Source: Archangium violaceum (lineage in GTDB: Bacteria; Myxococcota; Myxococcia; Myxococcales; Myxococcaceae). Taken from it: a DNA stretch of 64,000 nt. The stretch covers positions 1 through 64,000 of the forward strand of contig NZ_CP069396.1 in assembly GCF_016887565.1 (NCBI RefSeq). The letters run 5' to 3'. Below are positions 1 to 64,000 of the stretch, one piece after another. The translations under genes were made by a program, and so were the position numbers. The stretch's first letter is position 1; each line of letters begins with the position of its first letter. The notes below the pieces were generated by a model, which did not search any database, had not been told where the DNA came from, and saw only the letters and a list, made by a program, of their open reading frames with translations.

Positions 1-2
1 GG

Positions 3-1436
3 GATGGCACCCAGGTGGCCGCGAGCGCGGTGCTGCTCACCACCGGCACCTTCCTCCAGGCCCTCATGCACCTGGGCGAGAAGAAGGAGGTGGGCGGACG
101 GCTCGGGGACGAGGCGGCACAGGGGATGTCCCAGTCGCTGCGCTCGCTGGGCTTCACGCTCGGCCGCTTCAAGACGGGCACGCCCGCGCGGCTCTTGCGC
201 GACAGCATCGACTGGGCCGCGCTCGCGCCCCAGCCCGGAGACTTTCCTCCGCGCCCGCTGTCATTGCGTACGAAGTGGGGACTCGGGGGCGGGGCCTTCC
301 CGTGCCAGCCGGCCGTCACGTGCGCGCTCACGTACACCACGGCGGAGACGCACCGGATTCTGCGCGACAACCTCCACCGCTCGCCGCTGTTCCAGGGAGA
401 GATTGTCGGCCGGGGTCCGCGCTACTGCCCGTCGCTGGAGGACAAGGTGGTGCGCTTCTCCGCGCGCGAGCGGCACCTGGTGTTCCTGGAGCCCGAGGGC
501 CCCGACTCGCCGCTGGTGTACCCGGCGGGCCTGTCCACGAGCATGCCGGCGGAGGTGCAGCTCGACTTCCTGCGGACGCTGCCGGGGCTCGAGCGGGTGG
601 AGGTGGCGCGGTACGGGTACGCGGTGGAGTACGACTACGCGCCGCCGACGCAGCTCAAGGAGACGTTGGAGACGAAGCGGGTGGAGGGACTCTACTTCGC
701 GGGTCAGCTCAACGGGACGAGCGGGTACGAGGAGGCGGCGTTCCAGGGCCTGTACGCGGGCATCAACGCGGGGCTCCAGGTGCGAGGGGAGCCGCCGCTG
801 GTGCTCGGGAGGGACGAGGCGCACGGGGCGGTGCTGGTGGACGAGCTGGTGACGAAGGGGGTGGACGAGCCGTTCCGGATGTTCACGAGCCGCTCGGAGC
901 ACCGGCTGAAGCTGCGCGAGGGGAACGCGGACCTGCGCCTGGCCAGGCACGGGGCGAGGGTGGGGCTGGTGTCGCGCGAGGTGCTGGAGCGGGTGGAGGC
1001 GCGGGGCCGTGCGGTGGCGGAGGAGGTGACGCGGCTGAAGCGGACGGGGCTGGCGGCTCGACTCAAGCGGCCCGAGGTGACGTACGCGGCGCTGGCGGCG
1101 GAGAAGGCGGAGGGGTGGCCGAGCCTGCCGGAAGACGTGGTGGAGGAGGTGGAGGTGGAGGTGAAGTACGAGGGCTACATCGTGATGGCGGAGAGGGCGG
1201 CGGCGAGGGAGGCGGAGGCGTGGGACGGGTGGCGGATACCCGGGGACTTCACGTACGGGACGGTGAGGGGGCTGTCGGCGGAGGCGGTGGAGAAGCTGGA
1301 GAAGCACCGGCCGGCGACGGTGGGGCAGGCGAGGCGGATACCGGGGCTGACGCCGGCGGCGTTCTCGTTGCTTCTGGTGGCGCTGAAGAGGGGAGGGTTG
1401 GGAGGCGGGGGAGGCGCTCGGGAGAGCGATTCCTGA
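3..1436 (+). CDS. mnmG: tRNA U34 carboxymethylaminomethyl synthase MnmG (GidA), 5' end missing
   Basis: MnmG is the FAD-dependent subunit that, with MnmE, installs carboxymethylaminomethyl groups on wobble uridine 34 of certain tRNAs. The frame is open from the window edge, so roughly the first 150 of about 620-630 residues, including the N-terminal FAD-binding loop, lie outside. Family signatures are visible in order: [10 protein letters not shown]...[24 protein letters not shown] and [12 protein letters not shown], then the C-terminal helical domain ending in [13 protein letters not shown], which binds MnmE. The Gly-rich tail after it is not conserved. rsmG follows after about 100 bases, the usual gidA-gidB order. 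Identification is by direct motif recognition and is secure. Confidence 0.96.
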
Positions 1437-1534
1437 TCGCACAGGGGGGTGTGGACAACGTGTGGGAAACTTTGGAGCACCGAAGGGTGCGAATCATTCC
1501 GGGGGTTTGAGACCCCGGGGAGGGAGGGCTGGCT

Positions 1535-2194
1535 GTGGATAACGCGCGCTTCGCCGATCAGATTCAGCAGGGATGCAAGGCGTTGGGGGTGGAGTTGGGG
1601 GAGGACGTGACGCCGAGGCTGCAGCGGCTGATGGGCGAGCTGTTGAAGTGGAACGCGAAGGTGAACCTGACGGCGATCACCGCGGAGGAGGAGGTGCTGG
1701 AGAAGCACTTCCTGGACTCGCTGGCGGTGCTGCCGGAGGTGGAGGGAGCGGGGAGTGTGCTGGACGTGGGAGCGGGGGCGGGGTTCCCGGGGCTGCCGTT
1801 GAAGATGGCGAGGCCGTCGCTGGCGGTGACGATGGTGGACGCGGTGGGGAAGAAGGTGGGGTACCTGAAGGCGGTGATCGCGGTGGCGGGGCTGGGGCTG
1901 ACGGGGACGAAGGCGGTGCACACGCGAGCGGAGGGCAAGCCGGAGGCGGAGGGGCTGCCGCGAGCGGACCGTGTGATTGCGCGAGCGTTCATGGACCTGC
2001 CGGACTGGCTGGACCTGGCGCCGGCGTACCTGGCGGAGGGCGGGCACGTGGTGGCGATGTTGGGCAAGGCGCAGGGCGAGGACGAGCTGCGAGCGCAGGC
2101 GGAGAAGCGGGGGCTGAAGCTGGTGTCGGCGCGAGCCTACCGGCTGCCGTTCTCGGGAGCGGAGCGGCAGGTCGCATCGTTCGCGAAGCAGTGA
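1535..2194 (+). CDS. rsmG: 16S rRNA (guanine-N7) methyltransferase RsmG (GidB)
   Basis: RsmG methylates N7 of G527 in 16S rRNA using S-adenosylmethionine. The 219-residue product has the family layout: KVNLTAIT at about 42-49, HFLDSL at 58-63, and the SAM-binding motif VLDVGAGAGFPG at 75-86, followed by an acidic DAV motif after strand 2. Length is normal for the family. The start is a GTG preceded by a purine-rich GGGGAGGGAGGG stretch that serves as ribosome-binding site. The gene follows mnmG and lies two genes upstream of the partition locus, as in other bacteria where gidB is close to parAB. Confidence 0.96.
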   Translation: MDNARFADQIQQGCKALGVELGEDVTPRLQRLMGELLKWNAKVNLTAITAEEEVLEKHFLDSLAVLPEVEGAGSVLDVGAGAGFPGLPLKMARPSLAVTMVDAVGKKVGYLKAVIAVAGLGLTGTKAVHTRAEGKPEAEGLPRADRVIARAFMDLPDWLDLAPAYLAEGGHVVAMLGKAQGEDELRAQAEKRGLKLVSARAYRLPFSGAERQVASFAKQ

Positions 2195-2201
2195 GCAACA
2201 A

Positions 2202-2303
2202 CCCCTCTCCCTCTGGGAGAGGGTCGGGGTGAGGGTATCGAGCCCCGCGGGTTGAACCCGTGCGAGGCCCCCTCTCCCTCTGGGAGAGGGTTGGGGTGAG
2301 GGT
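2202..2303. repeat. Paired REP-like elements (2 copies)
   Basis: Two copies of a 35-bp GC-rich unit, at 2202-2236 and 2269-2303, lie just after rsmG. Each holds the inverted repeat CCCTCTCCC / GGGAGAGGG followed by GGGGTGAGGG. They are in the same orientation with 67 bp between their starts, and the spacer contains GGGTTGAACCCG. The same unit recurs at 5671, 5737, 17291, 32987, 44817 and 44883. The stems could help end transcription between rsmG and the convergent 633-aa gene. Confidence 0.85.
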
Positions 2304-2335
2304 CTACGGGCCCCGTGTGAGCGGGGCTTCGCTGG

Positions 2336-4237
2336 CTACGAAGACGGGGCGCCGGGATGCCAGGGGAAAGAGGCCTCCATCATCAACTTCAGGGCGAGGT
2401 GGATGGCGTAGTCATCCGGGAAGCTCCAGGCGTCCCACGCGCCATGGAAGAGCAGGTCGCGCAGCGCTCGCACGGCGTCGATGTTGCGCTGTAGCGCCAG
2501 GTCGTCGGACTCTCTGCCCGTGCCGTACAGCGCCACCCTGCGGTCCTGTGCGAACAGCTGCCCGGGTGCCTCTGCGAGGATCGCGAGCTCCGTCTTCACC
2601 GCCTCGCCGTCGGCACTGATGAGGAGCGTGTCGATGCCCTGCTCCTCCAGCAGGGCGCGGAGGAACTCCTCGAAGGCGATGAAGGTGCCGAGGAGTGACA
2701 CGAACCGCTCGTCATCCGAGTGCGGAGCGCCGGCCCGTCGCCCCGAGGTGACGAAGAAGAGGAAGCTGGCCTGTGCGAGCAGGCGCTTGTCGGGGATGAA
2801 GTCGTTGAAGAGCCGGAAGAGGTTCGCGCGGAGGTATTCCACCTGCGGGATGTCGAGCAGGTTGTTCTGGCGCTGGAACTGCTTCTGGAAGGTGGTCGCG
2901 TGTTCCGGCGCGAGGGTCCAGGTGCCATCCCACCGGGGCGTGGTGAGCATGAGCTGCATGTGACCCGAGCGCTCCAGATCCTCCAGGAGACTCGCGAGCG
3001 TCTGGGTGAGACCCGTGAGGGTTTCATGGAGCAGGGCCTCGTCGTCCGCGAAGAAGGCCGCGTGGCTGAGGGCATCCCTGAGGCTCAGCCCCCGCTGGCT
3101 GAAGACGATCTCCAGCCGTTGCAGGGTCATCGGCGAGACGAGTCCCGTTCTGGCCGAGAGACGTTCGAGCAGCTGACGCCCTCGCAGGTTTTTGACGTTG
3201 CAGTCGGGCCGGGTGGCCTGGAGCGCTTGTCGGAGGAGCCACTCCAGCAGGATGCCCACGCCCACCGCGCAGACGATGCCGTCGGGGAGCGAGTTGCGGT
3301 GCTTGCGCGACAGCATGAGTGCCTCATGCTTGGGCATGAGGACGCCCCCCGGGGTCGTTGGCACGAGCTCGGGCAGGGCGTCGAAGCGCTGCTGGAGCTC
3401 CGGCGAGAGGGGGCGCCGCTCGTCGAGGTAGCGGGAGAGGATGCCCTCCTTGCGGAGATAGCGGTCGAGGGCACTCTGGAGCCGTGCGGCGTGCGGGAAG
3501 AGTTCCAGCAGCCGGGGGGTGAATCCGGCCAGGGTCGGCTCTCCCGCGGGACTGGGGAAACGACGGATGCGCGGGAGGTCTCCGGGGGAGAGGTAGCGCA
3601 GCACGTACGGGAAGCGCCGGGTGCGGCCGTCCTCCAGCTGCTGGAGGATGGCGGCGAGTTTCGCGCGCGGCCCCTCATAGGTCAGCAGCGCGGTGAGCTG
3701 CTTCAGATGGCGGAGCACCTCCAGGTTGCCGGTCGCGCCCGCGGACAGGCATTCCCGCCGGCAGAGGTCGGCCAGCAGGGGGAGCGCACGCGCGCGGATA
3801 CCGCTGGGCGGGGCCAGGCACTCGGAGGGGTGGCCTTCGAGGCGTTCCTCCGCGGCGCGGCGGACCTCGTCCCAGCGCCTCTCGACCCTGCTGTCGACCA
3901 GTTTCCGCAACCGGCCGCCGTGAACGCCGTCATTGTCCGGGAGTGCCCGCGCCAGCGGCTCCTGGACCTTGGAGACGAGATGCCGGACGAGGACCTGCCG
4001 GAGCGTGTCGGGGAGTCCTCGCTTGCGAATCAACGCGTCGGGGCGTTCCTCGGCCAGAGCGAGGAGGTTCTCGGGGGAGCAGGTGGGCCAGATGCTCGCG
4101 ATGAACGCCTCCGCGTTCTCCTGCTCCTGGGCCTCGATGAGCGCCGCCTCCAGCACCTGGGAGAGGGCTTCGGACCAGAGCGCATCGAGGGCTCGGCGTG
4201 CCTGGTCCTGGGAAGAGTGGGGGGGATGGGAAGTCAT
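2336..4237 (-). CDS. Hypothetical 633-aa protein with two HEPN-like Rx4H motifs
   Basis: I do not recognise this as a named family. It is a soluble, helix-rich, Arg/Leu-rich protein with no signal peptide or membrane segment. Two separate helical blocks each end in a sequence resembling the HEPN RNase signature R-x4-H: RDALSH at 387-392 and RDLLFH at 593-598. Each is preceded by a hydrophobic helix (GILLEWLLRQAL at about 328-339; FIAFEEFLRALL at about 519-530), the usual position of the first HEPN helices. Tandem HEPN domains occur in anti-phage and toxin proteins, but no toxin/antidote pair is visible nearby, so function is open. It runs opposite to parA and converges on rsmG. No good ribosome-binding site precedes the ATG. 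Confidence 0.7.
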   Translation of the reverse strand: MTSHPPHSSQDQARRALDALWSEALSQVLEAALIEAQEQENAEAFIASIWPTCSPENLLALAEERPDALIRKRGLPDTLRQVLVRHLVSKVQEPLARALPDNDGVHGGRLRKLVDSRVERRWDEVRRAAEERLEGHPSECLAPPSGIRARALPLLADLCRRECLSAGATGNLEVLRHLKQLTALLTYEGPRAKLAAILQQLEDGRTRRFPYVLRYLSPGDLPRIRRFPSPAGEPTLAGFTPRLLELFPHAARLQSALDRYLRKEGILSRYLDERRPLSPELQQRFDALPELVPTTPGGVLMPKHEALMLSRKHRNSLPDGIVCAVGVGILLEWLLRQALQATRPDCNVKNLRGRQLLERLSARTGLVSPMTLQRLEIVFSQRGLSLRDALSHAAFFADDEALLHETLTGLTQTLASLLEDLERSGHMQLMLTTPRWDGTWTLAPEHATTFQKQFQRQNNLLDIPQVEYLRANLFRLFNDFIPDKRLLAQASFLFFVTSGRRAGAPHSDDERFVSLLGTFIAFEEFLRALLEEQGIDTLLISADGEAVKTELAILAEAPGQLFAQDRRVALYGTGRESDDLALQRNIDAVRALRDLLFHGAWDAWSFPDDYAIHLALKLMMEASFPWHPGAPSS

Positions 4238-4333
4238 GGGGGGTGGAACGGACGGATGAGGGCGTCTGGGCTGACGCCGGACTTCGAGGGGATGGAGGGC
4301 ACCGGAGTTCCCAGGCCCCGTGCCTCCCGGGCG

Positions 4334-4349
4334 TGTTCCACGTGGAACA
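4334..4349. promoter_or_regulatory. Outlying parS site
   Basis: A perfect 16-bp palindrome, TGTTCCACGTGGAACA, in the 135-bp gap between the 633-aa gene and the HflX-like ORF. It is identical to the core sites of the array downstream and is the first of the 11 parS copies, about 470 bp from the next one. Confidence 0.88.
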
Positions 4350-4372
4350 CCGGATGGGCGCGAGCCCCCGCG

Positions 4373-4756
4373 TCACCCGAGTCCGAGCCCGAGCCCGAGT
4401 GAGTGGGCATCCCGGACATCCACACCGGTGAGCTGTTCGAGGCTCGCGCGCTGGTGCGGGGTGAGGGGATTCCAGAACACGAGGAGGTCGGCGGAGGCGG
4501 AGCGGGCGAGGGCGGCGAGCTCCCGGACCTTGCCCGAGCCGAGCAGTGTCTTCCGGGACAGGGGCTGGTCCATGAGCAGGACACCGCCGGGTCTCTGGGA
4601 GCGGGAGACTCCACGCCGCTGGAGGACCTGACCCACCACCGTGCCCGACCGGGCGCGAACCTGCCCGGAGAGGACCTCGAGAAGCGCCTCCGGGTCCGGC
4701 ACCTTCGCCGAGAAGAGTCCGGCCACGATGACCCGTCGTCCCGCGAGTCGCTCCAT
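4373..4756 (-). CDS. Free-standing HflX N-terminal domain protein (no GTPase domain)
   Basis: The 127-residue product matches the N-terminal domain of HflX, the ribosome-splitting GTPase: LAGRRVIVAGLF at the start, DPEALLEVLSGQVRARSGTVVGQVLQRR, then GSGKVRELAALARSASADLLVFWNPLTPHQRASLEQLTGVDV (this domain contacts the ribosome in HflX). It stops just where the domain ends, at DAHSLGLGLGLG, so the linker helices and Ras-like GTPase domain are absent. The expected ATY before GSGK is replaced by RKTLL. The ATG at 4756 is chosen because the upstream extension reads through a parS site. It could be a decayed hflX paralogue or a modulator competing with HflX on the ribosome. The tail is encoded by a GAGCCC-type hexamer repeat. 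Confidence 0.75.
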   Translation of the reverse strand: MERLAGRRVIVAGLFSAKVPDPEALLEVLSGQVRARSGTVVGQVLQRRGVSRSQRPGGVLLMDQPLSRKTLLGSGKVRELAALARSASADLLVFWNPLTPHQRASLEQLTGVDVRDAHSLGLGLGLG

Positions 4757-4800
4757 GGGGACAGGGTAGCAGGAGGCGCCGGAGCCGGAACCCTGGAGCC

Positions 4801-5617
4801 TGTTCCACGTGGAACACGGGTGGGCACGTTCCACGTGGAACACGCCCGAGCCCGCTACCGGCGGCGGCGTCGCGTCCGGGGAGGGGCCCTCCGGCCCTTG
4901 AGCAGGACCCAGACCACGGCCATCAGGAACATCACCAGCGACACGGCGATGAAGTTGACGACATGGGCGGAGTCGGTGGACCGCACGATGCCCGAGGCCA
5001 CTTCAGCGAGTCGAAGGATGGGATCCATGCGCTCCTGTGTCCGGGAGACTGGCAGGGAAGCTAGTCACGGGAGCGCGGGCGGAAAACCCGGGCGGGGGGC
5101 GGCTGAGCCCGGGGAACGCGTCCGGGGTGTTCCACGTGGAACAGGAACAGGCCTGGGGAAGAGCCCAGGGGAAGCGAGGAAGGAGAGAGGATGCCCCCGG
5201 TCCAAGGGAGTCGGAGGACTCCGGCCAGCGTGTTCCACGTGGAACAGGGAGGGGGCACCGTTCCACGTGGAACAAGGTCCAGGAATGGCTCGGGGGCAAA
5301 GGGCAGGGCGAGACCCCGGCCCATGGATGTCCGGACCGAGTCCTCTGGCTGGGTGTTCCACGTGGAACAGGGAGGAGTGCCGTTCCACGTGGAACAGGGG
5401 CCCGGAGGGAGTCAGGGGACAAGGAAGGGGAGGGGAGGCCCGGTCCAGAAGGCCCCGTGCGGAGACTCTGGACGGCGTGTTCCACGTGGAACAGGGACGG
5501 GCGCTGTTCCACGTGGAACAGCGCCAGGTAGGAACCCGGGCGCGGAAGGGCGGGGATGGACCTGGGTCCATGGTGGTCCGGGCTGGGCTCTTCGGTGGGG
5601 GTGTTCCACGTGGAACG
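4801..5617. other. parS centromere cluster (10 ParB-binding sites)
   Basis: Ten copies of GTTCCACGTGGAAC, mostly within TGTTCCACGTGGAACA, start (16-mer coordinates) at 4801, 4827, 5128, 5231, 5259, 5354, 5381, 5478, 5505 and 5602; an eleventh is at 4334. This is a GC-adapted form of the canonical bacterial parS palindrome TGTTTCACGTGAAACA, which ParB-CTP clamps load onto. Sites lie in pairs 26-28 bp apart, and first members of successive pairs are 123-124 bp apart from 5231 on. parA and parB follow within 2 kb. Myxobacteria are known to carry large parS clusters next to parAB. The non-palindromic DNA between sites is GC-rich and shows no convincing gene apart from the one at 4855-5028. Confidence 0.95.
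4855..5028 (-). CDS. Small single-span membrane protein (57 aa) inside the parS cluster
   Basis: A 57-codon ORF begins MDPILRLAEVAS and has one strongly hydrophobic segment at about 29-44 (VNFIAVSLVMFLMAVVWVLL region), then a very basic tail ending RTRRRRR. This gives an N-out/C-in single-pass topology with a positively charged cytoplasmic end. ACAGGAG lies just upstream of the ATG. It occupies the only sizeable parS-free gap in the cluster (4843-5127), as expected if coding sequence excludes the sites. I do not recognise a family. The basic tail so close to the centromere invites a membrane-DNA link, but that is speculation. Confidence 0.55.
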   Translation of the reverse strand: MDPILRLAEVASGIVRSTDSAHVVNFIAVSLVMFLMAVVWVLLKGRRAPPRTRRRRR

Positions 5618-5631
5618 GGCCGAAGGGCCTT

Positions 5632-5647
5632 GGCTTATGCGTAAGCC
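5632..5647. promoter_or_regulatory. Perfect 16-bp inverted repeat after the last parS site
   Basis: GGCTTATGCGTAAGCC has 6-bp arms around TGCG. It sits between the final parS site and the REP-like pair, about 290 bp before parA. It could be a hairpin or a binding site; nothing more can be said from sequence. Confidence 0.4.
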
Positions 5648-5670
5648 AGAGGTCCTCCAGGCCCGTGTAG

Positions 5671-5770
5671 ACCCTCACCCCAGCCCTCTCCCAGAGGGAG
5701 AGGGGGCTTCTCGCGGATCCAACCCGGGGCCCTCTTACCCTCACCCCGACCCTCTCCCAGGGGGAGAGGG
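5671..5770. repeat. Paired REP-like elements (2 copies, reverse orientation)
   Basis: Two copies of the same REP-like unit seen at 2202, here in the opposite orientation (ACCCTCACCCC...CCTCTCCCAGAGGGAGAGG), at 5671-5705 and 5737-5770, 66 bp apart. They separate the parS cluster from the parA promoter region. Confidence 0.85.
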
Positions 5771-5825
5771 AGGGCGGCGGCGATGGGGTCGGGGGCGGGT
5801 TATGTCAGGCAGGCAGGCTAGAAGT

Positions 5826-5850
5826 CTGATCCGGTCGAGGACTGGATCAG
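5826..5850. promoter_or_regulatory. Inverted repeat upstream of parA (candidate operator)
   Basis: CTGATCC and GGATCAG form perfect 7-bp arms with an 11-bp spacer, about 80 bp before the parA ATG. A further GATGGATCAA follows at once. Partition operons are often autoregulated by ParA or ParB binding near the promoter, so this is a reasonable candidate, but no direct evidence identifies the binder. Confidence 0.35.
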
Positions 5851-5931
5851 CCGTCGATTTGATGGATCAATGCGGACTCGGTACATGCCTCCCCCGCAGA
5901 GCCCCCGGGTACTCCCCGGGGCGTCGCAAGG

Positions 5932-6735
5932 ATGGGCCACGTGGGTCGAATCATCTGTATCTCCAATCAGAAGGGCGGCGTCGGTAAGACGACCACCGCC
6001 ATCAACCTCGCCGCGAGCCTCGCCTCCGCTGAGCGCAAGGTGCTCCTCGTCGACATGGACCCTCAGGGCAATGCCGGCAGCGGCCTCGGTCTCAAGCGCG
6101 ACCAGCTCCAGGGCACCGTCTATGACGCCCTGCTCGGCGGCCGCCCCATGAGCGAGCTCCTCCACTCCACCGAGCTGCGCTTCCTCCAGGTGGTCCCCGC
6201 CACCCCGGACCTCACCGGCGCCGAGGTCGAGCTCGTCAACCAGGAGCGTCGCGAGTACCGCCTCCGCGATGCCCTCCGGCCCCTCGCCGAGCAGTACGAC
6301 TACATCCTCATCGACTGCCCCCCCTCGCTCGGGCTGCTCACCCTCAACTCGCTCATCGCCGCGGACTCCGTCCTCATCCCGCTGCAGTGCGAGTACTACG
6401 CCCTCGAGGGGCTCTCCCAGCTCAACCACACCATCGACCTGGTGCGGCAGGCCTTCAATCCGGGCCTCAAGATGGAGGGCATCCTGCTCACCATGTTCGA
6501 CTCGCGCGCCAACATCGCCAACCAGGTCGTCGCCGACGTGCGCGAGTTCTTCAAGGAGCAGGTCTTCACCTCCGTCGTCCCCCGCAACGTGCGCCTGTCC
6601 GAGTGCCCCTCCTTCGGCAAGCCCATCCTGCTCTACGACATCAAGTCCAAGGGTTGTGAGAGCTACCTGGCGCTCGGCCGCGAAATCATGCAGCGCGAGG
6701 CCAACCCGCCTCCGCCCGCTCGCAAGGTGGCCTAG
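5932..6735 (+). CDS. parA: Chromosome partitioning ATPase ParA (Soj)
   Basis: ParA binds the nucleoid as an ATP dimer and is released by ParB, pulling the origin region towards the far pole. The 267-residue protein is of the short chromosomal type without a DNA-binding N-terminal domain. It shows the deviant Walker A motif KGGVGKTTT at 14-22, [14 protein letters not shown] (Walker A' region), and [19 protein letters not shown] (Walker B). Basic residues of the C-terminal half ([14 protein letters not shown]) match the Soj family. It is transcribed away from the parS cluster, with parB 160 bp downstream. ATG start at [16 protein letters not shown]. Confidence 0.97.
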
Positions 6736-6898
6736 GCCCCGCCCGGCGGGCCGGCCTCCGAGCCGCGCTCGCCCGCATCCTTATATAGGCGGGCTCCCGA
6801 CAGCCCTCCCCCCGCCCGCCCGTGTGTCCCCCGGGCCGGCCGCCCGCCGGGTCCTCGGGTCCTCCCGGCGGAAGTGATGTGATGGACCCCTCCGCTAG

Positions 6899-7840
6899 AT
6901 GATGCCGGGTGTTCCCGGTGGAGACGACGCAGTGCTGAACGGTGACAAGCAGAAGCGGGCGTTGGGCCGTGGCCTCTCCGCCCTCATCCCCCAGGCAGCT
7001 CCTCCCCCCAGTGCCGCCGCGGCGGTCGTGGCTCCCGAGCCCGCTCCGCCTCCGAAGAACGGCATCGTCAAGCTCCCCATCGAGGCCATCCAGCGCGACA
7101 CCCTCCAGCCGCGCCGCCACTTCGACGAGGAGAAGCTGCGCGAGCTCACCGAGTCCATCAAGACGCAGGGCGTGCTCATGCCGGTGCTCGTGCGCAAGGA
7201 CGGCGAGGGCTTCAAGCTCATCGCCGGTGAGCGCCGCTGGCGCGCCTCGCAGCTGGCGGGTCTGCACGAGATTCCCGCCATCATCCGCGAGGTGACGGAG
7301 GTCGAGGCCTTCGAGCTCGCCCTGGTGGAGAACCTCCAGCGCGCGGACCTCAACCCCATGGAGGAGGCCGAGGGCTACCACCGTCTGGTGGAGGAGTTCG
7401 GTCTCACGCAGGACCAGGTGGCCCAGCGGGTCGGCAAGGAGCGCTCCACGGTGGCCAACGCCCTGCGGCTGCTCGGCCTGCCCGACGAGGTGAAGCGCAT
7501 GGTGGGCGAGGGCTCGTTGAGCGCCGGCCATGCGCGCGCGCTGCTCGGCGTGCCCCGCATCCCCGAGATGACGGAGCTGGCCGCCCAGGTCGCCGCCCGG
7601 AAGCTCAGCGTGCGCGACACCGAGAAGCTGGTGCAGCAGGCCAAGGGCTCCAAGCCTCGTGACACCGGCAAGCCCCAGAAGCAGAGTCCCCAGGTGAAGT
7701 CCCTCACCGAGGAGCTTCAGCGTCTGTTGGGTACGAAAGTGCGCCTGGTGGAGAAGGGCAGTGGAAAAGGCACCATCGAGGTCGATTACTTCTCGTACGA
7801 TGATCTCGATCGCATCCTGAAGGTACTCAGGAAGGAGTAG
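6899..7840 (+). CDS. parB: Chromosome partitioning protein ParB (Spo0J), CTPase clamp
   Basis: ParB loads at parS, hydrolyses CTP and spreads as a sliding clamp, and stimulates ParA. Numbered from the first ATG it has the N-terminal ParA-stimulating tail QKRALGRGLSALI (18-30), a Pro/Ala linker, the CTP-binding domain with GERRWRAS (110-117) and ENLQRADLNPMEEA (144-157), a helix-turn-helix (about 169-192) that reads parS, and a C-terminal dimerisation domain ending LDRILKVLRKE. The GTG at 6932 has a better ribosome-binding site (GGTGGAG about 8 bases upstream) than the ATGs at 6899, so the mature start may be VLNGDKQKRALG, 11 residues shorter. bacM follows 3 bases later. Confidence 0.97.
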   Translation: MMPGVPGGDDAVLNGDKQKRALGRGLSALIPQAAPPPSAAAAVVAPEPAPPPKNGIVKLPIEAIQRDTLQPRRHFDEEKLRELTESIKTQGVLMPVLVRKDGEGFKLIAGERRWRASQLAGLHEIPAIIREVTEVEAFELALVENLQRADLNPMEEAEGYHRLVEEFGLTQDQVAQRVGKERSTVANALRLLGLPDEVKRMVGEGSLSAGHARALLGVPRIPEMTELAAQVAARKLSVRDTEKLVQQAKGSKPRDTGKPQKQSPQVKSLTEELQRLLGTKVRLVEKGSGKGTIEVDYFSYDDLDRILKVLRKE

Positions 7841-7843
7841 CGC

Positions 7844-8308
7844 GTGGCGCTCCTCGGCAAAAAAGAAGAGAAGACCAACGTACCGCTTCTAGGCATAGGC
7901 GGCAGACGGGAGGATGAATCGGTGGCAACGCGTCCGGGTGAGGTTCACACGCTGCTGGGCAAGGGCAGTGAGTTCGAGGGGAAGCTCACCTTCGAAGGGC
8001 AGGTCCGCATCGACGGCAAGTTCAACGGGCAGATCTTCACCAAGGACGTGCTCGTCATCGGTGATGGGGCCCGCGTGCAGGCGGAAATCAATGCCGGCAC
8101 CGTCATCATCAACGGCACGGTGGAGGGCAACGTGCGCGCCACGCAGCTGGTGGAGCTGCACGCCCCGGCGCGCGTGAAGGGCAACGTGGAGACGCCCGCG
8201 CTCACCATGGACCGCGGTGTCATCTTCGAGGGCACCAGCAAGATGGAGAACCTCGGGGGCAAGGGCGGCAACCCGCCGCCTCCCGGTGGTGGTGAGGGCA
8301 AGAAGTAG
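7844..8308 (+). CDS. bacM: Bactofilin (BacM-type)
   Basis: Bactofilins polymerise into nucleotide-independent filaments built from a right-handed beta-helix. The 154-residue product has the central DUF583 core (about 30-130) of short alternating hydrophobic and Gly repeats: FEGKLTFEGQVRIDGKFNGQI, TKDVLVIGDGARVQAEI, AGTVIINGTVEGNV. Flexible ends are Lys-rich at the N-terminus and Gly/Pro-rich at the C-terminus. In Myxococcus the homologous bacM follows parAB and affects cell shape. The start is a GTG 3 bases after parB. The stop overlaps the start of the next gene by one base, so parB, bacM and the lipoprotein probably share a transcript. Confidence 0.93.
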   Translation: MALLGKKEEKTNVPLLGIGGRREDESVATRPGEVHTLLGKGSEFEGKLTFEGQVRIDGKFNGQIFTKDVLVIGDGARVQAEINAGTVIINGTVEGNVRATQLVELHAPARVKGNVETPALTMDRGVIFEGTSKMENLGGKGGNPPPPGGGEGKK

Positions 8309-8880
8309 TGAGCCGCGCCGGGCGCCCGCATGTCCGCGCCACCCTGGTGGCGCTCGCCGTGTTGGCGTCCGGCTGCGACGGTTGCAAGGAGCGGCGCGCC
8401 GAGGAGGAGGTGCCGCTCGCCATTGCGGACGAGCCGGCGCCGGAGGACACGCCGGTGGTGCCGCGCCGGGTGGGAGTGAAGGTGCCCATGCCGCCGGGCT
8501 GGTCCGCCCAGGTGGCGCAGGATGGCAGCTTCCAGTTCGGCCCCCCGGGCCACCCGGTGTTGCGCGTGGACCTGCGTCCCGGACAGGCCTCGGCGCTGCC
8601 CTCGCCGGAGTCACTCGTGCAGTCGCTGGAGGAGTCCTTCCGGGGCTTCGAGCGCTCGCTGGACCAGGAGGAGGGCGGCACGGACTTCACGCTCGTCCGG
8701 GTGACGCTCGCGCCGAAGCTGTCGGACGGAGGCATGGGGGCGGAGTACCCGGCGCTCTTCGGTGCGCGGCGTGTGCAGGATGACCTGTTCCTGTGCGCCA
8801 CCTTCCCCGGAGTCACCGCCGACGAGGTGCGCCAGGCCGGCGAGGCCTGCCGGGGCATCGAGTTCCAACAGCCGCGCTGA
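8308..8880 (+). CDS. Predicted lipoprotein of unknown function
   Basis: A 190-residue protein with a lipoprotein signal: hydrophobic TLVALAVLA followed by lipobox VLASGC, giving lipidation at Cys23. The mature part carries a short charged linker and a compact domain that begins VPMPPGWSAQVAQDGSFQF, a pattern seen in proteins of the PsbP/LpqN-like fold, where an amphipathic strand set follows a PxGW motif; this match is only a resemblance. It starts with a GTG that overlaps the bacM stop by one base, so it is translationally coupled to the cytoskeleton gene. No family name is assigned. Confidence 0.8.
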   Translation: MSRAGRPHVRATLVALAVLASGCDGCKERRAEEEVPLAIADEPAPEDTPVVPRRVGVKVPMPPGWSAQVAQDGSFQFGPPGHPVLRVDLRPGQASALPSPESLVQSLEESFRGFERSLDQEEGGTDFTLVRVTLAPKLSDGGMGAEYPALFGARRVQDDLFLCATFPGVTADEVRQAGEACRGIEFQQPR

Positions 8881-9292
8881 GTCCCCGGGGCCCGCAAGAC
8901 ATCGGGCGCCACACTCCGAGGGCCCGTCTTCCCCCGGACTGCGCGCCCGATGAATCCCCCCTTCGGACCCGCCAGCCCACCCTTCCCCCCGGATGGTCGG
9001 CTCGCGGGTACATGTGTGACTGCTGTCGGGCCGGGACTCCCTTTCCACTGGAGTGACGGGCCGTTCTCTTCGGGTCACGTTCACGCCCATGGCTGGGCGA
9101 GGGTTTCGCGCCTGGGTGAATCGTCGCCGGGTCTGTCCGCCTCCGGACGCCGCCTCCGCGGAGTGTCTGATTGAATGTCGGGTGACCTTCGGCTTCGCAA
9201 CGCTTAGAGGCCCAACTTATTCCATTCCGGGTATGAGGTGGCGCTCACACACAGTGCGTGCCCGCGGGAGGGCGCGGGTGGAGGGAGGCCTC
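8881..9292. other. Gene-free gap between convergent genes
   Basis: About 410 bases between the lipoprotein gene and the convergent gntR gene. ORFs here have no ribosome-binding site and give low-complexity Pro/Gly/Arg translations. I see no RNA gene, repeat or strong terminator hairpin. Confidence 0.5.
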
Positions 9293-10027
9293 CTACCCCG
9301 AGTCCCGCTCGCGCCAGAGGCGTCCGAGGACGTGCTCATCGCAGGAGAGGAGCAGGGGCGGCAGTCCCGTCCTCATCGCCGTCCCGTCTCGCTCGTCCAA
9401 CCAGCGACTCATCTGATTCACCCAGTGGCTGACCGCCTTGGGAGCGAGGTGGGGCCACACGAGCTCGGCCATTCCCCAGAAGGCCCGCTCCAGGGACTGG
9501 ACGAGCAGGAAGTGTCCGGGGAGGTCCGCCGCACGGGCCGCCCGCCGGAGCAGCTCGAATTCCAGCGCGACCCAACGCCTGTCGCCCTCGTCCCGTCGAG
9601 CGCCATCCTCCAGCCAGAAACAGGTCTCATCGAGCGGCTCACGGTGCTCCTCGGACACGTGCTCGCAGCAGCGCACCAGCAGCTCGACCGTCGTCTGCCG
9701 CTTGAGCTCGAAGTACCCCGCTAGCAGGCGCTGCCTTCCGGGTCGCGCGAGTGCCTCGGTATGAAGCGCCACGCTCAGGCTCTCGAGCGTCACGGCGCGC
9801 TCCAGTGCCACCGCACGTGCTTGTCGTCCCTGTCTCCGCACGACCAGGCCGCGCGCGGCCAGCCGCAGCAGCGCCTCCCGGATCGTCCCCCGCGCCACGC
9901 CGAATTGCCGCGCGAGCAGTCGCTCCGAAGGAAGAGTCCCGGTCTTGGGGTGTGCGCCTCTCGCAACCATGACCTCGAGCTCTTCCTCGATGTGCTCGAC
10001 GAGCTTCGTCCGCTCCCACCGCTCCAT
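9293..10027 (-). CDS. GntR/FadR-type transcriptional regulator
   Basis: The N-terminal winged helix-turn-helix is typical of GntR proteins: TLPSERLLARQFGVARGTIREALLRLAARGLVVRRQG at about 30-66, with the conserved (L)PSER and RGTIREAL segments. The remaining 170 residues are helical, with a DETCFWLED...WVALEFELLRRAA block, consistent with an FCD/FadR-type effector domain. Metal-binding His residues expected for FCD are not obvious. It stands alone, with egtD-egtB upstream in the same orientation but separated by about 320 bases. The 61-bp palindrome at 10193 lies in its upstream region and could be its operator, which is inference only. Confidence 0.85.
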   Translation of the reverse strand: MERWERTKLVEHIEEELEVMVARGAHPKTGTLPSERLLARQFGVARGTIREALLRLAARGLVVRRQGRQARAVALERAVTLESLSVALHTEALARPGRQRLLAGYFELKRQTTVELLVRCCEHVSEEHREPLDETCFWLEDGARRDEGDRRWVALEFELLRRAARAADLPGHFLLVQSLERAFWGMAELVWPHLAPKAVSHWVNQMSRWLDERDGTAMRTGLPPLLLSCDEHVLGRLWRERDSG

Positions 10028-10192
10028 TCAGTTCCTCCTCACCGCGGGGAGACTGACGTTGCAGCAGGCGGGCCAGACATCCAGGAGGCGCGGTTGCCTC
10101 TCCGGCTGTCCGGGGTGGGCGGCGTTCGGTGATTCCAGGATGCGGATGTCCGTCCAGCTTCGAGACAGCGTGCCCCGGATTCGAGGACCCCG

Positions 10193-10253
10193 CCGGGCGC
10201 GCGCGGCGCGAACTGGTCCGACCATCGGACCAGTTGCGGGAAAACGCGCCCGG
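10193..10253. repeat. 61-bp nested palindrome, copy 1
   Basis: Inner arms AACTGGTCCGA (10211-10221) and TCGGACCAGTT (10225-10235) are perfectly complementary around a 3-bp spacer. Outer arms CCGGGCGCG (10193-10201) and CGCGCCCGG (10245-10253) are also perfectly complementary. Copies 2 and 3 at 20769 and 28738 have the same total length and centre. This copy lies in the roughly 320-bp gap between egtD and gntR, which holds nothing else I can identify. Confidence 0.9.
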
Positions 10254-10346
10254 AGGGTCCCCCTATCGGAGCTGGCTCGGAGCCGCGCGCGCTACGGCCG
10301 TGCCACCAGGGCGACTCGCGTGGGTAACACGTGAGGCGCGGGGAGC

Positions 10347-11357
10347 TCAGCGCTTGAGGGCCAGCGAGAGCGCGAAGTCCCCCGCCGCGTCCGTCCAGCG
10401 CTCCACCAGCCGCAGCCCCGCTCGAGCCAGCTCCTCCTCCACCTGCTCCAGACGGAACTTGCAGCTCACCTCCGTGCGCAGCACCTCGCCCTCGGCGAAG
10501 TTCACGTACCTCTCCAGCACCGGGAGCCGCACCGTCTGCGCCCTCGTGGAGATGAGCCGCATCTCCACCCAGCCATTCTCCTCGTCGAAGGGCGCCAGGT
10601 GCTCGAAGGTCTCTGGCTCGAAGTCCGCCCCCAGCTCGCGGTTGAGCACCTTCAGCACGTTGCGGTTGAACTCCGCCGTCACCCCCGCGCTGTCGTTGTA
10701 CGCCGCGAACAGCCGCTCGCGGTCCTTGAGCAGATCCGTCCCCAACAGCAGCCCCTCACCCGGCTCCAGTCCCTCGGCCAGCTCCGCGTAGAAGCGCGCG
10801 CGCTCCGCCGGCTTCAGGTTGCCGATGGTTCCCCCGAGGAAGGCCACCAGCCTCCGGCCTCCCGTCGGCAGCCGCCCCAGGTGCCGCTCGAAGTCCCCCA
10901 CCACCGCGTGCACGTACAGCCCCGGGTACTCGCCCGCCACCGTTTGCGCCGCCTGTCTCAGGAAGGTCTCGCTCACGTCGAAGGGCACGAAGCGCCGGAG
11001 CGTCCCCGCCCTCCTCATCGCGTTGAGCAGCAGCCGCGTCTTCTCGCTGCTCCCGCTGCCCAGCTCCATCAGCGTGTCCGCCCCGCTCGCCCGGGCGATG
11101 TCTCCGGCGTGCGCCAGCAGGATCTCCCGCTCGCGCCGCGTGGGGTAGTACTCCGGCAGCCGCGTAATCTCGTCGAAGAGCTGGCTGCCGCGCTCGTCAT
11201 AGAGCCACTTGGGTGACAGCTCCTTGGGCCGGCCCTCCTCGCACAGCCCCGCCAGCACCTCCAGGTGCAGCGCCCGCCGCGCGTCCCCCGGCCGCACGTG
11301 TACCTCCACCCGTACCGGTGAGCGCTCCAGCCCCCACCCCGTCCACGCCATCTCCAT
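10347..11357 (-). CDS. egtD: L-histidine N-alpha-methyltransferase EgtD
   Basis: EgtD makes hercynine by trimethylating the alpha-amino group of histidine with three SAM molecules, the first step of ergothioneine synthesis. The 336-residue protein shows the family features: ELSPKWLYDERGSQLFDEITRLPEYYPTRRE (about 46-76), the SAM motif LMELGSGSSEKTRLLL (about 96-111), VPFDVSETFL, a FLGGTIGN loop, LLGTDLLKD, and the distal YNDSAGVTAEFNRNVLKVLNRELGADF stretch that lines the histidine site. Its ATG begins 3 bases after the egtB stop, so the two are coupled. Ergothioneine is a cytoplasmic thiol antioxidant. Confidence 0.95.
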   Translation of the reverse strand: MEMAWTGWGLERSPVRVEVHVRPGDARRALHLEVLAGLCEEGRPKELSPKWLYDERGSQLFDEITRLPEYYPTRREREILLAHAGDIARASGADTLMELGSGSSEKTRLLLNAMRRAGTLRRFVPFDVSETFLRQAAQTVAGEYPGLYVHAVVGDFERHLGRLPTGGRRLVAFLGGTIGNLKPAERARFYAELAEGLEPGEGLLLGTDLLKDRERLFAAYNDSAGVTAEFNRNVLKVLNRELGADFEPETFEHLAPFDEENGWVEMRLISTRAQTVRLPVLERYVNFAEGEVLRTEVSCKFRLEQVEEELARAGLRLVERWTDAAGDFALSLALKR

Positions 11358-11360
11358 GTC

Positions 11361-12695
11361 TCACCTCGCGCTTCGCGCGCACCGGAAGCCGGCGAATATC
11401 TGTCGCCGGATGGGGTAGTCCCAATTGCGGAAGCTGTTGCGCACGGCCACGGGGGCACTCGCCCAGGCTCCGCCTCTCAGGACCCGGTAGTCCGTCCCGA
11501 AGAACACCTCTGAATATTCACGGTAGGGAAAGGCGCGGAACCCCGCGTAGCCGTCGAACGTGCTCGAGGTCCATTCCCAGACATCGCCCAGCAATCCCCA
11601 GACACCGTCCGCGCTCTGTCCCGCCGGGTAGCTGCCCACCGGCGAGGGGCCCCAGGTGTCTCCCCCGAGGTTGGCGTGCCCCTCCGTGGGCGGTGTCTCG
11701 CCCCAGGGGTAGGTGCGCGGCCGCCCGTCCGAGCCCACCGCGGCCTTCTCCCACTCGGCCTCCGTCGGCAGCCGCTTGCCGGCCCAGCGCGCGTAGGCGT
11801 CCGCCTCGTACCAGGACACGTGCTGCACGGGCTCGTCCCGGGGCAGCGGCTCCACGTGGCCGAAGCGCCGCCGCAGCCACGTGCCGTCCTCCTGCGGCAG
11901 CCAGAAGAGCGGGTGGCGGATGCCCTCGGCGGCAATCCACTCGAAGCCCTTCGGCTCCCACCAACGCGCGTCCTCGTAGCCCCCGGACTCGACGAAGACG
12001 AGGTAGTCCCCGTTGGTGACGGGGTGCGAGTCCATGAGGAAGTCCGCCACGTCCACCACGTGCGCGGGGCGCTCGTTGTCGTAGGCCCACGGCCCGTCGC
12101 TGCCCAGGCGCACCGGGCCTCCGGGGATGAAGACCTCGTACTGCGCGGCGCGGCCGGGGCTCGGGCGGGGCCGCGCGGCGGGCCGGTACTCGTGGCTCGT
12201 CATGAGCTGCAGCGTGGCCGCGAGCGTCTCCAGGTGCTGTTGCTCGTGCTGGGCCACCATGCCGAAGACGAAGCCCCCGCGCAGCAGCGGCAGCTCCGAG
12301 TCCTCGGGCAGCCGCTGGAGCCAGTCGAGCGAGGCCTCGCGCACGCGCGCGGCGTAGGCGAAGGCCCGCTCGGGCGTGAGCAGCGGCAGCTGGGCGCGCG
12401 TGGCGCGCGGGTTGCGGAAGGCGTCGTAGAGGGCATCGAAGGCCGCGTCGGTGAGGGCCGGGGCGCCGAGCGCGCGCAACAGCCACTGCTCCTCCTGGTT
12501 GGCCACGTGCGCCACGTCCCAGACGATGGGGGACATGAGGGGCGAGTGCTGGCGGGTGAGGGCGTCCTCGGGCAGGCCCTCGAGCATCCGCAGCATGCGC
12601 GCGCGTGCCGCGGAGAGCTCCGCGAGTGCCAGGCTCTTCCAGGGACGAGGCTCCTGCTGGCCCGCGTCCCGACGGGCCTCGAGGGTTCTCCGCAT
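11361..12695 (-). CDS. egtB: Ergothioneine biosynthesis sulfoxide synthase EgtB
   Basis: EgtB is the non-haem iron enzyme that uses O2 to join hercynine to a thiol substrate (gamma-glutamylcysteine or cysteine). Numbered from the ATG at 12695 it has an N-terminal DinB-like bundle whose iron ligands are predicted as His63 (WDVAHVANQEEQW), His150 and His154 (HEQQHLET), and a C-terminal formylglycine-generating-enzyme-like domain with RLPTEAEWEKAA, GDVWEWTSSTFDGY and VLRGGAWAS...NFR-type ending. At 444 residues it has the normal length. The reading frame stays open further upstream, but the extension is low-complexity Pro/Arg/Ser, so the ATG was preferred. egtA, egtC and egtE are not in the window. 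Confidence 0.93.
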   Translation of the reverse strand: MRRTLEARRDAGQQEPRPWKSLALAELSAARARMLRMLEGLPEDALTRQHSPLMSPIVWDVAHVANQEEQWLLRALGAPALTDAAFDALYDAFRNPRATRAQLPLLTPERAFAYAARVREASLDWLQRLPEDSELPLLRGGFVFGMVAQHEQQHLETLAATLQLMTSHEYRPAARPRPSPGRAAQYEVFIPGGPVRLGSDGPWAYDNERPAHVVDVADFLMDSHPVTNGDYLVFVESGGYEDARWWEPKGFEWIAAEGIRHPLFWLPQEDGTWLRRRFGHVEPLPRDEPVQHVSWYEADAYARWAGKRLPTEAEWEKAAVGSDGRPRTYPWGETPPTEGHANLGGDTWGPSPVGSYPAGQSADGVWGLLGDVWEWTSSTFDGYAGFRAFPYREYSEVFFGTDYRVLRGGAWASAPVAVRNSFRNWDYPIRRQIFAGFRCARSAR

Positions 12696-12873
12696 GGTGA
12701 CGCGCAAGCTAGGGAGCGACCCGCCCCGTGGGGAGCCTCCCCGTCCCCGCGCGCGAGCCGCCCGTGAGACAGCGCACGTCCCGGACGGGGGCGGCGCCCG
12801 GTGGACGGGACGGGCGCGTGCCCTCGCGTTGGCACACGGGGTTGCGCTGTCCGGAGGCGGACGGCGCGGCGGC

Positions 12874-14628
12874 TCAGGGCGTTGGCTCGACGACCCTCGC
12901 ACTGCCCCCACCGCGGCGCCGGGGCTCGGCGGCGGCGGTGACGGTGCCATCGGCGTTGAAGCGGATGGCGGTGAGCGCGCCAATGGGGCCCACGTCGGTG
13001 AACCCATGGCCGAGCGCGCCGAGCGCGGCGGCCTCGGGCGAGGCGATGAACTCGGGCTCGGCCTGGCTCTTGTGGTCGGGCGAGTTGCGCTGGGACACGC
13101 GCGGCGCCGCGAGCGCCTCGGCGATGGGCATGCCGAAGTCCAGGTGGTTGAGGAGCGTCTGGCCCACGGTGGTGATGATGGTGGCGCCGCCGGGGCTGCC
13201 GAGCGCGAGCACGGGCGCGCCGTCCTTGAGGACGATGAGCGGGCTCATGCTGCTGCGGGGCCGCTTGCCGGGCGCGGGCGCGTTGGGGTGGGGCGCGTCC
13301 ACGGTGGGCGGAAGGTCGAAGTCCGTCACCTCGTTGTTGAGGAGGAAGCCGTAGCCGGGGACGACCATGCCGTTGCCGCCCTCGCTCTCGATGGTGCAGG
13401 TGTACGCGACGACGTTGCCCGCGGCGTCCGAGGTGGTCAGGTGCGTGGTCTCCTTGTGCTCGGTGTCGAAGGGGAGGGGGTCGCCGGGAGCGGCGGCGGA
13501 GGTGGAGGCCCGGGACACGTTCAGCGCCGGGCGCCGCCGGGTGGCGTAGTCGGGCGACACGAGGCCGGCCGCGGGCACGCGGGTGAAGGTGGGGTCTCCG
13601 AGGAAGGCATTGCGGTCGGCGAAGGCCAGGCGCGAGGCCTCCAGGTAGCGGTGGAGGAAGTCGGCGCGGGACATGGAGGCCGGTGAGTAGGCCTCGAGCA
13701 GGTTGAAGGTGAGGGCGAGCGTGAGGCTGCCGCTGCTGGGGGCGCCCATGCCCTGGAAGGTGTAGCCGCGGTAGGTGCTCGTCACCGGAGGGCGGACGAG
13801 GGCCTCGTAGCTCGCGAGGTCCTCCAGCCGCATCACGCCGGGGCGCACGGGGCGCGAGGCCCCCGGGGTGACGGGCGGCGCGGTGACGGTGGCGACGATG
13901 GCCCGGGCGATCTCCCCCCGGTAGAAGACGGGGACACCGTCCCGGGCGACGAGCCTGTACGTCTTCGCCAGGCCCGGGTTCTTGAAGGTGGAGCCGACGG
14001 GCCAGGGCTCGCCATCGGGGCCGAGGAAGAGGGCGGCGGTGCTGGTGAAGTCGCGGAAGCGCGGGACGTTGTGGCGCGTCTGCTCGAAGAAGGTGGGGTC
14101 GACGTCGAAGCCGTGCTCGGCGACGCGGATGGCGGGCTGGAGGACGTCGGCGAGCGAGCGGGTGCCGAAGCGGCGCAGGGCCTCGTCCCAGCCCCGCAGC
14201 GTGCCGGGGACGCCGACGGACAGGCCGCTGGTGACGAGCTCGTCGAAGGGGATGGGGGCGCCGTTCTCGTAGAGGCGCGAGCGCTCGAGGGCCTGGGGTG
14301 CCGTCTCGCGGTGGTCCACGGTGAGGACGCGCCGGTCCCGGGCGAGGTAGATGACCATGAAGCCGCCGCCGCCGATGCCACAGGAGTAGGGGTCGGTGAC
14401 GCCGAGCACGCTGGCGGCGGCCACGGCGGCGTCGACGGCATTGCCTCCGGAGGCGAGCACCTCGATGGCGGCGGAGGTGGCGCGCTCGTCGACGGTGGCG
14501 GCGGCGCCACCGCGGCCGGTGGCGGTGGGGGAGGGGGCGGGGGCGGGCGTCGGTTTGAGCGCCGGAGCGGTGGCGCAACCGAGACCCAGACACAGCGCGG
14601 CACTGGCGGAGAAGAGGCGGCTTCGCAT
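12874..14628 (-). CDS. ggt: Gamma-glutamyltranspeptidase, lipoprotein form
   Basis: GGT cleaves gamma-glutamyl bonds (for example of glutathione) outside the cytoplasm, after autocleavage into two subunits. The start used gives MRSRLFSASAALCLGLGC, a lipoprotein signal with Cys18. The large-subunit part runs from VDERATSAAIEVLASGGNAVDAAVA. The small subunit would start at the nucleophile Thr394 in TTHLTTSDAAGNVVAYT, followed by NNEVTDF and PRSSMSPLIV, which forms the oxyanion region, and the Gly-rich SPGGATIITTV. At 584 residues it is full length. It is placed after egtBD in the same orientation; release or use of gamma-glutamyl thiols would fit, but a functional link is inference. Confidence 0.93.
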   Translation of the reverse strand: MRSRLFSASAALCLGLGCATAPALKPTPAPAPSPTATGRGGAAATVDERATSAAIEVLASGGNAVDAAVAAASVLGVTDPYSCGIGGGGFMVIYLARDRRVLTVDHRETAPQALERSRLYENGAPIPFDELVTSGLSVGVPGTLRGWDEALRRFGTRSLADVLQPAIRVAEHGFDVDPTFFEQTRHNVPRFRDFTSTAALFLGPDGEPWPVGSTFKNPGLAKTYRLVARDGVPVFYRGEIARAIVATVTAPPVTPGASRPVRPGVMRLEDLASYEALVRPPVTSTYRGYTFQGMGAPSSGSLTLALTFNLLEAYSPASMSRADFLHRYLEASRLAFADRNAFLGDPTFTRVPAAGLVSPDYATRRRPALNVSRASTSAAAPGDPLPFDTEHKETTHLTTSDAAGNVVAYTCTIESEGGNGMVVPGYGFLLNNEVTDFDLPPTVDAPHPNAPAPGKRPRSSMSPLIVLKDGAPVLALGSPGGATIITTVGQTLLNHLDFGMPIAEALAAPRVSQRNSPDHKSQAEPEFIASPEAAALGALGHGFTDVGPIGALTAIRFNADGTVTAAAEPRRRGGGSARVVEPTP

Positions 14629-14872
14629 GGGCGGAGCGTACCCGGCGCCGGCCCCGTTCCGAGGTCCGAGAGGAATTCCAGCGACACACGCTCGTGATGG
14701 GGGACGGGTCGGACCGGGGTGCATGCGGATGACGCGCACCGGACACGAGCGGCTCGCGGGTGTTGGATTTCCGGCGGATCGCCTGGGGGGCCGGGTTGTC
14801 GGGCCCGGGCGCGTTCATACGTTGGCCGCCCGTGTCTCTCGGTGCGGAAGCTCCAGACACACCGGGAGACTC

Positions 14873-15415
14873 ATGACGAATCCGGTCTGGCCAGTCCGCG
14901 ACGGCTCGGAAGCGCCGGTGCCGCGCACCCTCGAGAGGGAACCCGAGCCCACGTGGACGGTGGCGCGCGCCTTCGCCCGGTGTGGCTTCTCGGAGGACGA
15001 GTGGTTGGTGCTCGACGGGGCGCCGCTGCGCGTCTTCCTGTACGTGGCCCTGGTGGATGGCCCGGTGCACCCGGCGGAGCGCGAGGCGTGCCGGCGGGTG
15101 CTCGGGGAGGGGCTGCTCTCGCGCAGCCCGCTGGTGGAGCGCGTCTGCCGCGAGGCCCTGTGCCGGCTGGACGCGCCGGGGTGGGACTTCCTCTCGGAGA
15201 GGCCGGACCTGGAGCCGCTGCGCCCGGTGTGCGAGCGCGTGGCGCGGCGGCTGGGGCTCGGCGAGGCCTGGCGCCTACGGCACCTGCTGCTTGACGTGGG
15301 CCGGCGCGTGGCGAGGGCCTCCAGCGGCCTGCTCGGGCGCGTGGGAGGGGTGCGCCGGGAGGAGCGGCGCGCGCTCGGGTGCTTGTCCGAGGCGCTGGGG
15401 TTGCCCGCGCGGTGA
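14873..15415 (+). CDS. TerB-like helical protein
   Basis: A 180-residue soluble protein. The stretch LRVFLYVALVDGPVHPAEREACRRVLGEGL (about 50-80) resembles the first helices of TerB/DUF533-type domains, where an acidic helix pair (VDG...HPAE) forms a metal- or partner-binding site. The C-terminal part, RVARASSGLLGRVGGVRREERRALGCLSEALGL, resembles the last helices of that fold. The ATG follows GGGAGACTC. It is divergent from ggt with about 245 bases between, room for two promoters. Function is unknown; the family assignment is by resemblance only. Confidence 0.65.
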   Translation: MTNPVWPVRDGSEAPVPRTLEREPEPTWTVARAFARCGFSEDEWLVLDGAPLRVFLYVALVDGPVHPAEREACRRVLGEGLLSRSPLVERVCREALCRLDAPGWDFLSERPDLEPLRPVCERVARRLGLGEAWRLRHLLLDVGRRVARASSGLLGRVGGVRREERRALGCLSEALGLPAR

Positions 15416-15436
15416 CGGCGGGCGCGGGCGCGCGGC

Positions 15437-16582
15437 TCAGGTGGGCGACTCGCGCGGCCCGACGTCCCAGGGGCCGCGCGGTTGGGAGTCCTCCAGCTCG
15501 CGCAGCTCCAGGCCCCGCATCACGTCGTCCTGGGTGAGGGTGCCCACGAGGGTGCCGTCGCGGACCACGGGCAGCTGGGGCAGTCGGCGCTGGCCCATCT
15601 CGCGCAGGGCCTCCCAGGCGGTGGACTCGGGGGTGAGGGCGGGCACGGGGAGCGCCACCTCGCGCACCCGCACCTGGGCACGCCGCTGCGGAGGCACCTG
15701 CCGCACGACCGCCAGTGTCACCAGTCCCACCACCGCCCCGAGCTCCACCACCGGCAGGGCGCGCCGCCGCTCGGTCTGCATGCGCGTGGCCACCTCCTCC
15801 AGCGTGGTGTCCGCCTCCACCGAGGCCGTGCGCGGCGTCATCAGCTCGCCCACGCGCACCCGGTTGAGCAGCGACTGCATGAGCACCTCGCGCGACTCCC
15901 CCTCGGCGCCCATGAAGACGAAGAAGGCGATGAAGAGGAGGAGGAAGTTGCCGCTGAGCAGGCCCAGCAGGCCGAAGAGCAGGGCGAAGGCCTTGCCGAC
16001 GAAGCCCGCCAGCCGCGTGGCGCGCACGCGGCCGAGCCGGTTGGACAGCAGGGCGCGCAGCATGCGGCCGCCGTCCATGGGGAAGGCGGGCAGCAGGTTG
16101 AAGAGGCCGAGGAAGACGTTGAGGTAGCCGAGGTAGAAGAAGGCGAAGCGCAGGTTGAAGGAGTGGGCGCCGGCGAGCAGCGCGTACACGGCGAGGAAGA
16201 GGAAGCCCAGCCCGAGACTGGTGGCGGGGCCGGCGAAGGCCATGAGGGCCTCCTGGCGGGGGCCGTCGGGCATGCGGGTGATGCGCGAGACGCCCCCAAT
16301 CATCATCAAGGTGATGTCGGAGACCTGGCCGCCCTTGCGCAGGGCGTAGAGGGAGTGGGCCAGCTCGTGGACGAGGACGGAGAGGAAGAGGGCGACGGCG
16401 AGTCCCAGGCCCCAGAGGAGGGGCGAGCCCATGAGGCGCTCGGGGGGGACGTCGGCGGCGTCGGCGGCGTTGCGGAAGGCCTGCCCGAAGAGCCAGGCGA
16501 GGAAGGGCAGCACCAGGAGGAAGGTGAAGTGCACCCGGATGGGGATTCCCCGCAGGGTGGCGATTTTCAAGGCTGCGCTCAC
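15437..16582 (-). CDS. Site-2 protease family (M50) membrane metallopeptidase with two CBS domains
   Basis: Intramembrane zinc protease of the SpoIVFB/Rv2625c-like group. Numbered from the GTG at 16582 (preceded by GAGGTG), the zinc motif HELAH is at 72-76 within a membrane helix, and the second metal ligand Asp170 lies in NLLPAFPMDGG (162-172). About six hydrophobic helices precede residue 225. After them come two CBS modules, VGELMTPRTASVEAD to about 305 and VPALTPESTAWEALREMGQRRLPQLPVV to about 360, which usually bind adenosine nucleotides and gate activity. The upstream neighbour on the same strand is a CBS-only protein, a pairing that suggests a shared nucleotide-sensing role. The substrate is unknown. 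Confidence 0.93.
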   Translation of the reverse strand: MSAALKIATLRGIPIRVHFTFLLVLPFLAWLFGQAFRNAADAADVPPERLMGSPLLWGLGLAVALFLSVLVHELAHSLYALRKGGQVSDITLMMIGGVSRITRMPDGPRQEALMAFAGPATSLGLGFLFLAVYALLAGAHSFNLRFAFFYLGYLNVFLGLFNLLPAFPMDGGRMLRALLSNRLGRVRATRLAGFVGKAFALLFGLLGLLSGNFLLLFIAFFVFMGAEGESREVLMQSLLNRVRVGELMTPRTASVEADTTLEEVATRMQTERRRALPVVELGAVVGLVTLAVVRQVPPQRRAQVRVREVALPVPALTPESTAWEALREMGQRRLPQLPVVRDGTLVGTLTQDDVMRGLELRELEDSQPRGPWDVGPRESPT

Positions 16583-16649
16583 GTGACACCTCGCTCCGGG
16601 CTCCGGGGCCGAGGTCCACGAGGGCCCCGGCCCCAAGGGCACGTGAGAT

Positions 16650-17084
16650 TCAGATGTTGGGGCTGGAGGGCTCGGAGATGCCCTCGAGGGCCTCACCCAC
16701 CTTGTGCTCGCTGACCTCGCCGGACAGGTCGCCGATGGCGACGATGCCGACGAGCTTCTTGTTGCGGTCCACCACGATGACGCGGCGGATCTGCTTGTCG
16801 CGCATGCGCTCGAGCACGTCGTCGACGTCATCGTCGTCGAAGCAGTACTCGATGCCGGGGCTCATCGCGTCGGCGACCTGGGTGGTGTTGGGATCGCGCC
16901 CCAGGGCGATGGCGCGTACGACGATGTCGCGATCGGTGATCATTCCCAGGACCCGCTGGCCGTCACAGACGGGGAGGGGGCCGACGTTGAGGCTGCGCAT
17001 CTTCTCGGCGGCTTCGCGGAGGGTGTCATTGGGGTTGATGACCTCCACGTCGCGCGTCATCACTTCCTGAATCTTCCTGGCCAT
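16650..17084 (-). CDS. Tandem CBS-domain protein
   Basis: A 144-residue cytoplasmic protein made of two CBS domains only: VMTRDVEVINPNDTLREAAEKMRSLNVGPLPVCDGQRVLGMITDRDIV and VADAMSPGIEYCFDDDDVDDVLERMRDKQIRRVIVVDRNKKLVGIVAIGDL. The TDRD and GD(L) positions are those that bind ribose and phosphate of adenosine ligands in such proteins. The ATG at 17084 is followed by the usual ARKIQEVMTR start, with AGGAG 6-10 bases upstream. It lies 67 bases upstream of the CBS-containing site-2 protease on the same strand, so co-transcription is likely. Confidence 0.93.
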   Translation of the reverse strand: MARKIQEVMTRDVEVINPNDTLREAAEKMRSLNVGPLPVCDGQRVLGMITDRDIVVRAIALGRDPNTTQVADAMSPGIEYCFDDDDVDDVLERMRDKQIRRVIVVDRNKKLVGIVAIGDLSGEVSEHKVGEALEGISEPSSPNI

Positions 17085-17290
17085 GGCCGCTCCTTTGTGG
17101 GTGCCGCGGGGCGTCGGTCGGGCACCGCTCTCGGGAACCGTGGGGAGCATCCCGGCGAGGGGCAACGCGGCCGGGGGCCGCCACCCTGGAGAGGGAGCGG
17201 GAGGGCGAGGGGCCAAAGCGGAGTGCGCCCGGGGAAGTTGGGGAGGAGCGCAGGAGCAGCAAGGAGTGAAGGAGCGCCTGCCCGTGCGCT

Positions 17291-17324
17291 CCCTCTCCCT
17301 CTGGGAGAGGGCCGGGGTGAGGGT
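17291..17324. repeat. Single REP-like element
   Basis: One copy of the REP-like unit (CCCTCTCCCTCTGGGAGAGGG then GGGGTGAGGG) in the 290-bp gap between the CBS protein and the 136-aa gene. The rest of that gap holds no recognisable gene. Confidence 0.8.
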
Positions 17325-17374
17325 CATGCGACGCAAGCGCGCGAAGAGGCCAGAAACACCAGAGCCACCAGCGC

Positions 17375-17785
17375 TCAGGCGGGAGCGACCCACTGGCCCG
17401 GAGTGGGGGCATCGCGCCAGATGTGGCGGCCGGTGTCCGGGTCCTTGCGGAAGCGCATGAAGTCACCCAGGCCGGTGTCGAGCGCGCGCGCGTCGAGCGC
17501 CTCGGCGACCCTGCCAATCAAATCCAGCACCTCCTCGCCCTCGCCGTGGACGAACAGCTTCACGCGAGGCGTCTGCTCCCAGGGGCCGAGCTCGAAGGTG
17601 ATGGAGAAGCCGTCCCCGTGGAGGATGCCCTCGGCGGGAGTGGGGAAGGAGACGGACGGGAGCGCCTCGCGCAGCCGGCGGATGACGGAGTCGCGTGGAC
17701 CGAGCACCGGAGGAGACCAGCCCTCGGGGAAGTCCCGCACCGAGTCGAAGCCCGCAGCGCCCATCAAATACACAATCCAACTCAT
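17375..17785 (-). CDS. Hypothetical protein (136 aa)
   Basis: A small soluble protein beginning MSWIVYLMGAAGFDSVRDFPEGW and ending in a DTGLGDFMRFRKDPDTGRHIWRDAP segment. It has no signal peptide or membrane span. Codon use is that of a real gene, and homologous-looking small proteins with GDGFSITFELGPWEQTP-type cores are common in myxobacteria, but I cannot name a domain. Two ATGs, at 17785 and 17794, are nine bases apart; the first of the translated string MSGMSWIV could also be used. Confidence 0.7.
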   Translation of the reverse strand: MSWIVYLMGAAGFDSVRDFPEGWSPPVLGPRDSVIRRLREALPSVSFPTPAEGILHGDGFSITFELGPWEQTPRVKLFVHGEGEEVLDLIGRVAEALDARALDTGLGDFMRFRKDPDTGRHIWRDAPTPGQWVAPA

Positions 17786-17854
17786 GCCGCTCATGCCGCA
17801 CCTCGTGATCCACATCTTCCAGACAACACCTTACGAGGAGCGTCTGACATTGCG

Positions 17855-17874
17855 GTGGATCAGCGGTGATCCAC
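17855..17874. promoter_or_regulatory. Perfect inverted repeat GTGGATCA-GCGG-TGATCCAC
   Basis: Eight-bp arms with a 4-base loop, 70 bp upstream of the minus-strand 136-aa gene and 235 bp upstream of the plus-strand gene at 18109. It could be an operator in this divergent control region or a hairpin in a leader. Confidence 0.4.
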
Positions 17875-18024
17875 GCCCCGCCTCCCCCGGGTAACAGGGG
17901 TGGGTCGTATCCCCGACAGCGGTCCCCGGGGAGCGCGGCGGGGCGGCGGAAAAGCGTCCGGAAAAATCGTTTCAAAAAAACGCCGGGCTCCTCCCATTCA
18001 GAGGGGGTCAGCGCCACACAACCG

Positions 18025-18039
18025 CCGGGTAGTACCCGG
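18025..18039. promoter_or_regulatory. 15-bp palindrome CCGGGTAGTACCCGG
   Basis: Perfect 7-bp arms around one base, about 70 bp upstream of the ATG at 18109 and downstream of an A/T-rich tract (TTTCAAAAAAACG) that stands out in this GC-rich DNA. Candidate operator or promoter element for the 18109-19655 pair. Confidence 0.35.
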
Positions 18040-18108
18040 GCGACGGTCGGCACGCCGCGTGTCCACCGCCGTCACGGGAGCCGTCTGGCCAACACACGAG
18101 GAAGTGAC

Positions 18109-18714
18109 ATGAGTTTGTTGATGACCCTGGGTATTGCCGCCACCACGATGCTCGCGCAGTCCCCGTCCCAGGTGGGCGAGGTGCGGCTGCACATCGAGAC
18201 GGACTCGCCGAAGGTGGAGCTGTACCGGGTGACGTCGGACGGGGTGGGGAGCATCTCCACGTTCACGCGCAGCGCGCGGGTGGACATCGTCCATTTCCAG
18301 CGCGAGTGCTTCGCCCCCTGCGACATGACGCTCTCCGAGCCGCGCTCGGACTTCTTCGTGGCGGGCCGGGGAATCAACCCCTCCGAGCGCTTCTCGCTGC
18401 TGGGCCTGGGGGAGGACGTCACCCTGCGCGTGAAGCCGGGCAGCACGGTGACGCGGGCGCTCGGGTGGACGTCGACGGTGGTGGGAATCACGGCCCTCTC
18501 GCTGGTGGCGGCGGTGGTGCTCGTGGAGGGCGTGGACTCGTTGGGCAAGCCCACGCTGGGGGGCGGGATGAGCAAGGAGACCACCTGGATGGTGGCGGGC
18601 GCGGGCGGAGGCGCCGTGCTGCTCGGCGGAGGCCTCACGCTGCTGGCCTTCAGCGGCACCGACGTGGAGCTGCTGCCCACGCCGAAGCCGGCCGCGCGGC
18701 GGGAGGTGCTGTGA
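18109..18714 (+). CDS. Secreted/membrane-anchored hypothetical protein (201 aa)
   Basis: Starts with a cleavable-looking signal MSLLMTLGIAATTMLAQS, followed by a beta-rich region (GEVRLHIETDSPKVELYRV) with two cysteines in HFQRECFAPCDMTL. Two hydrophobic Gly/Val-rich helices follow near the C-terminus (about 118-140 and 160-185), so it is probably anchored in the inner membrane with an outward N-terminal domain. The PEGA-like pattern of a short beta domain plus membrane hairpin is common in myxobacteria. Its stop overlaps the start of the next lipoprotein gene (TGATG), implying coupled translation. Function unknown. Confidence 0.8.
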   Translation: MSLLMTLGIAATTMLAQSPSQVGEVRLHIETDSPKVELYRVTSDGVGSISTFTRSARVDIVHFQRECFAPCDMTLSEPRSDFFVAGRGINPSERFSLLGLGEDVTLRVKPGSTVTRALGWTSTVVGITALSLVAAVVLVEGVDSLGKPTLGGGMSKETTWMVAGAGGGAVLLGGGLTLLAFSGTDVELLPTPKPAARREVL

Positions 18715-19655
18715 TGCGCGCGGCCTTTCTCCTGGTGGTCTGCGGCGTGCTCGCGGGCTGTGGCAGGCCCGGGGCCGAGTGGGTCCGCGCGGACGGCAAG
18801 ACGACGAGCTCGCTCGAGGCGCTGCACGGCACGGGTCCCCAGGACATCTGGGCGGTGGGGGAGCTGGGGACGGTCATCCACTGGAACGGCACGGCGTGGT
18901 CCGTGATGGACACGGGCACGAAGGTGGACCTGCACGCGGTGTGGGCGGTGGACCGGGCGAACGCGTGGGCGGTGGGCGAGCAGGGCGTGGTGCTGCGCTG
19001 GAACGGGGCGAGCTGGTCCCGGGTGGACGTCGGAAGCGACGACAAGCTCACCGGGGTGTGGGCCAGCGGTCCGAGCGACGTGTGGGTGGTCGAGGACAGC
19101 CTCTCCTCGGGGGGGCTGTTGCGCTTCGATGGAAAGACCTGGACGCGGCGCTCCGTGACCGGCTCGTCGAGCACACCGGTGCGGGTGTGGGGCTCGGGTC
19201 CGAACGATGTCTGGGTGACGCTGGAGTACCGCGACGAGTTGATGCACTGGACGGGGGCGGGGTGGACCGCGGAGCGCCCGGATATTGGCGCGCATCCCTG
19301 GTGCGAGGACCTGGGGGCGGGCGGTGACGGAGAGCTGCTGACGCTTTGCAAGGTGGTGACGGAGAAGCGGGTGGTGCTCAAGGGTCCGGGAGGCTGGAAG
19401 CTGCTGCCCATGGACGAGGCCACGCTGGAGGCCTCGTATTACTGGGCGGGCATCTGGGGAGCGGGAAGCGAGCTGTGGGCGGTGGGCGAGTACGGGAGGG
19501 TGCACCACTTCGACGGGAAGGAGTGGACGGAGGAGCTGGGGGAGGACCTGGACGTGCCGGACCTGAAGGACGTGTGGGGCTCGAGCGGGGCGGATGTGTG
19601 GGCGGTGGGTGACGAGGGCCTGGTGATAAGGAGGACGCCGGCCGAGTCGGATTGA
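18714..19655 (+). CDS. Lipoprotein with WAVG-type beta-propeller repeats
   Basis: A 313-residue protein with lipobox VLAGC (Cys16). The mature part is built of about six repeats of a 45-50-residue unit of the form (D)IWAVGELGTVIHWNGTAWS...DLHAVWAVDRANAWAVGEQGVVLRWNGASW. Such WAVG(x)G...(H)WDG repeats are typical of beta-propeller proteins in myxobacteria. It is presumably exposed at the cell envelope and binds an unknown ligand. The start at 18714 follows from the one-base overlap with the upstream gene and from the signal peptide. Confidence 0.85.
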   Translation: MRAAFLLVVCGVLAGCGRPGAEWVRADGKTTSSLEALHGTGPQDIWAVGELGTVIHWNGTAWSVMDTGTKVDLHAVWAVDRANAWAVGEQGVVLRWNGASWSRVDVGSDDKLTGVWASGPSDVWVVEDSLSSGGLLRFDGKTWTRRSVTGSSSTPVRVWGSGPNDVWVTLEYRDELMHWTGAGWTAERPDIGAHPWCEDLGAGGDGELLTLCKVVTEKRVVLKGPGGWKLLPMDEATLEASYYWAGIWGAGSELWAVGEYGRVHHFDGKEWTEELGEDLDVPDLKDVWGSSGADVWAVGDEGLVIRRTPAESD

Positions 19656-19697
19656 GCGCATCGCCTGGAGGGAGGGGCGCGTGGTTTAAGGCCGCGC

Positions 19698-20744
19698 ATG
19701 GGTGTGTTCATGAGGTGGGCGGTGTGGCTGCTGCTGGCCGGGGGGACGGCGTGGGCGGGGCCGCGCCCCGAGTCCCGCTGGGGGTTGAGGTGGAACGCGG
19801 GGCCGGGGTGCATCCAGGCGGCGCCGTTGGCGAGGGCGGTGGAGGGGCGGCTCGGGCGCACGGTGTTCGGGGCCGAGCCGGAGTTCCTCATCGACGGCGT
19901 GCTGGAGCGGGGGAGTCCCTCGGGGTGGAAGGCGAGGCTGTCGCTGGTGGACGCGGGCGGCAACGTGCTCGGCAGCCGCGAGGTCTCCACGAAGGAGGAG
20001 GCGTGCTCGGCCATCGAGCCGCGGCTGCTGTTGGTCATCGCGTTGATGATCGACCCGTCGGCGGCGTTCTCCGCGCCCGCGAGCCCGCCCGGGCCGGAGC
20101 GTCCGGGCGGGCCCGTCGCCCCCGAGCCGCCCCCGCCCGAGCCGGTGGCACCGGAGCCCGAGGTCGGCGAGTCCGAGTTACCGCACGGCTCCCCGTGGGC
20201 GCGACGGGACGCGCCGGCGGTGCGGAGGAGTGGCCCGGCGGTGAGCCTGGCGGCGACGGGGGTAGCGGGCCTGGGATTCGGGGTGGCGCCGGGGCTGGCG
20301 AGCAGCCTCGGGTTCAGGGCGGGGGAGTGGACGTGGCTGTTGCGGTTCGCCTTCTACCCGTACGAGCCCTACGAGAAGGACGGTGGCCGTCTATCGCTGT
20401 CGAGCCTGGTGGCGGAGGGCGGAGTGTGCCCGGTGTCGGCGCGCGGCGAGGTGTGGAGCGTGTCTGGCTGTGGAACGGCGGCGTTCGCGTTCGTGCTGGC
20501 CTACAGCACGGGGTACCAGCAGGGCCGGGGTGACGCGCTGGTGCGAGGAGACGTGGGAGTGCGCGCCCGGCTGGAGAGGAAGCTGGGAGGAACGATGGCG
20601 CTGCACGCGAGCCTGGGGGCGGGTTTCGGCTGGCTGCGTCCCGAGGTGCGCCTCCTCAAGCCGGACGGGACGGCCGAGGACCTGAGACTCGGATGGCCGG
20701 TGGAGGTGAGCGTGGACGTGGGGGTGTCGTTTCCCGGTTCATGA
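19698..20744 (+). CDS. Periplasmic/outer-membrane hypothetical protein
   Basis: A 348-residue exported protein: signal peptide MRWAVWLLLAGGTAWA (start at codon 1 or at Met5), an N-terminal domain with two cysteines (GPGCIQAAPL, EEACSAIEPRLLLV), a Pro-rich linker (PPGPERPGGPVAPEPPPPEPVAPEPEV, about 115-150), and a C-terminal part rich in alternating hydrophobic strands (GPAVSLAATGVAGLGFGVAPG to VSVDVGVSF) that ends in Phe-Pro-Gly-Ser. The last section looks like a small outer-membrane beta-barrel. The ECF sigma factor gene follows 150 bases later with copy 2 of the 61-bp palindrome between. Confidence 0.75.
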   Translation: MGVFMRWAVWLLLAGGTAWAGPRPESRWGLRWNAGPGCIQAAPLARAVEGRLGRTVFGAEPEFLIDGVLERGSPSGWKARLSLVDAGGNVLGSREVSTKEEACSAIEPRLLLVIALMIDPSAAFSAPASPPGPERPGGPVAPEPPPPEPVAPEPEVGESELPHGSPWARRDAPAVRRSGPAVSLAATGVAGLGFGVAPGLASSLGFRAGEWTWLLRFAFYPYEPYEKDGGRLSLSSLVAEGGVCPVSARGEVWSVSGCGTAAFAFVLAYSTGYQQGRGDALVRGDVGVRARLERKLGGTMALHASLGAGFGWLRPEVRLLKPDGTAEDLRLGWPVEVSVDVGVSFPGS

Positions 20745-20768
20745 GAGACGATGCGAGGTGCCGACCTT

Positions 20769-20829
20769 CCGGGCGCGCCCGGCGCGAACTGGTCCGACAG
20801 TCGGACCAGTTGGTGAAGAGCGGGCCCGG
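20769..20829. repeat. 61-bp nested palindrome, copy 2
   Basis: Inner arms AACTGGTCCGA (20787-20797) and TCGGACCAGTT (20801-20811) around CAG; outer arms CCGGGCGCG (20769-20777) and the partly matching GCGGGCCCGG (20820-20829). Same length and centre position as copy 1. It lies about 70 bp upstream of the sigma-factor gene. Confidence 0.9.
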
Positions 20830-20897
20830 CGGGTGCTCCTGGTCCCTGCACGGAGGTCGGGGGGATGGAATAGAGTGGAGCGGTTCGTCCCACCGCG

Positions 20898-21446
20898 ATG
20901 GCACTTCCGCAACTGGCACCGACACCGACGGCGGGGCCGCCCCTTCCGAGCTTCCAGCAGGTCTACGCCGAGTGCGCGCCATTCGTGTGGCGCACGCTGA
21001 GGAGGCTGGGCGTGAGGGAGGCGGACCTGGAGGACGTGTGCCAGGAGGCCTTCGTGGTGGTGCACCGGAGGCTGCCGGAGTTCGACGGGAGCGCGTCGTT
21101 GCGCACGTGGCTGTTCGGAATCAGCCGGAGGCTGGCGTCGGACTACCGGAGGAGGGCGCACATCCGGAGGGAGACGGCGGTGTCGGAGGTGCCGGAGGGC
21201 ACGCAGCCACCGGAGCAGGTGGAGGTGGTGGCGAGGAGGCAGGCGAGGGCGCTGCTGGAGCGGATCCTCGATGAGCTGGACGAGGACAAGCGGGCGGTGT
21301 TCGTGCTGTTCGAGCTGGAGCAGTGGCCGATGGCGGAGGTGGCGCAGGCGGTGGGGTGTCCGCCGCAGACGGCGTACGCGCGGCTGTACGCGGCGCGGGA
21401 GCGGGTGAAGGAGGCAGTGGCCCGGGCGAGAGGAGGCGAGTCATGA
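20898..21446 (+). CDS. ECF-type RNA polymerase sigma factor
   Basis: A 182-residue sigma-70 family protein. Region 2 is FVWRTLRRLGVREADLEDVCQEAFVVVHRRLPEFDGSASLRTWLFGISRRLASDYRRR (about 29-90), with the conserved DLEDVCQEAF and LRTWLFGI motifs. Region 4 is LDELDEDKRAVFVLFELEQWPMAEVAQAVGCPPQTAYARLYAARERVKEAV (about 125-175), the helix-turn-helix for -35 recognition. It would direct polymerase to a small regulon, including probably its own operon. The stop overlaps the next start as ATGA, so the downstream membrane protein is its likely regulator. Confidence 0.93.
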   Translation: MALPQLAPTPTAGPPLPSFQQVYAECAPFVWRTLRRLGVREADLEDVCQEAFVVVHRRLPEFDGSASLRTWLFGISRRLASDYRRRAHIRRETAVSEVPEGTQPPEQVEVVARRQARALLERILDELDEDKRAVFVLFELEQWPMAEVAQAVGCPPQTAYARLYAARERVKEAVARARGGES

Positions 21447-22312
21447 GTGAGCGCGAGCCCGTGCGACTGCTGGAGGAAGGCTCCGAGGCCTCGTCGGAGC
21501 TGCGCGAGCTGCTCGGGGCGGCGAGCTTCGACGAGCCCTCCGCGGAGCAGCTGACCGCGCTGGCGGGGAGGCTGGGGCCGTTGCTGGGGCCAGCGGGAGG
21601 GGCGCCGCCGGCGGGCTCGGGGACGCCGCCCGCCGGTTCCGCACCGGGAATGGGAGCGGGGCAGGCTACGTCGGGAGGACTCACCTCGACGGTGACGTCC
21701 GGGCTGAAGCTCAAGGTGCTCGCGGGAGTGGCCGGGGTGGCGCTCGTGGGAGGAAGCTTCCAGGCGGGCCGCGTCTTCGAGCGCGAGCACCCGAGTTCTC
21801 CTCCGGTGGTGCGCGAGGTGTCCGCGCCGAGCGCCATGCCAACGCCGGAGCCCCTGCCCACGCGGGAGCCCGTCGTGGTGCCTCCGGTGCAGAGCCCGAA
21901 GACGGTCGCCACGCCAACACCGGCGCCCATCGAGACGCCCGCGGCGCCGAGCCCGAAGACGAGCGCCGCGCCGGCACCGCGCGTGTCGCGCCCCCGAGCG
22001 CCCGAGACGCCCGCGCCGACCACCGCCGGGGAGCGTGAGGCGGCGGACGAGGAGCTCACGCTGCTCGAGTCGGCGTACCAGGCGCTCCAGCGGGGAGAGG
22101 CGGCGGAGGCGCTGGCCGAGGCGGAGCGGCACGCGGCGCGCTTTCCGGGAGGGGCGCTCGCGCAGGAGCGGGAGGTGCTGGCCATCGACGCGCTGGTGAG
22201 GATGGGCCGGCGAGCGGAGGCGGGGTCTCGCGCCGAGGCCTTCCGGGCGCGCTACCCGACCTCCACGCATGGGGTGCGCATCCAGAACCTGCTCTCGGGA
22301 GCGAAGCCGTGA
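21443..22312 (+). CDS. Single-pass membrane protein coupled to the sigma factor (candidate anti-sigma-like)
   Basis: A 289-residue protein whose ATG overlaps the sigma stop by four bases. It has an acidic helical N-terminus (about 1-55), a Pro/Gly linker, one membrane helix (LKVLAGVAGVALVGGSFQAG, about 93-112), a long Pro/Ala/Thr-rich periplasmic stretch, and a C-terminal helical TPR-like unit (DEELTLLESAYQALQRGEAAEALAEAERHAARFPGGALAQEREVLAIDALVRMGRRAEA). The layout resembles myxobacterial proteins that follow ECF sigma genes and hold or sense through the periplasm. No zinc-binding anti-sigma HxxxCxxC motif is present. The regulator role is inferred from gene order. Confidence 0.75.
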   Translation: MSEREPVRLLEEGSEASSELRELLGAASFDEPSAEQLTALAGRLGPLLGPAGGAPPAGSGTPPAGSAPGMGAGQATSGGLTSTVTSGLKLKVLAGVAGVALVGGSFQAGRVFEREHPSSPPVVREVSAPSAMPTPEPLPTREPVVVPPVQSPKTVATPTPAPIETPAAPSPKTSAAPAPRVSRPRAPETPAPTTAGEREAADEELTLLESAYQALQRGEAAEALAEAERHAARFPGGALAQEREVLAIDALVRMGRRAEAGSRAEAFRARYPTSTHGVRIQNLLSGAKP

Positions 22313-22413
22313 GCTGAACACTTGCCGGGGTGCGCGGTGCGAGCGCGTGGCGGGTGGACGGTCGCGTGGTGAAGGAAAGCCATTCCGGTCGGTACAGCCA
22401 AAGGAGCGCGCGC

Positions 22414-23148
22414 ATGGCGACGTTCGTGCTGGTGCATGGAGCCTTCTACGGGGGTTGGTGCTGGCGATACGTGCGAGGCCTGTTGCGGGAGGCGGGCCAC
22501 GAGGTGTTCACCCCGACGCTGACGGGGGCGGGGGAGCGCCACCACCTGCTGACGCGGGAGGTGGGGCTGGCCACGCACATCCAGGACGTGACCAACGTGC
22601 TGGAGTACGAGGATCTGCGCGAGGTGGTGTTGGTGGGGCAGAGCTACGGGGGCATGGTCATCACGGGGGTGGCGGACCGGATGCCGGAGCGGCTGAGGCA
22701 CCTGGTGTATCTGGACGCGCACCTGCCGGAGAGTGGGCAGGCGGCGAGCGGGGCCTTCGCGGCGGGGACGAGCGAGGTGTTGCACTCGCTGGCACGTGCG
22801 GAGGGGGAGGAGTGGCTGTTGCCGCCGCTGCCGCTGGGGGTGATGGGCGTCACGCGAGCGGAGGACGTGGCGTGGGCGGGACCGCGCCGGGTGCCGCATC
22901 CGCTGCGCACGCTCAACGAGCCGCTGCACCTGGAGCGGGGCCGGAGCGCGGTGCCGTCGACGTACGTGCGCTGCACGCGGCGCGAGGGACTCATTGGAGC
23001 CTTCGGGACGGATCCGCTGGCGCCGTTCGTGGAGAAGGCGCGCGAGCGGGGCCTGCGCTTCCGGGAGCTCGACGCGGGCCATGACGCCATGCTGGCGGCC
23101 CCAGAGCTCACCGCGAGGGTGCTGCTCGAGCTGCTCGCGGAGGGCTGA
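22414..23148 (+). CDS. Alpha/beta hydrolase (EstC/salicylate-esterase-like group)
   Basis: A 244-residue single-domain hydrolase. The N-terminus MATFVLVHGAFYGGWCWRYV gives the oxyanion-hole HG motif. The nucleophile Ser77 lies in GQSYGG, the acid is probably in the LGAFGTDPLAPF region, and the catalytic His is in DAGHDAML near the end. This motif set (HGA..GGWCW...PTLTGAGER) is typical of the methyl-ketone/esterase group of alpha/beta hydrolases. The ATG at 22414 has AAAGGAGCGCGC upstream. It stands alone; the substrate is unknown. Confidence 0.9.
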   Translation: MATFVLVHGAFYGGWCWRYVRGLLREAGHEVFTPTLTGAGERHHLLTREVGLATHIQDVTNVLEYEDLREVVLVGQSYGGMVITGVADRMPERLRHLVYLDAHLPESGQAASGAFAAGTSEVLHSLARAEGEEWLLPPLPLGVMGVTRAEDVAWAGPRRVPHPLRTLNEPLHLERGRSAVPSTYVRCTRREGLIGAFGTDPLAPFVEKARERGLRFRELDAGHDAMLAAPELTARVLLELLAEG

Positions 23149-23318
23149 GCGAGCGGGCAGGCGGATGGGTCCGATGGAAAGTTTTACCTCCACGGATGTT
23201 CGGAGTACCCGAAGCGTCGCTGATGACTTTCCGGTTTGCAGGTGAATACCGGTTTGGTCTAGCTATTCGGGATTCCGGATTTCCCGGACCCATTCACACG
23301 ACGAGAAGAGGTCGAACG

Positions 23319-23930
23319 ATGAAGATGAGCCGAAGCGTGCTGTCCGTCCTGGTGGGAGCGACCCTGGTTGCCGGATGCGGAGCGGAGGGGCCGGTGGAGA
23401 CGGAGGGAGAGGGCCAGCTGGGCGAGGCGGTGGAGACGACGGAGCCGAGCGGAACGCAGGCGTTGGCGGTGGCTGGCTACTGTGATCCGGTGACCACCTG
23501 GAACACGGCGTGGGCGGACTTCGAGAACCAGGTGCTGACGCTGGTGAACCAGAAGAGGGCGGCGGGGGCGACGTGTGGAGGGGTGGCCAAGGCACCGGCG
23601 CCGGCGCTGACGCTGGACACGCGGCTGCGGTGTGCGGCGCGCAAGCACTCGATGGACATGGGCACCAACAACTTCATGAGCCATACGGGCTCGGACGGCT
23701 CGACGCCGTGGCAGCGCATGACGAACGCGGGCTACACGTACTCGACGGCGGCGGAGAACGTCGCGGCGGGCTACGCGACCCCGAGCGCGGTGGTGACGGG
23801 CTGGATGAACAGCTCGGGCCACTGCAACAACATCATGAACCCGAGCCTCACGCAGCTGGGCGTGGGCTACTACTACGCCCCGAACAGCACCTATAAGCAC
23901 TATTGGACGCAGGACTTCGGCCGGCCGTAG
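23319..23930 (+). CDS. CAP-domain (SCP/YkwD-like) lipoprotein
   Basis: A 203-residue lipoprotein: MKMSRSVLSVLVGATLVAGC with lipidation at Cys20, a Thr/Glu-rich linker, then a CAP domain (about 60-203). The domain shows LTLVNQKRAAGATCGG, DTRLRCAARKHSMDMGTNNFMSHTGSDGSTPWQRMTNAGY, AENVAAGY, and WMNSSGHCNNIMNPSLTQLGVGYYY, the standard CAP signatures with His in SHTG and GHC. Bacterial YkwD-type proteins are secreted or surface proteins of uncertain role. The 170-bp upstream gap has TTTGCA and TAGCTA about 19 bp apart, a possible sigma-70-type promoter, and it is less GC-rich than the rest. Confidence 0.92.
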   Translation: MKMSRSVLSVLVGATLVAGCGAEGPVETEGEGQLGEAVETTEPSGTQALAVAGYCDPVTTWNTAWADFENQVLTLVNQKRAAGATCGGVAKAPAPALTLDTRLRCAARKHSMDMGTNNFMSHTGSDGSTPWQRMTNAGYTYSTAAENVAAGYATPSAVVTGWMNSSGHCNNIMNPSLTQLGVGYYYAPNSTYKHYWTQDFGRP

Positions 23931-23942
23931 GCGGCCCTCGCG

Positions 23943-23974
23943 GCACGGGGGGCTCGCCGGTGGGCCCCCCGTGC
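23943..23974. terminator. Bidirectional terminator hairpin
   Basis: GCACGGGGGGC and GCCCCCCGTGC form a perfect 11-bp stem with a 10-base loop, in the 50-bp gap between two convergent genes. No U-tract follows, which is usual in such GC-rich genomes. Confidence 0.75.
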
Positions 23975-23982
23975 GGTGAAGC

Positions 23983-24705
23983 TCAGGGAGTCACGAGCGC
24001 GGTCTCCACGTCGGACCTGCCACCGAGCGAGGCCCACGTCTCCCAGAGCAGGCGGAAGCTCGCGAGGTGCGCGGAGGGGTCGAGACACCTGTCGCGAAGG
24101 GCCGCGAGGTAGTTGGCCTCGGTGGCGATGCCCGGCCGCTCCTTCGAGTACGTCTGGCCGTGATGCCGGAAGACGTGGCGGAGGTATTCGCAGTGGAATC
24201 TCGCTCGTTCGAGCGGATTGCCCTGGGGGCAGCCCATCCGCTCCGGGTCGTCGCGCGAGACGTCGTAGAAGCGTTTGAGCTCGGCGAGCGCCGCGTCCGG
24301 ATTGCGAGGGACGAGTTTTCGGTGTCCGAGCAACCAGCTCTCGGTGCAGCAGTCCGCGACGATGACGTGGACCTGTCCCTGATACTGGATGCCCTCGCCG
24401 CGCAGTTCCTGAGCCGCGTTCTCCAGGATGGACAGCACCTCCTGCCGCCGCTCGGCATAGGAGAGCTCCTCGGCATCGATGCAGATGAAGAGGTGGTCGG
24501 CCCCGTGCTGGATGGAATCCTTGAGTGCGCTGGGGATGCGCTGGAGGTAGGAGGGGTACCCCAGGCCGGCGAGGATGAAGAAGGAGTCCGTTGCAAGATC
24601 CGCGGGTTTGTCCACGGCACGGAACTGGGGGAAGCAGTAGCCCAGCCAGGCCTTGTAGAGCTTCTTCTCGGTGCGCCGGCCCTCGACGAGGAAGTAGAGC
24701 TTCAC
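23983..24705 (-). CDS. TOPRIM-like protein (RloB/DUF4276-type), partner of the ATPase
   Basis: A 240-residue protein starting MKLYFLVEGRRTEKKLYKAWL. The VEG...TE motif with Glu8 and the downstream LFICIDAEE (Asp77, Glu79/80) match the metal-binding pattern of TOPRIM-like nuclease domains, and ADCCTESWLLGH (about 117-128) matches the E-x-WLL motif of RloB/DUF4276 proteins. Its ATG overlaps the ATPase stop (24702-24705), so the two genes are coupled. ATPase + TOPRIM-like pairs of this kind include RloAB, PARIS and other anti-phage systems. Which family this is cannot be settled by eye, and it may be a housekeeping pair. Confidence 0.75.
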   Translation of the reverse strand: MKLYFLVEGRRTEKKLYKAWLGYCFPQFRAVDKPADLATDSFFILAGLGYPSYLQRIPSALKDSIQHGADHLFICIDAEELSYAERRQEVLSILENAAQELRGEGIQYQGQVHVIVADCCTESWLLGHRKLVPRNPDAALAELKRFYDVSRDDPERMGCPQGNPLERARFHCEYLRHVFRHHGQTYSKERPGIATEANYLAALRDRCLDPSAHLASFRLLWETWASLGGRSDVETALVTP

Positions 24706-25856
24706 TCCATCCCCTCCTCGAACTCGGGCGAGTTGATGAGGCGGATGAAGTCGTCCTGGGCGGATGTGCCCTGCAACGCGGGAATCTCCGAGGCGGGCTC
24801 GACGCGCACGGTGCTTCCCTTGCGCCGCACGAGCTTCCAGTAGGCCTTGGGGATGTTGTTGATGATGTAGGGGTGGTGGCTGGTGATGATGAACTGCAGG
24901 TCGTTGGCGCGCGACAGGACGAAGTCGGTCAGCGGGCCCATGCAGTTCACGCCGAGGCTGTTCTCGAACTCGTCGATCAGCACCACGGTCCCGGCGGGGG
25001 CGAGCATCAGGTCCACGAGATGGGTGAGCGTGCGCGCCATCCCGGAGGAGATGTCCCGCGCCTCGATCCAGGTGGGAACACCGCGCTCCTTGAGCGTGAA
25101 GGACAGGCGATCCGCGGGCAATCCGCTCGAGGACTGCGCCAATTCCTCGTGTGCCACACGAAGGTCTTCGACGGTGGGAAAGATATCGATGAAGAGTTGT
25201 TTGAGGTGCTCGAACTGTTCGGGAACCTTCTCCTGCAGGACGAAGGCCTTGAGTACGGGATGGATGCCAGCGGAGCGACGCAACGACTCGAGTGACAGGT
25301 GGTCTCTGGCCACTTGCGTCGCTGCCCTGAGAACGGAATGCACGATGCCCTGGGCATCCAATTCCCCCAGGAAACCTCTGGCGAATGCCTGACGTAGCCG
25401 CTCGATGGATGGCTCATCCAGCAGTTTGACCGCACTGGCGGAGCGGTCGAGCATCGGGAGTGCCTGTTGCTTGAACAGGAAGCGTTCCGCGTCTCGTTCG
25501 ACGAGCGGCTCTTCCTGCCCACGAATCAAACGCTCTCCAAGAACGACGATGCTGCGGTCCATGGAGGGCGCGGCACCTGCATCGTCCTCTCCGGGCATCG
25601 GCCCACGGACGCCCCTGTCGAGCTGCCACGAGTAGTCTTGCCCCTCATGTTCGAAGCGAACGTCGAAGCGGAAACCCTGCTCGGCATACGCGACGCTGCC
25701 ACCGAGCCCGATGCGTTGAACCGTACGAATCGCCCGCAGGATTCGCGTCTTGCCCACCCCCGACGCGCCCACGAGGAGGTTGAAGCGGTCCAGGCGCAGG
25801 TCGTCGAGCTTCCAGCCGGTCCGCTTGTCCTCGAAGGAGAGACTCTTCAGTAGCAT
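24702..25856 (-). CDS. OLD/AAA_15-type ATPase, partner of the TOPRIM-like protein
   Basis: A 384-residue ABC-class ATPase. Numbered from the ATG at 25856 (GGAGC 7 bases upstream), it begins MLLKSLSFEDKRTGWKLDDL, has Walker A GASGVGKT at 30-37, a long helical insert, a signature-like DISSGMARTLTHLVDLM, Walker B VVLIDEFENSLG at about 289-300, and FIITSHHPYIINNIPK with the switch His. This is the head domain of OLD-family and SMC-like ATPases without a built-in nuclease, and the TOPRIM-like protein follows with a four-base overlap. The frame is open 15 codons further upstream. A role in phage defence is inference from architecture. Confidence 0.85.
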   Translation of the reverse strand: MLLKSLSFEDKRTGWKLDDLRLDRFNLLVGASGVGKTRILRAIRTVQRIGLGGSVAYAEQGFRFDVRFEHEGQDYSWQLDRGVRGPMPGEDDAGAAPSMDRSIVVLGERLIRGQEEPLVERDAERFLFKQQALPMLDRSASAVKLLDEPSIERLRQAFARGFLGELDAQGIVHSVLRAATQVARDHLSLESLRRSAGIHPVLKAFVLQEKVPEQFEHLKQLFIDIFPTVEDLRVAHEELAQSSSGLPADRLSFTLKERGVPTWIEARDISSGMARTLTHLVDLMLAPAGTVVLIDEFENSLGVNCMGPLTDFVLSRANDLQFIITSHHPYIINNIPKAYWKLVRRKGSTVRVEPASEIPALQGTSAQDDFIRLINSPEFEEGME

Positions 25857-25964
25857 CGTGGTGCTCCGCTCGACCTGTTTCGCAGCCCTTCTAGCATCCA
25901 CATCACACGGAGGAAGAAACGCGGAGCGGCTCCGTTGAGAAGCCGTGCACGCGAGGGCGCGCGC

Positions 25965-27752
25965 TCACGGCCAGCGCTTGACGGCTTGGATCCGAAGCAC
26001 TCGCGGCAGGACGACGGCTCCCGGCTTGGAGCCCTCCCCCCAGGGCCATGTCCCCCGGAGCGAGAGGACGAAGCACACCGGGAATTTGCGGCCGTCGGGC
26101 AGCAGGGCCTGGGTGTAGCGACCGTAGACCGCAGGGCTCCCGAAGTCGTCTTGGAAACCCGTTGTCCAGAGGTGCCCGTAGAGCAGGGTCCCCTCCGGTA
26201 TCACCGGGTCCGAGAATTTGCTGTACAGGACCCGACTGAGGAGCGGGCCGTCCCCATAGGTTCCATGCCCTGAGTTGAAGATGGGACCGGGCTGGTGGAT
26301 GTCGATGACGACATCGACGTACCCGAGCCCCATGGGGTTTATCTTCAACTCCTCGTACATGGCGTGCCGGGCCTCCTCGGGACACGCTCCCGGCTCTGGT
26401 TTCACCTGGGCCGAGGTGCAGCCGAGCCCTGTGGTGGCGCACAGCCAGGTGACGAAGAGCCCCCAGAGCGGAGCGCCTTGGGTGGGCGTGGTGGAGTCCT
26501 CATGGGTGGTGGAGGAGGGCATGGACGCGCTTCCTTTCGGGGTTGAGGCAACGAACGCGGCCTGTCCGCGGAGCAGGCCGATGAGACAGAGAATGCCCAG
26601 CCCCGCCAGCGGCGCGAAGAGCCGCTTGGAGCGCCGGGGGCGGCGCTCGGCGGGGGGAGCCGCCTTCTCTGCTTCCTCCCGAGGCTTCGCGTCTTCTGGA
26701 TGTCGTATCTGCACGGCCTCGGGCTCTGCCTCCTGGTGCAGTGCGATCCGCTCCTGCTTCTCCTCCAGTGTGGCCCCCGCCGGGTCTTCGTTGGGCGGCG
26801 TGAGCGGCACCCGCCAGACGGGGGAATGACGCTCCTTGGCGGCGGCCCACAGGGCTTGCAGCAGCGCCTGGGTGTCGGGGTAGCGCGCCTCGGGCCGTTT
26901 CTCCAACAGCCGCAGGGCGATGTCGCTGAGGGCGCGCGGCACACGGGGGTTGATGCGGTGGGGCGCATCCGGAGGGACGGTGGCGATGGCGGCCACCAGC
27001 GCCTCGTCTGGCAACTCGGGGTCGAAGGGGTGCTTGTCCGTGAGTCCCTGGTACAGCAGCACGCCCAGGGCGTAGAGGTCCGCGGCCGCGCCTCCTTGAA
27101 ACGGCTCGTTGCGCTTCCACGCCTCGGTGCGCGTGTAGGCGATGAGCTCGGGCGGCAGCAGGTGCAGCACGCCCTCGGGCAGACCCAACGTCTTCGTGAG
27201 GGCCCCCGGCAAGCGCACGGTGCCGAAGTCGATGAGGAAGGGGCGGCCGTCCTTCCGGCGGATGAGGACGTTCTCCGCCTTCAAGTCCCGGTGGTACACG
27301 CCACGCTGGTGGAGCTCTCCCACCGTGCTCACGAGCTGAGCGAAGGTGTCCACGAGCTCGGCGGCATGAGGGAGCTTTCGCCAGCGCCATTCGTGCCAGG
27401 TGTCCCCATCCACGTAGTCGGTGATGAGGAAGGGATAGCCCTTGCTGGGGTTGGGCCAGAAGTCCACCGCGTACACACGTAGCAGGTTGGGGTGGGAGGA
27501 GTACGTGAACAGGGCCGCCGCCTCGCGCGCCAGCCGCCGCCAGGTGTTTGCCTCTTGCGCCTGTTCGTCGTCCGAAATGCCCTCCTCGGAGTCCGAGACG
27601 GGACGCAGCATCATCTTCATGGACCTGATGCGGCCGTCCCGCTCCACCTTGAAGACGCGGGCCGAGCCTCCCTGACCCAGCACCGAGAGGATGCGCCAGG
27701 AGCCCACCGTGTCGCCGACCTGGAGGTGCTCGGGGTGGAGCGCTTCCGTCAT
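25965..27752 (-). CDS. Serine/threonine protein kinase with membrane span and C-terminal extracytoplasmic domain
   Basis: A eukaryotic-type kinase of 595 residues. The kinase domain (about 18-305) shows the Gly loop GQGGSARVF (26-34), Lys46 (SMKMM), HRDLKAENVL with the catalytic loop at 154-163, DFG at 175-177 and LLPPELIAYTR in place of the APE region. A Lys/Arg-rich stretch (RRPRRSKR) is followed by a membrane helix (LFAPLAGLGILCLIGLL, about 398-414). A second hydrophobic stretch (LWGLFVTWLCATTGLGC, about 450) precedes a domain of about 150 residues outside the membrane. In myxobacteria such kinases often adjoin DUF2381 genes, as here with the gene 12 bases upstream. Confidence 0.92.
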   Translation of the reverse strand: MTEALHPEHLQVGDTVGSWRILSVLGQGGSARVFKVERDGRIRSMKMMLRPVSDSEEGISDDEQAQEANTWRRLAREAAALFTYSSHPNLLRVYAVDFWPNPSKGYPFLITDYVDGDTWHEWRWRKLPHAAELVDTFAQLVSTVGELHQRGVYHRDLKAENVLIRRKDGRPFLIDFGTVRLPGALTKTLGLPEGVLHLLPPELIAYTRTEAWKRNEPFQGGAAADLYALGVLLYQGLTDKHPFDPELPDEALVAAIATVPPDAPHRINPRVPRALSDIALRLLEKRPEARYPDTQALLQALWAAAKERHSPVWRVPLTPPNEDPAGATLEEKQERIALHQEAEPEAVQIRHPEDAKPREEAEKAAPPAERRPRRSKRLFAPLAGLGILCLIGLLRGQAAFVASTPKGSASMPSSTTHEDSTTPTQGAPLWGLFVTWLCATTGLGCTSAQVKPEPGACPEEARHAMYEELKINPMGLGYVDVVIDIHQPGPIFNSGHGTYGDGPLLSRVLYSKFSDPVIPEGTLLYGHLWTTGFQDDFGSPAVYGRYTQALLPDGRKFPVCFVLSLRGTWPWGEGSKPGAVVLPRVLRIQAVKRWP

Positions 27753-27764
27753 GAGCCGATCCTC

Positions 27765-28643
27765 CTAGAACATCACTTCATGGATGGGGAGCAGCCGCCC
27801 GCCTTCCGTATCCAGCAACTCCAATCGGAAGGGGGATTTGCCGGAGGAGGGGACGTCCGTTTCCACCGCGACGAGCCCAGACTCCCCGGGTTGGAGTTGG
27901 AGCATGTTCAACTGCACCAGCCGAACCCTCACGGGAGTGCCCTCCGCGCTGAAGAGGCGCGCTGAGCCGGGGGCCCAGGGTTTCTGCTCGGTGTTGGTGA
28001 CCCGGACGGACACCACGACCCAGAGGGAAGCCCGGTAGCTTGTGCCCCCTCCCAGTGTGAGGCCACTCCTGTTGTCAGGAGGAACGTGCCCCTCGAAGTT
28101 CTGGATGTGGATTCCTCTCGAGTCCAACTGCCCGGACGCCACGAGCCCGGCGGGGCCTCCCACCGCGCACCGGACCTTGAGCACCGAGAGCTCGGCCTCC
28201 TTCTCGACGAGCTTCACCTCCAGCATCTCGGGAGGACGCGGCTGGCGCACCAGCTCCACCTCCTTGTCCACGAGCGAGGGATGGGAGACGAGGGCGAGGA
28301 GGACCTGCCCACCGTCCCTGTACCGCACCCGCATGACGAGCCGTTCACCGGGGCCCGGCTCGACGAGGGGCTCGAAGGCGACGAGGCGCTCTCCCACGTC
28401 CAGGAACCGGAATCGCGTGGAGCGCCCCTCCACCTCCAGGGAGCCCCGTTCCAGCGACGCATCGAAGCGCAGATAGGAGGTGACGTTGAGCGCTACCCGG
28501 AGCTCGGGCACCGGCTCGCCCGGAGCGCTGGGGACGACGACCTGTCGCCGTTGTTCCTCGCGGACGAAGAGCGGGGGCTGTGCCGCCGCCGGTGCTCCCA
28601 TCAGGAGGAAGACGAGCGATAACCACGGGAAAAGTCGTGCCAG
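27765..28643 (-). CDS. DUF2381-family exported protein, probable CTG start
   Basis: DUF2381 proteins are a myxobacterial family found beside Ser/Thr kinases; function is unknown. The body reads REEQRRQVVVPSAPGEPVPELRVALNVTSYLRFDASLERGSLEVEGR...FLDVGERLVAFEPLVEPGPGERLVMRVRY, the family pattern. The first ATG (28601) lies inside the signal peptide. Moving up 14 codons to a CTG at 28643 gives (M)ARLFPWLSLVFLLMGAPAAAQ, a complete signal peptide, with GGAGGTG at the right distance upstream. So I place the start at this rare CTG codon. The protein would be periplasmic and may feed the extracytoplasmic domain of the adjoining kinase, which is inference. Confidence 0.8.
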   Translation of the reverse strand: MARLFPWLSLVFLLMGAPAAAQPPLFVREEQRRQVVVPSAPGEPVPELRVALNVTSYLRFDASLERGSLEVEGRSTRFRFLDVGERLVAFEPLVEPGPGERLVMRVRYRDGGQVLLALVSHPSLVDKEVELVRQPRPPEMLEVKLVEKEAELSVLKVRCAVGGPAGLVASGQLDSRGIHIQNFEGHVPPDNRSGLTLGGGTSYRASLWVVVSVRVTNTEQKPWAPGSARLFSAEGTPVRVRLVQLNMLQLQPGESGLVAVETDVPSSGKSPFRLELLDTEGGRLLPIHEVMF

Positions 28644-28737
28644 GGGGGAGCACCTCCGGAGTTCACCCTAGCAGAAGTCGGGCACGGCACCGGAAGCCCC
28701 TGTGCTCGAACCCGGGACGCGCATGGGGGGGGACCCT

Positions 28738-28798
28738 CCGGTCGCGAGTTGCGCCAACTGGTCTGACTGTCAGACCAGTTGAGAAAATTCGCGCCCGG
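28738..28798. repeat. 61-bp nested palindrome, copy 3 (covarying arms)
   Basis: Inner arms AACTGGTCTGA (28756-28766) and TCAGACCAGTT (28770-28780) around CTG. Compared with copies 1 and 2, position 9 of the left arm is T instead of C and its partner on the right is A instead of G, so pairing is kept. Outer arms CCGGTCGCG (28738-28746) and CGCGCCCGG (28790-28798). It lies in the divergent gap between the DUF2381 and S24-like genes. Confidence 0.9.
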
Positions 28799-28888
28799 AC
28801 CCGGGAGGGGCCGCGCTGTGTGGGGGGCTGTCAGCTTCGCGTGGAGGTCGCCGTCCCCGGACGCGGATTGCTGACGAGGAGACACACG

Positions 28889-29194
28889 ATGGGATGGGCG
28901 ACCGACGCGTTGCGCGCGCTGGCGAGGGGAGAGCAGGTGACGATCCGGCCACGAGGCGGCTCGATGCGGGGGCGGATCGAGGACGGACAGCCGGTGACAC
29001 TGGGTCCGGTGGCCGCCGAGGAAGTCGCGGCCGGGGACGTGGTGCTGGTCCGGTGGAAGGGGGGAGTGCTGCTCCACCTGGTCAAGGAGGCCACGCGGGA
29101 GCGGCTGCTCATCGGCAACAACCTGGGCCGGGTGAATGGCTGGGTGAAACGAGAGGCCGTGGTGGGGCGCGTGGTGCGGCTCCACCCGCGGTGA
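28889..29194 (+). CDS. Small S24/S26 peptidase-like protein
   Basis: A 101-residue protein: MGWATDALRALARGEQVTIRPRGGSMRGRIEDGQPVTLGPVAAEEVAAGDVVLVRWKGGVLLHLVKEA. The GGSM motif (Ser at about residue 26) followed by (I)EDG and GDVVLVR is the core of LexA-like and signal-peptidase-like folds, where this Ser is the nucleophile. The usual second catalytic residue, a Lys in a later strand, is not clear; the corresponding strand reads LHLVKE. There is no DNA-binding domain or membrane anchor. GAGGAGACACACG precedes the ATG. It could be a minimal protease or an inactive sensor. Confidence 0.7.
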   Translation: MGWATDALRALARGEQVTIRPRGGSMRGRIEDGQPVTLGPVAAEEVAAGDVVLVRWKGGVLLHLVKEATRERLLIGNNLGRVNGWVKREAVVGRVVRLHPR

Positions 29195-29207
29195 GGGACT
29201 CGCGGCC

Positions 29208-29642
29208 TCAGCGGCCCTGTTCGAGTGCGGCGGAGCAGCAGTGCTGGCAGCGGCGGCGGTTGAGCCCGTGAGCCACCAGCAGCACGATGCCACCGGCGAG
29301 CGTGACGCCCATCTCCGCGAGGCCCTCGTGGAGGACGGACTGGGCGAGCACCAGCAGTCCCAGGCCCGTGGCCCCGAGTGTCAGGACGTGCCAGTCGCGG
29401 TGCTGGAGGAAGCCCGTCACGAAGCTGACCCCGCCGACGACGGTGGCCAACATCACCATGGCGAGGTGGATGGGCGCCTCCTCCAGGGCCCGGCCCATCA
29501 TCGCCGGCAGCAGGCCCAGCACCAGTGGCAGGAGCAGGCAGTGGGCCATGCACAACAACGACAGCCCCTGGCCCCACGCATCCCAGCGCCCGACTCCGGG
29601 GAATGTCTTTTCCTGCCCGCGTGCCGGGAGCTCGTGACTCAT
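29208..29642 (-). CDS. MerC-domain membrane protein
   Basis: A 144-residue protein with four hydrophobic helices. Helix 1 carries LSLLCMAHCLLLPLVLGLLPAMM (Cys31, His34, Cys35), the MerC-type metal-binding spot, and the C-terminus has a Cys/His cluster RRRCQHCCSA. MerC-domain proteins take up mercuric ion in mer operons, but many chromosomal members are of unknown metal specificity. It lies 96 bases downstream of a ZIP/ArsP-like permease on the same strand, suggesting zinc, copper or a toxic-metal role rather than mercury alone. Confidence 0.85.
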   Translation of the reverse strand: MSHELPARGQEKTFPGVGRWDAWGQGLSLLCMAHCLLLPLVLGLLPAMMGRALEEAPIHLAMVMLATVVGGVSFVTGFLQHRDWHVLTLGATGLGLLVLAQSVLHEGLAEMGVTLAGGIVLLVAHGLNRRRCQHCCSAALEQGR

Positions 29643-29738
29643 CGGCCCACCTCTTATCTGAAACTCGATGGCAGGAGCAATGCATCTGCGAGTCCCGGGA
29701 AGGGGCAGGTGGCGTCATCCCGGTAGCGGGTGCACCGC

Positions 29739-31718
29739 CTACTTCCGCTGGGCGCCGTGGGAACAGGTCGCGCCGCCGCGGCACTCGGGGCCGTGGACGT
29801 GCACCTGGGAGAGCACGAGGAGGGGAGCGCGGGCCTCGTGCTCGTGGGAGTGGGAGTGGGAGCAACCCGGGCCATGGACGTGGGCCTGGGGGAGCCGGAT
29901 GAAGGAGCCCCGGGCCCCAACGGCGGGGGGCGCATGGCCGTGGTCGTGCCCGCACGCGGGCCCGTGCACGTGCAGCTCCGAGAGCCTGTCGCCGGTGGGC
30001 GGGGCGGCCTCGCCGGAGTCCGTGCCGGGCAGCAGCTGGATGAGGAAGCCGCGTGCGCCCTGCCGCAGCAGCGAGGCGAGGAAGAGCGCGCCGAGCAGCA
30101 CCAGCCCCACCCACTCCAGGACGCCCTCATGGTCCGCGTGCGGCTCGTGGGCGAGCCCCACCTGAGCGGGCAGCAGCGCGTTGAGCACGAGGCCCAGGAA
30201 GATGGAGGTGAGGGCCACCACGGCGCCGAAGGCGAGGGTCACCTTGCGCCCATGGAGCCGGGCCATGACGGCGAAGGTGGTGACGTTGGTGGCGGGGCCG
30301 GTGATGAGGAAGGCCAGCGCGGCGCCGGAGGACAGGCCCTTGTGCAGCAGCACGGCCACCAGGGGCGTGGCCCCCGAGGCGCACACGAAGCTGGGCACGC
30401 CCAGCAGGGCGAAGAGGGGCACGTCCACGCCGGGAGGCAGGCGCGAGAGCCACTCGGCGGCGAGCAGAGGCTCCACGAGGGCGGCCATGCCCAGGCCGAC
30501 GAGAATCCAGGGCGCGGTGTGGTCCACCGACTCGACGAGTCCCTCGCGCAACCCGTGGGCGAGCCGCTGGCGCAGCGGCGGGGAGGAGGCCGTGGGAGAG
30601 GAGGCGGGGGAGGACGAATCGGTGGGGGCGGGAATGAGGCGGCTGACGAGGACGCCGGAGAGCAGGGCGACGGCGAAGGCGCCGCCGAGGCGGGCGAGGG
30701 TGAGGGGCCAGCCGATGAGGGGGACGGAGACGAGGAAGGCGCTCACGCCGATTTCTGGGGCGGCGACGAGGAAGGAGAGGGCGGCGGCGATGGGGACGCC
30801 CTTGCGGATGAGGCCGCGGTAGACGGGCAGGACGCCACAGGAGCAGAGGGCGAGGGGCAGGCCGACGATGGTGCCGCGCAGGGCCTGGGAGAGGGAGGAG
30901 CCGCGCTTGAGCCAGCCGAGGGAGGCCTCGCCGAGGAGGGCCTGGAAGAGGCCGGTGAGGACGTAGGCGGCGAGCAGGGCGGGGGCGGTCTCCAGGGAGA
31001 GGTGGAGGAAGGTGGCGGCGGCGCCGAGCTCCCCGGGCTGGGTGCCGAGCATGGGGTGGGCGCGGGAGATGAGGAGGAGCATGGCCACGGCGGCGAGGGC
31101 GCCGAGGCCGTTGGCGAGCCGCTGGGAGGGCCGCTCGAGGGGGGGGCCGGGGCGGCCGCCGCGGAAGAGGGCGGGGAGGAAGGCGCCGGCGGAGAAGGCC
31201 TGGAAGAGGGCGGCGGCGCGGAGGGAGTCGGGCCCGAGCACCGCCTCGCCCCAGCCGAGCCCGGCGGCGCCGAGGAGGGCCACGGAGCCCAGCAGGGCGG
31301 TGGCGCCCAGGGGGCCGGCGACGGGGCGGACGAGCCACCAGAGTCCGAGGCCCAGGGGCAGCCGGTGCAGCACCACGGCGAGCAGGGCGAGCGCGCCACC
31401 CTGGGGGCCGTGGAGCGAGAGGGCATGGCCCTCGAGGGTGGCGTGCACGGCGAGCCCCGCCACCGCGAGCACCAGGCCGGCCATGGAGGGCAGCCGCCGC
31501 GCGAGCCCCAGCGCCAGACCGAGCCCGAGGGCCGCCACGGCGAGCGCGCCGGGCCCGGCCAGCGAGAGGCTGTGGGGGAGGATGTGCACGAGCACCATGC
31601 CGCCCAGGGCGACGAAGACGAGCCCCTCCAGGGCGGCGGTGGCCACGCGCCGGCCCTTCACCATCGCCTCCACCAGGGGGGCCAGCACCCACACCGCCAG
31701 ACTCAGGGGGAGCGTCAT
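29739..31718 (-). CDS. ZIP-like / ArsP_1-type permease fusion with His-rich C-terminal repeats
   Basis: A 659-residue protein starting at the ATG at 31718 (GAGGA about 9 bases upstream). Residues 1-220 hold about seven helices with ZIP-like metal ligands: VHILPHS (His45, His49), HATLEGH (His92, Glu96, His98) and LHRLP (His118). Residues about 235-560 form an ArsP_1/DUF318 permease with the signature LALCSCGVLP (Cys292, Cys294) and a second repeat FVCASGATPLVAVLLHKGLSSGAALAFLITGPATNVTT. The hydrophilic tail has three copies of HVHGPxC with runs such as CGHDHGHA and CSHSHSHEHE, likely a metal chelator. The core resembles the SO_0444-type Cu/Zn efflux family. Direction and substrate are inference. 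MerC is downstream. Confidence 0.85.
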   Translation of the reverse strand: MTLPLSLAVWVLAPLVEAMVKGRRVATAALEGLVFVALGGMVLVHILPHSLSLAGPGALAVAALGLGLALGLARRLPSMAGLVLAVAGLAVHATLEGHALSLHGPQGGALALLAVVLHRLPLGLGLWWLVRPVAGPLGATALLGSVALLGAAGLGWGEAVLGPDSLRAAALFQAFSAGAFLPALFRGGRPGPPLERPSQRLANGLGALAAVAMLLLISRAHPMLGTQPGELGAAATFLHLSLETAPALLAAYVLTGLFQALLGEASLGWLKRGSSLSQALRGTIVGLPLALCSCGVLPVYRGLIRKGVPIAAALSFLVAAPEIGVSAFLVSVPLIGWPLTLARLGGAFAVALLSGVLVSRLIPAPTDSSSPASSPTASSPPLRQRLAHGLREGLVESVDHTAPWILVGLGMAALVEPLLAAEWLSRLPPGVDVPLFALLGVPSFVCASGATPLVAVLLHKGLSSGAALAFLITGPATNVTTFAVMARLHGRKVTLAFGAVVALTSIFLGLVLNALLPAQVGLAHEPHADHEGVLEWVGLVLLGALFLASLLRQGARGFLIQLLPGTDSGEAAPPTGDRLSELHVHGPACGHDHGHAPPAVGARGSFIRLPQAHVHGPGCSHSHSHEHEARAPLLVLSQVHVHGPECRGGATCSHGAQRK

Positions 31719-31768
31719 CGCGGACATCCTCGCGAAACGGGAGAGAACCGCGAGAATAGCGTTGCTCG

Positions 31769-31784
31769 GGTTGTAACTGCAACC
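31769..31784. promoter_or_regulatory. Imperfect palindrome upstream of the permease (candidate metal-responsive operator)
   Basis: GGTTGTAACTGCAACC has 5-bp perfect arms (GGTTG/CAACC), 12 of 16 positions symmetric, about 50 bp upstream of the permease ATG. Placement fits an operator of a Zur/ArsR/MerR-type regulator, but the regulator is not in the window. Confidence 0.35.
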
Positions 31785-31815
31785 AGATGGCGAAGGGAGT
31801 GGGAGGGCCCGCGGC

Positions 31816-32361
31816 TCAGTGGAGCTGGAGGGTGCGCACCATCTGGTCGACGACGTCCTTGTCGAGGGAGTAGTCGAGGCCGGGGGCGTCGAGGGTGCCG
31901 ACGCGGACGAGGGCATTGGGGCCGGCGGAGACGGCGTAGAGGTACTCGCGGGTGCCTGGGGGGAGGAAGGAGGACTCGTCGGTGGTGCGCAGCTCGAGAC
32001 GAACGGCGGGCTGACCGGCGAGGGTGATGCGCTCCTGTTGGAGGACGTCATAGCCGGGGCCGGTGTTGCCCTGGATGAAGTCCTGGAGGGACAGGGACTC
32101 GCGCTTGACGGAGACGGCGAGGGGAGGCTCCTCGGTGCCGGGCTGGACGGTGAAGGCAGTGGGGTGGAAGAAGCGGCAGGGCTCGACCTGACCGGGGGAG
32201 TTGGCGATCCACGCGCTGGGGTAGGCGATGGAGTAGTCGCTGGTGGGGTTGTCGCAGCGGACGAAGCGGGAGCCCGGGGCGAGGCTGGAGCGGGAGCACG
32301 CGGAGAGGGAGAGGGCGGCGAGGGGGAGGAGCCACCACGAGGAGGGGAGAGGGGTTCGCAT
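31816..32361 (-). CDS. Predicted lipoprotein of unknown function
   Basis: A 181-residue protein with signal MRTPLPSSWWLLPLAALSLSAC (lipidation at Cys22). The mature part begins RFVRCDNPTSDYSIAYPSAWIANSPGQVEPCRFFHP, with two cysteines that may pair, and continues as a mixed alpha/beta domain resembling the PsbP/LpqN-like group (YSIAYPSAW is the typical first strand). The ATG at 32361 was chosen because GGAG lies 6 bases upstream. It faces away from the 138-aa gene at 32530. Confidence 0.8.
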   Translation of the reverse strand: MRTPLPSSWWLLPLAALSLSACSRSSLAPGSRFVRCDNPTSDYSIAYPSAWIANSPGQVEPCRFFHPTAFTVQPGTEEPPLAVSVKRESLSLQDFIQGNTGPGYDVLQQERITLAGQPAVRLELRTTDESSFLPPGTREYLYAVSAGPNALVRVGTLDAPGLDYSLDKDVVDQMVRTLQLH

Positions 32362-32529
32362 GGACATCTCCAGGGCCCGGAGGGCGCACGGCGAGAAGGA
32401 CAGACGCGGTGGCGAAGGGGGCCACGGCGCGGGGAGAGGAGAGCGGGGGGGCATGGCCCGAGTCGAGGGCCCGTGGGAGGAACGGGCGAGTAGCGCACAC
32501 TGCGGGGAGGGAGGGGACGACCCTAGGGT

Positions 32530-32946
32530 GTGTGTGAAGCGGGGGAGGGGTCCGGAGGCGCGAGAAGGGACGAGCGGAAGGGGCAGCAGGAGAGCGGGTC
32601 GATCCTGTCGGAGCTGCTGACGCAGGGGAGGAGGGTGGCGAGGGCAGGGGCGAGGAGAGCGGAGGAGGAGCTGAGGGAGAACGCGAGGGAGGCGGCGAAG
32701 GGGAGCGCGCTGTTGGGGGCGAGCGCGTGGATGGGGATGACGGGGCTGAGCGCGCTGGTGATCGCGGTGGCGATGGCGGTGCCGAGGAATCCAGTGAGAG
32801 GGGTGGTGTGTGCGGGGTTGGGGCTGCTGGGAGGCTCGGTGGGGTTGGGCCTGTGGGGACTGAAAACACTACCGGAGCGACCGTTGTCGGAGACGAAGCA
32901 GGCGTTGAAGGAAGGAGCGGGAGTGCTGAAGGAGCACCTGACCTGA
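32530..32946 (+). CDS. Small membrane protein resembling the holin-E/DUF1469 group
   Basis: A 138-residue protein. After a polar start, SILSELLTQGRRVARAGARRAEEELRENAREAAKG (about 23-57) forms an amphipathic helix; then two membrane helices (GMTGLSALVIAVAMAV and GVVCAGLGLLGGSVGLGLWGL) joined by a short turn, and a C-terminal helix ending KEGAGVLKEHL. This order matches Phage_holin_3_6/DUF1469 proteins of envelope-related function. The GTG start lacks a good ribosome-binding site; an internal start just before the amphipathic helix is possible. Confidence 0.65.
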   Translation: MCEAGEGSGGARRDERKGQQESGSILSELLTQGRRVARAGARRAEEELRENAREAAKGSALLGASAWMGMTGLSALVIAVAMAVPRNPVRGVVCAGLGLLGGSVGLGLWGLKTLPERPLSETKQALKEGAGVLKEHLT

Positions 32947-32955
32947 GAATCCTCC

Positions 32956-33021
32956 TGCTGAGCATCCACCCCTCACTGAGCATCCACCCCTCTCCCTCTG
33001 GGAGAGGGACGGGGTGAGGGT
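32956..33021. repeat. REP-like element with short direct repeat
   Basis: CTGAGCATCCACCCCTC occurs twice (from about 32958 and 32976), running into a REP-like unit at 32987-33021. The following 190 bases up to actA contain no gene; a GC-rich inverted repeat (GAGGGCCCTC, GAGGGCTC) near 33143-33208 may form a hairpin in the leader of the respiratory operon. Confidence 0.7.
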
Positions 33022-33208
33022 ATAGGGAACCCGAGTTCGCATCCGCGCCGCCGTGGAAGTGTGACGGAGCGCGATTCCAGACAGTTGCGGTGCAATCACG
33101 GTTCACAACTGAAAGCCCACGAAACGCCTGGATTGTAGCCCCCGAGGGCCCTCTCTAGGGTCGAAAGCCCTCGGAGCCGCGCGAGAGAGCGCGGGGCCCG
33201 AGGGCTCT

Positions 33209-33856
33209 ATGGCCTGGATCTTCACACCTCGCGCGAACACGGTGGCCCGAGTGGTGGCGGCGGGGCTGCTGGCGGCGCCGGTGGTTGGGGCGTTGGGGGT
33301 GTGGCTGTACGCGAGGAGCCCGCTGGCGCAGAACATGAGGCAGCCGGTGGGGCAGCCGGTGCAGTTCGATCACCGGCACCATGCGGGGGACGAGGCGATC
33401 GACTGCCGCTACTGCCACGGCACGGTGGAGGTGTCGTCGAGTGCGGGCTACCCGTCGGTGTCGACCTGCCTCAACTGCCACGCTCAAATCTGGAACCAGA
33501 GTCCGCTGTTGGAGCCGGTGCGTCAGTACTACTTCGCGGACCAGCCGATTCCGTGGAGGCGGGTGCACGACCTGCCGGACTTCACGTACTTCAACCACGC
33601 GATCCACGTGAACAAGGGGATCGGGTGCGTGTCCTGTCATGGGCGTGTGGACCTGATGCCGTCGATCGAGCAGGTGCAGCCGTTGTCGATGGGGTGGTGC
33701 CTGGAGTGCCACCGGAACCCGGCGCCGCACGTGAGGCCACTGGAGGTAATCACCTCGATGCGCTGGGAGCGCAAGGCGGGTGACCCGACGGGGGAGGAGC
33801 TGGCGCGCCGCTACGACGTGAACCCGAGAACGAACTGCACGACATGCCACCGCTGA
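33209..33856 (+). CDS. actA: Alternative complex III subunit ActA (pentahaem cytochrome c)
   Basis: ActA relays electrons within alternative complex III (ACIII), a quinol oxidising complex that replaces cytochrome bc1. The 215-residue protein has an N-terminal membrane anchor (about 12-35) and five CxxCH haem motifs: Cys66-His70, Cys87-His91, Cys140-His144, Cys164-His168 and Cys210-His214, the last four residues from the end. The count and layout match ActA. It is the first gene of a ten-gene operon; its end overlaps actB by 13 bases. The domain faces the periplasm. Confidence 0.95.
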   Translation: MAWIFTPRANTVARVVAAGLLAAPVVGALGVWLYARSPLAQNMRQPVGQPVQFDHRHHAGDEAIDCRYCHGTVEVSSSAGYPSVSTCLNCHAQIWNQSPLLEPVRQYYFADQPIPWRRVHDLPDFTYFNHAIHVNKGIGCVSCHGRVDLMPSIEQVQPLSMGWCLECHRNPAPHVRPLEVITSMRWERKAGDPTGEELARRYDVNPRTNCTTCHR

Positions 33857-36800
33857 CCGACCGTTATCCATTGCCGGTGCTTCAGGACTCGGCCCGGGAG
33901 GCAGACCCGGGAGGAGACGAGCGCCCGAGGGCGTGGCGCAGCCTGGAGGAGTGGAGGAACGCACCGGAGCTGGAGCAGGCGGCCGCGCGGGAGTTCCCGC
34001 CGGGAGCGGCGGAGCCGCCGCGAGGCCTGGCGAGGAGGAGCTTCCTGCGGCTGGCGGGGACGACGCTGGCGTTGGCGGGGCTGGCGGGGTGCAAGAAGCC
34101 GGCGGAGAAGGTGATGCCGTACACGCGCCAGCCGCCGGACGTGAAGCCGGGGATACCGAACGCCTACGCGACGGCGTGGACGGTGGACGGGTACGCGGCG
34201 GGGCTGGTGGTGACGAGCTGGGAGGGCCGGCCGACGAAGGTGGAGGGAAACCCGGACCATCCGGCGAGCCTGGGGGCGACGAACCACGTGGCGCAGGCGC
34301 TGCTGGTGGACCTCTACGACACGACGAGGGCGAAGGGGGTGAAGCACCGAGGTGCCTCGCGGTCCCTCGAGGACTACCTCCAGGTACAGACGGAGCGGGC
34401 ACGAGGACTGGAGGCGAACGGGGGAGAGGGGTTGTGGCTGTTGTTGGAGCCGAGCACCTCGCCGACGAGGCGCGAGTTGCTGGAGCGGATCCGCCAGCGC
34501 TTTCCGAAGTGCAGGGTGGAGACGTACGACGCCCTGTCACGGGACAACGTGCACGAGGGGGCGAGACTGGCGTTCGGCCGGCCGCTGGAGACGCGGGTGC
34601 GGTACGACGAGGCGCGGGTGGTGCTGTCGCTGGACGCGGACTTCCTCGCACGGGGCCCGTTCTCGGTGCGCGAGGCGCGCGAGTGGGCCGAGTCGCGCAA
34701 GCCCGAGCGAGAGGTGATGAGCCGGCTGTACGTGGCGGAGTCCCACCACGGGGTGACGGGGATGAACGCGGACCACCGGGTGCGGATGAAGCCCTCGGAG
34801 GTGGAGCGCTTCGCCCTGGCGGTGCTGGGGGAGCTGGCACGAACGCACAAGTTGCCCACACTGGAGCGCTTCGGGGGGCTGGAGCTGGGCTGGCCGGAGA
34901 AGGCGCGAGAGGTGCGAGCGGTGGCGGCGGACCTCGCGAGGAACGGGGAGCGCGCGGTGGTGGTGGCGGGAGAGCGGCAACCGCCGAGGGTGCACGCGGT
35001 GGCGCACATGCTCAACGCGGCGCTGGGGAGCCAGGGGCGCCTCATCACGCTGCACGAGCCCGCGGTGGACGGGGTGAGGAGCGGACCACAGGTGCTGGGC
35101 GAGCTGGCCGAGGCGGCGAGTGCGGGGCGGGTGGACACGGTGGTGGTGACGGCGTTCGACCCGGTCTACACGGCGCCGGTGGGGGTGATGCTGGGGGCGG
35201 CGCTGAGCGCGGTGCCGAACGCGGTGTACCTGGCGTTCCGGGAGGACGAGACGGCGAAGCGGAGCGCGTGGGTGCTGCCGGCGGCGCACGTGATGGAGAC
35301 GTGGAGCGACGCCAGGTCGCTCGATGGGACGACGAGCATCATCCAGCCGCTCATCCAACCACTCCACGGAGGGCTGACGGAGCTGGACGTGCTCTCGCCG
35401 TTCGCGGGAGTAGCGGACCAGACGGCGTACCAGCTGGTGAAGGGCCACCATGCGAGACAGCGGGGCGGAGCGAGCCCGGTGTTCGACGACACGTGGGACC
35501 AGTGGCTGGCGGTGGGGACGATCCCAGACACGGCGGTGCCCGGGGCCACGGCGATGGTGGACGCGAGCGCGGTGGAGGCGAGCGTCCGGAGCTTCGCGAG
35601 GAGACCCTCACAGGGGCTCGAGCTCAACCTCGTGCCCGGCTACAAGGTGCGGGACGGGCGGTACTTCCACAACGCGTGGCTGCAGGAGCTGCCGGACCCG
35701 CTGACGATGTTGGCGTGGGGGAACGCGGCGCTCCTGAGCCCGAGCACGGCCGAGCGGCTGGGGCTGGAGCCACGAGACAAAGCCAGACTGACATTCCGAG
35801 GCCGTTGGGTGGAGGCACCGGTGTACGTGTTGCCCGGGCACGCGGACGACACGGTGACGCTGGAGCTGGGGTGGGGGCGCGAGTGGCTGGATGACAGCAT
35901 CGAGAAGGTGGGGACGCTGGGAGTGAACGCGTACCTGCTGAGGCACGCGGATGCGCCATGGTTCGCGGACGGGCTCCAGGTGGAGAAGGTGGAGGGCCGG
36001 GGCCGGTACGCGACATCGCAGGACCACTGGTCGATGCACGGTCGCGAAATCGCCATCCAGGACAGGCTGGAGGACTTCGAGAAGAAGAAGGCGCACTACC
36101 TGGAGCACCTGAAGGGGGACGTGGAGAAGCTGTACGACCCGTTCAAGTACGGCGAGCCCTACCAGTGGGCGATGGCGGTGGACCTGAACCGTTGCATCGG
36201 GTGTGGGGCGTGCGTGGTGGCGTGCCAGGCGGAGAACAACATTCCGGTGGTGGGGCGCGAGCAGGTGGAGCGCGGGAGGGAGATGCACTGGCTGAGGGTG
36301 GACCGGTACTTCGAGGGCAGGCCGGAGGAGCCCCAGGCGATTCCGCAGCCGATGATGTGCCAGCACTGCGAGGCGGCGCCGTGCGAGTACGTGTGCCCGG
36401 TGAACGCGACGGTGCACTCGGACGAGGGCCTGAACGAGATGGTCTACAACCGCTGCGTGGGCACGAGGTATTGCAGCAACAACTGCCCGTACAAGGTCCG
36501 GCGGTTCAACTACCTCGACTACAACCCGAGGGTGGACGAGCTGGAGAAGCTGCGCATGAACCCGGACGTCACGGTGCGGATGCGCGGGGTGATGGAGAAG
36601 TGCACGTACTGCGTGCAACGGATTGAGCGGGCGCGGATCGAGGCGCGCAAGGCACACAAGCCCATCGACACGAAGTCACTCGAATCGGCGTGCGCGCAGG
36701 CGTGCCCGACGGAGGCGATCGCCTTCGGCTCGCTGCACGAGGAGGAGTCGGAGGTGGCGAGACGGCACCGGGACGTGAGGCACTACGCGGTGCTGCACGA

Positions 36801-36879
36801 GCTGGGGACGAGGCCGCGCACGGCGTACCTGGCGCGCATCAAGAACCCGAACCCGGAGCTCGAACATGGCCGAGGTTGA
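33844..36879 (+). CDS. actB: Alternative complex III subunit ActB (molybdopterin-type + Fe-S fusion)
   Basis: A 1011-residue periplasmic iron-sulfur protein. The N-terminus carries a Tat-type motif RRSFLRLAGTTLALAGLAGC (Arg64-Arg65; Cys83 may be lipidated). Residues about 90-740 resemble the molybdopterin oxidoreductase fold, which in ActB holds no cofactor. Residues about 770-1000 hold four Fe-S cluster motifs: CIGCGACVVACQAEN, CQHCEAAPCEYVCP, CVGTRYCSNNCPYKVRRFNY and CTYCVQRI...CAQACPTEAI. It receives electrons from quinol oxidised at ActC and passes them to ActA haems. It overlaps both neighbours (13 and 14 bases), so subunits are made in step. Confidence 0.95.
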   Translation: MPPLTDRYPLPVLQDSAREADPGGDERPRAWRSLEEWRNAPELEQAAAREFPPGAAEPPRGLARRSFLRLAGTTLALAGLAGCKKPAEKVMPYTRQPPDVKPGIPNAYATAWTVDGYAAGLVVTSWEGRPTKVEGNPDHPASLGATNHVAQALLVDLYDTTRAKGVKHRGASRSLEDYLQVQTERARGLEANGGEGLWLLLEPSTSPTRRELLERIRQRFPKCRVETYDALSRDNVHEGARLAFGRPLETRVRYDEARVVLSLDADFLARGPFSVREAREWAESRKPEREVMSRLYVAESHHGVTGMNADHRVRMKPSEVERFALAVLGELARTHKLPTLERFGGLELGWPEKAREVRAVAADLARNGERAVVVAGERQPPRVHAVAHMLNAALGSQGRLITLHEPAVDGVRSGPQVLGELAEAASAGRVDTVVVTAFDPVYTAPVGVMLGAALSAVPNAVYLAFREDETAKRSAWVLPAAHVMETWSDARSLDGTTSIIQPLIQPLHGGLTELDVLSPFAGVADQTAYQLVKGHHARQRGGASPVFDDTWDQWLAVGTIPDTAVPGATAMVDASAVEASVRSFARRPSQGLELNLVPGYKVRDGRYFHNAWLQELPDPLTMLAWGNAALLSPSTAERLGLEPRDKARLTFRGRWVEAPVYVLPGHADDTVTLELGWGREWLDDSIEKVGTLGVNAYLLRHADAPWFADGLQVEKVEGRGRYATSQDHWSMHGREIAIQDRLEDFEKKKAHYLEHLKGDVEKLYDPFKYGEPYQWAMAVDLNRCIGCGACVVACQAENNIPVVGREQVERGREMHWLRVDRYFEGRPEEPQAIPQPMMCQHCEAAPCEYVCPVNATVHSDEGLNEMVYNRCVGTRYCSNNCPYKVRRFNYLDYNPRVDELEKLRMNPDVTVRMRGVMEKCTYCVQRIERARIEARKAHKPIDTKSLESACAQACPTEAIAFGSLHEEESEVARRHRDVRHYAVLHELGTRPRTAYLARIKNPNPELEHGRG

Positions 36880-38305
36880 GCAGGCTTCGGAGACGCCGAC
36901 GAAGGATCCGCTGGAGCCCGCGCCGCTCATCGAGGGGGCGCAGAGCGCGGAGAGCCTCACGGCCTCGTTGCTGAGGCCCATCGAGCGCAAGCCGGGGCTC
37001 ATCTTCTGGGCGCTGCTGCTCCTCACGCTGGGAGGAACGGGACTCTTCCTGCTGGCCATCACGGTGACGCTGGTGAGGGGCATCGGGGCATGGGGCAACA
37101 ACATCCCGGTGGCGTGGGCGTTCGGCATCATCGACTTCGTGTGGTGGATTGGCTTTGGCCACGCGGGAACGCTCATCTCGGCGATCCTGGTGCTGTTCCA
37201 GCAGAAGTGGCGGGCGTCGGTGAACCGGTTCGCCGAGGCGATGACGCTCTTCGCGGTGATGCAGGCGGGGCTGTTCCCGGTGCTGCACCTGGGGAGGCCG
37301 TGGGTGGCGTACTGGCTGGTGCCGTACCCGAACACGATGAGCATCTGGCCGAACTTCCGCAGCTCGCTGCCGTGGGACCTGGTGGCGATCACCACGTACT
37401 TCACGGTGTCGCTGCTGTTCTGGTACCTGGGGCTGCTGCCGGACCTGGCGGCGGCGCGGGACCGGGCGAGCACGCCGCGCGGACAGTTCTGGTACGGGGT
37501 GTTCTCGCTGGGGTGGACGGGCTCGGCGAGACACTGGCACCACTGGCGGGCGGGGTACCTGCTGCTGGCGGGGCTGGCGACGCCGCTGGTGCTCAGCGTG
37601 CACACCATCGTGAGCTTCGACTTCGCCATCGCGCAGGTGCCGGGGTGGCACTCGACCATCTTCCCGCCGTACTTCGTGGCGGGAGCCATCTTCTCGGGGC
37701 TGGCGCTGGTGCTGACGCTGCTGCTGCCAGTGCGAGGCTCGCTGGGCCTGAACCATGTGATTACAGACAAGCACGTGGACATCCTGTGCAAGCTGCTGCT
37801 GGCGACGGGGATGATGGTGTCCTACGGCTACCTGCAGGAGCACTTCTTCGCGTGGTACAGCGGGGACGAGTACGAGATGGCGTCGTACGCGGACAAGCGC
37901 ACGGGCACCTGGGCGTGGCTGTTCTGGTTCCAGATGTTCTCGAACGTGCTGCTGCCGCACGTGTTCTGGTTCAAGAAGCTGCGGACGAACTTGGTGGTGG
38001 TGTGGTTCGCGGCGCTGGCGGTGGACGCGGGCATGTGGGTGGAGCGCTTCTCCATCATCGTGCCGTCGCTGGCGCACGACTTCCTACCGAGCAGCTGGGA
38101 GGGCTACACGCCCACGTGGGTGGACCTGAGCCTGCTGGCCGGTTCGATGAGCTTCTTCGGGCTGCTGTTCCTGCTGTTCCTGAAGTTCATCCCCGCGGTG
38201 TCCATCACGGAGGTGAAGGAGCTGCACCACGAGCTGAAGGAGGCGTTGGCGGCGAAGGAGGAGCGGGAGCGCACGGAGAGCCCCCTGAGGGAGAAGGAGG
38301 CCTGA
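36866..38305 (+). CDS. actC: Alternative complex III subunit ActC (NrfD-like quinol-oxidising membrane subunit)
   Basis: A 479-residue integral membrane protein with about ten hydrophobic helices, starting MAEVEQASETPTKDPLEPAPLIEGAQSAESLTASLLRPIERKPG, a typical ActC/PsrC N-terminus before helix 1. Conserved pieces include WWIGFGHAGTLISAIL, a His-containing LHLGRPWVAYWL, SVHTIVSFDFAIAQVPGWHSTIFPPYFVAGAI and DEYEMASY. These line the quinol site and proton path in ActC. It starts 14 bases inside actB and ends 3 bases before actD. Confidence 0.95.
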   Translation: MAEVEQASETPTKDPLEPAPLIEGAQSAESLTASLLRPIERKPGLIFWALLLLTLGGTGLFLLAITVTLVRGIGAWGNNIPVAWAFGIIDFVWWIGFGHAGTLISAILVLFQQKWRASVNRFAEAMTLFAVMQAGLFPVLHLGRPWVAYWLVPYPNTMSIWPNFRSSLPWDLVAITTYFTVSLLFWYLGLLPDLAAARDRASTPRGQFWYGVFSLGWTGSARHWHHWRAGYLLLAGLATPLVLSVHTIVSFDFAIAQVPGWHSTIFPPYFVAGAIFSGLALVLTLLLPVRGSLGLNHVITDKHVDILCKLLLATGMMVSYGYLQEHFFAWYSGDEYEMASYADKRTGTWAWLFWFQMFSNVLLPHVFWFKKLRTNLVVVWFAALAVDAGMWVERFSIIVPSLAHDFLPSSWEGYTPTWVDLSLLAGSMSFFGLLFLLFLKFIPAVSITEVKELHHELKEALAAKEERERTESPLREKEA

Positions 38306-38308
38306 GCG

Positions 38309-38842
38309 ATGCGCTACTGGGTGGTGGGAGAGTTCGGCTCGGGGGCCGAGGCGAAGAAGGCGCTGGGGAGGCTGCGCGAGCTGGGCCACGCGAAGGAGAA
38401 GCTGGATGCCTTCACGCCCTACCCGGTGGAAGGCCTGGACGAGGTGCTGGGGCTGAAGCCGTCGCCCATTCGGGGCTTCGCGTTCATGGCGGGGCTGAGC
38501 GGGGCGGCGCTGGGGTACGCGGTGCAGTGGTGGACGAACGCGGTGGACTGGCCGCTCAACGTGGGCAACCGCCCGTTGAACGCGGGGCCGGCGTTCGTGC
38601 CCATCACGTTCGAGACGATGGTGTTGTTCGCGGCGCTGACGATCTTCTTCGGGCTGATGTGGCTGTTCCGCTTCCCGAGGCCGCACCATCCGCTCTTCGA
38701 GCTGGAGACGTTCCGCACGGCGTCCACGGGAGGCTTCTGGGTGAGCATCACCACGGAGCGGCGCGAGGAGACGGAGGCGCTGCTGGGAGCGCTGCGTGAG
38801 CTGAAGGCGCGAAACACGTCGGTGGTGGAGGAGGCGTCATGA
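38309..38842 (+). CDS. actD: Alternative complex III subunit ActD (DUF3341)
   Basis: A 177-residue protein with a small N-terminal ferredoxin-like domain (GEFGSGAEAKKALGRLRELGHAKEKLDAFTPYPVEGLDEVLG) and two membrane helices (GFAFMAGLSGAALGYAVQWW and FETMVLFAALTIFFGLMWLF) joined by a periplasmic loop. This matches DUF3341, the ActD subunit of ACIII. Its stop overlaps actE by four bases. Confidence 0.93.
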   Translation: MRYWVVGEFGSGAEAKKALGRLRELGHAKEKLDAFTPYPVEGLDEVLGLKPSPIRGFAFMAGLSGAALGYAVQWWTNAVDWPLNVGNRPLNAGPAFVPITFETMVLFAALTIFFGLMWLFRFPRPHHPLFELETFRTASTGGFWVSITTERREETEALLGALRELKARNTSVVEEAS

Positions 38843-39438
38843 AGCGGCGGCTCCTCACGGTGACGGCGACGGTGACGCTGCTGCTGTCTGGCTGCTCGGT
38901 GGACTGGCAGGGCTGGGCGGGGATGAAGCAGCAGTCGAAGGCACTGCCGTACCGGGAGAGCGGGTTCTTCTCCGACGACCGGGCGATGCGCCAACCGCCG
39001 CCGGGGACGGTGCCGAGGGACAGGAGGGGAAAGGACCGGTTCTTCCTGCTGGGGAAGGACGGGCCGGATGGCGGCTTCGTGGAAGGCAATCCGCTGACGC
39101 TGACGCGGGAGGTGGTGGAGAACGGGGCGGAGTCGTTCGAGGTGTACTGCGCGGTGTGCCACGGCGTCTTGGGGGACGGGAGGGCGCAGGTGGCGAGGAA
39201 CATGGGGCTGAGAGAGCCGCCGTCGCTGGTGGACCTGCCGCCGCACCCGGACGGCTATTACTACGAGGTCATCAGCCGGGGGTACGGGCTGATGGCGGGG
39301 TACGAGGAGAAGCTGACGCCGGAGCAGCGCTGGGCGGTGGTGGCGTACGTGAGGGCGTTGCAGGAGAGCCAGCGAGCGAGGCTGGAGGACGTGCCGCCCG
39401 AGGCGAGGCCGTTGCTGCTGAAGGAGGGGACGCCGTGA
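38839..39438 (+). CDS. actE: Alternative complex III subunit ActE (monohaem cytochrome c lipoprotein)
   Basis: A 199-residue lipoprotein (MKRRLLTVTATVTLLLSGC, Cys19) with one cytochrome c domain: CAVCHG (Cys104, Cys107, His108) and a probable distal Met in YGLMAGYEEKLTPEQRW. It is the terminal electron acceptor side of ACIII and can hand electrons to the oxidase. The start overlaps actD by four bases and the stop overlaps actF as GTGA. Confidence 0.95.
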   Translation: MKRRLLTVTATVTLLLSGCSVDWQGWAGMKQQSKALPYRESGFFSDDRAMRQPPPGTVPRDRRGKDRFFLLGKDGPDGGFVEGNPLTLTREVVENGAESFEVYCAVCHGVLGDGRAQVARNMGLREPPSLVDLPPHPDGYYYEVISRGYGLMAGYEEKLTPEQRWAVVAYVRALQESQRARLEDVPPEARPLLLKEGTP

Positions 39439-40616
39439 AGGTGATGGAGCGCTTCACGGGAGGGAGGGTGCCGATGCTGGCCGCGGCGGGAGTAGGCGCG
39501 GCGGGATTGGCGGTGACGGGGTTGGGCTTCGCGGTGGACACGAGGAGGGCGTTCTTCGGGTACCTGTTCGCCTTCGCGTACTGGGTGGGGCTGGCGGTGG
39601 CGTCGCTGGTGTTGCTGGGGACGTGGCACGCGTCGAAGGCGCGCTGGCCGGTGGTGCTGCGGCGCATGCTGGAGACGATGGCGGGGACGCTGCCGCTGTT
39701 CGCGGTGCTCTTCATCCCCCTGCTGGCGGGGGCGAGCCACCTCTACCTGTGGATGGATCCGCACCCGGTGCTGCCGGAGAAGGACCTGAAGAAGCTGGAG
39801 CACAAGCGGACGTTCCTGAACCTGCCGTTCTGGGCGGTGCGCTCGGCGGTGTACTTCGGGGTGTGGATTGCCGCGAGCGAGCTGCTGCTGCGCTGGTCAC
39901 GGAAGCAGGATGAGACGGGCGAGCTGAAGCTGACGAAGTGGCAGAGGTGGCTGGGAGCGGGGGCGCTGCCGGTGGTGGGGCTGGCGATGTCGTTCGCGTC
40001 ATTGGACTGGCTGATGTCGCTGGAGCCGCTGTTCATCTCGACGGTGTATGGCTTGTATTGGTTCGCGGGGGCGTTCGTGGGGGTGGTGGCGCTGCTGACG
40101 CTGGCGACGACGCTGGCGCGGGGGCCGAACCTGTATGGGGAGCTGGTCAATGACTCGCACCGGGCGAGCCTGGGGAAGTTCCTGCTCGCGTTCAGCGTGT
40201 TCTGGGCCTACATGGCGTACAGCCAGTTCTTCCTGATCTGGATCGCGGATCTGCCGCACGAGGTGCCCTGGTACATCCTGCGAGCGAGGGGAGCGTGGGA
40301 GCCGGTGGCGCTGTTCATCGTGAACGTGCGCTTCACGGTGCCGTTCCTGGTGTTGCTGTCGAGGCCGTTCAAGAGACACCGGCGGACGTTGACGGTGATG
40401 GCGGTATGGCTGTTGGTGGGGCACGTGGTGGACACGTGGTGGCTGGTGATTCCGGTGGTGAGCCCGGGGGAGGTGCGGGTGCACTGGGCGGACATCTCGG
40501 CGTGGCTGGGAGTGGGGGGAGCGGCGGTGGCCTTCACGCTGTGGAGGCTGAGAGGGCACGCCACGGTGCCGGTGAGGGACCCGTACCTGCACGAGTCGCT
40601 GGGGTACGACAAATGA
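39435..40616 (+). CDS. actF: Alternative complex III subunit ActF
   Basis: A 393-residue membrane protein, homologous to ActC (NrfD superfamily), with about ten helices. Recognisable parts are GYLFAFAYWVGLAVASLVLLGTWHASKARW, LAGASHLYLWMDP, DWLMSLEPLFISTVYGLYWFAGAFVGVVALL, FSVFWAYMAYSQFFLIWIADLPHEVPWYI and HVVDTWWLVIP. ActF may form a second proton pathway. The GTG start at 39435 overlaps the actE stop; upstream in-frame sequence belongs to the actE region and is not coding in this frame. Confidence 0.94.
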   Translation: MKVMERFTGGRVPMLAAAGVGAAGLAVTGLGFAVDTRRAFFGYLFAFAYWVGLAVASLVLLGTWHASKARWPVVLRRMLETMAGTLPLFAVLFIPLLAGASHLYLWMDPHPVLPEKDLKKLEHKRTFLNLPFWAVRSAVYFGVWIAASELLLRWSRKQDETGELKLTKWQRWLGAGALPVVGLAMSFASLDWLMSLEPLFISTVYGLYWFAGAFVGVVALLTLATTLARGPNLYGELVNDSHRASLGKFLLAFSVFWAYMAYSQFFLIWIADLPHEVPWYILRARGAWEPVALFIVNVRFTVPFLVLLSRPFKRHRRTLTVMAVWLLVGHVVDTWWLVIPVVSPGEVRVHWADISAWLGVGGAAVAFTLWRLRGHATVPVRDPYLHESLGYDK

Positions 40617-41011
40617 GCGCCGAGGACGAGTCCAAGGTGGAATGGGAGACGCCGCCGAGAGCGCGGGACGCGGTGAGCGGGAGGCTCATCAGCGGGGTGA
40701 TCGCGGGAGCGCTCATCATCTTCACGTTCTTCGTGGTGAGCGCCTGGGCGCAATTGCAGGAGCGGGAGAAGCACCTGAGCCCCGCGGGCCCATCGGAGCC
40801 CCAGGAGTTGGGCAAGGCGGAGATCAACATCGTCAACACGGGGCTCTTCCAGCTCGACACGCGGGCGTACGAGGAGACGAACGAGCAGAGGAGGAGACTG
40901 CACGAGTACGGGTGGGTGGATCGAGACGGGGGAGTGGTGCACATCCCGATCGAGCGGGCCATCGAGCGCGTGGTGGGAGCGCAGCAGGGGCGCGACGGAG
41001 GCGGACGATGA
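40613..41011 (+). CDS. Small membrane-anchored protein between actF and coxB
   Basis: A 132-residue protein with one membrane helix (ISGVIAGALIIFTFFVVSAWAQL, about 28-50) and a C-terminal periplasmic part whose conserved-looking core is NTGLFQLDTRAYEETNEQRRRLHEYGWVDRDGGVVHIPIERAIERVV. This ending (YGWVDR..GVVHIPIERAME) recurs in small proteins encoded beside caa3 oxidase and ACIII genes in several phyla, also as a C-terminal motif next to SCO-like genes. Exact role is unknown; assembly of the ACIII-oxidase supercomplex is a guess. It overlaps both neighbours by four bases. Confidence 0.85.
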   Translation: MSAEDESKVEWETPPRARDAVSGRLISGVIAGALIIFTFFVVSAWAQLQEREKHLSPAGPSEPQELGKAEINIVNTGLFQLDTRAYEETNEQRRRLHEYGWVDRDGGVVHIPIERAIERVVGAQQGRDGGGR

Positions 41012-42177
41012 CGGGGGCGTCCCACGCGGGCACGGAGAGCACGGACAGCGGGGTGTTGGAGGAGCTGTTCCGCAAGAGCCTGTTCCTGCCGGAGCAGGCG
41101 TCGAGCATCGCGAAGGACGTGGACCACCTGCACTACGCGATCATCACGGCGGCGCTGGTGATGGCGGCGTTGATCTTCGGGTTCGCGGCGTACTGCCTCA
41201 TCCGCTTCCGGAGGCGTTCGGAGACGGACGTGACGCGGAAGGTGCAGGGGACGCTGGGGTGGGAGTTGCTGTTCGTGGGAGTGCCACTGACGACGTTCCT
41301 GGTGTGGTTCTACATCGGGTACCACGACTTCATCCGGATGCAGACGCCGCCGCCGGGGGCGATGGACGTGTACGTGGTGGGGAAGCAGTGGATGTGGAAG
41401 TTCACGTATCCGGAGGGCCCCAATTCCATCGGAGTGCTGAGGGTGCCGGTGGGCAAGCCGGTGAGGCTGCTGCTGACGAGCCGGGACGTCATCCATTCGT
41501 TCTACGTGCCGGCGTTCCGCATCAAGCAGGACGCGATACCTGGGGCGTATACGCAGACCTGGTTCGAGGTGACGAAGCCTGGGAGCTACCGGGTGATGTG
41601 CGCGGAGTACTGCGGGCTGAAGCACTCGGAGATGTGGGCGGAGGTCGTGGCGCTCTCGGAGGCGGACTGGGACGCGTGGATGAAGGAGCAGCGCGAGGGG
41701 CGGGTGGCACTGAGGGACGCGAGCCCGAGCGGACCGGAGCGGGAGGAGCCGGGAATCCCGGCGCGGAGGGTGGCGAGGTACGACGCGCAGGAGCCGCACG
41801 GGGAGGTGATGTACGGGGAGAGGGGGACGCTGCCGGAGAGGGGAGAGCGGGTGGCGGCGGAGCGGGGATGCCTGAGGTGCCACACGGTGGACGGGACGGC
41901 GCACATCGGGCCGACGTGGCTGGACCTGTACGGGAGGCAGGAGCGGCTGACGAACGGGGAGACGGTGGTGGCGGACGAGGCGTACCTGACCGAGTCGATG
42001 ATGAAGCCGCAGGACAGGCTGGTGGAGGGGTACGAGCCGGTGATGCCGTCGTACCAGGGGCAGCTGGAGGCGGCGGAGGTAGCAGCGCTGCTCGAGTACA
42101 TCAAGACGTTGCGGAGCGCGCGGTTGGAGAACACCCGGTCGGAGGGGCCCGTGTATGAACCCAGCGGCGGGAAGTAA
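41008..42177 (+). CDS. coxB: Cytochrome c oxidase subunit II with fused cytochrome c domain (caa3-type)
   Basis: A 389-residue protein with two N-terminal helices (about 45-65 and 80-105), the CuA domain, and a C-terminal cytochrome c. CuA ligands are in VIHSFYVP and MCAEYCGLKHSEMW (Cys198, Cys202, His206, Met209). The cytochrome c domain (about 265-370) has CLRCH at 288-292 and a distal Met in GYEPVMPSYQG. The fused haem lets the oxidase accept electrons directly from ACIII. It overlaps the upstream gene by four bases and coxA by 23 bases. Confidence 0.96.
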   Translation: MTGASHAGTESTDSGVLEELFRKSLFLPEQASSIAKDVDHLHYAIITAALVMAALIFGFAAYCLIRFRRRSETDVTRKVQGTLGWELLFVGVPLTTFLVWFYIGYHDFIRMQTPPPGAMDVYVVGKQWMWKFTYPEGPNSIGVLRVPVGKPVRLLLTSRDVIHSFYVPAFRIKQDAIPGAYTQTWFEVTKPGSYRVMCAEYCGLKHSEMWAEVVALSEADWDAWMKEQREGRVALRDASPSGPEREEPGIPARRVARYDAQEPHGEVMYGERGTLPERGERVAAERGCLRCHTVDGTAHIGPTWLDLYGRQERLTNGETVVADEAYLTESMMKPQDRLVEGYEPVMPSYQGQLEAAEVAALLEYIKTLRSARLENTRSEGPVYEPSGGK

Positions 42178-43777
42178 TCAGCCAGCGGTCACCTATCTCA
42201 ACCATGAGACGACGGTGGCGTCGTGGCTGCTGACGCGCGACCACAAGCGCATCGGGGTGATGTTCCTGGTGGGGGTCATCTTCGCGCTGCTCCTGGGCGG
42301 CATCTTCGCGATGGCGCTGCGAATCGAGCTGCTGACACCGGGGCCGACGGTGATGGGCCCGATGACGTACAACCGGATGTTCACCCTGCACGGGGTGACG
42401 ATGGTGTGGCTGTTCATGATTCCGGCGATTCCCTCGGCATTTGGCAACTTCGTGTTGCCGATCATGCTGGGGGCGAAGGACGTGGCGTTCCCGAGGCTGA
42501 ACCTGGCGTCGTTCTACATCTACCTGGCGGGGTCGATGCTGACGGTGTTCGGGATGCTGTGGAGCGGGGCGGACACGGGGTGGACGTTCTACACGCCATA
42601 CAGCACGGTCTCTCCGACGACGGTGACACCGATTCTGTTGGGGGTGTTCATCATCGGGTTCTCGACGATCATCACGGGGCTGAACTTCATCACGACGGTG
42701 CACACGCTGAGGGCGCCGGGGATGCACTGGACGCGGATCCCGCTGTTCGTGTGGACGATCTACGGCACGTCGGTGATTCAAGTGGTGGCGACGCCGGTGT
42801 TGGGGATGGTGTTGCTGCTGGTGACGGCGGAGCGGGTGCTGGGGATGGGGATCTTCGACCCGTCGCGAGGGGGAGATCCGGTGCTGTTCCAGCACATGTT
42901 CTGGTTCTACTCACACCCGGCGGTCTACATCATGGTGTTGCCGGCGATGGGGGTGATCACCGAGGTGGTGTGTGCGTACAGCCGGAAGAACATCTTCGGT
43001 TACAAGATGGTGGCGGCGAGCACGTTTGGGATTGCCTTCGTGGGGTTCTTCACGTGGGGGCACCACATGTTCGTGTCGGGGCAATCGACGTTCGGCTCGG
43101 GCATCTTCGGGGTGCTGAGCATGCTGGTGGCCATCTTCACGGCGATCAAGATCTTCAACTGGGTGGCGACGCTGTACGGGGGGTCGATCGATCTGAAGGT
43201 GCCATTGCTGTACGTGCTGGGATTCATCTTCCTGCTGATGTTCGGGGGGATGACGGGGGTGGCGGTGGCAACGACGTCGCTGGACGTGCACTGGCACGAC
43301 ACGTACTTCGTGGTGGCGCACTTCCACTACATCATGGTGGGGGCAGTGCTGATGGCGTTCCTGGCGGGGCTGCACTACTGGTGGCCGAAGATGTTCGGGA
43401 AGCTGTATCCGGAGCGTTGGTCGTTCCTGGCGGCGATGACGATCATCTTCGGGTTCATCGTGACGTTCCTGCCGCAGTTCCTGTTGGGGAACATGGGGAT
43501 GCCGCGGAGATACTACGAGTACCCGAGGGAGATGCAGTGGCTGCACGTGCTGAGCACGGCGGGGGCGTCGCTGCTGGCATTCGGTTTCGGGCTGATCGCC
43601 ATCTACCTGTTGTGGTCGCTGAGGTACGGGGAGGAGGCGCCGATGAACGCATGGGGCTCGAGGGGGTACGAGTGGTACAGCGGGTCTCCCCCGGTGCCGC
43701 ACAACTTCACGGAGGCGCCGAGGTTCGAGCGGGAGGTGCACGACTACACGGTGGTGGAGGGGCCGCGTGTCTACTGA
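42155..43777 (+). CDS. coxA: Cytochrome c oxidase subunit I
   Basis: The 540-residue haem-copper catalytic subunit with 12 helices. Key residues are visible: FTLHGVTMVWLF (low-spin haem His), FWFYSHPAVYIMVLPAMG (CuB His and Tyr of the cross-link), GHHMF (two CuB His), and WHDTYFVVAHFHYIM (high- and low-spin haem ligands). It reduces oxygen to water and pumps protons. The ATG lies 23 bases before the coxB stop. The end overlaps coxC by 11 bases. Confidence 0.97.
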   Translation: MNPAAGSNQPAVTYLNHETTVASWLLTRDHKRIGVMFLVGVIFALLLGGIFAMALRIELLTPGPTVMGPMTYNRMFTLHGVTMVWLFMIPAIPSAFGNFVLPIMLGAKDVAFPRLNLASFYIYLAGSMLTVFGMLWSGADTGWTFYTPYSTVSPTTVTPILLGVFIIGFSTIITGLNFITTVHTLRAPGMHWTRIPLFVWTIYGTSVIQVVATPVLGMVLLLVTAERVLGMGIFDPSRGGDPVLFQHMFWFYSHPAVYIMVLPAMGVITEVVCAYSRKNIFGYKMVAASTFGIAFVGFFTWGHHMFVSGQSTFGSGIFGVLSMLVAIFTAIKIFNWVATLYGGSIDLKVPLLYVLGFIFLLMFGGMTGVAVATTSLDVHWHDTYFVVAHFHYIMVGAVLMAFLAGLHYWWPKMFGKLYPERWSFLAAMTIIFGFIVTFLPQFLLGNMGMPRRYYEYPREMQWLHVLSTAGASLLAFGFGLIAIYLLWSLRYGEEAPMNAWGSRGYEWYSGSPPVPHNFTEAPRFEREVHDYTVVEGPRVY

Positions 43778-44405
43778 GAGCTCGCCGTGGGAGGAGCACT
43801 TCGGGAGCAGGGAGAACCAGAGCGTGGCGGCGCAGCTGGGGATGTGGATCTTCCTGGGCTCGGAGGTGTTGCTGTTCACGAACCTGTTCGTCGGGTACGC
43901 GGTGTACCGGTACTACTACCCGGAGGTCTTCGTCGAGGCGAGCAAGCACCTGAAGGCGGAGTGGGCGATGGTGCAGACGCTGCTGCTGGTGACGAGCAGC
44001 CTGTTCGTGGTGTTGGCGGTGCACTACATCCGGCAGGGCCGGCAATTGCTGACGGTGCTGGTGTTGGTATTGGCGATCGGGATGGGGTTGGGGTTCCTGG
44101 GGATCAAGGGATGGGAGTACTGGGAGCACTGGAAGGAGGGGGCGCTGCCTGGGGAGTACTACCGACTGGAGGAGCTACCGGAGCGAGGGGGTAGCCTGTT
44201 CTTCACGCTGTATTTCCTGCTCACGGGGTTGCATGCCATCCACATGTTGGTGGCGTTGGGGCTGCTGGGGTGGCTGGTGTGGGGCGCACTGTCTGGGAAA
44301 TACACGGCCGAATATCACATTCCGGTGGAGGTAGGAGGGCTGTACTGGCACCTGGTGGACATCTTCTGGCTGTTCATCTTCCCACTGCTGTACCTGGTGG
44401 AGTGA
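43767..44405 (+). CDS. coxC: Cytochrome c oxidase subunit III
   Basis: A 212-residue membrane protein with five helices and the subunit III motifs GMWIFLGSEVLLFTNLFVGYAVYRYYYPEVF, FLLTGLHAIHMLVALGLL and EVGGLYWHLVDIFWLFIFPLLYLVE. The long loop EYWEHWKEGALPGEYYRLEELPERGGSLFFTLYF is typical of the caa3-type form. It begins with a GTG 11 bases inside coxA. Confidence 0.95.
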   Translation: MSTESSPWEEHFGSRENQSVAAQLGMWIFLGSEVLLFTNLFVGYAVYRYYYPEVFVEASKHLKAEWAMVQTLLLVTSSLFVVLAVHYIRQGRQLLTVLVLVLAIGMGLGFLGIKGWEYWEHWKEGALPGEYYRLEELPERGGSLFFTLYFLLTGLHAIHMLVALGLLGWLVWGALSGKYTAEYHIPVEVGGLYWHLVDIFWLFIFPLLYLVE

Positions 44406-44414
44406 GGGGGGACC

Positions 44415-44804
44415 ATGACGGAGGAGAAGAAGAAGTCCGCATGGGGGTACGTGGTGGTGTGGGGAGTGTTGGCGGTGCTGACGGTAGCGACGTGGGTGTT
44501 GGGGACGAAGATAAAGCTGGGGGTGTTTTCGCTGCCGGTGGCGTTGGGGATCGCGGTGGTGAAGACGGTGTTGGTGGCGATGTTCTTCATGCACTTGGTG
44601 GAGCAGCGAGGGGCGAGGAGGGTGGTGTTGCCGGTGTCGGCGGTATTTCTCTGTTTGCTCCTGGGAGTGACGTTATTGGAGGCGATGACGAGGATCCGGA
44701 TGGCGAGGCCGGACGGAATCGAGGAGGAGCTGGAGCCCAAGAGGCCAGCCTCGACGAGAACGGCGCCACCGGGAAGCGGGGCCAAGCGGTTGATGGGTAA
44801 CTGA
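44415..44804 (+). CDS. coxD: Cytochrome c oxidase subunit IV family protein
   Basis: A 129-residue protein with three membrane helices (WGYVVVWGVLAVLTVATWVL, LPVALGIAVVKTVLVAMFFMHL, VVLPVSAVFLCLLLGVTLLEAM) in the pattern of prokaryotic COX4 (caa3 subunit IV). The basic C-terminal tail is cytoplasmic. Last gene of the operon, 9 bases after coxC; paired REP-like elements follow. Confidence 0.92.
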   Translation: MTEEKKKSAWGYVVVWGVLAVLTVATWVLGTKIKLGVFSLPVALGIAVVKTVLVAMFFMHLVEQRGARRVVLPVSAVFLCLLLGVTLLEAMTRIRMARPDGIEEELEPKRPASTRTAPPGSGAKRLMGN

Positions 44805-44816
44805 GTTCCAACCCAA

Positions 44817-44917
44817 CCCCTCTCCCTCCGGGAGAGGGACGGGGTGAGGGTATCAAGGAACTCGGGTTGAGCCCGTGTATGCCCCCTCTCCCTCTGGGAG
44901 AGGGCTGGGGTGAGGGT
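44817..44917. repeat. Paired REP-like elements (2 copies)
   Basis: Two units at 44817-44851 and 44883-44917, same orientation, 66 bp apart, with a spacer containing CTCGGGTTGAGCCCGTG that resembles the spacer of the 2202 pair. They lie directly behind the respiratory operon and may stabilise or end its transcript. Confidence 0.85.
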
Positions 44918-45151
44918 CTACCGCTGGTAGAACTTGACGCCGGAGACGAGGGTTCCGTCGATCATCTGCGAGGTGACGACGAGCAGGCCGTTGGAGACGC
45001 TGAATTCAGGACTCCGCGCCACCTGTTCTGTCCGTCGTATGCGCCATCCGCCATGAATGACCTCGTCTGTAGGGAAATGCGTCTTGGGAGACGGGGCGCT
45101 CCTTGCAGGAGTTGAATCAGGTACGTTCCGCCACCCAGCAGCCAGGTCCAC
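44918..45151 (-). pseudogene. Possible gene fragment (77 codons)
   Basis: An isolated minus-strand ORF ending SPEFSVSNGLLVVTSQMIDGTLVSGVKFYQR, which looks like real protein sequence (the C-terminal strands of a repeat protein), while its N-terminal half does not. The stop falls directly at the edge of a REP-like unit. It may be the remnant of a gene cut by rearrangement. The rest of the 44805-45168 gap holds only the REP pair. Confidence 0.25.
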
Positions 45152-45168
45152 GGGGGCGGAGGCAAGCC

Positions 45169-45819
45169 ATGACTGAGGAAGAGAAGCTGAAGGAAGAGAA
45201 GCTGAAGGAAGAGAAGCTGAAGGAAGAGAAGCTGATCCTCGAGGGCGTTCGGAGGCTCGTCGACCAGTTCGCGAAGGAGTTCCTCGAGCAACCGTATCGA
45301 TACTGGCAGGAGATCGATGTGCAGGTGGCGCTCACCTCGCGTATCGACGCATTGCTTCGGTCGCTGGGGCTCGACCTGGTGCGAGGCAACTATCCCCGGG
45401 CGCTCACCGGGTTCCAAGGGAATCAACTGTGGAGCAGGGTGTCGTGTGAGCCATCCATCTGGATGGAGTGGAAGGGGAAGTGGAGCCGCTGCAATCCAGA
45501 TATCGTCATCTGGAAGCATCTCGAGGACGAGAATGATCCGCCGGATCAGCTCGGCGAAAAGTGGCGTGGGAACTGGCCGATGCTCTGGGCCTGCGAGATC
45601 AAGCTCGATGATGTGAAGAAGACGGGCTGGGACGAGAAGAAGCTCGTTCAGTTGCTCAAGTCTGGTGAGCTGGATTTCGGCTGCATCGTCGACATCTCAC
45701 GCAAGCCCGGAGCAAAGCCCGAGGAGGAAACGAAGGAGGAGGGCAAGCTTCAAGTCCTGAAGTTCGCGCTTCCCTCGTTGCCGTCGAAGAAATTGAAGGC
45801 GACGAATGACGAGACGTAG
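45169..45819 (+). CDS. PD-(D/E)XK-like protein with N-terminal KLKEE repeats
   Basis: A 216-residue soluble protein. Residues 6-22 are a tandem of four KLKEE units encoded by near-perfect 15-bp DNA repeats, forming a charged helix. The core then reads NPDIVIW (Asp111) and, about 30 residues on, WACEIKLDD (Glu143, Lys145), the PD...ExK pattern of restriction-endonuclease-like folds. A Glu in RYWQEIDVQVALTSRIDALL could complete the site. No partner methylase is nearby; the immunity-like gene at 45973 is close downstream. It could be a nuclease effector or a defence protein. I do not recognise a named family. Confidence 0.65.
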   Translation: MTEEEKLKEEKLKEEKLKEEKLILEGVRRLVDQFAKEFLEQPYRYWQEIDVQVALTSRIDALLRSLGLDLVRGNYPRALTGFQGNQLWSRVSCEPSIWMEWKGKWSRCNPDIVIWKHLEDENDPPDQLGEKWRGNWPMLWACEIKLDDVKKTGWDEKKLVQLLKSGELDFGCIVDISRKPGAKPEEETKEEGKLQVLKFALPSLPSKKLKATNDET

Positions 45820-45823
45820 TGGA

Positions 45824-45976
45824 GTGTCCCCGCCTGTGGGGGGAGGGCGTGAGACCCGCTACGGCTTCGTCCTGGGCAACTCGACGGTGAGGAAGGGCGT
45901 GGGGTCGATGCCCGCGCGGCGCAGTGGACCCGCCGAGGTCGAGCTCATCGGCCCGCGGGAGGGAGTCTTCCGGTGA
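45824..45976 (+). CDS. Short ORF (50 codons) overlapping the immunity gene start
   Basis: GTG-initiated frame reading MSPPVGGGRETRYGFVLGNS... to ...VELIGPREGVFR, whose stop overlaps the GTG of the next gene as GTGA. Such overlaps usually join true genes, and toxin genes normally precede immunity genes. It starts five bases after the stop of the PD-(D/E)XK gene. It may be a real small protein or the last 50 residues of a lost toxin. No domain is recognisable. Confidence 0.35.
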   Translation: MSPPVGGGRETRYGFVLGNSTVRKGVGSMPARRSGPAEVELIGPREGVFR

Positions 45977-46890
45977 GCGAACGCTATCCGAGAATCCGCC
46001 TCCGTACGGAGTCCAGAGGCTATTTGATCTACGAGGGCTTGCGGCTGGACTTCTACATGCGCCGGCCGCACACGGAGATGGCGCGGGCGGTAATGCGCTC
46101 GATGGACACCTACGTGCAAGCGGTGGGCGTGGAGAACCTCGGTTTCTATATGGACGACGAGGGCGAATATTGGGAACTCGACCAGGAGGGTTGGGCACTG
46201 ACACGGCGCAATCTGCTGGAGGATCGCTGGCCTCGCATCATCCTGCGGGACGCGAGAACGGAGGGTCCGCAGCGGTACCGTTTCGAGTACTACGGCAGAC
46301 GACTCGACGACCCTGATTGGAAAAGGTCGGAGAAGTATGCCTGCGTGGCCTCGTTCTGGCTGTCCACGGAGTACCTGGAGGAGCAGGGACCGGGGCGGGT
46401 GCGAGCGCTGGCGCTGGCGCTGGCGGCCCCTTTGCCTTTCTGCTCCGGCAACGGAGGACTGGCCTTCCTGGGCTTGAACGATGCGGTAGGCGTGACGAAG
46501 GAGATCCAGGACCGGTGCTTCCGCTACCCCGGCATGGACATCCCGGATGTGGCGCTCTACTCGTACAACATCGGCACGCGGGTGCGAGGCCCCTCGTGGC
46601 TGACGTTCCTGGGACAGCCGGTGCTGGGAGAACTGGGCGGCGCGGCGGCGTTGCGCGCGCGGCTGCATTCTCCGGACACCACGGTGCGGGAGTTGGACGG
46701 CGAACGGGCGGTGGTGACGCTGGGGGAGTGGCCGGACGCGGGTGATACCGAGCAGGGCCGCACACTGCCCGCCTACCGCGAGCTGGCGCGCGTCCTGGAG
46801 CCCTGGCTCTACGAAGGCCCCCTGCCCGAGAGCCAATTCCGCCCGGAGGACAGACGCCGCTGGGAGCGCCGGTTCCTCGACGAACCGTAA
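45973..46890 (+). CDS. DUF3396/TsiV-like immunity family protein
   Basis: A 305-residue cytoplasmic protein of the type annotated as DUF3396 (type VI immunity family), frequent in myxobacteria beside nuclease toxins. Features: GYLIYEGLRLDFYMRRPHTEMARAVMRSMDTYVQAV at the start, ASFWLSTEYLEEQGPGRVRALALALAAPLPFCSGNGGLAFLG in the middle, RCFRYPGMDIPDVALYSYNIGTRVRGPSWLTFLGQPVLGELGG and a C-terminal WLYEGPLPESQFRPEDRRRWERRFL. It probably binds and blocks a cognate toxin. No full toxin gene adjoins it; the 50-codon ORF and PD-(D/E)XK gene upstream are the only candidates. Confidence 0.75.
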   Translation: MSERYPRIRLRTESRGYLIYEGLRLDFYMRRPHTEMARAVMRSMDTYVQAVGVENLGFYMDDEGEYWELDQEGWALTRRNLLEDRWPRIILRDARTEGPQRYRFEYYGRRLDDPDWKRSEKYACVASFWLSTEYLEEQGPGRVRALALALAAPLPFCSGNGGLAFLGLNDAVGVTKEIQDRCFRYPGMDIPDVALYSYNIGTRVRGPSWLTFLGQPVLGELGGAAALRARLHSPDTTVRELDGERAVVTLGEWPDAGDTEQGRTLPAYRELARVLEPWLYEGPLPESQFRPEDRRRWERRFLDEP

Positions 46891-46969
46891 GGGCGCGTGG
46901 GGCCGTGTAACCGCCGGTGGGCCATTTGCGTACGGGATTTCGTCCACGTCTTCCACGGTGCCAATCCCC

Positions 46970-48205
46970 ATGACGCTCCTCGCCCTCCCCCGTTCGCGGA
47001 CCCCCTCTCTGCCCCGGACCCCGTCTCTTCGACTGCCCAAGAAGCTCGAGACGCCTCGTCCCCAGACGACGGTGGCGCCCCGCGACACGATCCGTGCGCG
47101 GCTCAACGGGGACACCTTCACGGCGGGGGCGCGCCGGTTGGACCTGGACGGAGACAAGCTCCCGGGGTCGCCCAAGCCCCCGCGGCTGACGGAGAACCAG
47201 CGGGCTTACTTCGAGCTCATCCGCAAGGGACCGCCCCAGCGCGAGGACTACCCGAAGACGTTGGCGGGCATCCTCGAGTACGGCCGGGCCAAGAACGACT
47301 ATGAAGCCCAGAAGCACACGCTCGAGCAGAAGCTCCGCTACGACGAGCTGAAGGCGCAGGGCGAGCCCCGGCGCGAGGACTTTCCCGACACCTTGCCGGG
47401 CACCATCCAATACCTGGGTGCCAAGGCCGCCTACATCAATGAGGTCAGCGAGCTGCAGGAGGAGCTCGGCCCCACCGCCCTGCGCGAGTACGAGGAGTCG
47501 GTGACGAGCAGCACCTCGACGGGCAGGGCGCTGCTCGAGGAGGCCGAGCGCCTGGGCATTCCCGTCCACGTCCTGTCGGATGCCGAATACGCCGAGCGCT
47601 ATCCCGGCACGGGCGGCGTCACCGTCAATGGCGAGGTCTACATCCCCTATTCGGCGCTCGAACAGGATGAGCCGGGGGTGCTCGAGCACGAGCTCACGCA
47701 CGCCGTGCTCGGCCCGAAGCTCGGTTCGGGCACGGACCCCCTCGATGAGCGCATCGAGCGGATTCGGGAGGCCTTCGAGCGCATCGGCCTGGACCCCGAG
47801 GATGGGGAGCGGCTCGCGCGCAACACGCAGGGCTGGAGCAACGGAGAGACGCTGGACCACGTGCAGACGTACGTGGTGGACGTGGACCAGGAGCGCGAGC
47901 GCCGGGGGCTGCCGCCGCTGTCGCCCAGGCAGCGGGACGAGCTCTACGAGCAGGCGGCGCTGCGCGAGGCGGCGCTGGGCCTGCAGCGGGCGATCGACGA
48001 GGGGGAGATGACGGAGGAGGAGGCGCGCGAGGCATGGGCCCGCCTTCCCCAGGGCCGGGCCCACCCGGCTCCGAGCAACGGGAGCTTCCGCGACTTCATC
48101 GAGCCCTACACGGATGAGTCCGCGGTGCGCGAGACGGCCTTCCCCGAGGACCGCACGGGCAAGGGCATGAAGCTCATGGCGCGTCTGGCCTCCATGAGGG
48201 GCTGA
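46970..48205 (+). CDS. HExxH putative metallopeptidase (411 aa)
   Basis: The protein begins with a Ser/Pro/Thr-rich basic stretch (TLLALPRSRTPSLPRTPSLRLPKK), lacks a classical signal peptide, and has a repeated helical segment (KGPPQREDYPKTLAGILEYGRAKNDY and QGEPRREDFPDTLPGTIQYLGAKAAY, about 85-150). The zinc motif HELTH is at 240-244, preceded by VNGEVYIPYSALEQDEPGVLE, the strand and helix order of gluzincin-like peptidases; a third ligand may be in NGETLDHVQTY. The C-terminal half is acidic and helical. It may be a secreted effector peptidase, and its proximity to an immunity-type gene supports this, but it is unproven. Confidence 0.6.
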   Translation: MTLLALPRSRTPSLPRTPSLRLPKKLETPRPQTTVAPRDTIRARLNGDTFTAGARRLDLDGDKLPGSPKPPRLTENQRAYFELIRKGPPQREDYPKTLAGILEYGRAKNDYEAQKHTLEQKLRYDELKAQGEPRREDFPDTLPGTIQYLGAKAAYINEVSELQEELGPTALREYEESVTSSTSTGRALLEEAERLGIPVHVLSDAEYAERYPGTGGVTVNGEVYIPYSALEQDEPGVLEHELTHAVLGPKLGSGTDPLDERIERIREAFERIGLDPEDGERLARNTQGWSNGETLDHVQTYVVDVDQERERRGLPPLSPRQRDELYEQAALREAALGLQRAIDEGEMTEEEAREAWARLPQGRAHPAPSNGSFRDFIEPYTDESAVRETAFPEDRTGKGMKLMARLASMRG

Positions 48206-48268
48206 CGCCCGGGGGACGGGCCACTACAGTGGCGAGGCCCATGCCCCTTCCGGGTACAGGGGGGAATC

Positions 48269-49363
48269 ATGAAACGCCTCGTCCTCGGTCTCGCCCTGCT
48301 CTCCGGCTGTGCCACACCCCGTCAGGCCGAGCCGCCGGTCACTCCGGCGGCCGCCGCGCCCGAGGCGCCGCGCAAGCCCGACTCCGTCTATGTCTTCGAG
48401 GGAGTGGAGGTCTTCGGCTCGCGCAAGGTGCCCCGGGAGAAGCTGCTCGCGCTCATCACGCTGCCGGCGGCGGGCACGCGGCTGGATCTCGAGAAGGACC
48501 CACAGGCGTTCGTCGCGAGCCTGATGGAGAGCAAGAAGCGGCTCACGGAGGCGTATCCCTTCGCGTTCATCCGGATGTCGGTGAGCCAGGACAAGAATCA
48601 CACGATGCGGGTGATGGTGGACCTGGTGGACACGGGGGACGAGTGGCGCATGCCCTTCTCCGCCGAGCCGACGGGGGACGTGGCGGATCCAGAGGGCCTG
48701 CTCGCGGCCTGGTCGGACTATCTGAAGACATTCTGGCGGCTGCGGAGCGAGGGCGCGGTCCCCGAGTGGGGAATGGGCACGTGCCGGGCGCCCCTGGGGT
48801 GCTACGGAGGCTTCGATCACCCCGAGCTCGCGCCCCTGGAGCAGCGCTTCCTCGAGGGGGTACCCCGTAACGCCGAGGCGCTCGTGCGGGTGCTGCGTGA
48901 GGACCGGGACGGAGGCAAGCGGATGAACGCGCTCATGCTGCTGACCTATCTGTCCTCGCCCGAGCAGCTGGTGGCGGCCATCCTCCCGTCGGTGCGGGAC
49001 TCCAACGAGGGCGTGCGCAACGAGGCGCTGCGCCGGCTGGGCTCGGCGAGGCAGGTGTCGAAGAAGCCCGGGCTCGTCCCGGTGGATCCGGTGCTCGAGG
49101 CGCTCTGGTATCCGCTGGAGTCCGACCGGAACAAGGCGGGCTGGACGCTGGTGCACATCCTGGAGGCGGAGGAGACGGTGCCGCGCGAGCGGATCCTCCA
49201 GAAGGCGGGCGAGGTGCTGGTGGAGATGGCGGGGATGCGCTCGGAGCTCGACCGCGAGCCGGCGCGCAAGGTGCTCGCGAGGCTGGCGGGGAAGGACCTC
49301 GGCGACGACGTGGCGGCGTGGCGCCACTGGTTGGCGCTGTCCCTGGGCAAGCCGTGTCATTAG
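48269..49363 (+). CDS. Lipoprotein with POTRA-like and HEAT-like parts
   Basis: A 364-residue lipoprotein (MKRLVLGLALLSGC, Cys14) with a Pro/Ala linker. Residues about 38-115 read VYVFEGVEVFGSRKVPREKLLALITLPAAGTRLDLEKDPQAFVASLMESKKRLTEAYPFAFIRMSV, which follows the POTRA pattern (strand-helix-helix-strand with an initial V-F-G-R-V-x-x-x-x-L). The second half is helical with HEAT-like units (LLTYLSSPEQLVAAILPSVRDSNEGVRNEALRRLGSA). POTRA modules bind peptides in transport proteins, so a periplasmic scaffold is plausible. AGGGGGGAATC precedes the ATG. Confidence 0.75.
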   Translation: MKRLVLGLALLSGCATPRQAEPPVTPAAAAPEAPRKPDSVYVFEGVEVFGSRKVPREKLLALITLPAAGTRLDLEKDPQAFVASLMESKKRLTEAYPFAFIRMSVSQDKNHTMRVMVDLVDTGDEWRMPFSAEPTGDVADPEGLLAAWSDYLKTFWRLRSEGAVPEWGMGTCRAPLGCYGGFDHPELAPLEQRFLEGVPRNAEALVRVLREDRDGGKRMNALMLLTYLSSPEQLVAAILPSVRDSNEGVRNEALRRLGSARQVSKKPGLVPVDPVLEALWYPLESDRNKAGWTLVHILEAEETVPRERILQKAGEVLVEMAGMRSELDREPARKVLARLAGKDLGDDVAAWRHWLALSLGKPCH

Positions 49364-49376
49364 GCTGGCGGGCACC

Positions 49377-49949
49377 ATGCTGACGGATGCCACGACCCTG
49401 CCCACGCTGGAGACGCCCCGCCTGCGGTTGCGCTGGATGACGGAGGCGGACGTGCCGGCGCTCTTCGAGCTCTTCTCCGACCGCGAGGTGACGCGTTACT
49501 GGAGCTGGTCGGCGTACACGGAGGTGGCGCAGGCGGAGAAGCTGTTGAGGAACATCCACGAGTACTTCGCCGAGCGCTCGCTGTTCCAGTGGGGCATCGC
49601 GCGGCGGGAGGACGACAAGGTGGTGGGCACGTGCACGCTGTCGGAGCTGAGCCGGCCGCACCGGCGTGCGGGCCTTGGGTACGCGCTGAACCGCGCCTGT
49701 TGGGGCCAGGGTTACGGGCGGGAGGCGGTGGGCCGGGTGGTGGAGTTCGGCTTCACGGTGCTGGAGCTGCACCGGCTGGAGGCGGACGTGGATCCGCGCA
49801 ACGTGAGCTCCATCAAGGTGCTGGAGGGCCTGGGCTTCCAGCACGAGGGCCTCCAGCGCGAGCGCTACATCATCGACGGCGAGGTGCAGGACGGGGTGCT
49901 GTACGGGCTGCTGCGGCGGGAGTGGCGGCCGGGTGCATCGACGCGGTGA
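49377..49949 (+). CDS. GNAT-family N-acetyltransferase (RimJ/RimL-like)
   Basis: A 190-residue acetyltransferase. It begins TPRLRLRWMTEADVPALFELFSDREVTRYW, typical of RimJ-type GNATs, and carries acetyl-CoA motif A in RRAGLGYALNRACWGQGYGREAVGRVVEFGF, then DVDPRNVSSIKVLEGLGFQHEG. Substrates are usually N-terminal amino groups or small amines; the true one is unknown. Its stop overlaps a GTG in the frame of the next gene. Confidence 0.92.
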   Translation: MLTDATTLPTLETPRLRLRWMTEADVPALFELFSDREVTRYWSWSAYTEVAQAEKLLRNIHEYFAERSLFQWGIARREDDKVVGTCTLSELSRPHRRAGLGYALNRACWGQGYGREAVGRVVEFGFTVLELHRLEADVDPRNVSSIKVLEGLGFQHEGLQRERYIIDGEVQDGVLYGLLRREWRPGASTR

Positions 49950-49984
49950 AACCCGGACGGAAGCCTGGCAGGAAGCAGGCCCTC

Positions 49985-51454
49985 ATGGCCACCACGCTCG
50001 TGCTCGACGCTTCGTCGGGAGCACCGCTGCACGAGCAGCTCTACCAGTCGCTGCGCACGGCCATGGTCACCGGCCGGCTGCCCTCGGGAACGCGTCTGCC
50101 CGCCACCCGCGCGCTGGCCGAGCAGCTCGACCTGTCACGCAACACGGTGATGACCGCCTATACGCGGCTGCTCGCCGAGGGCTACCTCGTCGGCCGCCAC
50201 GGCTCGGGGACCTACGTGGCGGACGAGCTTCCCGAACGGGCCCTCTCCGCGCGGCGCGTCCAGGCACCTCCCTCCGCGCGCCGCGCGAATCCGCCCTCGC
50301 TGTCGAGGCGTGGCGCCGCGCTGGCGGCCCTGCCGCCGCCGTTCCCCTCGGACCTGGGTGTGCCGGGCTCCGTGATGGCGTTCCGCCTCGGGGTGCCCGC
50401 CCTGGATGCCTTCCCCCATGAGCTCTGGGACCGGCTGCTGCACCAGCGGTGGCGGCGCTCGTGGAGGGACGTGCTCTCCCAGAGGGAGCCCCGCGGGTTC
50501 CTTCCCCTGCGCGAGGCACTCGCCAACTACCTGGCCACCTCGCGCGGAGTGCGGTGCGGTCCCGAGCAGGTGCTCATCGTGAATGGCACGCAGCAGGCCA
50601 TGAGCCTGGTGGCCCAGGTGTTGTTGGATCCGGGCGATGCGGCCTGGGTCGAGGACCCGGGCTACCCTCCGGCGCGCAGCGTGCTCCTGGCGGCGGGGGC
50701 GAGCCTGGTGCCAGTGCCCGTGGACGCGGAGGGGCTGGACGTGGAGGCCGCGAGCCGGCTGCGTCCGGACGCGAGGCTCGCGGTGGTGACGCCCTCGAGC
50801 CAGCAGCCGCTCGGCGTGCACATGAGTCTGCGGCGCCGGCGGGCGCTGCTGGAGTGGGCCGGGCGCACGAACGCCTGGGTCTTCGAGGATGATTACGACA
50901 GCGAGTTCCGCTACGTCGGCCGGCCGCTCGCCGCGCTCCAGGGGCTCACGCCGGACGCGCGAGTCATCTACTCGGGGACGTTTGGCAAGGTGCTGTCGCC
51001 GTCCCTGCGTCTGGGCTACCTGGTCGTCCCGGAGGAGCTGATCGAGGTCTTCGTGAAGGCGAAGACGCTCGCGGACGTGCGCTCGCCCTCGCTGGAGCAG
51101 GCGGTGCTGACCGACTTCATCAACCAGGGCCACTTCAGCCGGCACCTGCGGAGGATGCGCGTGCTGTATGCCGAGCGGCAGGCGCTGCTGGTCGAGGAGG
51201 CGCGGCGCGAGCTGCGGGGGCTGCTCGAGGTGGGCCCGGCGGAGACGGGCATGCACCTGGTGGGCTGGCTGCCGCCGGGGGTGGACGATCGTACCGCCTC
51301 CGAGCGTGCCGCGGCCGCCGGCGTGGTGGCACATCCCCTCTCCGTGTACCGGCTCCAGACGTTGGGACGCGGGGGGCTGTTGCTCGGCTACGCGGCCGTG
51401 CCGGGGCCCGAGTGCTCCGAAGGAGTCCGGCGGCTGCGCCAGGCCCTCGGCTGA
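49985..51454 (+). CDS. MocR/PdxR-type regulator (GntR DNA-binding + aminotransferase fold)
   Basis: A 489-residue fused regulator. Residues about 12-80 form a GntR winged helix (PLHEQLYQSLRTAMVTGRLPSGTRLPATRALAEQLDLSRNTVMTAYTRLLAEGYLVGRHGSGTYV). The rest is a fold-type I aminotransferase domain with GTQQAMSLVAQVLLDPGD, EDDYDSEFRYVG and the PLP lysine Lys335 in SGTFGKVLSPSLRLGYLV. PLP acts as ligand or sensor in this group. The ATG at 49985 has AGGAAG upstream; the GTG at 49946, overlapping the GNAT stop as GTGA, would add 13 residues. Targets may be the flanking GNAT and AhpD-like genes. Confidence 0.92.
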   Translation: MATTLVLDASSGAPLHEQLYQSLRTAMVTGRLPSGTRLPATRALAEQLDLSRNTVMTAYTRLLAEGYLVGRHGSGTYVADELPERALSARRVQAPPSARRANPPSLSRRGAALAALPPPFPSDLGVPGSVMAFRLGVPALDAFPHELWDRLLHQRWRRSWRDVLSQREPRGFLPLREALANYLATSRGVRCGPEQVLIVNGTQQAMSLVAQVLLDPGDAAWVEDPGYPPARSVLLAAGASLVPVPVDAEGLDVEAASRLRPDARLAVVTPSSQQPLGVHMSLRRRRALLEWAGRTNAWVFEDDYDSEFRYVGRPLAALQGLTPDARVIYSGTFGKVLSPSLRLGYLVVPEELIEVFVKAKTLADVRSPSLEQAVLTDFINQGHFSRHLRRMRVLYAERQALLVEEARRELRGLLEVGPAETGMHLVGWLPPGVDDRTASERAAAAGVVAHPLSVYRLQTLGRGGLLLGYAAVPGPECSEGVRRLRQALG

Positions 51455-51552
51455 GACACACCTGGCCGCGAGAAGTGGCCCCATGACTTCGCGCGTGAGT
51501 GGCTCTCGTCCACCGGGGAGGCGGCCGTTAGAAGTCGCCGCGGAGGATGAAC

Positions 51553-52017
51553 ATGGAACAGCGCTTCAACATGGGGGCGGTTGCCCCCGCGGGCTATCAG
51601 GCGATGTTGGGTCTGGAGAAGTATCTGCACCAGTGCGGGCTGGAGGAGGGGTTGCTGCACCTCATCAAGCTGAGGGCGTCACAAATCAACCGCTGCGCGT
51701 ACTGCATCGACATGCACTGGAAGGACTCGAGGGCGCTGGGCGAGCCGGAGCATCGCCTGTACGGGCTCGACGCGTGGCGCGAGAGTCCCTACTACACGGA
51801 GCGGGAGCGGGCGGCCCTGGAGTGGACCGAGGCGGTGACGCTCGTGACGGAGGGGTTCGTGTCCGATGCGGTCTACGAGGCCGTGCGTCCGCACTTCACG
51901 CCGAAGGAGCTGGCGGACCTGACGCTGGCCATCTCCACCATCAACGCGTGGAATCGGCTGAGCATCTCCATGCGCGCGAAGCCAGGAGACTACAAGCCGC
52001 CGCCGCGCCACCGGTAG
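51553..52017 (+). CDS. Carboxymuconolactone decarboxylase/AhpD-like protein
   Basis: A 154-residue helical protein with the AhpD-type redox motif CAYCIDMH (Cys-x-x-Cys plus His) in RASQINRCAYCIDMHWKD, the proton-relay signature of alkylhydroperoxidase-like CMD proteins. The rest, SPYYTERERAALEWTEAVTLVTEG...FTPKELADLTLAISTINAWNRLSISMR, matches the family closely. GGAGG 6 bases before the second ATG (51553) favours that start over 51547. It lies downstream of the MocR regulator on the same strand. Confidence 0.92.
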   Translation: MEQRFNMGAVAPAGYQAMLGLEKYLHQCGLEEGLLHLIKLRASQINRCAYCIDMHWKDSRALGEPEHRLYGLDAWRESPYYTERERAALEWTEAVTLVTEGFVSDAVYEAVRPHFTPKELADLTLAISTINAWNRLSISMRAKPGDYKPPPRHR

Positions 52018-52034
52018 GCCTCCTGAGCGAGCCT

Positions 52035-52065
52035 CCCGGCGGGCCACCGCGAACGACCCGCCGGG
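52035..52065. terminator. Terminator hairpin between convergent genes
   Basis: CCCGGCGGG and CCCGCCGGG form a perfect 9-bp stem with a 13-base loop, in the 57-bp gap between the AhpD-like gene and the convergent lipoprotein gene. Confidence 0.7.
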
Positions 52066-52074
52066 ATGAAGCGC

Positions 52075-53664
52075 TCAGGGCACGGTGAGGATGCCGCTGC
52101 TGGTGGTGGAGTAGGCGTATTCGAGGGAGCCGCTGAAATACCTCGGGGACTCCAGGGAGGTCTGGGGCTCGGCGTGAACGGTGAGCCGGAACACGTAGGA
52201 GCGTGCGGAGGTCAGGATGCCCAGGGGAATCCGCACGCCGCGCTCCGACGGCCCCAGCCGGAAATCCGCCACCGTCCGCGGAGCTTCGAACGTGCCCGGG
52301 AGCCCGAGCTGCTCGACGCGCAGGCTGTAGGCCGAGGGCGTCCCGAGGGCGGGAGGCTCCCAGGTCACCGTGGGGCTGAAGACTCCGAGGGTCCGCGACT
52401 CGGTCGCGGAGACACCATCGATGAGGAAACGGCGGGGCAGGGACAGGCGTGGCTGGATGGGAGTCGAGGTCAGCTTCGGCAACTGCTCCTGCACCACGAA
52501 GAGGTCGTATCTGCTGGTACTCAGCCTCCCATCGACCGAGGTGACCTCCGTCGAATAGCTGAGGTACGTCCATCCCATCAGCTCCCACGAGCTCGGGAAG
52601 GGATTGCCGTAGGCCAGCCGCCGGACGAGCGTGCTCCGCCCCTCGTCCTGGAAGGTGAACGCCACCAATCCCCCGAGCCTGTGGAGGGTCATGTCATGGG
52701 GGGTCGCGAAGAGGGTGAAGAGCGAGCGCGAGAAGCCCCCGCTCTCCGAGGGCTGTTCGGAGCTCAGGGCCGCGAAGTCGCCACGACGCCACTCGAAGGT
52801 GACGTTCTTCTGGGGAGTGGGCTGGAGAGTGGCCTTGAGCTCGAACACCCCTCCTCCATCGACCCCACCGTCCAACGTGAGGGAGTCCACCAGGGTCGCA
52901 TGGGTGGAGGTCTCATAGAAGGAGGGTCCCCCATCGGCCGTGACGCCCGCGTCCTGATAGGTCTTCTGGATGAGCCAGGCCTGGTCTCCCTTGTCGGGCT
53001 CGAAGAAGGGAATCGCGAAGTTGACGGTGGTGAAGTAGTTGCCTTCCGCGTTCTCGAGGGAGGTCGTCCCGGGGGGGATGCCGAACACCGCGAGGCTGGC
53101 CACCTCGCCGCGGTTGAAGTCCACGAGCCGCAGGTAGTCCGACATGTAGCTGGTCCCGTAGCCCGTGTTCCAGGGGCTGGCTCCGGTGACGTGGAACCGC
53201 ATCGGGAAGGCGGGCTCCCCCTCCAGGAAGCGCGTGTCGGGACGACCGGAGCGCGGGGTGCTGAAGTCGACCTGGCGCGAGGAGGTGACCACATAGAGGT
53301 CGCCGCTCTTCGCGTAGTACGTACCGGGAGGGGCCTCGAAGCGGACGCGGCCCGGCTCTGGCTGGGAGCCCTGGAGGCGCACGAGCGTGCCGCCATCGAG
53401 GGAGAACAGCTCGAGAGGCGCCGTGTCGAGGTCCGCCGCGGGTCGCGAGACGATGCCGCTGGGGGTGTAGTAGCGGTCGTAGCGCATCAGGACGACGGAG
53501 TTGCCCGCGCCGGAGTCCGGCGAGAGGCCCGCGTCTGCCTCACAACGCACCGGGTTGCGTTGGCAGAACTCCGTCTCCTCCCGGTCGAAGTCGACGCAGC
53601 CGGTGACTGCTCCGAGCAGCACCGCCGCGAGGAGCGCGAAGCGCGGTTGAATCGAGGCGTTCAC
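52075..53664 (-). CDS. Large predicted lipoprotein (about 529 aa), unknown function
   Basis: Exported lipoprotein: SIQPRFALLAAVLLGAVTGC gives the lipobox, followed by FCQRNPVRCEADAGLSPDSGAG, a short Cys-containing Asp/Gly linker common in myxobacterial surface lipoproteins. The rest is beta-rich (for example GRVRFEAPPGTYYAKSGDLYVVTSS and PTVTWEPPALGTPSAYSLRVEQLG, the latter fibronectin-III-like). GGAGG lies 5 bases upstream of the GTG at 53664, which overlaps the preceding gene's stop; a GTG at 53670 is the alternative. It is probably co-expressed with the TPR-like protein upstream. Confidence 0.8.
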   Translation of the reverse strand: MNASIQPRFALLAAVLLGAVTGCVDFDREETEFCQRNPVRCEADAGLSPDSGAGNSVVLMRYDRYYTPSGIVSRPAADLDTAPLELFSLDGGTLVRLQGSQPEPGRVRFEAPPGTYYAKSGDLYVVTSSRQVDFSTPRSGRPDTRFLEGEPAFPMRFHVTGASPWNTGYGTSYMSDYLRLVDFNRGEVASLAVFGIPPGTTSLENAEGNYFTTVNFAIPFFEPDKGDQAWLIQKTYQDAGVTADGGPSFYETSTHATLVDSLTLDGGVDGGGVFELKATLQPTPQKNVTFEWRRGDFAALSSEQPSESGGFSRSLFTLFATPHDMTLHRLGGLVAFTFQDEGRSTLVRRLAYGNPFPSSWELMGWTYLSYSTEVTSVDGRLSTSRYDLFVVQEQLPKLTSTPIQPRLSLPRRFLIDGVSATESRTLGVFSPTVTWEPPALGTPSAYSLRVEQLGLPGTFEAPRTVADFRLGPSERGVRIPLGILTSARSYVFRLTVHAEPQTSLESPRYFSGSLEYAYSTTSSGILTVP

Positions 53665-54467
53665 GGCCACCTCCCGTACACGAAGGCCGACGTCCCATCG
53701 GTACTCACGCCGAGCGCCACGGGCTCGGTGGGCGAGCCCAGCAGGTAGAGTCCCGTGGCGGCGCCCAACCCCACCACGCCCGCGCCCAGGAGGCCCAGTC
53801 CCACGGCCTGATACGTCTTGCCGCGCGAGGCGCTGTCGTGTGCATCCGCGCGTGTGACAAGTCCCGCGTCATCGGTGCGCAGCCTGGACAGCTCTACCCT
53901 GGACAGCCCATAGGACACGCCGCCCGCGGCCAGGAGCACGCCGCCGGCGATGCCGGGGAGGAGGGCGCGGGAGCGGGTGTCACCGTGCGTTGCCGACACC
54001 TCTCCGGTGCCCGGTGGACGGACGTCCCGTGGGGGGGCGGGCTGGGCCTGACGGCGCTCCGCCTCGCGCCTGGCGAGGATGGGGGCCAGCTCGCGTTTCA
54101 CCCCGGCGCGGACGGATTCGAAGTGTTGCTCCACCTTGGGGGAGACCTGGACGGGCAGCTTCGCCTCCGGGCGCAGGAAGAGGGCCGTCTTGAAGGCCGC
54201 GGTGGCATCGTCCTGCTTGCCCAGCTCGTCGAGGAGGATGCCCTCGTAGAGCCCGAGGGCGACGTCCTCTTCCACGCCGCGCGCCAGGCGTCTGGCGCGG
54301 TGGATCTGCTCCAGCGCGCGCTCGTACTCGAGGTCCTCGTACAGACGGTTCACGGAGACGAGGTAGTCCTGGACCTCGGAGGAGCCCTGCGCATGCACCG
54401 TGGGGGGAGTGAGGAGGAGCAGGGCGAGCAGGGGGAAGCTCGCGCTCCGTCGAAGGAGGGTGGGCAT
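53661..54467 (-). CDS. Exported TPR-like protein with C-terminal membrane hairpin
   Basis: A 268-residue protein. Signal peptide MPTLLRRSASFPLLALLLLTPPTVHAQ is followed by a TPR-like helical region (QDYLVSVNRLYEDLEYERALEQIHRARRLARGVEEDVALGLYEGILLDELGKQDDATAAFKTALFLRPEAKLP), a charged coiled segment (RELAPILARREAERRQAQ) and two hydrophobic Gly-rich helices. This layout is common in myxobacterial envelope proteins of unknown role. The start at 54467 gives the signal peptide. Its stop overlaps the downstream lipoprotein start, so the pair is coupled. Confidence 0.82.
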   Translation of the reverse strand: MPTLLRRSASFPLLALLLLTPPTVHAQGSSEVQDYLVSVNRLYEDLEYERALEQIHRARRLARGVEEDVALGLYEGILLDELGKQDDATAAFKTALFLRPEAKLPVQVSPKVEQHFESVRAGVKRELAPILARREAERRQAQPAPPRDVRPPGTGEVSATHGDTRSRALLPGIAGGVLLAAGGVSYGLSRVELSRLRTDDAGLVTRADAHDSASRGKTYQAVGLGLLGAGVVGLGAATGLYLLGSPTEPVALGVSTDGTSAFVYGRWP

Positions 54468-54637
54468 GATGGCGGTGATTCTAGCCCAAGCCGGGTGTCG
54501 AGGACTCCGGGCCGGGCGAGTGTCGAGGACCACAAGCAGCGCGAGCTGGCACCGTGTTGGTGCTCGGAGGAAGGGCTTGCTTCTGATGAAGTGCGCCCCG
54601 CCGGGTGAAGTGCGCCCGTCATCACGGAGGACAACCG

Positions 54638-55213
54638 ATGAAGCTCTACTACAACCCGAAGAGCCGCGCGGCGATCAGCAAGTGGATGCTCGATGAGTGC
54701 GGAGCGCAGTACGAGCTGGTGCCCATCGACTTCGAGAAGCGCGAGCACAAGACGCCGGAGTTCCTGAAGATCAATCCAGCGGGCAAGCTGCCGGCGCTGG
54801 TGGATGGAGATGCGCGGGTGTTCGAGGGCGCGGCCATCTGTATGTACATCGCGGAGAAGTACCCGCAGGCGAACCTGGCGCCGAAGCCGGGCACGCCGGA
54901 GCGGGGCCGCTATCTGTCGCTGATGGTGTACTCGACGTCGCAGTTGGAGCCCGCGATGGGCGACAAGCTGATGAACGTGCAGACGACGCCCCAGCGTGGC
55001 TGGACGGACTTCGAGACGGTGTTGGACGTGGTCGAGCGCGAGCTGGGCCAGGGGCCCTACCTGTTCGGCGACTGGTTCACGGCGGCCGATGTGATGATCG
55101 GCTCGATGTTCATCTGGATGCGCATCTGGGGGAAGAAGACCGGGCGGCCCGCGATCGACGCCTATGTGGATCGGCTGCTGGCGCGTCCCAAGGCCATGAA
55201 GATGGGGCAGTGA
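54638..55213 (+). CDS. Glutathione S-transferase family protein
   Basis: A 191-residue GST. The N-terminal thioredoxin-like domain begins MKLYYNPKSRAAISKWMLDECG and has NPAGKLPALVDGDARVFEGAAICMYIAEKYP with the cis-Pro (KLPAL) and the glutathione gamma-glutamyl contact ES/EG-A. The helical C-terminal domain has YLFGDWFTAADVMIGSM with the conserved N-capping Asp. CGGAGGACAACCG precedes the ATG. A terminator hairpin (55219-55243) follows at once. Confidence 0.92.
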   Translation: MKLYYNPKSRAAISKWMLDECGAQYELVPIDFEKREHKTPEFLKINPAGKLPALVDGDARVFEGAAICMYIAEKYPQANLAPKPGTPERGRYLSLMVYSTSQLEPAMGDKLMNVQTTPQRGWTDFETVLDVVERELGQGPYLFGDWFTAADVMIGSMFIWMRIWGKKTGRPAIDAYVDRLLARPKAMKMGQ

Positions 55214-55248
55214 GTGGCGCGGGGCTCGTGGACCGAGCCCCGCCTCCT
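55208..55248. repeat. 41-bp direct repeat, left copy (contains terminator hairpin)
   Basis: A 41-bp sequence starting CAGTGAGTGG and ending CCGCCTCCT, identical to 56947-56987. It includes GCGGGGCTCG and CGAGCCCCGC, a 10-bp perfect stem with loop TGGAC (55219-55243), and the last bases of the GST stop. The two copies bracket the toxin/partner gene pair on the minus strand. Confidence 0.93.
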
Positions 55249-55256
55249 CCTCGATG

Positions 55257-56057
55257 CTAATGCCGCCCCAACACCCTGTCCCAAGCGGCCAACTGCACGG
55301 TCACCGTGTATTTATAGGCGCTGGAGAAATCCTCGAAGTCCTTCGGGGAAAGGGCGGAGAGGCGCTCGCGCAGGAAGCCCGCGTCGCTGAGCACCTCGCG
55401 GTGCTTGAATTCGGTGTCCACCTCCACCAGGACAGGAATCACACGGAGCACGGCCTCCAGGCAGTCCTCTCGGGTAGCGCGAGACATGCGTTCCACCGTC
55501 AGGGCCATGTGCTCGCGGACCGAGGCAGGGCCTCCGGGGCACCAGGCCTCCAGGGTCTTGCGGTAGATATCCTCCATGAGCTCTTCCAGCGTGTACTTCC
55601 TACCGAACCAGAACGCGTAGCGAGGGCCCTGGAGCACATCCCAGAAGCGGAGCAGCGAGGCGAGCCGGTTCGCCATGCGCTCAGCGCTCCGCGGTGGGGG
55701 CGGAGACACGACATGACAGAGGGCTCCCCACGGGGTGCTCAGGCAGAAGGACTCGAAGGCGTCCCTCATGCGCTGGTGCGCTTCCTCCGGGACGCCTTCA
55801 TCCAAGCCCATGAAGACCTCGGCGAACAGGTGCACCCACCAGCGAGTGCTGCCCAGGTCGAGTTCGGCCCCCGAGTGCATCACCAGCACCGCGCCGGGCG
55901 GCACCTGGCGCATCTGCCGGGGCTGGGGAAAGGCACCGGTCTTGAGGTACTCCCGGGCCCACCAGCGGCCCTCGGCTCTCACCTTGCGGAGGATGGCGGC
56001 GGTGGTGCCGTAAAGCCACGCTGGAAACTCGAGCACCGGGGAGGGTTCCGGGGTCAT
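55257..56057 (-). CDS. Candidate immunity protein, partner of the secreted nuclease-like toxin (copy 1)
   Basis: A 266-residue soluble protein, MTPEPSPVLEFPAWLYGTTAAILRKVRAEGRWWAREYL..., closely similar along its whole length to the product at 61062-61862. It has no signal peptide. In both copies it lies just downstream of the exported PD-(D/E)XK-like protein on the same strand, the usual place for an immunity gene, so I infer an inhibitor role. I recognise no named family. The frame is open a further 9 codons upstream to a TTG at 56084. Confidence 0.7.
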   Translation of the reverse strand: MTPEPSPVLEFPAWLYGTTAAILRKVRAEGRWWAREYLKTGAFPQPRQMRQVPPGAVLVMHSGAELDLGSTRWWVHLFAEVFMGLDEGVPEEAHQRMRDAFESFCLSTPWGALCHVVSPPPPRSAERMANRLASLLRFWDVLQGPRYAFWFGRKYTLEELMEDIYRKTLEAWCPGGPASVREHMALTVERMSRATREDCLEAVLRVIPVLVEVDTEFKHREVLSDAGFLRERLSALSPKDFEDFSSAYKYTVTVQLAAWDRVLGRH

Positions 56058-56144
56058 GGCCTTTCGCCCTAACACAGCGGCCAATTGCGCCTCAAGCGCC
56101 AGGCACTTCGCTCGCTCCGAGGGCGGCGGACGCTTCCCGCCCGC

Positions 56145-56897
56145 TCAGCGGCAGTCCGCAGGCAGGTAGACTTGGCCCTGGAAGCCCTTGGGACGTTCAC
56201 CCTTGTCATACGCAGCCCGGAGCGCCTGTTCGGCTACCTCACCGTGCTGCGCTATTTCTTCCCTGGGTAACTCCTCTTCCTTCTGGGCCGCCCGCTCCTT
56301 CCAGGATGCATGGGGCTTCTTGCGCCGGTAGCTCCAGCGGTACAGCGTCACTCCGGGCTCTGGCGTGCGCCAGGACAACTGCCAGAGAGCTCCCCCGTTC
56401 TCGAATTCGAGGAAGAGCGACCCCTCGAAGCCGGTGCCTCCCGTGAGCTTCTTGTCAGGCTCAACGACCTCATTGAGCGCCGCCAGGTAGCGCCTCGCCT
56501 GTTCTCTCGCTTCTCCGCGCGACTCCTCGTCGTCCGGCTTGAGCTCGAACAGTACGAGGGCGCGGGTATCGGTGATGTCCGGGCGCAAGAGCTTCGCGAC
56601 CTCTGAAAGACGCTTGGGATCCCCCAGATTCCCCTCCCCCACGATTTTGGAAAGGCTGGCGGTGTTGAGGAAGACGACGTTGGTGGGGTGCTGCACGCGG
56701 TACTCGATGCCAATGACCTCATGTGCGGCCTTGCCAAGGAAAGCGCCCCAGGGCTCCTTGGAGTCCGGCTTACGGCCAGGGAGCGTGGAGGAGGGCGGCT
56801 CCGCCTGGGCACCGAGGGTCGTTACGAGCACCAGGAGAAAACTCGCCAACCGAAAGGTGCTCTTCGTCCTGGTTGCACGCTCTTTCATGGCCAACAT
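56145..56897 (-). CDS. Predicted secreted nuclease-fold toxin (copy 1, intact)
   Basis: A 250-residue exported protein: signal peptide (LASFLLVLVTTLGAQA, about 17-32), then EPWGAFLGKAAHEVIGIEYRVQHPTNVVFLNTASLSKIV, and the motif RPDITDTRALVLFELKP with Asp107, Glu118 and Lys120, the PD...ExK catalytic pattern of restriction-endonuclease-like folds. It continues QARRYLAALN and LFLEFENGGALWQLSWRTPEPGVTLYRWSYRRKK. The W-AFLG-AAH...HP-N-N...RPDITD...FE(L/I)KP series is one I associate with myxobacterial nuclease-toxin proteins. GGGAGGAG precedes the ATG. The candidate immunity gene follows 87 bases downstream. Confidence 0.75.
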   Translation of the reverse strand: MLAMKERATRTKSTFRLASFLLVLVTTLGAQAEPPSSTLPGRKPDSKEPWGAFLGKAAHEVIGIEYRVQHPTNVVFLNTASLSKIVGEGNLGDPKRLSEVAKLLRPDITDTRALVLFELKPDDEESRGEAREQARRYLAALNEVVEPDKKLTGGTGFEGSLFLEFENGGALWQLSWRTPEPGVTLYRWSYRRKKPHASWKERAAQKEEELPREEIAQHGEVAEQALRAAYDKGERPKGFQGQVYLPADCR

Positions 56898-56946
56898 GCT
56901 CCTCCCGGTACAGTGTAGGAGGTGTCCATTCTCTGGGAACTACCCT

Positions 56947-56987
56947 CAGTGAGTGGCGCGGGGCTCGTGGACCGAGCCCCGCCTCCT
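56947..56987. repeat. 41-bp direct repeat, right copy (contains terminator hairpin)
   Basis: Identical to 55208-55248, with the stem-loop at 56958-56982. It lies at the end of the VOC gene, so here the hairpin serves as a terminator for that gene, as the left copy does for the GST gene. Confidence 0.93.
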
Positions 56988-56992
56988 GTCTG

Positions 56993-57379
56993 TCATTCCG
57001 ACTCGTTCCACGTGTTGGCGCGGGACTCGAGGGGCCCGCGCTGGGGGCGGACGACGCAGAAGCGCTGGCCGGTCGGTGCCTCCATGACCCACCAGCGTTT
57101 GATGAACTCCACCCGCCTGGCGCCGAGCGCCTCGAGCCGCTTCACCTCGGCCTCGATGTCATCGGCCTCGATGTCCAGGTGGATGCGGCTGGGGTGGTCC
57201 ACCTTCTGCAGGAGGATCATCGGCTCCTCGGCACTCACGGAGAGCTCGCGGTAGTTGCCACTGTCGGGGGAAGGGGGCACGACGGGCTTGCCGAGGGCCT
57301 TGCTCCAGAAGGTGGTGGCCGTGTCGATGTCCTCGGTCTTGCAGTCGATGACGAAGGCGGCGAGTCGGCTGCGATGCAT
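56993..57379 (-). CDS. VOC (glyoxalase/bleomycin-resistance) superfamily protein
   Basis: A 128-residue protein of two beta-alpha-beta-beta-beta halves: LAAFVIDCKTEDIDTATTFWSKALGKPVV at the start, LLQKVDHPSRIHLDIEADDIEAEVKRLEALGARRVEF in the middle and WWVMEAPTGQRFCVVRPQRG near the end. The His in RIHLDIEA and Glu in VMEAPTG are the usual metal ligands. AGGAGC lies upstream of the ATG at 57379. The gene is convergent with the GST gene apart from the segment inserted between the 41-bp repeats. Confidence 0.9.
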   Translation of the reverse strand: MHRSRLAAFVIDCKTEDIDTATTFWSKALGKPVVPPSPDSGNYRELSVSAEEPMILLQKVDHPSRIHLDIEADDIEAEVKRLEALGARRVEFIKRWWVMEAPTGQRFCVVRPQRGPLESRANTWNESE

Positions 57380-57561
57380 GGGTGTGCTCCTGGGATGGAA
57401 GGAGAGGCGCGCATCATCTCCGAGGAGAAGTGGTCCGTCAGATTCCTCTGCGATGAGTGGTGGGGGATGGACAGAATGCTCGACGGTCGGCCCGAGGATT
57501 CGAGTTCGAGAGTTCGCCGCCGGGGCGAGATGGAGCCGCCTCGGTGGCAGCACGGAGGGTC

Positions 57562-57779
57562 ATGAGAGAGCGTGGATCCAGGACGAGGAGCACCTTGGGG
57601 CTGGTGGGTCTTCTCGTGGTGCTCGTGGCGGCCCTCGGCGCTCACGCGGAGCCGCCCTCCTTCAGGCTTCCTGGCCGTCAGCCGGACTCCCGGGAGCCCT
57701 GGGGCGCTTTTCTTGGCAACGCCGCACATGAGGCCATTGGCATCGAGTACACGTTGCAGCACCCCTCCAACCGCGTCTT
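57562..57779 (+). pseudogene. Secreted nuclease-fold toxin copy 2, N-terminal part (interrupted)
   Basis: Starts MRERGSRTRSTLGLVGLLVVLVAALGAHAEPPSF..., a signal peptide followed by PWGAFLGNAAHEAIGIEYTLQHPSNRV, closely matching residues 1-75 of the intact copy at 56145-56897. Similarity ends at GTCTT (57775-57779). The frame then runs on through unrelated sequence to 57912, so a truncated exported peptide could be made. The C-terminal part resumes at 60476. GGAGGGTC precedes the ATG. Confidence 0.85.
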
Positions 57780-57923
57780 ACTGGTCGTGGGCGTTCATCC
57801 ATGTTCATCAGTGGCCGGCCGACTACGTACAGATTACGTACAGGCCGGGCACGCGCTACAGCGAGCGTCCTGCCCAGTCGGTGTGCGGTCTGGCCGTGCA
57901 GCTGGATTTTGATAGGAGCGGCG

Positions 57924-58484
57924 ATGGCGAACGAATCGATGCCGATACCGGAGAAGCTCGCGGCGCTGCATATGTCCTTCACCCGAGCATCGAGTGTTAG
58001 GGAAGTTCTGCGGGCACAGCTCAAGAAGGTGGAAGGTCTCCCCATCGAAACGCCCGATCAGCAAGCGGTCTCTGCTGGCGAGTTCCTGACGGGGTTCCAG
58101 CTGATGGAGGTCTTCTACGGACTGATCTTCGTCGTGGCCGAGGGGATTCAGGCCGTGCGCCCGGAGGACCCAGAGTTAGCCTCGTTCTTCGCTAGCCCGA
58201 ACATGGGTCTGCTTAAGCGCTACCGGAATGCGATCTTCCATGCCCAGTCTGAGGTGATCAGCCCGAAGCTGCATGATTTTCTCACAGCCGAAGACACTGA
58301 GAAGTGGATCGGTGCCCTCTGGAGAGCGCTCAACCGCTGGTTCAGTGACAACGTTGTAGGGCCATATCACCTCCACCACACCCGTATCGTTGAATCACTT
58401 CGGGATGAACACGGAGAGACCGAGGACTTCCGGCACTACGCGGCGTTCGTAAGCCTGATGAAGCGGCTACCACGCCCTCCGTGA
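57924..58484 (+). CDS. HEPN-like helical protein (186 aa)
   Basis: A soluble helical protein beginning MANESMPIPEKLAALHMSFTRASSVREVLRAQLKKVEG. It contains LLKRYRNAIFHAQSE with Arg101-x4-His106, the R-x4-6-H signature of HEPN RNases, after a hydrophobic helix (GFQLMEVFYGLIFVVAEGI, about 57-75), which is the HEPN order. It could be an RNase toxin or a helix-bundle protein of the DUF4145/AbiV type. TAGGAGCGGCG gives a good ribosome-binding site. It is the first gene in the inserted segment; no antitoxin is obvious. Confidence 0.65.
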   Translation: MANESMPIPEKLAALHMSFTRASSVREVLRAQLKKVEGLPIETPDQQAVSAGEFLTGFQLMEVFYGLIFVVAEGIQAVRPEDPELASFFASPNMGLLKRYRNAIFHAQSEVISPKLHDFLTAEDTEKWIGALWRALNRWFSDNVVGPYHLHHTRIVESLRDEHGETEDFRHYAAFVSLMKRLPRPP

Positions 58485-58598
58485 TGACCTCCGTTTGCCG
58501 TGGAAAGGGAACTCCCTATTCCCGACGGGCGACGATGCTACCCCTGCACGGACTTACTTCGGATGATTTAGGCTGCGGCCTCCCCTATAGGAGACAGC

Positions 58599-58829
58599 AT
58601 GAAGAAGCGGGTACCTATCGATATGGACACGAATATTCACACCGCTCGCTAGGCGCTGGAGAGCCTCCCGGACGGTAAGTTGGCGGAGGAAGTGGAGGAG
58701 GCTCTCGGCGCGAATGCCTCGGAGTTGGAGCAGCAAGGCTTCCCCACCGAAGCCGCGACGCTCAGGTCGTGGGAGCGGAAGGTGCGTGCACACCGCCGGG
58801 GCGAACCGATTCCGGACGACGAGGAGTAG
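58599..58829 (+). pseudogene. Small ORF interrupted by an in-frame TAG
   Basis: From the ATG at 58599 (ATAGGAGACAGC upstream, a strong ribosome-binding site) the frame reads MKKRVPIDMDTNIHTAR, then TAG at 58650-58652, then ALESLPDGKLAEEVEEALGANASELEQQGFPTEAATLRSWERKVRAHRRGEPIPDDEE and a TAG stop. The post-stop part has coding character (acidic amphipathic helices), so a 76-codon gene was probably broken by a nonsense change. The remaining sequence of the 58485-59277 gap contains no other gene I can support. Confidence 0.5.
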
Positions 58830-59169
58830 GCATCACCGCCAAGTGCACCCAGCCAAGAGAGCCAAGCCCCTGCTGCGCACTTCATGAGGGGCGGCCTGGG
58901 CTGGCGTGTACTCCAAGGGAACTGCGCGGCTTCGCCACCAGCCTAGCGCAGTGCTCGGGGGGCACCCGTCTGCGGCCCTCCTCGGCACCTCCGCTCCAGC
59001 CCTCACCCTTTACATGGCCTCTATCCCGCCTATACGCGAGGGCCTGCCCATCGGCACGGGTGACGCTCAGCAGCAGTCCGCAAGGCCAGCGTTCGCCTCG
59101 GAGAAGTGACAATTTCGGAATATCTGACGGTGCTCACGAGACTCGACGCCGCCAGCGTGAAGTAGGGCA

Positions 59170-59199
59170 ACGGCCCGCCCTGCAGCCGGGACGGGCCGT
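59170..59199. terminator. Hairpin inside the inserted segment
   Basis: ACGGCCCG (59170-59177) and CGGGCCGT (59192-59199) are perfectly complementary with a 14-base loop. It follows a short frame ending TVLTRLDAASVK-stop and precedes the 59278 gene, so it probably ends transcription from the left. Confidence 0.55.
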
Positions 59200-59277
59200 C
59201 CTCCCTATCAGAGGCAACTCCTGCCACCCTGGCCTACACGTGGACCGAGGCTTTTCGCAGTCACGAGATAGCGCTTA

Positions 59278-60294
59278 ATGTGGGGGCAACTTACTGCACA
59301 AGGGGGCCTAGTGGTACGTGAGCAGCCGCGTCGCACCACCGAGTCGTCGAAAGAGTCCACCGAGCCAAGAATGGCCGCATCGGCCGCGAGAAGCGGTGCT
59401 CAAGAAAACCCTCACTCTTGGTTGCACCCAATCCTCAGGGCACGCTGGAAGCGGCATCAAGAACTTTACCGAATCCTTGATGTGCGTCGGGTGGAACTCG
59501 ACGAGTTCGAGAGAGAGTTGCTGATTCCGCAGATGCATGACCGCGTTGTGTACATGCGGGAGATGTTTGAGCGGATTCGAGACATTGCGGCCGCTCCAGA
59601 AACTGCCTACCGCATCGCCCCTCAGTTTCGCAAGTTGGCGCCTGACGACGCACCTGGCGCGGACGGCGATTCGACGACATCCTACCTCAAGGAGGTAGCT
59701 CGGCAGGCAGATGAGACATTCGTTGCCCCATTGAAGCGCATTGAACTCGAACACCAATCGGTGTCCAGCCTGCGGGGTCTGTATCGCTTCTTCAATGAGC
59801 TTCGGTATATCTGCGATGTGGCGCTAGACACCGAGAATCTTCTGTTCAGATACAAATCCAAGCTGACTCTTATCGCCATTGACAAGGTGAGTGGTGAACG
59901 CATCGGACAGGATAAAGAATGGCTCATCATCCTGACGCCGTTCGAGTTAACGCTTGGTGAGTTAAAGCGCGTAGCCGAGGCGACGGCAGGCTCAATCGAC
60001 CATTGGAGCAAGAAGCAGGATGAGGCAAAGAAGCCGTTCCTTGAGTACGTCGCCGCCGCCACCAATGCCGCCACGAGCCGCCGAACCATTTTCATCCAGT
60101 TGGCCGCAATCGCGCTGTCGTTGTCCTTCTCTGCATTCTTCCTCACGGCCCGTGACCCGTTCGCCCTGAAGCGGGAGAATGCCGCCTTGAAGGAGGAACT
60201 TCAGGTGGCTAAGGACGACGTCGCGCGATTGACGGGACAGGTTCAGCAACTGCAGGACCAGTTGCGCTCCGCACCGGTGCCGCCCGCTCCCTAA
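59278..60294 (+). CDS. Hypothetical tail-anchored membrane protein with C-terminal coiled coil
   Basis: A 338-residue protein of mixed codon use, unlike its neighbours. The first 270 residues are charged and helical (RWKRHQELYRILDVRRVELDEFERELLIPQMHDRVVYMREMFERIRDI; LRGLYRFFNELRYICDVALDTENLLFRYKSK). One membrane helix (IFIQLAAIALSLSFSAFFL, about 282-300) follows, then a coiled coil (LKRENAALKEELQVAKDDVARLTGQVQQLQDQL). Most of it would lie in the cytoplasm. A GTG at 59311 behind AAGGGGG is an alternative start. No family recognised. Confidence 0.7.
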   Translation: MWGQLTAQGGLVVREQPRRTTESSKESTEPRMAASAARSGAQENPHSWLHPILRARWKRHQELYRILDVRRVELDEFERELLIPQMHDRVVYMREMFERIRDIAAAPETAYRIAPQFRKLAPDDAPGADGDSTTSYLKEVARQADETFVAPLKRIELEHQSVSSLRGLYRFFNELRYICDVALDTENLLFRYKSKLTLIAIDKVSGERIGQDKEWLIILTPFELTLGELKRVAEATAGSIDHWSKKQDEAKKPFLEYVAAATNAATSRRTIFIQLAAIALSLSFSAFFLTARDPFALKRENAALKEELQVAKDDVARLTGQVQQLQDQLRSAPVPPAP

Positions 60295-60329
60295 CATCGC
60301 CGGTGCCGTCCGTCTCTCTGGGCGCTGTT

Positions 60330-60471
60330 TGCCTTGCGGCGGAGGCGGGCCAGGAGGTTGGGGGGGAGGGGAGCGGAGGCAGGCGCCCTCACCTTCCTGC
60401 AGCGCTTCGGTAATGCGCTGCAACTCAACCCGAACATCCATTCGGTGGTGCCGGACGGCGTGTACGTGAAC
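60330..60471 (+). mobile_element. IS91-like (Y2) transposase remnant
   Basis: A short frame reads GALTFLQRFGNALQLNPNIHSVVPDGVYVN (60382-60471), which matches the IS91/IS801-type transposase segment (G-vtFvQRFGsaLNlNvHfHvlvpDGvy) that carries the conserved histidines. The preceding Arg-rich codons from about 60334 may also belong. No full transposase is present. It directly abuts the C-terminal part of the interrupted toxin gene. Confidence 0.7.
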
Positions 60472-60475
60472 CCGT

Positions 60476-61006
60476 GTCTTTCTCAACACCGCCAGTCTCT
60501 CCAGAATCATGAAGGAGGGGAGATTGGGGGACCCCGAGCGTCTTTCGGAGTTCGTGAGGCGTTTGCGCCCGGACATCACTGATGCCGACGCCCGCGTGCT
60601 GTTCGAAATCAAGCCGGACGATGAGGAGTCGTGGGGCGAAGGCAGAGAACAGGCGAGGCGCTACCTGGCGGCCCTGAATGGGGCCGTTGACCCTGACAAG
60701 AAGCTCGTGGGAGGTACCGGGTTCGAGGGGTCCCTCTTCCTCGAGTTCGAGAATGGGGGAGCACTCTGGCAGTTGTCCTGGCGCACGCCCGAGCCCGGAG
60801 TGACGCTGTACCGCTGGAGCTATCGGAGCAAGAAGCCCCGAGCATCCTGGAAAGAACGCGCGGCCCAGAAGGAAGAAGCGTTGCCCAGGGAAGAGATAGA
60901 GCAGCGCGGTGAGGTGGCCGAGCAGGCGATCCGGGCTGCCTATGAGAGGGGTGAACGCCCCAAGGGCTTCCAGGGACAGGTCTATCTGCCTGGGGACTGT
61001 CGTTGA
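60476..61006 (+). pseudogene. Secreted nuclease-fold toxin copy 2, C-terminal part (interrupted)
   Basis: Resumes at VFLNTASLSRIMKEGRLGDPERLSE and continues through RPDITDADARVLFEIKPDDEESW, QARRYLAALN and the rest, closely matching the intact copy to its last residues, GQVYLP(G/A)DCR. The PD...EIK catalytic residues are retained. An ATG at 60509 (MKEGRLGD) could start a cytoplasmic fragment of 165 residues, without signal peptide and without the first part of the nuclease core. Confidence 0.85.
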
Positions 61007-61061
61007 GCGGGCGGGAGTGGCGCTTGAGGAGAACCTGACCACGATGGTAGGGCCAGACGCC

Positions 61062-61862
61062 ATGACCCCGGAACAATCTCTGGTGCTCGAGTTTCCCGCG
61101 TGGCTCCACGGCACCACCGCCGCCATCCTCCGCAAGGTGAGAACCGAGGGCAGATGGTGGGCCCGGGAGTACCTCGAGACCGGTGCCTTTCCCCAGCCTC
61201 GGCGGATGCGCCAGGTGGCTCCCGGCGAGGTGCTGGTGATGCACGCGGGGGCCGATTTCAACTTGGGCCGCACGGGCTGGTGGGTGCACCTGTTCGCGGA
61301 GATCTTCACCCATCTGGACGAATGCATCCCGGAGGAGGAGCGTGAACGCGCGGAAGCGGCCTTCGAGTCCTTCTGCCTGGGTACCCCTTGGGGAGCGCTC
61401 CACCATGCCGTGTCTTCGCCCCCACCGCATGGTGCTGCGCGCATGGCGAACCGGCTCGCCTCGCTGCTGCGCTTCTGGGAGGTGCTCCAGGGCTCTCGTT
61501 ACGCGTTCCGGTTCGGTAGGAAGTACACGCTGGAAGAGCTCATGGAAGACCTCTGGCGCAAGACGCTGGAGGCCTGGTGCCCCGGAGGCCCCGCTTCGGT
61601 CCGTGAGCACCTGGCCCTCTCCGTGGAGCGCATGGCTCGCGCCACCCGGGAGGAGTGCCTGGAGGCCGTGCTCCGGGTCATGCCCACCGTGGTGGAAATG
61701 GACGCCGACTTGAAGCGTCGCGAAGTGCTCAGGGACCCGGGTTTCCTGCGTGAGCGTCTCTCCACGCTTCCGCCGAAGAAGTTCGAGGAACTCTCCAGCG
61801 CCTACAGCTACGCGGTGAGCGGGCCGTTGTGGGACTGGTACAGGGAGTTGGAGCGGCATTAG
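61062..61862 (+). CDS. Candidate immunity protein (copy 2, intact)
   Basis: A 266-residue protein, MTPEQSLVLEFPAWLHGTTAAILRKVRTEGRWWAREYLETG..., closely similar to the one at 55257-56057 over the full length. It remains intact although its upstream toxin partner is split, as expected if loss of immunity is costly and loss of the toxin is not. No signal peptide. Upstream ATG at 61044 and a longer open frame exist; the start was set by agreement with copy 1. Confidence 0.7.
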   Translation: MTPEQSLVLEFPAWLHGTTAAILRKVRTEGRWWAREYLETGAFPQPRRMRQVAPGEVLVMHAGADFNLGRTGWWVHLFAEIFTHLDECIPEEERERAEAAFESFCLGTPWGALHHAVSSPPPHGAARMANRLASLLRFWEVLQGSRYAFRFGRKYTLEELMEDLWRKTLEAWCPGGPASVREHLALSVERMARATREECLEAVLRVMPTVVEMDADLKRREVLRDPGFLRERLSTLPPKKFEELSSAYSYAVSGPLWDWYRELERH

Positions 61863-62046
61863 AACTCCGCCCCGATCCGGCGCGGCCATCGCTCGTCATT
61901 GTGTTGGAGTGGGGAGCGTGCAGAGGAGGGCAGGCCCCGTCATGCGCGGAGCTCGAGAGGTTGAACGCCGCCATCACAAATCCGCACCACCGACTCCGTC
62001 TTGAAGAACCGCGTCCGATGGGCGCCATCAACCACGGAGGAGAATG

Positions 62047-62436
62047 ATGCGTAAGGCAATTACGGCAGTCCTCAGTGCGGGAGTCGCGGTTTTTTCGTTC
62101 AGCCAGGCGGCGCTGGCCGCTGGGGCGACGAGCGAGGCGAAGGTCGAGGTCGAGAAGGGTGCGCGCGGGGGGACGTGCGAGAACTGGCACTCCCCCGGAA
62201 GCGTCAAGTGGGGATACGCGCTCGGAACGGAATGCAAGTCGGGGCCGAATGCGACCGTCCACGGGTGGGTTACCGACAAGGACGCGGATGGGCAATGTGT
62301 CTACGTCCACGTCGACTTCGCGGCCTCGGGTCCACAGGACAGCAAGTGGGCGTGTCCCGAGGGGAAGAAGATCGAGTTCAAGCTCACCGGCAAGGGTGAT
62401 GCGAGGAACATCTCGATTCGGCGTATTCCCGCGTAA
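62047..62436 (+). CDS. Small secreted protein (129 aa)
   Basis: Signal peptide MRKAITAVLSAGVAVFSFSQAALA is followed by a mature part of about 105 residues with four cysteines (GTCENWHSPGSVKWGYALGTECKSG, DGQCVYVHVDF, KWACPEGKK), probably two disulfides, in a beta-rich layout. GGAGGAGA precedes the second ATG (62047), which is favoured over 62044. It resembles small secreted myxobacterial proteins of unknown function. It stands alone between the toxin island and the minus-strand gene. Confidence 0.82.
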   Translation: MRKAITAVLSAGVAVFSFSQAALAAGATSEAKVEVEKGARGGTCENWHSPGSVKWGYALGTECKSGPNATVHGWVTDKDADGQCVYVHVDFAASGPQDSKWACPEGKKIEFKLTGKGDARNISIRRIPA

Positions 62437-62557
62437 CGCGTAGGGCGAGGCCGCCGGGGCGGGGTGGGCCCGCCTCGGCGGCAGCACGGAGGGCCCTTGT
62501 TCATGCGGTCCTCAGGGCTCTCGAGTCCCCACCGCCAGACCGGGAAGAGTGGAGGGG

Positions 62558-63586
62558 TCAGGTGGATGCGAGGAGCGTCACGTCTGGCACTTCCCCCCTG
62601 AAGAGGAGGGGGCGGAGCTCCGCTGAGGTCTGCTGGAGGGCTGAGTTGAACGCACGAAGCACCGGTCCCTTCGCGTCTCCGATGAGCGGATGCAGCGCGG
62701 GCGCCGTCAGCCACAGCGTCAGTTGACGTGCTTTTCGGACTGCGGCGAGTGGCTGTTCCTCCGAGAGAGCATGCGGTCCGATGTGGCCCATGCGGAAGTG
62801 GGAGAGAATCCAAAGGTAGTAGAAGGCTTCGGCGAGCATTCCGAGCGCGACGTTGCCCTTCGCCTTGAGCTCGAAGAGATGAACGCTGTTCTCGTCCGCT
62901 GACACCCCCCAGACGTCGACCGCGGATTTCTGCCCAGGGGTGAGCTGTGTGGCGCGGCTCACCTTGCCCGAGTGGAACAGGCCGACTGGCAGTTGACGTT
63001 TCAGACACACCACGTTCCCGAAGTGTGCGTTGAATTGGTGAAGCAGTGAGCCGGGTCCCTCACCGGAGATGAAGAAGCGCTCCAGCGTGTCCTCCGGCTT
63101 CAGCCCCCGGCCCGGTGCGGTGCGCGCGTCCTCATCGACAGCCTGGTTCAGGCACATGCCGTGCTCGAACATCGCGGGCGCTTGGGTTGGCGGGCTGTCA
63201 CCCCATTCCACCCGATAGAAGTCGCGGAAGAGGGAGGCGTATGCCTCGAGGAGGATGCGACTGCGGTTCCAATGCAGAATCTCTCGCGTCCCCTGGGCGG
63301 GGGCTGGACCTCGAAGCCGGACGACCGCCTGCCATGCGGTGCCCGTGCTCCGTTGCCACAGCGCCAGGCACAGGAGGAAGGCCGGCGCCGCGGGCAGATC
63401 CTCCTGCATGTTCTCGCAGAGGAGCCTCGTCGGGATGTCGAGCACCATCCTCGGAGGTGAGCCGGGCTCCACGGACCAGATTGGAGCCTGACCGTCTCTC
63501 CCGCCACGTGGGACCTCGATGCGTGGCCGCGTCAGGAGCTCACGGACGGGTTCCAGGACGAGCTCGTGAAACGAATCGCTGTGCAT
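62558..63586 (-). CDS. PD-(D/E)XK-like hypothetical protein (342 aa)
   Basis: A soluble protein with no signal peptide. Its C-terminal half contains KSAVDVWGVSADENSVHLFELKAKGN: Asp224, then Glu239 and Lys241 in FELKAK, the D...ExK pattern of restriction-endonuclease-like nucleases, followed by a helix (GMLAEAFYYLWILSHF). The N-terminal half (VLDIPTRLLCENMQEDLPAAPAFLLCLALW) is not recognised. GGAGAAGAAAG precedes the ATG at 63586. It overlaps in part, on the other strand, the beginning of the Tox-REase-5 frame. Confidence 0.7.
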   Translation of the reverse strand: MHSDSFHELVLEPVRELLTRPRIEVPRGGRDGQAPIWSVEPGSPPRMVLDIPTRLLCENMQEDLPAAPAFLLCLALWQRSTGTAWQAVVRLRGPAPAQGTREILHWNRSRILLEAYASLFRDFYRVEWGDSPPTQAPAMFEHGMCLNQAVDEDARTAPGRGLKPEDTLERFFISGEGPGSLLHQFNAHFGNVVCLKRQLPVGLFHSGKVSRATQLTPGQKSAVDVWGVSADENSVHLFELKAKGNVALGMLAEAFYYLWILSHFRMGHIGPHALSEEQPLAAVRKARQLTLWLTAPALHPLIGDAKGPVLRAFNSALQQTSAELRPLLFRGEVPDVTLLAST

Positions 63587-64000
63587 CTTTCTTCTCCTCG
63601 CGAGGTCACTGGCGGCGATCAAACACGGGCGAGCGCCGAAGCAGAAGTCAGAGGCGCCCAGGGCGGGTGGCCTCCTGTGGGCGGGCCCGGGAAGTGGGAG
63701 CCCGCCAACGAGAGCATGTCGGAGGACTCTCGAAGCTACCAGTCGCAGGTGACGGGGGCTCCGCAGGGTTGGGTGTATCGCGTGTGGAGGAACGGTGAGA
63801 AGGCCGACTTCGATGGTTACAGCCCCGCGGAGGGTGTTCTGCAGGACGGCAAGGCGTTCAACTACGCCAAGCACTTCGACAAGGACCTCAATCCCAAAGA
63901 GTATTTTCAAGGCGCGAAGAAGCTTCTTGAAACCGCCAGACGGCAGAGCAGGGTGGCCAATGGAGTTCCCATTCGGTGGTATGTGGCGGAACCGAAGATG
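63566..64000 (+). CDS. Tox-REase-5-type toxin domain, 3' end outside window
   Basis: An open frame runs from 63461 to the window end. It reads EVRGAQGGWPPVGGPGKWEPANESMSEDSRSYQSQVTGAPQGWVYRVWRNGEKADFDGYSPAEGVLQDGKAFNYAKHF...LLETARRQSRVANGVPIRWYVAE, the restriction-endonuclease fold toxin 5 pattern. Catalytic residues are Asp in FDGY and the D-x-K of QDGK. In full-length toxins this part is the C-terminal warhead behind a long N-terminal region. Here the upstream frame stops at 63460, so no N-terminal trafficking part is present. GTGs at 63566 and 63581 or the ATG at 63716 are possible starts. A DUF3396-type immunity gene is expected just beyond the edge. Confidence 0.75.
   Translation, partial: MKRIAVHLSSPREVTGGDQTRASAEAEVRGAQGGWPPVGGPGKWEPANESMSEDSRSYQSQVTGAPQGWVYRVWRNGEKADFDGYSPAEGVLQDGKAFNYAKHFDKDLNPKEYFQGAKKLLETARRQSRVANGVPIRWYVAEPKM

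Follow-up and report, generated by a model that had tools for sequence, protein, structure and literature searches.

Three palindromes and a GntR gene

The window, that is, the whole stretch of 64,000 nucleotides of Archangium DNA that was analysed, carries three copies of a 61-bp palindromic element, none of which is assigned a strand. Copy 1 (10193-10253; core 10211-10235, outer boxes 10193-10201 and 10245-10253) lies in the tandem gap between a GntR-family gene and the next gene. Copy 2 (20769-20829; core 20787-20811, outer boxes 20769-20777 and 20821-20829) is located upstream of an ECF sigma gene, with its centre 54 bp beyond a gene end, while copy 3 (28738-28798; core 28756-28780, outer boxes 28738-28746 and 28790-28798) occupies a divergent gap. 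A sequence-only reading of this DNA had described the three copies as identical in length and centre, with perfect inner 11-bp arms, and both descriptions hold for all of them.

Aligned on its centre, the element comprises a 9-bp box CCGGKCGCG (-30 to -22), a linker, a 25-bp palindromic core (AACTGGTCYGACNGTCRGACCAGTT), a second linker and the 9-bp box CGCGMCCGG (+22 to +30), both boxes standing at a fixed distance from the core. By halves, the consensus of the core reads AACTGGTC-Y-GAC-N-GTC-R-GACCAGTT. The core pattern AACTGGTCNGACNNTCNGACCAGTT, with up to 3 mismatches, gives 6 strand-matches in the window, all of them within the three copies, whereas 100 dinucleotide shuffles of the window give a mean of 0.01, and not one of them reaches 6.

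The gene beside copy 1 (9293-10027, minus strand), whose start codon lies 196 bp from the centre of that copy, encodes a protein of 244 aa with a wHTH domain (PF00392, 3.7e-14) and a C-terminal domain predicted to be all-helical, which we propose as the cognate DNA-binding protein of the palindromes. Pfam and NCBIfam searches with this protein returned families of DNA-binding regulators only, with no transposase domain, and in Pfam neither FCD nor FadR_C was recovered in the C-terminal part. Its AlphaFold model, of moderate confidence (mean pLDDT 73.7), matches the folds of FadR, NanR and VanR over the whole length, though with TM-scores by query length of only 0.33-0.51 among the 50 matches listed. 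Upstream of the gene, the minus-strand segment ATGTCTGGCC (10071-10080) looks by eye like a weak counterpart of a box, ATGTCAGACC, that precedes homologous genes, and it is a possible autoregulatory half-site. Along positions 9293-11357, gntR evolves faster than its neighbour, with a DNA identity to three relatives (G001, G002 and G004) of 72-73%, against 86-87% in the stretch that follows.

A dispersed family at gene ends

The expectation that further copies would be found across the genome was borne out: the 13.2-Mb single-contig Archangium genome contains a family of 66 sites with up to 3 mismatches, and the reversed-pattern control gives 0. The analyses of sites cover 59 of these 66, namely those with a listed place. 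In the relatives, a narrow core pattern misses variants with TTG or CTG, so a generic core was used instead.

Pairing between the two halves was analysed on the 59 aligned sites, or 56 rows once three of four near-identical MITE copies were dropped. Core positions ±2 to ±12 are invariant in the 56 rows except at ±4, a fixity that is partly built in, because the rows were picked with a core pattern. The ±4 positions pair at 70% of sites against 48% expected (p 0.0015), and their pairing is broken at 30%. The paired C-to-T and G-to-A change that had been reported in copy 3 is indeed present, 4 bp either side of the centre; since this is the sole varying pair within ±2 to ±12, however, compensatory change in the core is confined to one pair of positions. 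The outer arms, which had been described as pairing too, are conserved 9-bp boxes at ±22 to ±30. The linkers (±13 to ±21) are variable and pair at 12-70% of sites, mostly near the expectation for independent columns, with values above it at ±15 and ±16 and below it at ±13 (12% vs 49%), ±14 (23% vs 46%) and ±18 (18% vs 32%). To us, this pattern points to a protein site with two-fold symmetry on double-stranded DNA, and not to a hairpin kept by compensation, so that, of the two forms of selection suggested earlier, base pairing or two-fold symmetry, the second reads better.

Genes around the sites were called with a home-made codon-usage caller trained on the loci studied. No site out of the 59 lies inside a called gene; 21 are in convergent gaps, 35 in tandem gaps and 3 in divergent gaps, against 4.6, 30.2 and 24.2 expected by length from site-free gaps (a baseline that mixes the window, five loci of the same genome and loci of A. 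lansinium). Within the tandem gaps, 29 of the 35 sites are closer to the 3' end of the upstream gene, at a median of 70 bp versus 168 bp. The sites of A. lansinium are distributed as 14 convergent, 17 tandem and 4 divergent, with 2 at locus edges, and those of the Corallococcus loci as 16 convergent, 12 tandem and 2 divergent, with 3 inside genes and 10 at edges. The gene-end bias is thus seen in two Archangium genomes and in the Corallococcus loci.

Some palindromes are carried within larger units. An inverted-repeat variant of ~170 bp that includes the palindrome occurs at roughly 15 places, and a 284-bp MITE with the palindrome inside occurs at 4 loci (L017, L034, L053 and L055) in copies that are ~99% identical, with CTAGTGGAGTGTCC termini and ends CTAGTGGAGTGTCCGACAAG; half-sites of its TIR number 21 across the genome. 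We take a MITE with such TA ends to be IS630/Tc1-like. As in MITEs generally, the 284-bp TIR-bounded unit is too short for a transposase, and some gntR genes also sit within TIR-bounded units, of ~1.4 kb. The basic 61-bp element differs from MITEs in being conserved at its centre and not at its ends, and it has no defined target-site duplication: neither TIRs nor a clear duplication is seen in the alignment at copy 2. The site of copy 2 is empty in the three relatives aligned (G005, which is the closest, G003 and G001), while copy 3 is common to the genome under study and G005, where it has a different core centre. The suggestion of a REP- or MITE-like element is therefore upheld as regards dispersal, intergenic position, gene-end bias, the empty sites and the location of some copies inside a TIR-bounded MITE, but not as regards a link to RAYT transposases, since none of the 5 Y1-transposase genes of the genome has a site within ~1.5 kb. 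An origin in phages or plasmids was considered and rejected, as the exact core has no occurrence in IMG/VR and the GntR protein has no match in plasmids and phages at E 1e-15.

Gene and sites across genomes

Homologues of the GntR protein occur in 27 of 195 genomes of the phylum, all 27 in one family (f1). Among the 96 genomes of this family, the one under study included, 25 hold both sites and a gntR homologue, 4 only sites (G003, G005, G034 and G115), 2 only the gene (G083 and G084) and 65 neither, which amounts to the generic core in 29 of the 96 (the reversed control in 2) and the gene in 27; the Fisher test of co-occurrence gives p 1e-16, a value uncorrected for phylogeny. In genus g23 a single genome out of 27 has the gene, in one copy, and that genome alone has sites (12). 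The 16 genomes of genus g26, inferred from near-identical proteins to be Corallococcus, show a correlation of gene number with site number (Spearman 0.83, with gene numbers that are lower bounds where 28 candidates were scored): four one-gene genomes have 6-10 sites and nine genomes with 8-15 genes hold 100-272, the remainder being G075 (3 genes, 87 sites), G079 (4 genes, 21 sites) and G034 (no gene, 10 sites). The maximum of 272 sites in one genome is reached in G067.

Gene and palindrome are also neighbours in most of the lineages examined. In G067 (12 of 12 genes) and G077 (8 of its 9 genes), a palindrome is found 97-137 bp upstream of the gntR start at 20 of 20 loci, often with additional palindromes beyond it. 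All 4 Archangium genomes with gntR have an adjoining palindrome, and 3 of them (G001, G002 and G004) have one on each side; in G002 both flanking palindromes show a different near-symmetric core, AAGTTGTCCAACAGTTGGACAAGTT and AACTTGTCCAACTGTTGGACAACTT. G005 and G003 lack gntR at this locus, and a protein search finds no copy elsewhere in either genome. Palindromes that adjoin gntR could, of course, hitchhike with the gene.

In G018, G008, G084, G086, G112 and part of the g26 genes, the palindrome lies downstream, inside the tail of the gntR open reading frame, and 18 of 20 such palindromes, related copies included, share one phase. The common phase speaks for coding, whereas the codon score of the tails, low, mostly negative and well below that of the domain, speaks against ordinary coding. 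Read in frame after the GntR domain, the tail palindrome gives NLSDCRTG or NLSTCQTG (e.g. in L187, L198, L204 and L232). Palindromic repeats readable in frame inside protein genes are known as Rickettsia palindromic elements, which these tails resemble; the copies of the genome under study differ from them in being intergenic in 59 of 59 cases, the in-frame form being found only in gntR tails of other genera.

The two gene-only genomes depart from this association. No site with the generic core is present in G083, with at least 28 genes, or in G084, with 16, and a core-like palindrome (up to 3 mismatches) adjoins just 2 of 20 gntR genes in G083, which counts against a strict gene-site pair. 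Twenty of the G083 paralogues are 82-96% identical, in units that end near -94 and roughly between +400 and +570, several of which have, as read by eye, one of two kinds of inverted ends, CTAAGC..GCTTAG or TAAGGTTTGAGG..CCTCAAACCTTA, with unrelated outsides. From the identity of the paralogues, the inverted ends and the differing outsides, gntR itself appears to have spread as cargo in this genome, whose loci L210-L229 document an amplification of at least 20 times.

The wHTH of the GntR protein can be compared with that of FadR, whose operator consensus is given as the 17-bp AACTGGTCNGACCAGTT (PMC3626644) and whose residues Arg35 and Arg45 are described as reading two consecutive guanines (PMC4333415). 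Both ends of the palindromic core match exactly the halves of the FadR operator, and a phmmer alignment places residues 21-72 of the window protein on residues 20-71 of V. cholerae FadR; residues 36 and 46 therefore correspond to FadR 35 and 45. All aligned wHTH domains have Arg at residue 46. At residue 36, Arg is present in each of the 11 proteins next to palindromes with TGG (TGGT) in both halves, and in none of the 38 next to other palindromes. The latter show CTG, TTG, ATG, AAG, CAG, CCG or CGG in at least one half, and their neighbouring proteins have Gln, Ala, Val, His, Glu or Asn at this position. A partial exception is provided by two G008 genes (Gln36) with GG in one half (CGGTC). 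Furthermore, G004 (Arg36) and G002 (Gln36) each carry TGG-type plus TTG-type cores, and L185 (G016) and L188 (G068) have Arg36 with no palindrome in their loci.

Some of these labels were set by hand (4 of the 11 TGG and 2 of the 38 others): L192, with the half-site TGGTA missed by the automatic rule, and L110, L083 and L130, loci that were selected for AACTGGTC and hence are not blind, were set as TGG, and L213 and L228 (G083) were labelled among the 38. Loci L196 and L197, which hold the same genes as L242 and L230, were dropped from the trees and the residue table, and L186 from the table; rows in which no palindrome was recognised close to the gene (including most of the G083 rows, L185, L188 and L206) are unlabelled. 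When the wHTH columns are excluded from the tree (47 rows), residue 36 and palindrome type each change 4 times and all 4 changes coincide, although with four events the sign test (p 0.125) cannot reach 0.05. One of these switches took place inside the Archangium clade, in the G002 protein, which has Gln36 next to a TTG palindrome. Judging from the residues and bases involved, the direction and chemistry of the switches are as FadR would predict.

The pair is not classed as FadR, because its core exceeds the FadR operator by 8 bp. It shares with the FadR subfamily a wHTH with the equivalents of Arg35 and Arg45, a C-terminal fold that is all-helical by prediction and the half-sites AACTGGTC/GACCAGTT, but the core is of 25 bp and not 17 bp, with half-sites 8 bp further apart, the C-terminal domain lacks the FCD or FadR_C hit, and the sites stand at gene ends, in dozens to hundreds. 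The exact 17-mer AACTGGTCNGACCAGTT occurs once in 1.37 Mb of partly overlapping loci. Contracted 17-bp palindromes are present at L123:1941 and L247:2601, the first being AACTGGTCGGACCAGTT, the exact FadR consensus, and the second AACCTGTCGGACAGGTT.

The cores have also changed in concert at orthologous sites. The genome under study (G000), which retains gntR, and G005, which lacks it and carries putative ancestral cores, were compared at 11 orthologous sites with matching flanks, the doubtful pairs L059, L063 and L064 being left out of the counts. The two differ in 37 of 55 positions at the centre, ±1 and ±4, and in 3 of 220 elsewhere in the core (a figure biased low, since that core was used to find the sites), with 32 of 198 in the linkers and 10 of 198 in the outer boxes. 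At 9 of the 11 sites the centre is CCA or TGG in G005, as in most G001 cores, and at 9 of 11 it is CTG or CAG in G000, where T..A replaces C..G at ±4 in 7 of 11. Paired change at orthologous sites, whose absence, together with that of further copies, had been named beforehand as what would count against the observation, is found. Since the cores move together while the locus-specific linkers stay, long-tract gene conversion is unlikely, and the concerted change would be better explained by a reader that acts in trans and selects the cores, or by templated replacement of short tracts. Templated correction of a quasi-palindrome, considered as the source of the paired change in copy 3, could symmetrise the arms but would not explain how most of the 11 loci came to have similar centres with their linkers kept. 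The cores of G005 are well kept without a detectable gene, which means that either the loss of the gene is recent or something else maintains them.

The proposed reading and its alternatives

The reading that we favour, with a probability of about 0.8, is that the 61-bp palindrome is a REP-like, partly mobile site on double-stranded DNA for a coevolving FadR-like GntR protein, the one encoded beside copy 1. It draws on the observed family and its location, the co-occurrence and adjacency of gene and sites, the covariation of residue with base and the concerted change. An operator of a dimeric or tetrameric regulator was among the earlier suggestions, and it is the one that gains from the comparison of genomes through co-occurrence, adjacency and residue-base covariation; the regulator would probably be the product of the GntR gene that the sequence-only reading had already placed next to copy 1, which is the likely partner of the palindromes. 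We found no description of a GntR-linked myxobacterial palindrome family in the open-licence PMC literature.

According to this proposal, the GntR protein would bind the core as a FadR-like dimer or as a pair of dimers. Each half of the core contains a FadR-type half-site (AACTGGTC or GACCAGTT), spaced 8 bp further apart than in FadR, and the core therefore reads as two overlapping FadR-like boxes, which could hold two dimers, while the outer boxes may provide further contacts. Protein and sites would coevolve, with changes at the FadR-Arg35 equivalent coinciding with the matching base and orthologous cores changing in concert, and both sites and gene would spread in part as passengers of TIR-bounded, MITE-like units. 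Bound at gene ends, the protein might serve as a roadblock or insulator that holds back both read-through and convergent transcription, the role that we prefer, although we put it forward as a tentative one that is somewhat more likely to be wrong than right. One member of the GntR superfamily has been described as a DNA-looping tetramer in a paper that also refers to looped repressors as the stronger roadblocks (PMC7797058). A point against the main reading is that the operator of a transcription factor would be unusual at gene ends.

Among known systems, the closest likeness is to REP/REPIN-RAYT, described as many extragenic palindromes per genome, with a partner gene flanked by them and lineage-specific sequence variants that suggest coevolution (PMC3116915); the present system has many extragenic palindromes, palindromes beside the partner gene and variants that differ between lineages, too. 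It differs in having as its partner a DNA-binding GntR protein of the FadR type instead of a tyrosine transposase, in being conserved over an operator-like core of 25 bp and two boxes set apart from it, and in a partner gene that can be multi-copy (at least 28), whereas RAYTs are described as single-copy in the same account (PMC3116915). A further REP/REPIN feature is a tag of the GTAG/CGTC type (PMC3733652), and none was noticed, by eye only, beside the cores of the genome under study.

It is conceivable, if still short of an even chance, that the Myxococcaceae hold a REP-like system whose partner is a mobile, quickly evolving GntR protein in many copies, with a specificity that shifts jointly with hundreds of gene-end palindromes, and that this system makes up a genome-wide roadblock or insulator network at gene ends, dependent on the protein, which is at the same time like a selfish element. 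As a rule, bacterial operators are few and located in promoters, and repeats of the REP type are accompanied by a transposase. In the present case, dozens of operator-like palindromes are scattered over gene ends, and the proteins that probably read them come from a GntR gene family capable of moving as well. The joint switches of specificity, four on the tree, would make the coevolution of regulator and operator readable from genomes, and the palindrome-GntR pair offers a testable case of protein-dependent marking of gene ends in bacteria.

The main alternative to the roadblock role is a selfish gene-site pair, REPtron-like, that survives at gene ends: the palindromes would be non-autonomous mobile repeats and GntR their partner or regulator, with any host function incidental and the gene ends mere places where insertions are tolerated. 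We hold this to be possible, though on balance we doubt it. The multi-copy, dispersed gntR of G083, with several units that have inverted ends and differing surroundings, is what such a pair would produce, and so are the palindrome within the four-copy CTAGTGGAGTGTCC MITE, the empty site of copy 2 in the three relatives aligned and the many sites of the gene-rich g26 genomes. Less easily accommodated are the GntR protein without a transposase domain in Pfam and NCBIfam, the basic 61-bp unit without a clear target-site duplication at copy 2, the outer boxes that change less than the linkers at orthologous sites and the amplification of the gene in G083 without the generic core.

An ordinary metabolic regulon, with operators in the promoters of genes controlled by GntR, is unlikely. 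A FadR-like protein with FadR-like half-sites, and the possible autoregulatory box seen by eye upstream of gntR, would be at home in one, but the shortage of sites in divergent gaps (3 of 59 against the 24 expected by gap length), the proximity of 29 of 35 tandem sites to the 3' end of the upstream gene and the presence of up to 272 sites in one genome are hard to reconcile with it.

Also quite unlikely is an RNA element, either a terminator or a stabiliser of mRNA 3' ends, that works through a hairpin formed in the transcript. As expected of such a palindrome, the three copies fold strongly as RNA on either strand (z -5.5 to -7.7), and the tandem sites follow the upstream stop codon at a median of 70 bp, much as E. 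coli REPs are located past upstream stop codons. However, no Rfam family matches in the window, no T-tract was seen by eye, and pairing exceeds expectation at 3 of 34 offsets only (±4, ±15 and ±16), the other 31 showing no significant excess and three linker offsets a deficit. A transcript hairpin would also leave the correlation with a DNA-reading residue unexplained. The earlier suggestion of a structured RNA thus finds no support in the Rfam search or in the covariation, in spite of the folding of both strands.

We consider it very unlikely that the palindromes are chromosome-organising sites concentrated around oriC. There is a clustering of this kind, 24 of the 59 sites being no more than 1 Mb from the contig start, where gidB, parA and parB are located (8.9 expected, p 2e-6), with 21 of 37 sites of G001 in the quarter nearest the syntenic point. 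Nevertheless, oriC is placed here by gidB/parAB and synteny alone, and the MITE control (4 of 14 elements in that zone) includes too few elements to establish a specific bias, for which reason the clustering is not taken as main evidence.

Finally, a REP/REPIN family moved by a RAYT transposase, which the dispersed extragenic palindromes and the 5 Y1-transposase genes of the genome might suggest, is extremely improbable and was rejected, as none of the 5 Y1_Tnp genes is flanked by the palindrome (no core with up to 6 mismatches within ~1.5 kb, in loci of ~3.2 kb), and the link to a REP-associated tyrosine transposase that had been envisaged finds no support there. The five RAYT-like genes, open frames of 313-419 aa, are found at 153082, 3322612, 11015319, 12035252 and 12483539 (L133-L137). 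Near several of them, the translated flanks contain, by eye, TTCTTTGACACC-like repeats, which perhaps belong to a second, unrelated REP-like family.
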